Shown here: positions 1-35,685 of the stretch, one piece after another
Layout: every line of letters begins with the position of its first letter
Numbering within the stretch: the first letter of the stretch is position 1
Assembly (NCBI GenBank): GCA_021734685.1
Contig: JAIPIL010000003.1
Span: 1 to 35,685 of the forward strand
Length of the DNA: 35,685 bases
Source of the DNA: Minisyncoccota bacterium
GTDB lineage: Bacteria; Patescibacteriota; Minisyncoccia; Minisyncoccales; PWPS01
Direction: 5' to 3'
Translations under genes and position numbers: made by a program
Notes under the pieces: model-generated
What the model saw: the letters and a program-made list of their open reading frames with translations, nothing else
The model's database searches: none
Told to the model about the DNA's origin: nothing

Positions 1-89
1 AAATTATGCGATACATTGTTTGTATTATTTTTTATTGCCACTATACTATCATTAAAAATTATAGCTACTTTTGATGTTAGATTATTCAT
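1..89 (-). CDS. partial ORF running off the left edge (MNNLTSKVAIIFNDSIVAIKNNTNNVSHN...)
   Basis: Open minus-strand frame from ATG at 89 to the window edge, just downstream of the 119-1222 gene; too short to identify. Confidence 0.35.
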   Translation of the reverse strand, partial: MNNLTSKVAIIFNDSIVAIKNNTNNVSHN

Positions 90-118
90 AAGAAATACAT
101 TTCTTATCTACTCATTGA

Positions 119-1222
119 TTATTTATAATTTTTTATAATATCGTATGAAAATAGTCTATCTATCAAACCACTTTTATCTTTCATTTTAATTTCAGAATTG
201 TACTGATCAAAAATTACTGTCATAACATCATTATTTATATAATTATATTTCTGATAAAGTATATCAACGTTCTTTATTGTTAATATGTCTGGAAAAACTT
301 TAATAACATAATTTAGAGCAAAAAATACATGTCTATCAAAACCATATCTAACAGAATCATTAAATATTTTTTCAGGGTTGATTTCTTTAAAATATGCTTG
401 GATAAATACATATATATCAACAAATTTATATAAATCCAGGACCTTTCTTTTTTTAATAAGATCTATCAATGCTGAGTCTTTGTAAAAGTGGCTACATAAG
501 TGAATAAATAAATGTTCTTTTTTGAGCGAATAGATCGAGAAATTATTATCAACAGGAATAAGAACTCTCTCATCCAAAAAATAATCCACTGCTTCGTCGG
601 GGCTATCTGGTTTCCAGTTTAATGAAAAATTAACATCAATATCAATGGTTTTAATATTTTTTTCATTTACAATTTTGACAAAAGGTGCCATCTCTCCTCT
701 AGTATTTATAGACTGTGCAATTGTATCCTGATTAAACTCATCAATAACACCATTCTTGTAATTATATTTGCCTTGCAAAAAACCTAGCTCATGCAAAGCT
801 TTTTTTACACTTTGGATTGACTTTTTTGACACTAAAATATCAATATCATTAAAAGCCCTAGTGCCTGTCGGATAAATAATGTGCGATAAAATTGATCCCT
901 TTAAGAAAACGTGTTCTATATTTGCTTTACGCAACACTGAAAAGATGCTTTTAATGTACTTTTTTTGCAGTTCTGTCCTTATGCTTTGTGACTGGTGAAT
1001 CATATATATTGTAAAAAATACAGGAAAATCAAGCTTTCGTAAATTGATTGCGTTTATATTTTCATATGCAAGACCGGCAACTCGGTGATAACACAAATAT
1101 CCCAAGATTTCAATCCAATTTAAATCCTTATTCTCAAGTACTGCAAGTAACTTATCTTTTTCCCTTTTTTTATTGCCAAACTTTATTATTTCTAATACAG
1201 CATCATATTCTTTTTTTATCAT
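119..1222 (-). CDS. nucleotidyltransferase family protein (NTP_transf_5-like)
   Basis: ORF 367 aa; motif FLKGSILSHIIYPTGTRAFNDIDILV typical of the uncharacterised nucleotidyltransferase family (GS...DxD). Confidence 0.75.
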   Translation of the reverse strand: MIKKEYDAVLEIIKFGNKKREKDKLLAVLENKDLNWIEILGYLCYHRVAGLAYENINAINLRKLDFPVFFTIYMIHQSQSIRTELQKKYIKSIFSVLRKANIEHVFLKGSILSHIIYPTGTRAFNDIDILVSKKSIQSVKKALHELGFLQGKYNYKNGVIDEFNQDTIAQSINTRGEMAPFVKIVNEKNIKTIDIDVNFSLNWKPDSPDEAVDYFLDERVLIPVDNNFSIYSLKKEHLFIHLCSHFYKDSALIDLIKKRKVLDLYKFVDIYVFIQAYFKEINPEKIFNDSVRYGFDRHVFFALNYVIKVFPDILTIKNVDILYQKYNYINNDVMTVIFDQYNSEIKMKDKSGLIDRLFSYDIIKNYK

Positions 1223-1262
1223 AAATTATTCCATAAGTTAAATAATCAAAACAAAGATTTCG

Positions 1263-2153
1263 TTATGATAACTCAAAGTAATTATCAACAGTGCACCCTA
1301 ATTCTTTTTGTACTGGAAATTCTTTGTTTAGTCTCTTCCAGTCTCTATTAGAGAGTTTAAATTTATTGACATCTAAAATTTCATCGATATGTTTCTTATT
1401 AGAACTTTTAAAGACAATGGAAACCCCGTCTTGTTGTAAAAGCCATTTAGCTGCAATTTGTGTGTTTGTTTTATTATATTTTGTAGCCATTTCATCCAAT
1501 ATTTTATATGTTCCTGTGCGATAATAAGAATCTACAACTCCAGGATATGAAAGTAGGATAGGTCTCCATGCAATAAAATGAATTCCATTCCTTTTGCAAT
1601 AATAGATAATACCTTTTCTTTGAGACTCACGACAAACAAGGTTATATTGATTTTGAATTGCATATAAAGGACTGTTTAGTAACTGAGAATACTTTTTTAT
1701 TATATCAATTCCTACATTACTCAATCCTACATTTTTAATAAGACCCATGTCAAGAAGTTTATTTAAGGCGCCCACTGTTTCCTCAATAGGAACAATGAGA
1801 CTTTGCTTATGAATATAATATAAATCAATATACGGGGTATCTAATCTTTTTATAGATTCCTTACAAGAATTAATCACATTGTCATAAAAGAGATTATATT
1901 CACGAACCTTAGTAGCTATAAAGCATTTATCTCTAGAGATATGTTTTATTGCTTCTCCAATCAGTAATTCAGATTTTCCACCTGCATAGCTTTCCGAAGT
2001 ATCTATGTGCGAAATACCTTTATTAATTGCATATCTAATAGCATCAATATCTTTTTGATCATTATTGTTTGGATTCGGAGTTATTTCTCCTCCCATACGC
2101 CATGTTCCTAAACAAACTTTTAAATAAGAATATCCATTATTAATCGAATTCAT
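1263..2153 (-). CDS. aldo/keto reductase
   Basis: ORF 296 aa; HIDTSESYAGGKSE, FIATKV, IDLYYIHK and GLSN motifs; catalytic D-Y-K-H residues present. Confidence 0.9.
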   Translation of the reverse strand: MNSINNGYSYLKVCLGTWRMGGEITPNPNNNDQKDIDAIRYAINKGISHIDTSESYAGGKSELLIGEAIKHISRDKCFIATKVREYNLFYDNVINSCKESIKRLDTPYIDLYYIHKQSLIVPIEETVGALNKLLDMGLIKNVGLSNVGIDIIKKYSQLLNSPLYAIQNQYNLVCRESQRKGIIYYCKRNGIHFIAWRPILLSYPGVVDSYYRTGTYKILDEMATKYNKTNTQIAAKWLLQQDGVSIVFKSSNKKHIDEILDVNKFKLSNRDWKRLNKEFPVQKELGCTVDNYFELS

Positions 2154-2259
2154 AAATTTAATAATCTCTATAAATAATTTATCTTACATTATGCCACAAT
2201 TACATAATAATACTTGTGGTGCAATACTGCAAAAATAAACTTTTCATTTCTTTTATATA

Positions 2260-3612
2260 TTAAATATTTATTAAGTTATTAAATCTCTCGATATCTCCCT
2301 CGGAATAGACAACTAATTCTTCAAGAACCTTAATGCCAGCACCATCATTAATAGTTTCTAACGCTAACTTTGATCCTCTTTTTAGGTCATTAATTACTTC
2401 TAATCCAAAGAGATTCAAGGCAACCTCCATCGCCACTGCTTGTTTGAGCTCTTTATTCCCACGACCAATTAAAATTTTAATAAATTCATTAAAATTTTCC
2501 CTTTGGTTCTGAGCAGTCTCTATGTGTTTAAATGGTCTGAAGTCAAACCCAAAATCTTTCGGAGCGATTTCTTTGACAGTTATTCTGTTCTTAATAATTT
2601 GAGTAATTTCGGTGTTGGCTGCTATGGAAATTTGATCAATAATCGGCGTACCATATAAATCTTTTCCCTGCAACACAAGAATATTTTTGTTAGGATACAA
2701 TTTACTCAAAATACCCAAACATAATCTTGTTGATCCTCTTGTCAGGCCATAATTAATTAAATCAACATTAACCGGATTTACTATAGCTGCTCCACCGACT
2801 AGCCCAGCAAATACTTGAACATCGTGCAAACAACCATCGTATACATAATTTAATCGGGGAACGATAGTATTGATATCGAATATTCCAAGTTTTGTTATAA
2901 GTGAAACCTCGGCCATCTTATCAATTGGTAAATTTAGGTTTACTCCAACAAGTTCGAATATATCACCCGACCCAGTTATACTAGAAGTCGCCCTAGATAC
3001 AGTTTTTTCTACTACAATATTTTCTCCAATCTTTTTACCAACTGCCGCTGTAATAATAGCAGCCATCGAACTAATATTTAATAATTTGATTTCTTTTTTA
3101 CCACTACCAGCTAAACTAATTAATTTTGCCTTGTTTTTATCAAGATTTATTTTCTGTTGGATGCTAAAATTATCTAAGCTAAGGGCTGATGTAATTATTG
3201 CTATTCCATATTCAACTGCTCTGTCAAAATTTTCAGGACTATTCATAAATGACCATAATGAACCATAAAAGCACCCCATTAAAATATCTCGATATTTTTT
3301 ATCGTTATCAGAAATTTTAAGTATATTTAAAAACACGCCCCCTACTTTTTCAGGAGGAGGCGACACATTTCCTTGTAAAAAAGAAAGGCATTTCAGGAAA
3401 TTTTCATCTGTTTTTAATTTTTCAAGACTACTATCTGAAAATCTATTGAATTTTGAAAAGTAGTAAAGAGCTAAAATCCCTTGATATACATTCAAATCAT
3501 GGTCAGAACTATTAACCAAATTTAATACATTAAGAATTTCTGATTCTCTAAAATCATTGCCATCTATTATGTGTTCTGTAAATTTTATGATTTTATTTAT
3601 CTGCTTTTCCAT
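2260..3612 (-). CDS. divergent anthranilate phosphoribosyltransferase/glycosyltransferase family 3 (TrpD-like) protein
   Basis: ORF 450 aa; LAGSGKKEIKLLNISS resembles the GTGGDxxxTxNIST loop; SSITGSGDIFELVGVNL resembles SSxSGSADxLExLGVNI; GGAAIVNPVN resembles LGPLxNPA; C-terminal LALETINDGAGIKVLEELV resembles the TrpD C-terminus. Confidence 0.65.
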   Translation of the reverse strand: MEKQINKIIKFTEHIIDGNDFRESEILNVLNLVNSSDHDLNVYQGILALYYFSKFNRFSDSSLEKLKTDENFLKCLSFLQGNVSPPPEKVGGVFLNILKISDNDKKYRDILMGCFYGSLWSFMNSPENFDRAVEYGIAIITSALSLDNFSIQQKINLDKNKAKLISLAGSGKKEIKLLNISSMAAIITAAVGKKIGENIVVEKTVSRATSSITGSGDIFELVGVNLNLPIDKMAEVSLITKLGIFDINTIVPRLNYVYDGCLHDVQVFAGLVGGAAIVNPVNVDLINYGLTRGSTRLCLGILSKLYPNKNILVLQGKDLYGTPIIDQISIAANTEITQIIKNRITVKEIAPKDFGFDFRPFKHIETAQNQRENFNEFIKILIGRGNKELKQAVAMEVALNLFGLEVINDLKRGSKLALETINDGAGIKVLEELVVYSEGDIERFNNLINI

Positions 3613-3697
3613 AATCGCCTACCTCAAAGCCTTAAATAATTTCTATAACATTGAGCAGTCAAACTCTCTCTAGTGCTTTAATAATTAAGGGATATTT

Positions 3698-3828
3698 TTA
3701 ATTCTTAGATGTTTCTTCTATTACTTTTCTTACCCCTTCTGCCCTTTTAAAGAACCACAAAAATGACCAATGTGCAACTTCCCCGTTGGTCTATCCCCAG
3801 TAAGAATTCTTTTTTTATTACTGCTCAT
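3698..3828 (-). pseudogene. trpS: remnant of tryptophanyl-tRNA synthetase (N-terminal HIGH region, possibly fused out of frame to the C-terminal tail)
   Basis: Minus translation from ATG 3828: [32 protein letters not shown] matches the TrpS N-terminus ([20 protein letters not shown]); an alternate frame downstream gives [16 protein letters not shown] resembling the TrpS C-terminal GAExARxxAExTLxxV; not in the supplied ORF track. Confidence 0.7.
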
Positions 3829-3867
3829 ATAGTTTAGATTATAATTTATATCAACCAAAAAAACAAC

Positions 3868-3907
3868 AAACCCCCCATGTCCAACCCCGGGTTGGACATG
3901 GGGGTTG
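3868..3907. terminator. long GC-rich hairpin, possible bidirectional terminator
   Basis: CCCCCATGTCCAACCC/GGGTTGGACATGGGGG, 16 bp perfect arms, T-rich on both flanks. Confidence 0.6.
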
Positions 3908-3932
3908 CAAAATTATTTTTTTTAATTATAAT
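3905..3932 (+). promoter_or_regulatory. sigma70-like promoter for the T-box/glyQS transcript
   Basis: TTGCAA (3905-3910), 16 nt spacer, TATAAT (3927-3932), a few bases before the leader RNA. Confidence 0.55.
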
Positions 3933-3942
3933 TATTTTTATC

Positions 3943-4122
3943 GGGTTTAACTGAGGGAGATTGGCGCCCCTCTTGATATCAGGAGACTCCTGTAGATCAA
4001 AGTTAAACAAATTAAGGTGGCTTAAAAGAGGTTTAACTCTCTTTAAGCAAACTAGATGGAACCGCGGGTAGAAAACTCGTTCTAGTGATTAAAAGGTTTA
4101 ATCATTGGAGCGAGTTTTTTTA
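3943..4122 (+). promoter_or_regulatory. T-box leader (glycine specificity) upstream of glyQS
   Basis: Antiterminator ACTAGA[TGGAACC]GCGGG-TAGAAAA-CTCGT-TCTAGT (4051-4086) with the conserved 7-nt TGGNACC bulge; TGGA is complementary to a UCCA-3' acceptor end (U73, as in tRNA-Gly); mutually exclusive terminator; next gene is GlyRS. Confidence 0.85.
4074..4121 (+). terminator. T-box intrinsic terminator
   Basis: AACTCGTTCTAGTGATTAAA-AGG-TTTAATCATTGGAGCGAGTT (about 20 bp with G-U pairs) followed by TTTTTT; its 5' arm overlaps the antiterminator 3' strand. Confidence 0.9.
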
Positions 4123-4142
4123 TTAATTAATAATTTAAAGAT

Positions 4143-5537
4143 ATGGAGAAAAAAACTTTAGAAGAAGTAGTATCATTTTGTAAAAGAAGAGGTTTCATTT
4201 TTCAATCATCCGACATATATGGAGGATTTGCTGCTATCTATGACTATGGTCATTACGGAACCCTTTTGAAAAATAACATCCGTGATGCTTGGTGGAAAAG
4301 CATGGTTCAAGAAAGAGATGATGTTTATGCTCTTGATAGTGCTATTTTTATGCACCCTAAAACATGGGAGGCATCTGGACACTTGGCTGGATTTGATGAT
4401 CCCCAAGTTGACTGTAAAAAATGTAAACAAAGAATGAGAGCTGACCATATTCTTGAAGAATTTGGAATAGAGGCCGATAAAGCTCCGATGGAGTTCATAA
4501 ACGAAAAGATAGATGAACTAAAAAAAGAAGGAAAAGTTAAGTGTGTGAACTGTGGATCAACTGATCTAACTGAAGCAAAAAGATTTTCTTTAATGGTAAA
4601 GTCAAACATCGGTTCCCCAGTAGATGTCCTTTCCGAAGAGAATGTTGTTTATCTTCGCCCAGAAACTTGTGGAGGAATATACTTAGAGTATAAAAATATG
4701 ATGAACTCTGTTCACCCAAAACTTCCTTTCGGGATTGCTCAAATTGGAAAAGCTTTCCGCAACGAGATCGTTGCAAGACAGTTTATCTTTAGAACCAGAG
4801 AGTTTGAACAGATGGAGATGCAGTACTTCCTTCACCCTGACCAGATGAAAGAAAAATACGACTTCTGGCACGAGCTTCGTTGGAGTTGGTATCTAGAGTA
4901 TGGAATTCCAGAAGAAAAAATGAACTGGCACAAACACGATGTGATGGCTCATTACGCAACAGAAGCCTATGACATAGAGTTCAACTTTGATTCTCTTGGT
5001 GGGTTTAAAGAGGTAGAAGGAATTCATGCTAGAGGAGATTGGGATCTCTCACAACACTCTAAACACTCTGGAGTTGATCTAAGCTACACTGATGATCAAA
5101 CAAAAGAGAAGTTTATTCCACACATTATGGAAACCTCTGTTGGATTAAACCGTCTTGTTTTAATGTTTATTGATAACGGATATACAAAAGAAAATGTTGA
5201 TGGAGAGGAAAGATTGGTGTTGAAAATAGACAAAAGATTATCTCCAATAAAGGTTGCCATCTTCCCACTTATGAAGAATAAGCCAGAGATAATGGAGCAA
5301 GCAAAAAAAATCCACGAATCTCTTAAGAGAAAGTGGATGTGTGAATTTGATACCAGCGGAAGTATCGGAAAAAGATACCGAAGACAAGATGAGATCGGAA
5401 CTCCTTACTGTGTTACTGTTGACTTTGACTCCTTGTCAGATAAGTCAGTAACTGTAAGAGATAGAGACACGATGAAACAAGAGAGAGTTAAGATAGAAGA
5501 TCTTGAAAGTTATCTTTCTGAGAAACTGTCCCTATAA
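4143..5537 (+). CDS. glyQS: glycyl-tRNA synthetase (dimeric alpha2 type)
   Basis: ORF 464 aa; IYGGFAAIYDYGHYGTLLKNNI, LRPETCGGIYLEYKN, IAQIGKAFRNEI, GVDLSYTD motifs. Confidence 0.95.
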   Translation: MEKKTLEEVVSFCKRRGFIFQSSDIYGGFAAIYDYGHYGTLLKNNIRDAWWKSMVQERDDVYALDSAIFMHPKTWEASGHLAGFDDPQVDCKKCKQRMRADHILEEFGIEADKAPMEFINEKIDELKKEGKVKCVNCGSTDLTEAKRFSLMVKSNIGSPVDVLSEENVVYLRPETCGGIYLEYKNMMNSVHPKLPFGIAQIGKAFRNEIVARQFIFRTREFEQMEMQYFLHPDQMKEKYDFWHELRWSWYLEYGIPEEKMNWHKHDVMAHYATEAYDIEFNFDSLGGFKEVEGIHARGDWDLSQHSKHSGVDLSYTDDQTKEKFIPHIMETSVGLNRLVLMFIDNGYTKENVDGEERLVLKIDKRLSPIKVAIFPLMKNKPEIMEQAKKIHESLKRKWMCEFDTSGSIGKRYRRQDEIGTPYCVTVDFDSLSDKSVTVRDRDTMKQERVKIEDLESYLSEKLSL

Positions 5538-7688
5538 TACTGGCCACTCTTCTATCATCAGTGTTTCCTTTTTGTCTGAAAAAGGAAATCGTTGATATAT
5601 CTCCTCGGTAACATAAGGCATAAAAGGATGCATCACCTTTAAGGACTCAAGCAGGATTCTTCTAAGAAGATCCTGTCTTGTTTTCTTTCTGCTCTCATCA
5701 TCAAGCACGCTTTTTGAATCCTCCAACACTTTATCAGCAAAAGTATGCCAAATATAATGATAAATAGTTTCCGCAGAAAGAGAAAACTTAAACTCTTCTA
5801 AGTTTTTTGTTGTTTCTTTGGCTGCCTCTACAAATTCACTATATATCGCCTTGTCCTCATCACTCCAATCTTTCTCAGTAACGCTGTTATCATAATCTTC
5901 AGTTCTCATCATTATGAATCGTGATATATTCCAAATCTTGTTTGCAAAGTTGCGATATCCGCGAATCTTATCCTCAGAAAGTTTAATATCGTTCCCCGGA
6001 GCAGAACCGATTACAAGAGAGAGACGAGTTGCATCTGCGCCATACTCATCAACCATATCAAGTGGATCTATTGTGTTTCCCAAAGACTTGCTCATCTTTT
6101 TTCCTTTTCCATCACGAACCATTCCGTGGAGATAAACATTTTTGAAAGGAATCTCGCCAAGGTTATAGGTTGTCATCAAGATCATTCGAGCCACCCAGAA
6201 GAACAAGATATCATATCCCGTCTCTAAAACATCAGTTGGGTGATACTTCTTTAAATCTTCTGTTTCTTTTGGCCAACCCAAAGTGGAAAAAGTCCAAAGT
6301 CCTGAAGAAAACCAAGTATCTAAAGTGTCCGGATCCTGTTCCCATCCTTCTTCTTGTGGTGGATTGATATCACAGTAAGTTTCACCCTCTTTATACCAAA
6401 CTGGAATCTGATGACCATACCATATCTGCCTACTAATACACCAGTTGTGAAGATTATCTATCCACTGGTAATATATCTTATTAAATCTATCCGGAAATAT
6501 TTTCACCTCCCCTGTTTCAACTACTTTCTGCATAAGTTCCTTTAATGAAACCTCATCTCCTGTTTTAAATCCCTTTATCTTTGAAAAAGAAAGGTTAAAT
6601 TTTTTATTAACATCAACAAACCACTGTTTTTTTATCTGTGGTTCTATTACTCCTCCTCCCCTACTATTTAGAGCAACTCGGTGAGTGTAATTTTCTTCAA
6701 CTTTAACAACCAATCCTTTTTCGCGAAGTTTTTCAACAACAAGCGCTCTTGCCTTTTTAATCTTTAATCCTTCAAATTCTTTTGCGATTGGAAGCATCTT
6801 TCCATCAAATCCAATAATTTGTTCTTTTTCTAAATTGTGTCTTTCTGCAATCTCAAAATCAGTGTTATCATGCCAAGGAGTGATTGTCATTACTCCTGTT
6901 CCAAACTCAGGATCAATAACATCATCCTTGATTACTGTTGCAATTACTTCTCCATTAATCCACTCCACAGTTATTTTTTGACCGTGTTCATATTTTTTAT
7001 AGCGCCTGTCATCGGGATGCATTACAACATATTTATCCCCAAGCTTTGTTTCTGGGCGAGAAGTTGCTATTACAAAAGGACCAAACTGAAGATAATAAAA
7101 AGATGTTTTTTCTTCTTTATACTCTATCTCATCGTCTGAAACAGTGGTCTGCATAAAAGGATCCCAGTTAACAATTCGTGCTCCTTGATAAATAAGTCCA
7201 TCGTCATACATTCTTTTAAAAGCAGTTCTAACTGCTAAGCTTCTCTCTTCATCAAGAGTAAACGCCTCTCTACTCCAATCCAAAGAAGCTCCCATTTTTT
7301 TAACTTGATTTATTATTGTATCGTGATTATCTTTTGCAAACTGATGAACTCTCTCTAAAAAAAGATCACGACCAAGATCGTGCCTCGTCTTTCCTTCTTT
7401 TTCGTATATTATTTTTTCAGTCTTGTTTGCAGTTGCAATCGCTGCATGATCAGTTCCAGGAAGCCAAAGCGTTTTCTTTCCTCTCATTCGGTTAAAACGA
7501 ACTAAAGCATCTTGATACGCAAGCATTGCCGCATGCCCCATGTGTAGTTTTCCTGTAACATTTGGTGGAGGCAGTACAACTGTATATGACTCCCCTTCCG
7601 GAAGATTGTCTGGATTAAAGTATCCGCTATCTTCCCAAAGTTTATAATTTTTTTCTTCGCAAAGTTCGTGATTATATTTTTTTTCCAT
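5532..7688 (-). CDS. valS: valyl-tRNA synthetase
   Basis: PPPNVTGKLHMGHA, GTDHAAIAT, KMSKSLGNTIDP; MEKKYNHE at 7688 is a more likely start than the ORF-track start 7727. Confidence 0.95.
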   Translation of the reverse strand: MEKKYNHELCEEKNYKLWEDSGYFNPDNLPEGESYTVVLPPPNVTGKLHMGHAAMLAYQDALVRFNRMRGKKTLWLPGTDHAAIATANKTEKIIYEKEGKTRHDLGRDLFLERVHQFAKDNHDTIINQVKKMGASLDWSREAFTLDEERSLAVRTAFKRMYDDGLIYQGARIVNWDPFMQTTVSDDEIEYKEEKTSFYYLQFGPFVIATSRPETKLGDKYVVMHPDDRRYKKYEHGQKITVEWINGEVIATVIKDDVIDPEFGTGVMTITPWHDNTDFEIAERHNLEKEQIIGFDGKMLPIAKEFEGLKIKKARALVVEKLREKGLVVKVEENYTHRVALNSRGGGVIEPQIKKQWFVDVNKKFNLSFSKIKGFKTGDEVSLKELMQKVVETGEVKIFPDRFNKIYYQWIDNLHNWCISRQIWYGHQIPVWYKEGETYCDINPPQEEGWEQDPDTLDTWFSSGLWTFSTLGWPKETEDLKKYHPTDVLETGYDILFFWVARMILMTTYNLGEIPFKNVYLHGMVRDGKGKKMSKSLGNTIDPLDMVDEYGADATRLSLVIGSAPGNDIKLSEDKIRGYRNFANKIWNISRFIMMRTEDYDNSVTEKDWSDEDKAIYSEFVEAAKETTKNLEEFKFSLSAETIYHYIWHTFADKVLEDSKSVLDDESRKKTRQDLLRRILLESLKVMHPFMPYVTEEIYQRFPFSDKKETLMIEEWPVL

Positions 7689-7693
7689 AACAA

Positions 7694-8194
7694 CTAAAAG
7701 AATTTTCTGATTTCTTGAATAAACCAAGGAGTAAACTTCTCAGGAGTTCGCTCAACTTCTTTTTTTAAATCATCAAGAGATATCCACTTCATCTCTTCAA
7801 CTTCTTCTGGGGAAGGATTAACTTCTCCGCTATAAACTCCTTTTAAGACATAGCAAAACTCATTTTCTGATCCGATATCCTTGAATTTCGCACTATAAAC
7901 AAAAGAACCAACCTCTTCTAATTCACAAGAAAAACCAAGTTCTTCAAAAAGGCGTCTCTTTCCAGCTTCTAAAAGATCTTCATTAGGAGCAGGGTGACTA
8001 CAGCAGGTATTGCTCCAGTACTCTCCCCAAAGCATTTTTTCTTTTGCTCTTTTTTGGATCAACAACTCATCTTTGTCATTAAAAATAAAAACACTGAAAG
8101 CTCGGTGAAGCTTTCCTTCTCCAAGATGAGCTTTTATTTTTTCTTCTCTCCCAACTTCTTGATCTTCTTCATTAACAAGAACTACATAATTCAT
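7694..8194 (-). CDS. idi: isopentenyl-diphosphate delta-isomerase type I (Nudix fold)
   Basis: ORF 166 aa; LHRAFSVFIFN, QKRAKEKMLWGEYWSNTCCSHP, RRLFEELG. Confidence 0.9.
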   Translation of the reverse strand: MNYVVLVNEEDQEVGREEKIKAHLGEGKLHRAFSVFIFNDKDELLIQKRAKEKMLWGEYWSNTCCSHPAPNEDLLEAGKRRLFEELGFSCELEEVGSFVYSAKFKDIGSENEFCYVLKGVYSGEVNPSPEEVEEMKWISLDDLKKEVERTPEKFTPWFIQEIRKFF

Positions 8195-8209
8195 AACAAC
8201 TATTTTAAA

Positions 8210-8653
8210 TTACTCTCCCAAAACTAAAACTTGATAATAACGAGTTCTGGCACAGTCAAGTTCCAGAAACATAACTCTCTGCCACGGTCCCAGTTGCATC
8301 TCTCCTTCTATTAGATTAAGAGTTACCGTTGAGGGAAGACAGATCGCTTTACAGTGAGAGTGGCCATTAGCGCACTCATCGTCACACATATTAACTGTTC
8401 TTATCTCAAAGTTATCATGATTATAATCACCATCCATTGGGGCAACTTTATCTAATCTTTCTCTAATATCTTTAAGAAGCAGGGGCTCGTTCTCGTTTAA
8501 GATAAGAGCTGACGAGGTGTGCATAATCTGAATGTTTACCACTCCGTTTCTAACTCCACTCTCTTTAACAAAAGAAACGATATTATCAGTAACATCTATA
8601 AACTGATACGCTTCCTTCGTTTTTAATTCATGCTTTGTGTGTACAGTTTTCAT
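8210..8653 (-). CDS. YjbQ/UPF0047 family protein
   Basis: ORF 147 aa; MHTSSALILNEN, DECANGHSHCKA, GEMQLGPWQRVMFLELDCARTR. Confidence 0.9.
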   Translation of the reverse strand: MKTVHTKHELKTKEAYQFIDVTDNIVSFVKESGVRNGVVNIQIMHTSSALILNENEPLLLKDIRERLDKVAPMDGDYNHDNFEIRTVNMCDDECANGHSHCKAICLPSTVTLNLIEGEMQLGPWQRVMFLELDCARTRYYQVLVLGE

Positions 8654-9660
8654 ATTTTTCTTGTTAACATAAAATTAATCATATCTTCCATTATACCAAC
8701 TTCTTCGTTTTTTTCAAATTCACTGATAGCAATACGCGCTTCCTTCATATATTTTTCAGCAAGTTGAACCGCTCTTTTTTTTGCTTCTGTTTTTAATATA
8801 ATATCCTTGGCTCTTATCAAGTCTTCGTCTTTCAAGTGTTCTTTGTTTATTAATTCCCACAACTCTCCTTTCTTGTCTTCTTCAAGAGCAAAAAGAACAA
8901 CAACATTTCCCCCTTTTCTTTCTTCAATATCTTTCCCTATCTTCTTTCCAAACTTTTTTTCTTCGCCAAAAATATCTAAAATATCATCTTGTATCTGAAA
9001 CGCCATTCCTAAGTTAAAACCATATTTTTTCAAAAGTTCAACCTCTTCACTACTTCCTTTCCCGCACACTCCCCCCAGATGACAACTTGCCTCAAATAAT
9101 CTTGCTGTCTTCTTTTCGGCCATCATTAACGCATCCTCTATTTTAATATCTTTGTATCGGTTTTCCTTCACGAAGTTCTCTTCTTCTCTTCCTTTTAATT
9201 CTTGTAAAACATCAACTGTTTCTCCTTCGGTTAAAACTTCCAATGCTTCTGCTAATATTTTTACACATTTTTTTGGAGAAGAAGACTTCAGTCCTCCTTT
9301 TGGGATAACAGATGCATAGTGCATCGCAACACACTCTGCTCCTGAAATGCCAAGTTTTTTCCACAAAGTAGGGTCTCCTCTTCTAATCTCACTGTGATCA
9401 ATCATATCATCAATAATTAGTGAGTAGTTGTGTAAAATCTCAACTGCTCCTGCTGAACATAAAGCGTCTTCTGTCTTTCCTTTAACTGCTTTACAGCTTA
9501 AAATAACAAAAGCTGGACGCAGTCTTTTGCCTCCAGCTTTTACTTGATAAAGCACTTCTTCTTGAAACCTTGATCCAAGACAAGAAGAAAGAAGTTCTTC
9601 TATCACTGGATCAACTATTTTTTTAACTTGTTCTAAATAAGAACTAATGTTTTTTTGCAT
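8650..9660 (-). CDS. polyprenyl (geranylgeranyl/farnesyl-type) diphosphate synthase
   Basis: ORF 336 aa; GGKRLRP, IIDDMIDHSEIRRGDPTLW, AFQIQDDILD. Confidence 0.92.
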   Translation of the reverse strand: MQKNISSYLEQVKKIVDPVIEELLSSCLGSRFQEEVLYQVKAGGKRLRPAFVILSCKAVKGKTEDALCSAGAVEILHNYSLIIDDMIDHSEIRRGDPTLWKKLGISGAECVAMHYASVIPKGGLKSSSPKKCVKILAEALEVLTEGETVDVLQELKGREEENFVKENRYKDIKIEDALMMAEKKTARLFEASCHLGGVCGKGSSEEVELLKKYGFNLGMAFQIQDDILDIFGEEKKFGKKIGKDIEERKGGNVVVLFALEEDKKGELWELINKEHLKDEDLIRAKDIILKTEAKKRAVQLAEKYMKEARIAISEFEKNEEVGIMEDMINFMLTRKI

Positions 9661-12367
9661 ATTTAATATATTTATAACCTTCTCCCGCCCATAAAACAGA
9701 AGACGATATTATTATTATAAACAAAATCTCCTGAAAGGACAAAGGAACAAAATGAAAAACATCTCTCACTTTTGGAGTAATTATCACTGCAAGTTGCAAC
9801 AAGGTTCCAATAAAAAGAGAAATTATTACATACTTGTTACTTAAAAATCCTATCTTAAAGATAGACCTTGTCATTGAACGCATATTTATCGCATTATAAA
9901 GTTGAGTAAACGCTAAAACGCTAAAAACAGCTGTTCGGGCTTTGTTTAACCCTTCTCCGTTATCATAAAACATATCAAAAACAATAATTGAAAGAACAAA
10001 CATAATTCCGACCATCATTATGAAGAAAGGAAGTATCTCTTTTGTCAAAATAGTTTCTTTTTTGTTTCGTGGTGGTTTTCTTAAAACATCTTCATGTTTT
10101 GGTTCAACGGCCAAAGAAAGAGCCGGAAGTCCATCAGTCACAAGGTTTAACCATAATATCTGGGTAGGAAGAAGCGGAAGTGGAAATCCAAGGAGCAAAA
10201 AAAGAATTATTGTTCCAATTTCTCCAAAATTTGTTGTTATCAAGAAAGCACTTGACTTCCTAGTGTTCTCAAAAACAACCCGCCCTTCTTCTATTGCACT
10301 TACAATTGATGAAAAATTGTCATCGGCAAGAACAATATCCCCTACTTCTTTAGTAACATCTGTTCCCATTATTCCCATCGCAATTCCAACATCTGCTTGC
10401 TTAACTGCAGGAGCATCATTAACTCCATCACCAGTCATCGCTATTATCGCTCCTTGTTGTTGCAGGGTTGTTGCTATTCTCAACTTCATCCGAGGAGTTA
10501 AGCGAGCAAAAACATTAACATTTTTAACAGCATCTTCAAGTTCTTCATCGCTCATCTTTACTAGTTCGGATTGTTCAAGTGCATCTGGGTAATTTTCTTT
10601 TTTTTGTTTTAAAATATTAACTTCTTTTGCAATTGCCACTGCTGTTTTTTTGTGATCTCCGGTCGCCATTACTACCCTTATCCCTGCTAAATTTGCTTTC
10701 TCAACTGCCTCTTTAACTTGTAGTCGCGGAGGATCAATCATTCCAACCGCCCCACTAAAAACAAGACTATCAAGCATATCCTCATTTATCATATTAAAAT
10801 TATCTTCAACTTCTTTGTATGCTAACCCGATAGTCCTCATTGCTTTTTCACTCATCTCCTCAATCTCAGCAATAATCTGTTTCTTTTTTTCTTCAGTAAA
10901 CTCTTTCACTTCTCCATTTTCTCTTATTTTAATTGCTCTCTTTACTACTTCTTCTGGGGAACCAGTGACATAAATCTCTTTTTTGTCGCCTATCTTTAAT
11001 AAAGAAGCTCTTAGTTTTAACTTGGAGCTAAACGGCATATCATCTATCTTTTTTTCAGAACTTTCAACCACTTCTTTTTTTAATCCAGCTTTTTCAGCAA
11101 GAACAAGCATCGCCCCTTCTGTTGGATCTCCTATTATTTCATAATTATCTTTACCATCATCGCTACGAGTTATTTCTGCTTGATTACAAATCTCGGCAAT
11201 ATGAAGCAACTTATCAAGGTCATTTTCTTCTTGTGGCAAAATAACCTGCTCATCTCTGTAAAAACTTCCTTCTGGCGTCCACCCTTCTCCACTAACCATT
11301 ATCTTGTCGCTGTTTGGAAGAGAAATCTCTCTAACTGTCATTGTGTTTTGAGTTATCGTTCCTGTTTTATCAGTAATTATATGATCAACAACGCCAAGCG
11401 TTTCTGTTACCGGAAGATGTCTTATTATCGCACTTCTTTTTGCCATTCTTGTTGCTCCAACTGCCAACACAACCGCCAAAATTGCTGGTAATCCTTCCGG
11501 AATTCCAGAAACAAGAGCTGCTATTGATCCAAAAAGCGGTTCTTCAAAATCACTAAATCCATTTTTAAAAGAAGCTCCATTTTTGACAACTGATATAAGA
11601 AATATTAAACCTGCTCCAGTAAAAGAGAAGATAGCCATTCTTCTTGTGAGAATTGATACTTTCTCTTCAAAATGTCCTTTTTCTTTCTTTATACCTCCAA
11701 TATCTTCAGCTATTCCTCCAAAAACTGTACTGCTTCCTGTTGCAACAACAACCCCCTTCCCCCTTCCTCCAGAGATAAAAGTTCCCATCCAAGCCATATT
11801 TTTCTTGTCTCCCAACTCAATGTTTTTTTGTAAAACTTCTTCATCTTTTCTAACTGGCATTGATTCTCCGGTTAGTGATGATTCGTTAGTCCTTATTTCT
11901 CTTACATCAAAAAGACGAACATCGGCTGGAACTCGATCACCTTCTTCAAGAAAAACAACATCTCCAGGAACTATCTCTTCAGCAAAAATTTTAAGCAGTT
12001 TTCCCTCTCGGTAAACTTTCGCCATCGGAACAACCATCTTTTTAAGAGCATTTATTGCTTGTTCTGCTTTATACTCTTGTATAAAGCCAATTACAGCATT
12101 AACAATAACAATCGCAATAATAACATAAACATCAATCCACTTCCCAAAAAGACCAGCAATAACCGCCGCAGAGATAAGAACATAAATCAGGCCGTTGTTA
12201 AACTGTTTTAAAAATATAAAAAACGGATGACGAGAATCACCCTCACTAATTTTATTACTGCCATACTTCTTAATGTTTTCTTCTACTTGTTTTTTATTAA
12301 GACCTTCTCTCTTTGAAAAAAATTCATTAAAAACTTGCTCTATGTTTTTTGTATGCCAGTTGTTCAT
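9644..12367 (-). CDS. P-type cation-transporting ATPase (P2/Ca2+-type)
   Basis: ORF 907 aa; TNESSLTGESMPV, GIPEGLPAILAVVLAVG, ITDKTGTITQN, MTGDGVNDAPAVKQADVGIAMG. Confidence 0.95.
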   Translation of the reverse strand: MNNWHTKNIEQVFNEFFSKREGLNKKQVEENIKKYGSNKISEGDSRHPFFIFLKQFNNGLIYVLISAAVIAGLFGKWIDVYVIIAIVIVNAVIGFIQEYKAEQAINALKKMVVPMAKVYREGKLLKIFAEEIVPGDVVFLEEGDRVPADVRLFDVREIRTNESSLTGESMPVRKDEEVLQKNIELGDKKNMAWMGTFISGGRGKGVVVATGSSTVFGGIAEDIGGIKKEKGHFEEKVSILTRRMAIFSFTGAGLIFLISVVKNGASFKNGFSDFEEPLFGSIAALVSGIPEGLPAILAVVLAVGATRMAKRSAIIRHLPVTETLGVVDHIITDKTGTITQNTMTVREISLPNSDKIMVSGEGWTPEGSFYRDEQVILPQEENDLDKLLHIAEICNQAEITRSDDGKDNYEIIGDPTEGAMLVLAEKAGLKKEVVESSEKKIDDMPFSSKLKLRASLLKIGDKKEIYVTGSPEEVVKRAIKIRENGEVKEFTEEKKKQIIAEIEEMSEKAMRTIGLAYKEVEDNFNMINEDMLDSLVFSGAVGMIDPPRLQVKEAVEKANLAGIRVVMATGDHKKTAVAIAKEVNILKQKKENYPDALEQSELVKMSDEELEDAVKNVNVFARLTPRMKLRIATTLQQQGAIIAMTGDGVNDAPAVKQADVGIAMGIMGTDVTKEVGDIVLADDNFSSIVSAIEEGRVVFENTRKSSAFLITTNFGEIGTIILFLLLGFPLPLLPTQILWLNLVTDGLPALSLAVEPKHEDVLRKPPRNKKETILTKEILPFFIMMVGIMFVLSIIVFDMFYDNGEGLNKARTAVFSVLAFTQLYNAINMRSMTRSIFKIGFLSNKYVIISLFIGTLLQLAVIITPKVRDVFHFVPLSFQEILFIIIISSSVLWAGEGYKYIKYAKKH

Positions 12368-12375
12368 CTTTAAAA

Positions 12376-13035
12376 CTATTTTATTAATTTTCCTTTTTTA
12401 TTTTTCCATTTTTCAACTTCTTTATGATTGCCAGAAAGAAGCACCGAAGGCACTTTCCATTTTTTTTCATCTGCTTCAAAAACCTCGGGCCTTGTATACT
12501 GTGGATACTCAATAAAAGACTCTTTCTTTTTTCTTTCTTTCAAGAAAGATTCTTTTCCAATAACCCCAGGAACAAGTCGTGCCACCGTTTCAACTACGGC
12601 CATTGCTGGAATTTCTCCTCCCATAAGAACAAAGCTTCCGATTGATATTTTTTCATCTGCAATATGCTTTGCAACTCTCTCATCAACTCCTTCATATCTT
12701 CCACATATCATTATAACTTGATCGTACTCTGTTAACTTGCTTGCTTTTTTTTGGTTAAATTTTTTACCTCTCGGAGTAAACAAAACTACTAAAGATTTTT
12801 TATTTTTTAGTTTTATATCAGAAACCGCCCGATATATCGGACCAACCTTCATCACCATTCCACTTCCTTCTCCGAAACAAGCATCGTCAACCGTTCTGTG
12901 CTTATCCGTTGTCCAGTCTCTTAGGTCATGAACATTTACCTCAAGAAGCCCTTTTTCACACCCTTTGTGCAAAATCCCTTTTGAGAAATACTCCTCAAAA
13001 AAAGAAGGAAAAATTGTTATTACATCAAAACGCAT
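12376..13035 (-). CDS. trmD: tRNA (guanine-N1)-methyltransferase TrmD
   Basis: ORF 219 aa; MRFDVITIFPSFFEEYF, HRTVDDACFGEGSGMVMKVGPI, ICGRYEGVDERV, SIGSFVLMGGEIPAMAVVE. Confidence 0.95.
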   Translation of the reverse strand: MRFDVITIFPSFFEEYFSKGILHKGCEKGLLEVNVHDLRDWTTDKHRTVDDACFGEGSGMVMKVGPIYRAVSDIKLKNKKSLVVLFTPRGKKFNQKKASKLTEYDQVIMICGRYEGVDERVAKHIADEKISIGSFVLMGGEIPAMAVVETVARLVPGVIGKESFLKERKKKESFIEYPQYTRPEVFEADEKKWKVPSVLLSGNHKEVEKWKNKKGKLIK

Positions 13036-13050
13036 AATTGTTATTTATAA

Positions 13051-13085
13051 AAAAAGCAGTGCTATATGATTATAGCACTGCTTAA
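13051..13085 (-). terminator. intrinsic terminator of the rpmF-nusB-rnc-rpsP-khpA block
   Basis: AAGCAGTGCTATA-TGAT-TATAGCACTGCTT 13 bp perfect stem; T-run on the minus strand. Confidence 0.85.
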
Positions 13086-13102
13086 TATGTTTTCAATCTT
13101 TT

Positions 13103-13429
13103 TTAGAGTTTTATGTCCTCTAATCCTTCTTTTTTGTCATCTGAAGAATCTTCTTCTCTTGGTTTGTAAGTGCTACCTTCGGGCTCAGCAATTTTCAAGT
13201 TTATTCTTGCTTTGCGTTTAAGTCCGATGGTGCGAACCAAGTCTCTTATTGCTTTTGCTGTTGATCCACCTTTTCCGATTATTTGTCCCATATCATCGGC
13301 GTGGACTCTAAGTGTAAGCAATACTCCCATCTCATCAACTTTTCTTTCTATTTCTACTGAGTCGGGGTTATCTACTAAACTCTTCACGATAAATTCCAAG
13401 AAATCCTTGTCTGAATTTTCTTTAACCAT
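13103..13429 (-). CDS. khpA: KH-domain RNA-binding protein (KhpA/YlqC family)
   Basis: VKSLVDNPDSVEIERK, MGQIIGKGGSTAKAIRDLVRT; start chosen at MVKENSDKDFLEF. Confidence 0.85.
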   Translation of the reverse strand: MVKENSDKDFLEFIVKSLVDNPDSVEIERKVDEMGVLLTLRVHADDMGQIIGKGGSTAKAIRDLVRTIGLKRKARINLKIAEPEGSTYKPREEDSSDDKKEGLEDIKL

Positions 13430-13573
13430 AAGTATATTTTTTATCGTACAAGGGGTGCAATGAAGCAAATTAAGTAATCTTTTTTTGCATCTCACTCCCC
13501 CGCTTATTAAGTAATTCGACCTTTTCTTATCCTCTATCTGATTTTATCTTTTATAATAATTCTGTCAAGTGGA

Positions 13574-14125
13574 CTATTTTTTCTTTTCTTCTGCTTTCTC
13601 TGCTGGTTTATCTTCTTTTTTTGCAACTTCTTCTTTTTCCGGTTTATCTTCTTTTACTTCTTCTACCTCCTCTGGTTTCTCTTTTGTTTCTGGAGCTTCT
13701 TCTTTTGGTTCTTCCTCTTTAGCTTCTTCTACTTTTTCTTCTTTTTCAACCACTTCTTCTTCAGAGGCCTCTTCTTTTGCTTCTTCTTTAACTTCTGAAG
13801 CTTCTTCTGCTGATTTCTTCTCTTCTGCTTTTTTGCTCATCTTTTCTTTTCTCTTATTTGTCAAAGAAACAACTTGTTTCTTTTCTCCTTCGATTATTTT
13901 TTTCTCAATTAAAAGATTATTCACCCTGTCTGATGGTTTTGCTCCGTTTCCAATCCACTTCAGTGTTTTTTCCTTGTCTATCTCACAATCTTTTGTTAGG
14001 GGATTATAAAATCCAACATCGGCGATAAATCTTCCGCTTGCTGGGGGGTTATTTTTATTAACAACTCTTATTCTGTAAAATGGTTGGTGTTTTCTCCCTG
14101 TTCTAAAAAATCTAATTTTAAGCAT
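13574..14125 (-). CDS. rpsP: 30S ribosomal protein S16 with long K/E-rich C-terminal extension
   Basis: MLKIRFFRTGRKHQPFYRIRVVNKNNPPASGRFIADVGFYNPL; C-terminal ~90 aa low-complexity Lys/Glu. Confidence 0.95.
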   Translation of the reverse strand: MLKIRFFRTGRKHQPFYRIRVVNKNNPPASGRFIADVGFYNPLTKDCEIDKEKTLKWIGNGAKPSDRVNNLLIEKKIIEGEKKQVVSLTNKRKEKMSKKAEEKKSAEEASEVKEEAKEEASEEEVVEKEEKVEEAKEEEPKEEAPETKEKPEEVEEVKEDKPEKEEVAKKEDKPAEKAEEKKK

Positions 14126-14145
14126 ATTTATTTTATATTATTACT

Positions 14146-14832
14146 TCACAAGTCTTTTAGCGCCTTTTTTGCTGCTTCTTCTTCAGCCTCTTTTTTTGAA
14201 TCACCCTTCCCTTCTCCTATTTTTTTTTCGCCTACAAAAACTCCCATAACAAATCTTTTTCTGTGATCTGGCCCTTCTTCTTTTACTACTTCGTAGTGAG
14301 GAGTAATGTTTGATTTTTCTTGAACTTTTTCCTGAAGTTCTGACTTTGGATCACGATAAGTTCCTAGCTCAATTATTTTTTCTAATCTTGATATTAGGTA
14401 TTTTTTTATAAAAGCATCTGCTTCTTCGTATCCACGATCCAAGTAAAGTGCCCCTATAAAAGCTTCAAAAGTGTTTGCTAAAATACACAAACGAGCTTTT
14501 CCTTTCTCTCCTCTTTCTCCTTTTGACAAAAGAAGAAAATCTTCAAAACCTAACTCATTTGCTGTGTCTCCGATCTCCTTAGTGTTAACCAGTGATGCCC
14601 TCCATGTTGTTAGCTTTCCTTCTGATTCTTCTGGATACTTAAAATAAAGATACGAAGTAACAACAAGTTCTAAAACAGCATCTCCTAAAAATTCTAACCT
14701 TTCATTCTGACCAAGATTAAAATCAGGATTTTCGTTTAAATAAGAGCGGTGGCAGAAGGCCTGAACAAGCAAGTTCTTGTCTTCAAACTCCACTCCTATT
14801 TTTTTTTCAAGTTCTTTAAATTTTTCTTCCAT
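14146..14832 (-). CDS. rnc: ribonuclease III
   Basis: ORF 228 aa; NERLEFLGDAVLELV, FEAFIGALYLDRGY, C-terminal dsRBD GEGKGDSKKEAEEEAAKKAL. Confidence 0.95.
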   Translation of the reverse strand: MEEKFKELEKKIGVEFEDKNLLVQAFCHRSYLNENPDFNLGQNERLEFLGDAVLELVVTSYLYFKYPEESEGKLTTWRASLVNTKEIGDTANELGFEDFLLLSKGERGEKGKARLCILANTFEAFIGALYLDRGYEEADAFIKKYLISRLEKIIELGTYRDPKSELQEKVQEKSNITPHYEVVKEEGPDHRKRFVMGVFVGEKKIGEGKGDSKKEAEEEAAKKALKDL

Positions 14833-15266
14833 TATTCCGTTTTATCGTTTTCAATCTCCTTATAAACAGTTCCCAGTATTCCGTTGACAAATCTACCTGA
14901 ACTGCTTCCGCCAAACTCTTTCGCCAACTCAATTGCTTCATTGATAGCCACCTTTGGAGGAACTTCCTCCTTTTTTGAATAGATAAGCTCATAAAGCCCC
15001 AGACGAAGAACATTACGATCAATAATTGTCATCTTCTCTAATGGCCACTCTGGAGCAGCAACAACAATTATATTATCAATCTCTTTCTGATTATCTAAAA
15101 CACCTTTTGTTAAGCTTTCAATAAACTGAACATCTTCCTCTTTTTTCATCAACTTTTCACAGTTTCTCTTGACTACATCTTCGTAGTTTTTATTTTTCTC
15201 ATCAAAAAAATCTAACTCATAAAGAGTCCTAACTGCAATTGATCGTGCTAGATGCCTTGATGACAT
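14832..15266 (-). CDS. nusB: transcription antitermination factor NusB
   Basis: ORF 144 aa; [60 protein letters not shown]. Confidence 0.92.
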
Positions 15267-15271
15267 ATTAA

Positions 15272-15556
15272 TTACTTCTTTTTTGATAATGATGCTGGGT
15301 CTAGTGGTTTTTCTTTTTCTTTCTCTTTCTTTACCGCTTCTTTGGTTTCTTTTACTTTCTCTTCTTTCTTCTTCTCTTTCTTTAAGACATCAATAATCTC
15401 TCTTCCTTTATAATAACCGCAAGCTTCACATACAGTGTGCATAACTTTCTTCTCTTTACACTGAGAACACTCTGTGAGGGTTGGCTTCTCAAGATAAATG
15501 TGCATCCTTCGTTGATTTCTTCTTCCTTTTGTTTTTCTCTGTTTTGGTACTGCCAT
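15272..15556 (-). CDS. rpmF: 50S ribosomal protein L32 with K/E-rich C-terminal tail
   Basis: [27 protein letters not shown]...[13 protein letters not shown]. Confidence 0.95.
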
Positions 15557-15598
15557 AATTTATTGTTTAGTTCTAATCTAACGCTTTTACTGCTAAAG

Positions 15599-15627
15599 AT
15601 TATATCAAAAAACCGAAAAACTTGCAA
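15599..15627 (-). promoter_or_regulatory. sigma70-like promoter upstream of rpmF
   Basis: Minus strand TTGCAA (15627-15622), 17 nt spacer, TATAAT (15604-15599), ~45 nt upstream of rpmF. Confidence 0.75.
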
Positions 15628-15649
15628 CAGCAAACAAAAACTAAAGCAT

Positions 15650-16396
15650 TCAGCGCCCAGGACGCCCAACTTTTTTAACCGCAAGGCCAACTGCAAAGGC
15701 ATAAGCGTGATGCTCTCCGAACTTGTTTATCTGATAGTCTTTTTTTCTTCCCTGCTGTTTTATAGAAACTTTTTGTCCTTTTTTATTTTTTTCTATTTTT
15801 GAGATATAGATATCAGCCTCTTTCTCTTTTCCGTAATATAGTATCTTCTGTTTTTTACCCTCCCCCACTTCTCTTACCCGGTAGTTATCAATATTAAGAA
15901 CAAGCACCCCCTCTTTTCTTGTTTTTTTTGCCAAAACTTGATACTCATCAACTAAATTATTCATATCAGAAAAACCCTCTTTATATCGCTGTGTTATATT
16001 AGTGATAATAGAAATATCTGGTTTTATTATAGACAGTAGATATCTCATATCTCCTTTATCTGAAGATCCTAAACTTAAAACCAAAAAATCAGGAAACTTT
16101 TTTTGAAATATCTTTAACGGTGCTTTTAAAATTGCAGGAATCCACTTTTTATACTCGTTATATCCACTTGGAAGATAAAGAATTGATAGCGGTAAACCAA
16201 TCTCAGTATTAAAGTTTTTTGGATTTGCTCTTACCGTAAAACCAGCCTCTTCTAGTCTTCTTTTAACTTCTTTCTTAACAAAACTCTTGTTTGTGCTTCC
16301 TGCTACTGCAATCACAACCGGCTTGTGAATAAAAAGCACAATCTTTGTTATTGTTTTCAAATAATACTTTAAAAATGTTTTTAGAATAAACTTCAT
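15650..16396 (-). CDS. Mur ligase-like (MurF central-domain) protein, C-terminally truncated
   Basis: VIAVAGSTNKSFVKKEV and RANPKNFNTEIGLPLSIL match the MurF P-loop/NFNNEIGxPLxxL region; ORF stops (KKVGRPGR*) before the C-terminal ligase domain. Confidence 0.65.
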   Translation of the reverse strand: MKFILKTFLKYYLKTITKIVLFIHKPVVIAVAGSTNKSFVKKEVKRRLEEAGFTVRANPKNFNTEIGLPLSILYLPSGYNEYKKWIPAILKAPLKIFQKKFPDFLVLSLGSSDKGDMRYLLSIIKPDISIITNITQRYKEGFSDMNNLVDEYQVLAKKTRKEGVLVLNIDNYRVREVGEGKKQKILYYGKEKEADIYISKIEKNKKGQKVSIKQQGRKKDYQINKFGEHHAYAFAVGLAVKKVGRPGR

Positions 16397-16398
16397 TT

Positions 16399-17583
16399 TT
16401 ATAAAAATAACTTTTCTAGCCGATTAAAAACTTCTAAAATATCTTCTTCTCTTCTTCCAAAACTCAGCCTGATATGCCCTTCCCCGTTCGGCCCAAAGGC
16501 AACTCCAGGAACAACCGCCACCTGACTCTTCTCAAGCAACCAGAAGGCAAACTCTCTTGAATCAACAACCTTCTTCTTTTTCTTGATATCAACAGCTTCT
16601 GGGTTTATCTTGGGGAAAATATAATACGAACTATCCGGCTTAACAAAACTAAAAACACTGTTTAGTTTTTCAATTCTTTCACACATCATATCTCTCCTTT
16701 TTTTATATCTCTCTCTAAACTCATTTATTTTTTCTTCTCCAATTTCCAATGCTCCCATTGCTCCGTACTGTGATATCACTGGAGCACAAGTAACTAAACT
16801 GTCGTGAACTTTTATTATCTCACGAATATTTTCTTCATCACTATGAAGATAAGCAACTCTCCACCCAGTCATCGCAAACGCTTTAGAGAAAGAAAAAATT
16901 CTTATAACTCTTTTTCTTAGTTCTGGGAGTTCAGCTAGAGAGAAAAACTCTTTTTCATCGTAAATAAAATCTTTGTAAACTTCGTCTGAAATAAGAAAGA
17001 GATTGTGCTTTTCTGCTAGTTCTGCTAACTCCAACAACTGCTTCTTGCTATATATAGTTCCGGTTGGATTGTTAGGATTACAGTAAAAAATAGCTTTTGT
17101 TTTCTTGGTAATAACCTTCTTATACTTCTCTATATCAAAACTCCACCCTTCTTCTTCGTTTAACGGAACAAAAACCGGTTTACATCCAGCAAGTTTTATT
17201 ACTTCCTGATAACTAGTATAAGTTGGCTCGGGAATTATAACCTCATCTCCGGGATTGGTTATCGCCATAATCGTTGCTGTAATTCCTTGAATTGATCCTG
17301 CTGTCACTAAGATCTCTTTCTCCCAATCATAAAACATATTCTCTTTCTCTAAAGACTCTTCTATCAACTCTCTCAACTCAGGAAGCCCAGGAGACAAAGA
17401 GTATTTTGCAACCACTCCCCTTTTCAAAGCTCGCTCCACCCTTCTTTTAATAAAGTCAGGAGTATCAAAATCAGGAATTCCCTGTGCCAAAGAAACTGCA
17501 TCAGGATACTTTGAAGCCCGAAGTTCTATCTCTTTAATTGTTGATAACTTAATATCCTTAACTCTCTCAAACATAAACCCCAT
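16399..17583 (-). CDS. class I/II pyridoxal-phosphate aminotransferase (aspartate-type)
   Basis: ORF 394 aa; SLAQGIPDFDTPDF, NPNNPTGTIYSKKQL, SDEVYKDFIYD, SFSKAFAMTGWRVAYL. Confidence 0.95.
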   Translation of the reverse strand: MGFMFERVKDIKLSTIKEIELRASKYPDAVSLAQGIPDFDTPDFIKRRVERALKRGVVAKYSLSPGLPELRELIEESLEKENMFYDWEKEILVTAGSIQGITATIMAITNPGDEVIIPEPTYTSYQEVIKLAGCKPVFVPLNEEEGWSFDIEKYKKVITKKTKAIFYCNPNNPTGTIYSKKQLLELAELAEKHNLFLISDEVYKDFIYDEKEFFSLAELPELRKRVIRIFSFSKAFAMTGWRVAYLHSDEENIREIIKVHDSLVTCAPVISQYGAMGALEIGEEKINEFRERYKKRRDMMCERIEKLNSVFSFVKPDSSYYIFPKINPEAVDIKKKKKVVDSREFAFWLLEKSQVAVVPGVAFGPNGEGHIRLSFGRREEDILEVFNRLEKLFL

Positions 17584-17588
17584 CTTTT

Positions 17589-17807
17589 TTAGATTATTTC
17601 AACTCTTTTTTTTGAACTCTTGTGGCCACTAACAATGCTAACATCAGAAAGTGGAACTTTAAAGTAGTTGGCAAGCAAGCGCATCACTTTTTTGTTTGCC
17701 TTTCCGTCAACAGGAAGCTCTTTAACTTTTACTTTAAAGTGATTTTCATCAATCTTTTCAACTTCATCCTCTCTAGCCTTAGTTTTAACAGTAACAAACA
17801 CTTTCAT
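17589..17807 (-). CDS. DUF167/UPF0235 (YggU) family protein
   Basis: ORF 72 aa; VKVKELPVDGKANKKVMRLLANYFKVPLSDVSIVSGHKSSKKRVEI. Confidence 0.9.
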   Translation of the reverse strand: MKVFVTVKTKAREDEVEKIDENHFKVKVKELPVDGKANKKVMRLLANYFKVPLSDVSIVSGHKSSKKRVEII

Positions 17808-17859
17808 TTATTAAATCCTAACTAATAGTATCTCATTCTAATATATTTCCTTTTTTCTT

Positions 17860-17894
17860 GCAAAAAAAATGGCACAGATCCGACCTGTGCCATT
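17860..17894 (-). terminator. intrinsic terminator downstream of the hepT-like gene
   Basis: AATGGCACAG-ATCCGAC-CTGTGCCATT with A-run on its left side (T-run on minus). Confidence 0.8.
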
Positions 17895-17922
17895 AAGTTT
17901 CTGATGTCTTAAGGCAAAAAAT

Positions 17923-18369
17923 TTATTTATTCTTCTCTTGTTTTGAAATAAAACTTGAAATTTCTTTTTTAAATAATTCTAAATCTTTTAAATTTTCACT
18001 AAGAACTTTAAAAATGATTTTCCTGTCTATTTCTCCATATTCATGAACTAGTAAATTTCTCAAACCTATCATTCTGGTTATTTTTTGAGATAAATCTTCC
18101 GAAATTACTTTTTTTCCGAAAAGAATTGAGATGGCGCCATAATTATCTTCAGGTCTTTTCAAGTTAAGATCAATTATTATTAAATGAGAGGTATCAATAA
18201 TTGTTTGAATTGAAAGTTGAAGATATCTTTCAGTGTTTCCAAATAAGTGAAAATCAGACAAAAACTTTTCTTCATCTTCTATCTCTTGACGAAGTTGATA
18301 AAGATAACCTAAATACTCTTGAAAATTATCTAATTTATTTAAAATTTTCTGATAAGTTAAAGATGTCAT
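17923..18369 (-). CDS. hepT: HEPN-domain RNase toxin (HepT-like, DUF86)
   Basis: ORF 148 aa; RNLLVHEYG = RX4HXY motif; directly downstream of the MNT partner. Confidence 0.85.
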   Translation of the reverse strand: MTSLTYQKILNKLDNFQEYLGYLYQLRQEIEDEEKFLSDFHLFGNTERYLQLSIQTIIDTSHLIIIDLNLKRPEDNYGAISILFGKKVISEDLSQKITRMIGLRNLLVHEYGEIDRKIIFKVLSENLKDLELFKKEISSFISKQEKNK

Positions 18370-18370
18370 A

Positions 18371-18778
18371 CTAATAGTTTAAAACTCTTTGATTATATTT
18401 TTCTAATACTGGTTTAAAGTCAAAATAATCATTAAGAGTCTTTAATTCAAAATCAACTCTTTTGTCTTGAGATCTTTCAAAAATTATTTTCCCTTCTTTT
18501 AAAACCACATACTTCAAAAAAGATGAAGCCGTGTTTAAGACAACTATATCCGTGTCTTTCTTGAGAAGTTTTGAAATCTCGCCAATTAATTCTAATCTTT
18601 TTTCAAAAAAATCATCAACTTGATGTTTATCAAAAAACAATCCTATATCTATGTCGCTTTTTGAAATGCTCGTTCCTGTTGCCTGAGAACCGAATAAATA
18701 GCAAAACAAAACCCCTTCTTCCTGTTGAAGAAATCCTTTAAGTTCCTTAATCATATTTTCTAAATCTTGTTTTTCCAT
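18371..18778 (-). CDS. mntA: minimal nucleotidyltransferase antitoxin (MntA-like)
   Basis: ORF 135 aa; GSQATGTSISKSDIDIGLFF = GSX10DXD motif. Confidence 0.85.
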   Translation of the reverse strand: MEKQDLENMIKELKGFLQQEEGVLFCYLFGSQATGTSISKSDIDIGLFFDKHQVDDFFEKRLELIGEISKLLKKDTDIVVLNTASSFLKYVVLKEGKIIFERSQDKRVDFELKTLNDYFDFKPVLEKYNQRVLNY

Positions 18779-18824
18779 AATCCAAATAAGACTCTTTTAT
18801 TATAACAAAAAATAAAAATAAAAC

Positions 18825-18861
18825 AAAAAAATGTCCTAGGTGACACCTATGACATTTTTTT
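18825..18861 (-). terminator. near-palindromic terminator downstream of the serpin gene
   Basis: AAAAAATGTCcTAGGTGACACCTAtGACATTTTTT, one mismatch; A/T runs on both flanks. Confidence 0.75.
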
Positions 18862-18875
18862 GTTTCTTGTTTTTT

Positions 18876-20189
18876 TTAGAGTGTTGGGTTAACTACTCTT
18901 CCCATAAAAAGGATGTTTCCGCTTTTTTCTTGGATGATGAAGATGAACGGGTGGTCAGCTTTGAACTGTTTTTTTTCTTCGGGCATCGCAGATTCCATCA
19001 TCACAACTCCTGTTGCTGCTGCTGCTTCTGTTCCTTTTTCGTCAACTGTGATGTATGCGCTGTGAACAACCTTTCCAATAAAAAGAGACTTGTCACCGTT
19101 CATTCCTGAGAAGTCGGCACCGCCACTAAAAGAGCGAGTCATTCCAAGAGCTTGCAAATAATTTTTTAACTGATAATCAGATTCAAGTTCAAACTTTGGA
19201 AGATAAACGGCAACCTCTTGTTTGTATGCTTTAGTTGCAACTGTTTTTATTTTATCAACGGTAATGGTGTTTTCAACGGCAGATAAATCATTTTCCCTAG
19301 GAAGAACGACCATCATTGATACTTCCTCTCCTTTGTAAGGCATCTCTAAAACTTGGATCAGTTCATCCTCATAATATCGGTACTCTCCATCGGTCTTCTG
19401 CATCATCTCAACTTGAACTGTTTCATCACTATCTACATAAAAATCACTCTCTGTTGTATTTTCTTCATCAAACTCGTCTTCCCAGTCCCCCTTGAAGTAT
19501 ATTGCGTTAGTAATTACCAAGCGAGTTAAGTCTGAAAAAGAGTTTTCTGGAAAGAGTTCGTCAATTATATCGTTTGTTTTTTCCGCAACCCAACTGTTAA
19601 TAATCTCTCTTGCTTTCTCTGGATCTTTTCCAAAATCAATGTTTCTAGCTACTCCCCCGTAAAATCTTTCTGTTGCTTCGGTGAAAGTAGGAAGAAGGTT
19701 GTAGTCCTCTTGAACCCACAAGGCGTTTGCTGTTTTCATCTCGTAGTTATCGTTATCTGCATTAAGACGATTGTAGATACTTGCAACCGCAGGTCTGCGA
19801 ACACTATCTCCTTCCGGAAATCCAAAAACAGAAACTATCTCTTCTGCAGTTTCTTCTCTTGCTCCTTCGTAAACTATTGCAAGTGCGGTAGAGATGCTGT
19901 ATGGGGATATAAAGACATTTTCTTTTTCTTCTTTAATTATTTCTTTATAGATCTTTAAAGCAAACTCGTTATTTGCATCTTCTACCGCTTTAACTCCTTC
20001 TGGAGTTACTCCTTCGTCATCGGCAGTAAAAGTAGTTTCACTTTCTCCTCCTCCTAAAGAAAAGATATAAGAAAGAAATGTTTTGTTTTTTATCTCTTCT
20101 TCTGTGTATCCAGCAATGAGGATAAGCGAGACTCCGATGAAGAGAATAAAAAGAGACAAGATTGATAATAATAAAAACTTTTTAACCAT
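18876..20189 (-). CDS. serpin-family serine protease inhibitor with N-terminal membrane anchor
   Basis: ORF 437 aa; NVFISPYSISTALAIVYEGAREETAEEI, VITNAIYFKGDWEDEFD, hinge EKGTEAAAATGVV, HPFIFIIQEKSGNILFMGRVVNP; N-terminal hydrophobic helix. Confidence 0.95.
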   Translation of the reverse strand: MVKKFLLLSILSLFILFIGVSLILIAGYTEEEIKNKTFLSYIFSLGGGESETTFTADDEGVTPEGVKAVEDANNEFALKIYKEIIKEEKENVFISPYSISTALAIVYEGAREETAEEIVSVFGFPEGDSVRRPAVASIYNRLNADNDNYEMKTANALWVQEDYNLLPTFTEATERFYGGVARNIDFGKDPEKAREIINSWVAEKTNDIIDELFPENSFSDLTRLVITNAIYFKGDWEDEFDEENTTESDFYVDSDETVQVEMMQKTDGEYRYYEDELIQVLEMPYKGEEVSMMVVLPRENDLSAVENTITVDKIKTVATKAYKQEVAVYLPKFELESDYQLKNYLQALGMTRSFSGGADFSGMNGDKSLFIGKVVHSAYITVDEKGTEAAAATGVVMMESAMPEEKKQFKADHPFIFIIQEKSGNILFMGRVVNPTL

Positions 20190-20239
20190 ATATTTAATTT
20201 ATAAAAACTAATAATAATTAAAATAGCAGGTTTTAAAAA

Positions 20240-20821
20240 TTATAAAAGCCTAAATGACTGACGGTGGATGTCACAAGGACCGTGTTTTAGTATCATCTCG
20301 CGGTGAAGTTTTGTTCCGTATCCTTTATGTTTATCAAAGTGATAAAAAGCATACTTCTTGTGATAATTGTTCATTATTCTGTCTCTTGTTACTTTCGCAA
20401 TCACTGACGCCATACTGCACTCCAAAACACTCTCATCTGCTTTTGGAAGTGATCTCTGTTCGTGATTAATGTTTACTCCAAAGTTACCATCAATAATCAG
20501 AACGCACCCCTCAATACTAATCTTCTCAACTGCCTCCTGCATTGCAAGTTTTGTTGCTTGTAAGATGTTTATCTGATCTATTATTTTTTCTGAAACAACT
20601 CCCACTCCCCACTCAATCTCTGGATGATTCGTTAGTATCTCATAAAGCTCTTCTCTTCTTTTCAGGGTAATTTTTTTAGAATCCCTAATATTTAACCGGT
20701 TCTCTTTTAGATAAGAATCCATCTTTTTTATCTTCACCGCAGAGGCAACAACAGGCCCTGCTAACGGCCCCCTCCCCGCCTCATCAACCCCAACAATTAT
20801 TTTCTCCAACGATTTTGCCAT
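20240..20821 (-). CDS. rnhB: ribonuclease HII
   Basis: ORF 193 aa; IVGVDEAGRGPLAGPVVASAV, ECSMASVIAKVTRDRIM, HKGYGTKLH. Confidence 0.95.
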   Translation of the reverse strand: MAKSLEKIIVGVDEAGRGPLAGPVVASAVKIKKMDSYLKENRLNIRDSKKITLKRREELYEILTNHPEIEWGVGVVSEKIIDQINILQATKLAMQEAVEKISIEGCVLIIDGNFGVNINHEQRSLPKADESVLECSMASVIAKVTRDRIMNNYHKKYAFYHFDKHKGYGTKLHREMILKHGPCDIHRQSFRLL

Positions 20822-20841
20822 ATTATAAAAAATGATTTATT

Positions 20842-20871
20842 ATTATAGCACAGTCAAATGTCAAATGTTAA
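20842..20871 (-). promoter_or_regulatory. candidate promoter for rnhB
   Basis: Minus strand TTAACA (20871-20866), 18 nt, TATAAT (20847-20842). Confidence 0.4.
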
Positions 20872-20889
20872 TTATTAAATGTCATAACT

Positions 20890-23800
20890 ATGTCCTTCAC
20901 TCACCTACATGTTCATACCGAATACAGTTTACTTGATGGTCTTACAAAGCTAGACGATCTTTTAGATTATGTTAAGGAAAACGGAATGGATGCCGTCGCA
21001 ATCACTGATCACGGTGTTCTTTACGGTGCAATAGAGTTTTACAAGAAAGCAAAAAAAGCTGGCGTTAAGCCAATTATCGGGTGCGAAGTGTATGTCGCCT
21101 TTGATGGAATGCACAACAAAAGGCCAAACATTGACAACAAATCTAATCACCTTGTTCTTCTAGCAAAAAATATAAAGGGCTATCAAAACTTGGTGCGATT
21201 AGTGAGCAAAGCCCATCTTGAAGGATTTTATTACAAACCAAGAATAGATAATCAACTTTTAGAAGAACACACTGAGGGATTAATCTGCCTCTCTGCTTGT
21301 CTTAAAGGAAAAATCCCTCAACTCGTCCTTTCTGGGAAGTATGATGAGGCAAAAAAACTTGCTCTTCACTATAAAAATATATTTGAAAAAGATAGCTTCT
21401 ATCTTGAAATCCAAAATCATCCAAACACTCCTGATCAAGAAAAAGCAAACAAAGAACTGGTAAGAATCTCAAAAGAAACCGGAATTCCTCTTGTTGCAAC
21501 TTGCGACTCACACTATCTAAGACCAGAAGATGCGGAAACACAAGATATATTAATGTCTATCGGGACTGGCTCTGATATAAATAATCCTGACCGAATGTCA
21601 ATCATTCATGATGATTTTTCAATGCCTGCTCCTGAAAAAATGAAAGAGTTGTTTAAAAATGTTCCTGAAGCAGTTGAAAATACAGAAAAAATTAAAGATC
21701 TTTGCAATCTAGAAATTGAGTTAGGGAAAAGAATACTCCCCTACTTTCCGCTTGAAGAAGGAAAAACTGCAAACGATATGCTTCAAGAGTTGTGTGAAAA
21801 AGGAATTCCGGAAAAGTATCGCCCCGAACAAGAAGAAGAGGTTAAAAAAAGATTAAAAGAAGAGATGGATGTCATTGTTGGCGCTGACCTCTCTTCTTAT
21901 TTTCTAGTTGTCCAAGATTTTACTGTCTGGTCAAAAAAGAACAACATCGTAGTTGGTCCCGGAAGAGGTTCTGCTGGTGGATCAATTGTTGCTTATCTTA
22001 TCGGAATAACAAACATTGATCCTCTCCATTACGGATTAATCTTTGAGAGATTTTTAAATCCCGGAAGAGCAAAGGTTTCTCTTCCTGATATTGATCTTGA
22101 TTTTGCTGATAAAAGAAGAGATGAGGTTATCTCATATATTGGAGAAAGATATGGAAAAGACCGTGTAGCACAGATTATAACTTTTGGAACGATGGCTGCT
22201 AAGGCTGCAATTCGTGATGTTGGAAGAACGCTTGGTTATCCTTATGCCTACTGTGACAAGGTTGCAAAGATGATTCCCCTTGGAGCAAATCTAAAAGAAA
22301 CAAAGGAGAAAATTGCTGACTTTAGACAGCTATATGACACTGATGAGAAGGCTCGCCGAATGATAGATCAAGCTGAAAAGTTAGAGGGAGTTGTCCGCCA
22401 TGCATCAACACATGCCTGTGGACTGGTTATCTCCAATAATCCCTTAACAGACATCGCTCCTCTTCAACACCCAACCAACAACGGAGAAGGAGTTCTTACT
22501 CAGTATGCGATGGAGTCCGTTGAAGATCTAGGACTTTTAAAGATGGATCTGTTGGGCTTAAAAAACCTAACCATTCTTGAAAACACCCTGAAAAGAATAT
22601 ACGCAATCAGTAAAAAAGATATTGATTTAGAAAAAATCCCCCTTGACGATAAAGAAGCCTTCAAAATCCTAAAACAAGGAAACACAGTAGGTGTGTTTCA
22701 ACTGGAGTGTTTGTCTGGAGACACTATTATCTCCAATACAACAATTGAAAAACTATACAAGAGAAAAGACAAAAAAAGAATCACTTCTTTATATCTAGAT
22801 GAAGGAAAGATCCATCTTAACGAGATATTAGATGTTGTAAGTAGCGGAAAAAGAAAAGTTTACACTTTGATCACAGAAAATAACCGATATATAAAAGCCA
22901 CAAAAGGTCATCGCTTCCTAACTAAAGACGGCTGGAAAGAGTTAAAAGATATAAGGGTTGGAGAAACTGTTCTAATGAGAGAAAAAGCAAAACACCTTGT
23001 TTACAGAAGATGTGAATTGTGTAAAAAGCAAATTTACGGAAATCCAAGAAAGGAGGCAAAATTTTGTTACCGATGTTCAGCGCTTACTTATAAAAATCCT
23101 AGTAAACCAATCTCAAGAGAAAAAATAAAAAAAGCAAGAGTAGAATTTTACGCAAACGGTGGAAAACCGTGGAATACAGGGTTAACAAAAGAAAATAGTG
23201 ATATATGGAGGGAGACATCAAAAAAAATTGCCACTGCTCTTACTGGGAAAACACTTGAAGATCGTTACGGAAAGGAAAAAGCAGACAAGATAAAGAAAAG
23301 AATGTCAGAAAGATTTAGTGGGTCAAAAAATCCGATGTTTGGAAAAACCCCTCCTCATGGAAAAAGAGGGTTCCGTAAAGATTTAGGTCACTTTGTTCGT
23401 TCTTCGTGGGAAGCTGATTTTGCAAGAATATTGAAGCTATACAATTTAGATTATCAGTATGAACCAAAAACATTTCCTTTGACAAGAGAGAATGGAGAGA
23501 TTATCAACTACACCCCTGATTTTTATGTTCCATCTAAAAACACTTTTTATGAAATAAAGGGATTTTTACGACACCCCGATAAAGAAAAAATTGAGTTATT
23601 TGAAAAACAATACCCACAATATAACTTTGTTTTAGTCAACAATACTCTTTTTGCCGAACTTGCTTTAAAATATAAAACTCTAATTAATTGGGAGTGTCCA
23701 CAAATTCCTAAAAAAGGATTTAGTTTTGTTAAAATTAAAGAAATTAAATACTCTGGAGTAGAAGAAACCTATGATATTAAGATGAAATCCCCTGCGAACA

Positions 23801-25179
23801 ACTTCCAAGCAAGTAGTTTTATCGTTCATAATAGCGGAGGTATGCAACGCTACTTAAAGCAGTTGAAGCCTTCAAATATTGAAGAGATTATTGCTATGAT
23901 CTCTCTTTATCGTCCTGGTCCGATGAAGTTTCTTCCTGACTACATTGCAAGAAAAAACAAAAAGAAAGAGATTGTTTACCTCCACCCTTCTTTGGAGCCG
24001 ATTCTGAAGCCAACTTACGGAGTGCTTGTTTTCCAAGAACAAGTAATGCAGATCGCAACCGACTTGGCTGGGTTTAGTAAAGAAGAAGCTGATACCTTAA
24101 GAAAAGCGATCGGTAAAAAGATAAAAGAACTGATGGATAAGAAGAAAGGACAGTTTATAGAAGGAATGGGGCAAAACAAAATAAATGAAAAAATTGCAAG
24201 AGAGATATGGGAGTGGATAGAACCGTTTGCGCAGTACTCTTTCAACAAAAGTCACGCAGCAGCTTACGCTCAGATCGCTTATCAAACCGCGTATCTGAAG
24301 GCTCACTACCCTCGTGAATTTATGTCTGCTCTTTTAACTGCGGATCAAGGAGATACTGAAAGAGTTGGTTTTCTTATTAACGGCTGTAAAAAAATGAAGA
24401 TAGAAGTTCTTCCTCCTGATATCAACGAAAGTTTTATGGGGTTCAGTGTTGTTCCTGATAAAAACGAAATCCGTTTCGGATTATCAGCAATTAAAAATGT
24501 TGGAGACAAGGTAGTTGAAGTTATCGTAAAAGAAAGAAAAGAAAACGGAGAATTTAAATCACTTGATGATTTCCTCTCCCGAATCCAACCACCAACTCTA
24601 AACAAAAAGTCACTGGAAAGTTTAGTGAAGTCAGGCTCTTTTGATCGTTTCAAACCACGAGAAGACCTTATCTATAACCTTGAACGATTATTAGAATACA
24701 GCAGAGAAAAGGGAAAGTGTAAAGATAATGGACAGTCAGGATTATTTGATACGGATCTTACAGAGTGTGAGCTTAGTTTAGAGAAAGCCCCTGAAGTTAA
24801 CCATCAAGAAAAACTAAAGTGGGAGAAAGAGCTACTTGGTCTTTTTGTTACTGGACATCCGTTAGAATATCTGAAAGAAAAAACAAGAAACGGCGGAATT
24901 ACAATTAAAGAAGCAAAAAAACAGATAACCGACACTCGAGTAAGAGTTGGAGTTGTTATCTCGGCAATTAAAAAAATAACCACAAAAAAAGGTGATCCGA
25001 TGCTCTTTATTACTGTTGAAGATCTTGAAGAGACGATGGAAGTGATCGTTTTTCCAAAAACCCTTGAAAGCAACGGAACAATCTTTGAAGAAGGAAGATC
25101 AGTCTTCATATCAGGAAAGATAAACAACCGCGACGAAGTACCAAAAATAATATGCGAAACCGCAATGCCGATAGAATAA
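20890..25179 (+). CDS. dnaE: DNA polymerase III alpha subunit interrupted by an intein
   Basis: ORF 1429 aa; HLHVHTEYSLLDG PHP domain, GPGRGSAGGSIVAYL, LPDIDLDFADKRRDEV, FNKSHAAAYA; extein ~1054 aa. Confidence 0.97.
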   Translation: MSFTHLHVHTEYSLLDGLTKLDDLLDYVKENGMDAVAITDHGVLYGAIEFYKKAKKAGVKPIIGCEVYVAFDGMHNKRPNIDNKSNHLVLLAKNIKGYQNLVRLVSKAHLEGFYYKPRIDNQLLEEHTEGLICLSACLKGKIPQLVLSGKYDEAKKLALHYKNIFEKDSFYLEIQNHPNTPDQEKANKELVRISKETGIPLVATCDSHYLRPEDAETQDILMSIGTGSDINNPDRMSIIHDDFSMPAPEKMKELFKNVPEAVENTEKIKDLCNLEIELGKRILPYFPLEEGKTANDMLQELCEKGIPEKYRPEQEEEVKKRLKEEMDVIVGADLSSYFLVVQDFTVWSKKNNIVVGPGRGSAGGSIVAYLIGITNIDPLHYGLIFERFLNPGRAKVSLPDIDLDFADKRRDEVISYIGERYGKDRVAQIITFGTMAAKAAIRDVGRTLGYPYAYCDKVAKMIPLGANLKETKEKIADFRQLYDTDEKARRMIDQAEKLEGVVRHASTHACGLVISNNPLTDIAPLQHPTNNGEGVLTQYAMESVEDLGLLKMDLLGLKNLTILENTLKRIYAISKKDIDLEKIPLDDKEAFKILKQGNTVGVFQLECLSGDTIISNTTIEKLYKRKDKKRITSLYLDEGKIHLNEILDVVSSGKRKVYTLITENNRYIKATKGHRFLTKDGWKELKDIRVGETVLMREKAKHLVYRRCELCKKQIYGNPRKEAKFCYRCSALTYKNPSKPISREKIKKARVEFYANGGKPWNTGLTKENSDIWRETSKKIATALTGKTLEDRYGKEKADKIKKRMSERFSGSKNPMFGKTPPHGKRGFRKDLGHFVRSSWEADFARILKLYNLDYQYEPKTFPLTRENGEIINYTPDFYVPSKNTFYEIKGFLRHPDKEKIELFEKQYPQYNFVLVNNTLFAELALKYKTLINWECPQIPKKGFSFVKIKEIKYSGVEETYDIKMKSPANNFQASSFIVHNSGGMQRYLKQLKPSNIEEIIAMISLYRPGPMKFLPDYIARKNKKKEIVYLHPSLEPILKPTYGVLVFQEQVMQIATDLAGFSKEEADTLRKAIGKKIKELMDKKKGQFIEGMGQNKINEKIAREIWEWIEPFAQYSFNKSHAAAYAQIAYQTAYLKAHYPREFMSALLTADQGDTERVGFLINGCKKMKIEVLPPDINESFMGFSVVPDKNEIRFGLSAIKNVGDKVVEVIVKERKENGEFKSLDDFLSRIQPPTLNKKSLESLVKSGSFDRFKPREDLIYNLERLLEYSREKGKCKDNGQSGLFDTDLTECELSLEKAPEVNHQEKLKWEKELLGLFVTGHPLEYLKEKTRNGGITIKEAKKQITDTRVRVGVVISAIKKITTKKGDPMLFITVEDLEETMEVIVFPKTLESNGTIFEEGRSVFISGKINNRDEVPKIICETAMPIE
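22708..23832 (+). mobile_element. intein (375 aa) in DnaE at VFQLE/SGGM with embedded PD-(D/E)xK-like homing nuclease candidate
   Basis: N-terminal CLSGDTII, block B-like TKGHRFLTKDGW, C-terminal YDIKMKSPANNFQASSFIVHN followed by Ser+1; removal restores VFQLESGGMQRYLK; in frame on both sides. Confidence 0.93.
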
Positions 25180-25186
25180 ATAATAT

Positions 25187-25440
25187 AAAATTTTCAATTT
25201 TCAATTTGGCAATTTTCAAAACAATCATCTGTCATTCTGAACGAAGCGTAGCGTAGTGAAGAATCCCACTGTTTTTGCAGTAACTTGAGATTCTTCGGCT
25301 ACCGCCTCAGAATGACGGTGGGATGTCATTCCCACCCCTCCCTTGTCATTCCCGCGAAGGCGGGAATCCAGTTTTGGATTTTGAATTTTGGTTATTGGTG
25401 CTTATTTAGGATTTGGTGCTTAGGATTTGGTGCTTTTCCA
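25187..25440. repeat. composite palindromic intergenic repeat element
   Basis: GTCATTCTGA...GAAGAATC (25231-25265) inverted with GATTCTTC...TCAGAATGAC (25289-25316); second hairpin ATTCCCGC-GAAG-GCGGGAAT (25348-25367); flanking TTTTCAATTTTCAA and tandem TTAGGATTTGGTGCTT. Confidence 0.8.
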
Positions 25441-25510
25441 TATATATTGTCAAACGACGCTTTTAGTACTAAAATGTACTTATCACTATTAATAAATTAA
25501 AAATTACAAT

Positions 25511-27238
25511 ATGTCTGAAAATAATATTGAGAAAGTTAGGCACTCGCTTGCTCACATTCTTGCTTGTGCTATAAAAGAAATGTATCCGGAAGCAAAAATC
25601 GGAGTTGGTCCAGCAATTGACAACGGTTTTTACTATGATTTTGACAACATAAATATCAGTGAAACAGATCTTCCAAAGATTGAGAAAAATATGCGAAAAA
25701 TCATTAAAAAAGGAGTTGTTTTTGAAAAACAAGTTGTTGACAGAAAAGAAGCAGAAAAAATCTTTAAAGATGAACCATACAAGTTAGAACTTCTTAATGA
25801 TATTGAAGAAGAAGAGATTTCTATTTATAAAAGTGGAGATTTTGTTGATCTCTGTTCTGGCCCTCATATTGAAAATTCAAAAGAAATAAACCCTGAAGGA
25901 TTTAAGCTTGAACGAACTGCTGGTGCTTACTTTAAAGGATCAGAAGACAACAAGATGCTTCAAAGGATATACGGATTGGCATTTGAAGACAAAGAAAAAC
26001 TTCAAGATTACATCGCAAAAAAAGAAGATGCCGAAAAAAGAGACCATCGAAAGATAGGAAAAAAACTAGAACTCTTTATGTTTGATGATGAGGTTGGACA
26101 AGGTCTCCCCCTTTATCTTCCAAACGGAGGAATGCTTCGCTATCTGTTAATGAACTTTGCAATGGAAACTTATCTTGATCACGGATATGAGATTGTTTCA
26201 ACTCCTCACATCGCAAGAGAAGATCTTTGGAAAAGATCAGGGCATTTAGAGCTTTATGCAGAAGATATGTATAGTCCAATATCAGTTGATGATAAAAACT
26301 ACCGCTTGAAACCAATGAACTGCCCTTTCCATGTTAAGATGTATAACTTAAGAAAAAGAAGCTACCGAGAACTTCCTTTAAGATGGGCAGAGATGGGAAC
26401 TGTTTACCGTTATGAAAAATCAGGAGAGTTGCACGGATTAACAAGACCACGAGGATTCACTCAAGACGATGCCCACATTATTTGTACTGAAGATCAGCTT
26501 TTCCAAGAAGTTATAAACGCCTTAAAACTGGTTCAGTATATATACAAAACACTGGGAATGGAAGATCTGAAATTTAAACTGTCAGTTAGAGACCCAAAAA
26601 ACATTGATAAGTATTTTGGAGACAATAAAGATTGGGAAGAAGCAGAAAAATCACTTAAAAGAGCAATTAATGAAGTTTCCTCTTCTGGATATGAGATTGA
26701 CGAAGGTGGTGCTGTTTTTTACGCTCCAAAAATTGATATTGACGCCGTAGATGCTGTTGGAAGAAGTTGGCAGTTGTCAACAATTCAGGTTGATTTTAAT
26801 CTTCCTTACCGTTTTGATATGACCTACATCAATGAAAATGGAGAAGAAAAGACTCCGTTTATGATTCACCGCGCTCTCCTCGGTTCTTTGGAAAGGTTCT
26901 TAGGCGTTTACATAGAACACACTGAAGGAAACTTTCCTGTTTGGTTATCTCCAAAACAGGTTCTTGTCATCCCTGTTTCTGAAAAATTCGCTGATTATGC
27001 CGAAGAAGTTTTATCAGCATTAAGAAAAAAAAGAATAAGAGCATCTTTAAGTGGAGAAAACGAAACTTTGGGAAAAAAAATAAGAAACGGAGAAGTGCAA
27101 AAAGTGCCATATCTTGTTGTGGTTGGAGAGAAAGAAAAAAATGAAAAAACAGTTAGCGTCCGATATCATGGAAAAGACGAAGGAGTTATTAACCTTGATG
27201 ATTTTGTTAAAAAATTAAAAGAAGAATCAAGTATATAA
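25511..27238 (+). CDS. thrS: threonyl-tRNA synthetase (no N-terminal TGS domain)
   Basis: ORF 575 aa; VRHSLAHILACAIKEMYP, MNCPFHVKMY, RPRGFTQDDAHIIC, HRALLGSLERFLGVYIEH. Confidence 0.96.
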   Translation: MSENNIEKVRHSLAHILACAIKEMYPEAKIGVGPAIDNGFYYDFDNINISETDLPKIEKNMRKIIKKGVVFEKQVVDRKEAEKIFKDEPYKLELLNDIEEEEISIYKSGDFVDLCSGPHIENSKEINPEGFKLERTAGAYFKGSEDNKMLQRIYGLAFEDKEKLQDYIAKKEDAEKRDHRKIGKKLELFMFDDEVGQGLPLYLPNGGMLRYLLMNFAMETYLDHGYEIVSTPHIAREDLWKRSGHLELYAEDMYSPISVDDKNYRLKPMNCPFHVKMYNLRKRSYRELPLRWAEMGTVYRYEKSGELHGLTRPRGFTQDDAHIICTEDQLFQEVINALKLVQYIYKTLGMEDLKFKLSVRDPKNIDKYFGDNKDWEEAEKSLKRAINEVSSSGYEIDEGGAVFYAPKIDIDAVDAVGRSWQLSTIQVDFNLPYRFDMTYINENGEEKTPFMIHRALLGSLERFLGVYIEHTEGNFPVWLSPKQVLVIPVSEKFADYAEEVLSALRKKRIRASLSGENETLGKKIRNGEVQKVPYLVVVGEKEKNEKTVSVRYHGKDEGVINLDDFVKKLKEESSI

Positions 27239-28788
27239 TGGCAAAAATATCTCCTTTAACTCAAAAAATAATAAAGGATTTCTCCAGAGAAAAAAAATCT
27301 TCCAAAAAGAAGAGTGATTATTTTGTTAGGATAGAAAGAACCCCTAGAAACAGTGTTTTTAGAAATAAGATGATTGAAAAAGGAGAAAAAGGAGAAAAGC
27401 GAGCTTTAAGAAGAAAAGTAGTTGTATTTTTTTTAAGAAAAAGATTGTTTAGTAAAGATCTTTTACAGACAAACCCAAAAAGCAACGCTCGTCTTCTTTT
27501 TGCTGAAATAATTAGCCGTGGATATCTCTCAAAAAACAAAATTAAAAACTTAAAATTTCAAAAAGTTAGCGCTGTTCTGGAAAAATATTCCTATCTTTTA
27601 AGACACTCTCCTGATCAAAGGATGGGTTTTAAGTGGTGGATTATTGAGGTTGCTTCTTGTGAATTAGAAGAAGTTATATGGTCAGCAAAAGAAGAGAAAA
27701 TATTTACCTCGTATATGGCTCGCTATTTGATGGAAGAAGCCGAGATTGAAAGTAGTTCAAAAAAAATAAATAGCACTTTTTTATTTCGGATATCATCAAA
27801 AAAAGCAATCTTTAAGGGAGTAGATCTTCCGGTTTTCAGTTACTACTTTATAAAAAACAAATATCCTTTCTGGAGTGAGGCGTCAGAAAAGGATCTTGAA
27901 AAAGTAATAACAACAATCAGTGAAGACAAGGAAGATATTGAAAAAGAGTTTAGAGGCACTGCCTATAAGAAAGTTTTTCTTTTTTGCAAAAAAAACACCC
28001 TCCCCTTTCTTGCTATAAAAGATCTTTTCAATCAAAATTCAAAAAAAATAAAGAGTCTTCTTTCTGATCCACAAGAAGTAGAAAAGGAAGTTAAAAAAAT
28101 ATACGAAGAAAAGAAAAAGGAAGTTGAAAAAACAATTTACCTCTCTACAACAACTCTTGCTTTCTTTTTATTTATTTTTAATTTTTCCTTTTTCAATTTC
28201 ACTGTTAATAATTTTGACGCTCTTATCGGCGTCTTCCTCCTCCCTTTCCTTGTTCTACTTCTAACTGTAAGCACTTCCCTTCCTCTTGATAAAAACAAAA
28301 ACAAACTATTATTAAAGGTGATTGATATTGTTTATAAAAAAGAAAACAAAGAAAAAAGAAAAATATCTTTAAAGAAGCATAAGAAAAGTGTTGTTTTTGC
28401 GATAAATATGTTCTATTCTTTATTTTTTGTTGTTTTAATCGCTCTTTTTATTTTCATTCTTTTTATTGTGGAGATGAAGACAAGCAACTCTTTTGTTTTC
28501 TTTTTTCTTCTTCTCTTATCATCTTTCCTTATGGTAAAAATAAGAAAAAAAGTAAAAGATCTTTTTGTAATAGAAAAGAAAGAGAAGATAACAGAAGTTG
28601 CCCTTGATGCTCTTTCTTTTCCTTTAATAAAGGTAGAAAAAGCACTTGAAATTAACGAAAAAAAATGTCACCCTGCTTTTATAATAACTGAAGCATTAAT
28701 AAAAATGAGAAAAAAAGATATTGTTGATCTTTTTAATAACTGGAAGTTGAAGTTAAAACAAAAAAAAGAAAAAATATACGAAATTTAA
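27238..28788 (+). CDS. uncharacterised protein with several C-terminal-half transmembrane segments
   Basis: ORF 516 aa; start overlaps thrS stop (TAATG); charged N-terminal ~300 aa then hydrophobic helices. Confidence 0.75.
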   Translation: MAKISPLTQKIIKDFSREKKSSKKKSDYFVRIERTPRNSVFRNKMIEKGEKGEKRALRRKVVVFFLRKRLFSKDLLQTNPKSNARLLFAEIISRGYLSKNKIKNLKFQKVSAVLEKYSYLLRHSPDQRMGFKWWIIEVASCELEEVIWSAKEEKIFTSYMARYLMEEAEIESSSKKINSTFLFRISSKKAIFKGVDLPVFSYYFIKNKYPFWSEASEKDLEKVITTISEDKEDIEKEFRGTAYKKVFLFCKKNTLPFLAIKDLFNQNSKKIKSLLSDPQEVEKEVKKIYEEKKKEVEKTIYLSTTTLAFFLFIFNFSFFNFTVNNFDALIGVFLLPFLVLLLTVSTSLPLDKNKNKLLLKVIDIVYKKENKEKRKISLKKHKKSVVFAINMFYSLFFVVLIALFIFILFIVEMKTSNSFVFFFLLLLSSFLMVKIRKKVKDLFVIEKKEKITEVALDALSFPLIKVEKALEINEKKCHPAFIITEALIKMRKKDIVDLFNNWKLKLKQKKEKIYEI

Positions 28789-28791
28789 ACT

Positions 28792-30021
28792 ATGAAATAT
28801 CACATAATAACATACGGCTGTCAGATGAACGAAAGTGACAGCGAAAGAGTATCATCATTTTTCCAAGAAAACGGACTCTTGGAGGGAGATGAAGAAGAAG
28901 CTGATGTTATCATCTTTACTGCTTGCAGTATTCGTCAGTCAGCGATAGACAGAGTTATCGCAAGAGGAAAAGAGATAAAGAAAAAAAAGGAAAAGCCAGT
29001 AACAATTCTTACAGGATGTGTTCTTGAAGAAGATAAAAAAAGTTTATCTTCTATTTTTGATTACATTTTAGATATTAACGACCTCCCTCACTGGCCACTT
29101 CCCTTTCTTAGCAAAAGCAGTAAACAATACTTTGAAATCGTTCCAAAAAGAAACGGTATTAGTGCCTACATATCAATTATGACTGGTTGTGACAACTTCT
29201 GCACATACTGTGTTGTTCCTTATACTAGAGGAAGAGTATCTTGTCGTCCAACAAAAGAAGTTTTAAAAGAAGTTGAAGAGGCCGTAGAAGAAGGACACAA
29301 AGAGATCTGGTTTCTCGGACAAAATGTAAACGCCTATAAAGAAGAACTAACTTTTGGAGAACTACTAAAAGAAACAAACAAAATAAAAGGTGATTTCTGG
29401 ATAAGGTTTACCAGCTCTCATCCAAACGATTTTACCGATGATATGATTGAGGCGATGAAAAACTGCAAAAAAGTAACCAACTACCTAAACCTTCCTGTTC
29501 AATCTGGAAACGACGAGATTTTGAAAAAAATGAACAGACCATACAACATTTCAGAGTATAAAAAAATTATTACAAAAGTAAAAGAAGAAGTCCCCGATGT
29601 GTTTATATCAACCGACATAATTGTTGGTTTTCCCGGAGAAACAGAAAAACACTTCCGAAGTACCCTAAATCTCTTTAACGAAATCTTGTTTGATATGATA
29701 TACATCGGAAAATACTCTCCCCGAAAACAAACTGTTGCCTATAAGATGAAAGAAACAGTTTCTCCAAGCGAAAAAAAGAGAAGAGAAAAGGTTTTAAATG
29801 AACTACTAAAAGAAAGTAATCTTGAAAAAAACAAGCAATATATTGGAAAAAAATTAAAAGTGCTGGTTACTAACTCTAATAGTAAAGGATTACTGGTTGG
29901 AAAAACAAAAAACTACAAAAGCGTTAGTTTCAAAGGAAGTAAAAAACTGATCGGCAGTTTTGTTGATGTTAAAATAAATGACTACTCTCTATGGGGATTA
30001 AAAGGAACAAAGATAAGTTAA
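28792..30021 (+). CDS. miaB: tRNA-2-methylthio-N6-dimethylallyladenosine synthase (MiaB-type methylthiotransferase)
   Basis: ORF 409 aa; TYGCQMNESDSERV, GCDNFCTYCVVPYTRGR, VQSGNDEILKKMNRPY, DIIVGFPGETEKHF. Confidence 0.93.
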   Translation: MKYHIITYGCQMNESDSERVSSFFQENGLLEGDEEEADVIIFTACSIRQSAIDRVIARGKEIKKKKEKPVTILTGCVLEEDKKSLSSIFDYILDINDLPHWPLPFLSKSSKQYFEIVPKRNGISAYISIMTGCDNFCTYCVVPYTRGRVSCRPTKEVLKEVEEAVEEGHKEIWFLGQNVNAYKEELTFGELLKETNKIKGDFWIRFTSSHPNDFTDDMIEAMKNCKKVTNYLNLPVQSGNDEILKKMNRPYNISEYKKIITKVKEEVPDVFISTDIIVGFPGETEKHFRSTLNLFNEILFDMIYIGKYSPRKQTVAYKMKETVSPSEKKRREKVLNELLKESNLEKNKQYIGKKLKVLVTNSNSKGLLVGKTKNYKSVSFKGSKKLIGSFVDVKINDYSLWGLKGTKIS

Positions 30022-30896
30022 AAGTTGTTGTTGTCTTAGGACCAACCTCTTCTGGAAAAAGTGATCTCGCCGTTGAGATCTCTAAAAAGTTTAACGGCGA
30101 AGTTATATCAGCTGATTCAAGGCAAGTTTACAAAAAGATGGATATCGGTTCTGGAAAAGTTACCGAAGAAGAGATGCAAGGAGTCCCCCACTATCTTCTT
30201 GATGTTGTTGATCCTAAAAAAAGATTTAGTGTTTCTGATTATAAAAAACTTGCTGAAAAAGCAGTAAAGCAGATTGCTGAAAAAGGAAAACTACCTATCG
30301 TTTGCGGAGGAACTGCTTTCTATATAAAAGCACTGATGGACGGGGTTGTTTTTCCTAAGGTTTCCCCTGATTGGACACTAAGAAGAAGATTGGAGAAAAA
30401 AACTACAGAAGAGCTTTATCAGGAGCTTGAAAAAAAAGATCCGCAAAGAGCGGAAAATATTGACTCTAAAAACAAAGTAAGGTTGATAAGAGCGTTAGAG
30501 ATAATATCAAAAACAAAAAAGCCAGTTCCTAAGGTAAAAGAGGAACCGCCATACAACTCACTATATATAGGAATAGATGTTGATCAAGAAGAATTAGAAG
30601 AGAGAATAGAAAAAAGACTGGACCGCCGAATTGAAGAAGGAATGATTGAAGAAGTTCGTAGCTTAAAAGAAGATGGCGTTTCGTGGGAACGGCTTGAAGA
30701 GTTAGGATTAGAGTATCGCTGGATCGCTCGCTACCTCCAAGGGAAGATTGATTACGAAGAAGCAAAAGAGAGGCTGTCCACTGATATAAAAAAGTTTAGC
30801 AAAAGACAAAGAACATGGTGGCGAGGAGACGAAAGAATCCACTGGATAAAAAACCTAAAAGAAGCAGAAGATCTAGTCAACAGCTTTATAAAATAA
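29991..30896 (+). CDS. miaA: tRNA dimethylallyltransferase
   Basis: ORF 301 aa; VVLGPTSSGKSDLAVEI, SADSRQVYKKMDIGSGK, GVPHYLLDVVDP, GGTAFYIKALMDG, FSKRQRTWW. Confidence 0.95.
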   Translation: MGIKRNKDKLKVVVVLGPTSSGKSDLAVEISKKFNGEVISADSRQVYKKMDIGSGKVTEEEMQGVPHYLLDVVDPKKRFSVSDYKKLAEKAVKQIAEKGKLPIVCGGTAFYIKALMDGVVFPKVSPDWTLRRRLEKKTTEELYQELEKKDPQRAENIDSKNKVRLIRALEIISKTKKPVPKVKEEPPYNSLYIGIDVDQEELEERIEKRLDRRIEEGMIEEVRSLKEDGVSWERLEELGLEYRWIARYLQGKIDYEEAKERLSTDIKKFSKRQRTWWRGDERIHWIKNLKEAEDLVNSFIK

Positions 30897-30926
30897 AAAC
30901 AGGGGGTTGTGTAGAACAACCCCCTT
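30897..30926. terminator. terminator hairpin between convergent miaA and small ORFs
   Basis: AGGGGGTTGT-GTAGA-ACAACCCCCT; T-rich tract on the minus-strand side. Confidence 0.65.
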
Positions 30927-30947
30927 TGGTTAAGGGCTCAAGTGTTT

Positions 30948-31151
30948 TCATATCGCCAGCACACTTTCCTCTGGCTCTAACGAGACACTCGAGACCCTTC
31001 TTTTATTGCTGTTGTTGTAAATGGCCGAAATTTCGGCCAAAGGAATGCTCTTCACGACCTCATCATCTCCCTGAGGCAAGAAAAAAAGCATTCCCCTCTC
31101 TATCCAATGTTCCTCGGTGGCACCATCAGGGCGCCGGATGGTAATTTTCAT
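30948..31151 (-). CDS. small uncharacterised protein
   Basis: ATG at 31151 preceded by AGGAGG (minus strand); ~67 aa MKITIRRPDGATEEHWIERG... Confidence 0.55.
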   Translation of the reverse strand: MKITIRRPDGATEEHWIERGMLFFLPQGDDEVVKSIPLAEISAIYNNSNKRRVSSVSLEPEESVLAI

Positions 31152-31503
31152 CACCACCTCCTTTCTTAAAAGTTACCTTCATAGAGTCGCCGTCAACTAC
31201 GGCGATCATCTTATGCCTATTGCACAAGGTTTCGATTTCCTTCAGAGAAATATCATGCAGAGAAATCTCTTTTTTTCTGAGAAGAAAAATGACTTCTTCA
31301 ACCATCTCCTGAACTTCCTCCTTTTTCCAAAGAAGGATGAAGGGAGAGAAAAGAAAAATCCATTTCGGGGTATAGGCAATCAGCCCCGGATGAGAAGCGC
31401 TTTGATCAAAGACATATAGCATTCCACCAACAATCCAGGCACCAAAAGTAAAAGTAGAGAGAACACCTACAACGAACAAGCTTGTGAAAAGAACTGATTT
31501 CAT
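31126..31503 (-). CDS. small uncharacterised membrane protein
   Basis: ATG at 31503 with AGGAG upstream; 125 aa, N-terminal hydrophobic segments; consensus promoter upstream. Confidence 0.6.
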   Translation of the reverse strand: MKSVLFTSLFVVGVLSTFTFGAWIVGGMLYVFDQSASHPGLIAYTPKWIFLFSPFILLWKKEEVQEMVEEVIFLLRKKEISLHDISLKEIETLCNRHKMIAVVDGDSMKVTFKKGGGDENYHPAP

Positions 31504-31537
31504 ACTATTCTCCTTTTTTCGTTTCTGTTTATCGTAT

Positions 31538-31566
31538 ATTATATAAATAATAATGATATTTGTCAA
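31538..31566 (-). promoter_or_regulatory. consensus sigma70 promoter
   Basis: Minus strand TTGACA (31566-31561), 17 nt, TATAAT (31543-31538). Confidence 0.85.
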
Positions 31567-31588
31567 GAGAAAAACCATAAAACAACAA

Positions 31589-31627
31589 AAAAGCTGTGCG
31601 GGGGTGGAGTCCGCACAGCTTTTTTTC
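31589..31627. terminator. bidirectional-looking terminator downstream of gatB
   Basis: AAGCTGTGCGG-GGGTGGAGT-CCGCACAGCTT flanked by A-run and T-run. Confidence 0.85.
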
Positions 31628-31639
31628 TTTTAAGCTCTT

Positions 31640-31658
31640 CCCAAGGTCCGACCTTGGG
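31640..31658. repeat. hairpin CCCAAGGT-CCG-ACCTTGGG
   Basis: 8 bp perfect inverted repeat immediately 3' of gatB. Confidence 0.6.
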
Positions 31659-31663
31659 AGTTT

Positions 31664-33115
31664 TTAGTTTAGTTTTTGTTTTAGGATTTTGTTTGCTTGA
31701 TCGGGAGATGCTTTTCCTTTTGTTTTTGCCATTACTTTTCCTATTAAGAACTGTAAAACTTCAATTTTTCCTTCTTTGTATTCTTTAATTGCTGGCTGAC
31801 TTTCAGTTATAACCTCATCAACTACTTTTTCTATCTCCCCTTCGTCGCTAATCTCAGAAAGTCCCTTTTCTTGAATCACAACTGAAGCATCTTTTCCGCT
31901 TTCAAACATTTCTTTTATCACTATTTTTGCTATCTTGCTTGATATTTTTTTGTTATAAACAAGAACTACAAAGTCAGCAAACTTTAACGGATTTATTTTT
32001 GTTTCATTAACTAATCCTCCGTTCAACATTCCAAGAACTTCACTAAAAAGATAATTTTTAGCAATCTTTCCAACTTCTTTTTTTGCTTCATTCTTGTTTA
32101 TCTTTTTCAAGGCTAGCTGAACTGTTTCTTCAAAGTAATCTGCCACTTCTCGGTTATCAATAAAGACCTCTATTTCGTTCTCTTTATCTACCCCATACTC
32201 CTCCTTAAAACGATTTCTTTTCTCTTTTGGTAGTTCTACTCCAATCTCTATTCCATCTTTCTTAAAAGGGCTTTCATTTAAAAACAAAGGGGGAAGATCT
32301 GGCTCTGGAAAGTAACGGTAATCATGAGCATTTTCTTTTGCTCTTTGAGAAAATGTTTCTTCTCTCTGATCGTGCCACCCTCTTGTTTCTTGGACAACCA
32401 ACTCCCCTCTCTCAAGGACTTCTCTTTGTCTTTTTATCTCATACTCTGTTGCGTTATAAACAGTGCGGAAAGAGTTTAGATTTTTAATCTCTACCTTCGT
32501 TCCAAACTCTCCGTTCTCTTTGCAAAGAGAGATGTTAACTTCAACCCTCATCTGCCCCTGATTCATATTTGCTTCTGAAACTCCAAGATAACGGAGAATA
32601 AGTTGTAGTTCTTTTGCAAATCCACGAGCTTCTTCCGCGCTTCTTATGTCTGGCTCTGTCACAAGCTCCATCAAAGGAACTCCTGAGCGGTTAAAATCAA
32701 TAAGTGATTCTTTTTCTTTTTCGTTGTGAACAATTCTTCCTGTATCTTCTTCAAGGTGAATACGATTAATTCTTATCTTTCTATCCCCCACCTCTAAATA
32801 ACCATCATAACAAAATGGTTTTTCATCTTGTGATATCTGATATCCTTTTGGGAGGTCTGGGTAAAAGTAATTTTTACGATCAAAGCGGGATTCATCTCTT
32901 AAGCTACAATTCAGTGCCTTCCCTGCTTTCAAAACACTAATAACTGCTTCTTTGTTTATTACCGGAAATGTTCCCGGATGCCCCAAACAAACAGGACAGA
33001 TATAGGTATTAGGACTTCCTGCTTCAGCATTATTAGGACAAGAACAAAACATCTTTGATTTTGTTTTCAACTGAGCGTGAATCTCTAATCCTATTACAGG
33101 CGTATATTTTTTCAT
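31664..33115 (-). CDS. gatB: Asp/Glu-tRNA amidotransferase subunit B
   Basis: YTPVIGLEIHAQLKTKSKMFC, CPVCLGHPGTFPVIN, DFNRSGVPLMELVTEPD; start chosen at MKKYTPVIG. Confidence 0.96.
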   Translation of the reverse strand: MKKYTPVIGLEIHAQLKTKSKMFCSCPNNAEAGSPNTYICPVCLGHPGTFPVINKEAVISVLKAGKALNCSLRDESRFDRKNYFYPDLPKGYQISQDEKPFCYDGYLEVGDRKIRINRIHLEEDTGRIVHNEKEKESLIDFNRSGVPLMELVTEPDIRSAEEARGFAKELQLILRYLGVSEANMNQGQMRVEVNISLCKENGEFGTKVEIKNLNSFRTVYNATEYEIKRQREVLERGELVVQETRGWHDQREETFSQRAKENAHDYRYFPEPDLPPLFLNESPFKKDGIEIGVELPKEKRNRFKEEYGVDKENEIEVFIDNREVADYFEETVQLALKKINKNEAKKEVGKIAKNYLFSEVLGMLNGGLVNETKINPLKFADFVVLVYNKKISSKIAKIVIKEMFESGKDASVVIQEKGLSEISDEGEIEKVVDEVITESQPAIKEYKEGKIEVLQFLIGKVMAKTKGKASPDQANKILKQKLN

Positions 33116-33119
33116 TTTT

Positions 33120-33776
33120 CTAATTATTAGATTCTTCTTCTGCGATCTCAACTCCGGAACTACTTCCAATGATATCCGCTCCTGCTTCTATCATTTTTTT
33201 TGCTTGTTCATAATTACCTATATTCCCCGAAGCCTTTACTAAAAGCCCGGGAGCATTTTCTCTCATCATTTTTAGATGACGAGCTTTTTCTTCAGCTTCT
33301 CTTCCTTCAAGGGGGTCTTTTGATGTTGCTGTTTTAACACAAATTGCTCCCGCTTCTTTAACCATTTGTGAAGCTTTTTTTATCTCATCATCGGTTAAAT
33401 ATCCTGATCCGATAATCACCTTTGTTGGAGCAATTGCACAAACCGCTTTCAGATCTTCTAAGACTTTTTCGTGTCTATCGTGCTTCATATCAATAATGTT
33501 CATCACAATATCAACCTCGTCAGCTCCGTCTTCTCTGACTTTTTTACACATCTCCACTCTTTCTTCAGTGCTACTTAATCCCATTGGAGGATCAACGAGA
33601 ATAACTGTTTTAACATCGGTTCCTTCTAACTCTTCAGAAACAACTTTTGTCCACTCAGGATTAACACATACTCCGTGAAATCCATACTGCTTTGCTTCTT
33701 CACAGGTTTTTTTAATATCTTCAACTGTTGCATCTTTCTTAATATTTGTGTGATCAATTTTTTCTGTAATAGACAT
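33120..33776 (-). CDS. deoC: deoxyribose-phosphate aldolase
   Basis: ORF 218 aa; IDHTNIKKDAT, DEVDIVMNI, CVKTATSKD, VKASGNI. Confidence 0.93.
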   Translation of the reverse strand: MSITEKIDHTNIKKDATVEDIKKTCEEAKQYGFHGVCVNPEWTKVVSEELEGTDVKTVILVDPPMGLSSTEERVEMCKKVREDGADEVDIVMNIIDMKHDRHEKVLEDLKAVCAIAPTKVIIGSGYLTDDEIKKASQMVKEAGAICVKTATSKDPLEGREAEEKARHLKMMRENAPGLLVKASGNIGNYEQAKKMIEAGADIIGSSSGVEIAEEESNN

Positions 33777-33816
33777 ATAGTGTTTTTAAATTAAATTATT
33801 ATAATTAATAATATAG

Positions 33817-33849
33817 CAAAAAAGAGCCCCTTAATCAAGGGCTCTTTGC
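33817..33849 (-). terminator. intrinsic terminator of the tmk-ThyX-like unit
   Basis: AAAGAGCCC-CTTAATCAAG-GGGCTCTTT with T-run on minus strand. Confidence 0.8.
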
Positions 33850-33870
33850 TTTATAGACCAAGGCCTATAT

Positions 33871-35211
33871 TTATATTTTTCTTTCCGGAAAAGGATTTTT
33901 TTCTACTGCTTTCATATCTCGGCCACAGTATCTCCCTCCTTCTCCACACTTTCCAGTTAAAACGCAGTTTGGCGCCATTGCTCTTGCAAGAGGATGATCT
34001 TGAAGTTGCTCCTGTAAAGAGCGAGCCACTTCATATATCTCTTCTTGGGCACACCAGCATAGTCTTTTTGAAAGCTCGTGAACCACTGCGTTGTATGACC
34101 CTTTCTTGTGATACTTGACCATCGCTCCGTAGGGGGCAAGAACAAGCATCAAGCTTTCTGGAAGTTCATCTCGGAGAGAGAGCCAGCTGTTAAAAACATC
34201 TTCTGCCTCGCTCTCTAATCCCAAGCCATCAAGAACTGGTGGAAAGTAGAACTTTCCGTTAAAAGAGGGCCTACTTCTTCTCACTGTCCGGTGTCTCTGG
34301 TCTTGTCCCATTGTTGCAATGGAAATTTCTATCTCTGTTTCAATATCCAGAACATTGTTATCCATTAAGTGAGGAGAAAAGTGAGCAAGATCAACGGGAT
34401 GCATCTCTTCTGATTTTGGTAAGATGAAGTCTTCAACTCCTTCCTTGTTTATCAGTTTCGTTTTTGGTTTTTTTGCAATTCCGCTAAAACCATCGCACCA
34501 ACCAACAGCACTTATCAATTCGGCATGCTCTCTTCTTTGAAACGCAAACTCAAGCTCTGGCCACTTTTCCAAAACAATATCCACCATCTTTTGAGTAACA
34601 TCGATCATTCCCGGAGACCAAGCGGAGCGGTACATCCCTGCCAAAGCAGAAATATTAACCGTGTACTCTAACGCCGTTGGAAATACAACTGGGATAAACA
34701 TTCGTAACTGCTCTTGTGCAATCTTCGGAGCATTTTTCTCAATGTAAGAAGCTGAGGCGTTTGGTCTTTCTTCTTTGATCAACCGTTCAACTTCTTTCAC
34801 TGCTCTGTTAATGTTTGATTGGTAAACAGTTATCGCCTTCTGGATGTAGTTCAGAACAAGCTCCCTGTTTTTCACTTCCGGCCAGTAGTGCTTAATATAT
34901 CCTTCAATCATATCAAAATCAGGATTATTAAACATCTTTCCACAAAAACGACCCGAGCGTTGGCTGGTATTGTAGAAAGGGCTTGCCAGATGTAACCCAA
35001 ATGTAACATCACCAATCGCAATATCTTCTATCAAAAATGTGCAGTAGAAGTGTTGAAAAGTTGTGTGATGTCCTGTTCCCCAAAGGTTGTTTTCAATATC
35101 AATTGTTTTGCCCCACTCTGGAGCAGTGTCTTGATAGCAAACCTTTGCTGCATGGGAAATTGACTCTAATGGATTCTTTGTTGGCCAGTTTATTAAACTT
35201 GCTTTAATCAT
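33871..35211 (-). CDS. tandem (two-domain) FAD-dependent thymidylate synthase-like protein
   Basis: ORF 446 aa; C-terminal half QRHRTVRRSRPSF (RHRX7S); N-terminal half GHHTTFQHFYCTFLIED...NTSQRSGRF ThyX-like but lacking RHR. Confidence 0.8.
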   Translation of the reverse strand: MIKASLINWPTKNPLESISHAAKVCYQDTAPEWGKTIDIENNLWGTGHHTTFQHFYCTFLIEDIAIGDVTFGLHLASPFYNTSQRSGRFCGKMFNNPDFDMIEGYIKHYWPEVKNRELVLNYIQKAITVYQSNINRAVKEVERLIKEERPNASASYIEKNAPKIAQEQLRMFIPVVFPTALEYTVNISALAGMYRSAWSPGMIDVTQKMVDIVLEKWPELEFAFQRREHAELISAVGWCDGFSGIAKKPKTKLINKEGVEDFILPKSEEMHPVDLAHFSPHLMDNNVLDIETEIEISIATMGQDQRHRTVRRSRPSFNGKFYFPPVLDGLGLESEAEDVFNSWLSLRDELPESLMLVLAPYGAMVKYHKKGSYNAVVHELSKRLCWCAQEEIYEVARSLQEQLQDHPLARAMAPNCVLTGKCGEGGRYCGRDMKAVEKNPFPERKI

Positions 35212-35257
35212 AGTTTCCTCCTTTAACCTTTAATAATAAAGAATCTCCCCCCTTATC

Positions 35258-35685
35258 CTATAACCCTAAAACCTTTTTAACTTTGTTATGTATCTCTTCT
35301 CGTGATAAAAGCTTTCCTTCTTTGTCAAGACACTCAACAGCAATAAACTCCTCTGGATACTCTTTTGCCATCTCTAAATAAACACTTAAACTATCGGCAA
35401 GATGTTTTTTATCTTCCTCATGAATGTCTCTTTTTTTATCTCCTAAATAAAGGTGTTTTTTCGCTTTCTTCTCTTTGTCAGTAATTTTTGAAGAAAGCTC
35501 GTATGAAAAAGCTGTTGATGTTTTAAGAATAACCGTAACATCCGGCTTTGGTATTTCAAATATTTTATACTCCAAATTATACAGCCACTTGATATACTCT
35601 TTTCTTTCCTTCTTGTCTTTTATCTTTCCTCCTTGATGAGCAACATTAGAAGAAACATATCTATCAGAAACAACCACAAATCCTT
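35258..35685 (-). CDS. tmk: thymidylate kinase, 5' end truncated by window edge
   Basis: KGFVVVSDRYVSSNVAHQGGKI (DRYxxSSxAxQG) and PDVTVIL; frame stays open to the window end. Confidence 0.85.
   Translation of the reverse strand, partial: GFVVVSDRYVSSNVAHQGGKIKDKKERKEYIKWLYNLEYKIFEIPKPDVTVILKTSTAFSYELSSKITDKEKKAKKHLYLGDKKRDIHEEDKKHLADSLSVYLEMAKEYPEEFIAVECLDKEGKLLSREEIHNKVKKVLGL

Follow-up and report, generated by a model that had tools for sequence, protein, structure and literature searches.

The described T-box classes and the leader of glyS

T-boxes follow an established logic, according to which an uncharged tRNA that bridges the specifier and the bulge stabilises the antiterminator (PMC7583486, PMC7778990). 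Four classes of T-boxes have been listed. In the published scheme, class III combines a specifier in an apical loop with a Stem II that is required, and class II has a long Stem I and no Stem II; the class III ileS T-boxes are a known case of an apical-loop specifier on a short Stem I (PMC10482949). For glycine T-boxes without Stem II, the GC-rich codon-anticodon duplex of glycine has been argued to be the explanation, and it has been asked if a T-box can function at all when the K-turn is missing (PMC7583486).

Here, we present the analysis of a stretch of 35,685 nucleotides (the window), in which a first-pass annotation had noticed a glycine T-box leader with an apparently compact decoding domain. 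This observation was confirmed as a whole, and all elements were located where they had been placed. The RNA 5' of glyS looks like a real tRNA-sensing switch, i.e. a T-box, whose tRNA-reading half is reduced to a single short stem plus a hairpin loop that carries the codon. The T-box is found at 3945-4122 on the plus strand, immediately 5' of glyS (4143-5537), and comprises Stem III, a TGGAACC antiterminator, and an overlapping terminator with a U-run. The features are as follows:

3905-3932, plus strand: sigma-70-like promoter TTGCAA-16-TATAAT, start site expected at about 3939-3940 (10/12 consensus matches)
3945-3952, plus strand: 5' arm of the closing helix P1, GUUUAACU (MFE; compensatory change across relatives)
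3953-3972, plus strand: specifier hairpin GAGGG-AGAUUGGCGC-CCCUC (MFE; covariation in 122/128 paired cells, permutation maximum 102)
3963-3965, plus strand: predicted specifier codon GGC, reading tRNA-Gly(GCC) (Gly codon in 32/32 leaders; tRNA-Gly GCC and UCC in the genome)
3973-4000, plus strand: second hairpin UUGAU..AUCAA, a lineage-private linker insertion (relatives carry unrelated hairpins or a single-stranded linker there)
4001-4008, plus strand: 3' arm of P1, AGUUAAAC (MFE; relatives compared)
4009-4019, plus strand: linker AAAUUAAGGUG, purine-rich flank of Stem III (RAGGYGG-type motif kept in the family)
4020-4048, plus strand: Stem III (MFE; position conserved)
4051-4086, plus strand: antiterminator ACTAGA-TGGAACC-GCGGG...CTCGT-TCTAGT (MFE; nearly invariant across relatives; RF00230 match)
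about 4074-4122, plus strand: competing intrinsic terminator and T-run, using the 3' strand of the antiterminator (MFE fold; terminator-like site; overlap in nearly all candidate-phyla relatives)
4143-5537, plus strand: glyS, dimeric-type glycyl-tRNA synthetase of 464 aa, the predicted regulated gene (NF003211, 605 bits; TIGR00389, 484 bits)

Anatomy of the element and its genomic context

P1 consists of 8 bp (3945-3952/4001-4008) and encloses the GGC-bearing hairpin, whose arms GAGGG (3953-3957) and CCCTC (3968-3972) frame the 10 nt terminal loop AGATTGGCGC. The decoding domain has a length of about 64 nt including the private insert of 28 nt, and the whole leader of about 180 nt. As the gap between P1 and Stem III is only about 12 nt, a Stem II is absent. 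The element also lacks the GA/GA K-turn motif and a tRNA-elbow module, yet a transcription terminator is present. In the antiterminator, A1 is formed by 4051-4056/4081-4086 and A2 by 4064-4068/4076-4080; the T-box bulge UGGAACC occupies 4057-4063. In alignments read by eye, the RRRNG-Stem III-AA motif of T-boxes (PMC7583486, PMC7778990) is present as AAGGUGG-Stem III-CAA.

With the 3' arm of the terminator left out, the RNAfold MFE structure of 3940-4095 contained P1, both hairpins, Stem III, and the antiterminator, and reproduced exactly the 8-bp closing helix around two hairpins that had been proposed at the outset. In the fold of 3940-4120, the terminator takes the place of the antiterminator (z = -6.3). 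Both of the postulated alternatives, the antiterminator (4051-4086) and a terminator with a U-run (about 4074-4116 plus T-run), were obtained as MFE structures, and the predicted folds are mutually exclusive. For shuffles of the region, 0.2 terminator-like sites are expected; in the actual sequence, such a site coincides in part with the 3' strand of the antiterminator.

The comparison with RF00230 envisaged in the first-pass annotation gave a match over 3942-4087 with an E-value of 8e-7 (321-base search), though its 36.6 bits are below the gathering cut-off of 93 bits. The alignment extends from end to end of the model, which would be expected of an ordinary class II (glyQS-type) T-box whose long Stem I had been missed by folding; the glycine specificity, the missing Stem II, and the transcription terminator also agree with this explanation. 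However, the full model is reached only via large deletions, which remove most of its Stem I part, whereas full-length 187-nt alignments do appear for tyrS of the same order (60.5 bits) and for a Clostridiaceae glyS (82.4 bits). The existence of leaders with a longer Stem I in the same order indicates that the method does not force compactness. A second argument is the location of the promoter-like site. Its match strength alone is not significant, as shuffles also yield about 1.3 per region, but its end at 3932 lies 12 nt before P1, and in nearly all leaders a -10-like box, either TATAAT or a variant with one to two mismatches, is found at most 15 nt from P1; this common spacing makes a long Stem I before P1 unlikely. 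Since the covariation described below also favours the compact form, we consider a class II T-box extremely improbable, and the original statement that the usual long Stem I is replaced by a compact decoding domain holds. Just 5' of the promoter, the window contains a very strong 15-bp hairpin (3872-3904), which has a terminator-like score on the minus strand and is followed by a T-rich run on the plus strand.

The downstream gene had been taken for glyQS. It does code for a GlyRS, but for a single chain of the dimeric type, and is glyS. Its neighbours are on the opposite strand; therefore, glyS is the only gene served by the leader. The host genome comprises 456,561 bases in 30 contigs and is 86% complete. 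A CPR-type host had been suspected, in agreement with the closest named GlyRS relative, which is from Candidatus Nealsonbacteria (PUMQ01000021.1, 78% identity). The tRNA-Gly anticodons of the genome are GCC and UCC, and both tRNAs possess U73, as anticipated from the UGGA motif. This set fits the UGGA bulge and the specifiers, which are GGC here and GGA in one relative from the genus; specifier, gene, and tRNA match.

A gapped leader pattern scan of the genome contigs gave no match; a second and a third RF00230 match in the same genome have no TGGNACC bulge and were discarded as chance hits. For thrS of the window (25511), no T-box was found, and there is no TGGNACC nearby. The region before thrS (25230-25370) contains short repeats of type GTCATTCTGAACGAAG...GAAGAATC, which also occur in L039 and in contig C28 of the genome. 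Two further genes of the window deserve mention. DnaE (DNA polymerase III alpha, 20890-25179) is interrupted at about residues 616-981 by an intein (Pfam Intein_splicing), which may include an endonuclease segment. The other gene, at 18876-20189 on the minus strand, encodes a serpin (Pfam, 425 bits) whose N-terminus includes a hydrophobic stretch; the Patescibacteria genome harbouring it is a reduced one.

Compact leaders in related genomes

BLASTN identified clear leader homologues in nine other genomes, each directly 5' of GlyRS; the leader precedes glyS in 7/8 genomes of the genus and is also located before glyS in more distant relatives. With a covariance model (R1), further leaders were detected in the order, the class, and the phylum, and a second one (R2), built from K-turn leaders, gave a T-box-like match in 41/389 phylum genomes. 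The totals of both models include other specificities (thrS, tyrS, serS, aspS, argG, argH, ileS), and all leaders scored here are below the Rfam cut-off of RF00230. At the glyS loci of G005, which belongs to the same genus, and of other checked members of family and order, R1 gave no match; the presence of the compact leader at glyS is patchy.

MAFFT alone failed to align P1. For this reason, the seed alignments of R1 and R2, and only these, were made with linkers and Stem III loops trimmed; pairs were counted in untrimmed genomic sequence. When fixed 140-nt stretches were folded by MFE, many relatives came out misfolded, and we therefore derived the structures of relatives from comparison. 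We parsed 32 glyS-linked leaders by hand and compared them with the genomic letters. Thirty are from Patescibacteria, among them Ca. Nealsonbacteria (L013, L110 leader identical) and Ca. Magasanikbacteria (L113); one each is from a Tenericutes MAG (L183) and a Clostridia MAG (L186), whose placement may be due to binning errors. On the reverse strand of L190, two compact glycine T-boxes are arranged in tandem (bulges at 1584 and 1737), followed by an ORF of 134 aa with no Pfam match and then by glyS.

Across the 32 leaders, the closing helix and the specifier hairpin covary (permutation p<=5e-5; as the leaders are related by descent, the permutation figures are not strict probabilities). The four innermost pairs of the hairpin are standard in 122 of the 128 cells, and permuting the 3' arms 20,000 times gave a mean of 85.4 and the maximum of 102. 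For the innermost four pairs of P1, where up to six pair types occur at one position, the value is 119/122 versus a permutation maximum of 81, with arms chosen by eye. On account of this choice, an arm-blind test was added, which compares the best helix between fixed flanks for a leader's own flanks and those of other leaders. It gave 168 versus a maximum of 167 in 20,000 permutations for 11 order-level leaders, and a weaker signal (p = 0.015) for 14 more distant ones. The proposed examination of covariation among glyS leaders supports the compact form, both for P1 and for the specifier hairpin.

The triplet GGC at 3963-3965 had been singled out as the specifier, and its counterpart is a Gly codon in all parsed leaders (26 GGC, 6 GGA). 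When the search was done blindly under looser criteria, 22/26 gly leaders had a hairpin loop with a Gly codon, compared to 10.0 expected in shuffles (maximum 14). The length of the specifier loop varies between 6 and 10 nt in the family. These findings bear on the possibility that the element is a decayed T-box, which kept its discriminator and lost the sensing of tRNA-Gly. Decay would account for the loss of K-turn, elbow module, and Stem II, and is compatible with a reduced genome and the patchy presence. However, the pairing of P1 and hairpin is preserved through many base changes, and the specifier switches between Gly codons only, which renders decay very unlikely.

The two 5' hairpins differ in their conservation: the specifier hairpin is conserved and covaries, whereas the second one turned out to be lineage-private. 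On the 3' side of P1, the genus has a variable linker, or, in the window, the private hairpin. One might regard the latter (3973-4000) as the unrecognised Stem II of a class III (ileS-like) T-box, all the more since the specifier is in an apical loop, about one third of the family has a K-turn P1 as in class III, and some members possess an insert hairpin beside the specifier hairpin. We rejected the idea that the second hairpin takes the place of Stem II: neither its sequence nor its presence is conserved, the site is a single strand of 6-9 nt in several relatives, and no S-turn motif was seen by eye. Besides the short gap between P1 and Stem III in the window, the spacing from P1 to the bulge, mostly 32-58 nt in the parsed leaders, provides space for Stem III only; judged by this spacing, a Stem II with S-turn is absent from them. 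A class III assignment is, in our opinion, quite improbable. By motif, the GA/GA K-turn is present in 11/32 family leaders, e.g. in L098 (UCAGC-GAUGA-U-GGGG-GUUUGGCU-CCCC-GGA-GUUGA), and absent in the genus of the window.

Leaders of other specificities were seen as well. The layout of thrS leaders in Patescibacteria is similar to that of the compact glyS leaders. In the candidate-phyla thrS leaders L052, L055, L057, L064, L065, L100, L107, L191, and L198, an ACC or ACG specifier is located in the terminal loop of a hairpin; the loops are mostly 7 nt long (CCACCAA/CUACCAA/UCACCAA) and anticodon-loop-like, and the stems vary in sequence. L224 and L226, 5' of an isoleucyl-tRNA-synthetase-like gene, contain a K-turn, a hexaloop UUAUCA/UCAUCA with the Ile codon AUC, and then an AGUAGAA stretch. 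Read by eye, and with the gene named from its first residues only, they resemble class III T-boxes that possess a Stem II; this class has been described from Actinobacteria. Further T-box-like leaders of Patescibacteria are L193 (gene resembling Trp/Glu dehydrogenases), L195 (argG), and L196 (argH).

Proposed mechanism and comparison with known T-boxes

The element is very probably a T-box that is specific for glycine, attenuates transcription, and has a minimal decoding domain; by its means, uncharged tRNA-Gly would turn glyS on. Transcription would start almost at P1, and P1 together with the short hairpin would display the codon GGC in the terminal loop. The anticodon of uncharged tRNA-Gly(GCC) would pair with GGC and its U73-CCA end with the UGGA bulge; the bound tRNA would hold the antiterminator, which blocks the terminator at 4074-4122, and glyS would be transcribed. 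A charged tRNA would be unable to pair at the bulge and the terminator would form. In this model, tRNA binding, its dependence on charging, and tRNA-dependent antitermination are inferred. Neither the elbow-binding tip of Stem I nor Stem II would be needed, nor the K-turn in this genus, probably because the codon loop is pre-formed and its pairing with the GC-rich Gly anticodon is strong enough; the terminal loop may pre-stack the codon for loop-loop pairing.

Several points count against this model. In translational T-boxes, a truncated Stem I is reported to show hardly any tRNA binding if Stem II is missing, and for transcriptional ones the elbow contact is reported to be a general requirement (PMC7583486). 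The K-turn, held to be near-universal, is missing here; the presence of the leader is patchy, and the gathering cut-off of RF00230 is not reached. As all three parts are missing in the genus of the window, the published requirements become directly testable with a natural leader of about 180 nt. The findings also indicate that T-boxes are spread through Patescibacteria under Rfam's cut-off, and the element is a candidate for a small natural expression control in a group for which such tools are wanted (PMC11665869). Whether Patescibacteria possess a fifth T-box class seems to us an evenly balanced matter; its anticodon-arm-like hairpin with the codon in a 6-10 nt loop would rely solely on loop-loop pairing to catch the tRNA, needing neither elbow contact nor Stem II nor (in this genus) a K-turn, and would be the smallest known T-box decoder.

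Our literature search for T-boxes in candidate phyla, whose coverage excluded most subscription papers, found no paper. As the TBDB paper mentions T-boxes with a predicted truncated Stem I (PMC7778990), related compact cases may sit unremarked in databases. The first-pass annotation had held that a minimised architecture would be new. This does not apply to the apical specifier on a short Stem I, known from class III ileS (PMC10482949); it does apply to its occurrence without Stem II on a terminator-bearing glycine T-box, here also without a K-turn.

With class II, represented by B. subtilis glyQS (PMC10482949), the element shares the glycine specifier, the lack of Stem II, the linker to Stem III, and the logic of discriminator and terminator. 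In contrast to the long Stem I of that class, with its elbow-binding IDTM, internal-loop specifier, and normally a K-turn, the decoding domain is short, has its specifier in the terminal loop, and lacks the IDTM and, in the genus, the K-turn. The element differs from the glycine T-boxes without Stem II considered in PMC7583486 in that the elbow contact is missing, too. With class III, represented by ileS of Nocardia farcinica and M. tuberculosis (PMC10482949, PMC10651847), it shares the short Stem I without IDTM and the apical-loop specifier, and about one third of the wider family shares the K-turn. However, class III requires a Stem II with S-turn and pseudoknot, is mostly translational, and its described examples are ileS with loops of 5-6 nt, whereas the family has no Stem II, a transcription terminator, Gly specificity, and loops of 6-10 nt (10 in the window). 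RF00230 has the discriminator (Stem III, UGGN bulge, A1/A2) and the overall order in common with the element and differs in the Stem I part, most of which is deleted in the low-scoring alignment.

Taken together, discriminator, specifier, and terminator identify the element as a putative T-box, and its novelty is due to the decoding domain. This predicted combination of features is outside the four described classes; it recurs in relatives, and related forms occur in other candidate-phyla bacteria. The element combines the short Stem I and apical specifier of class III with the absence of Stem II known from class II, and falls under neither definition.
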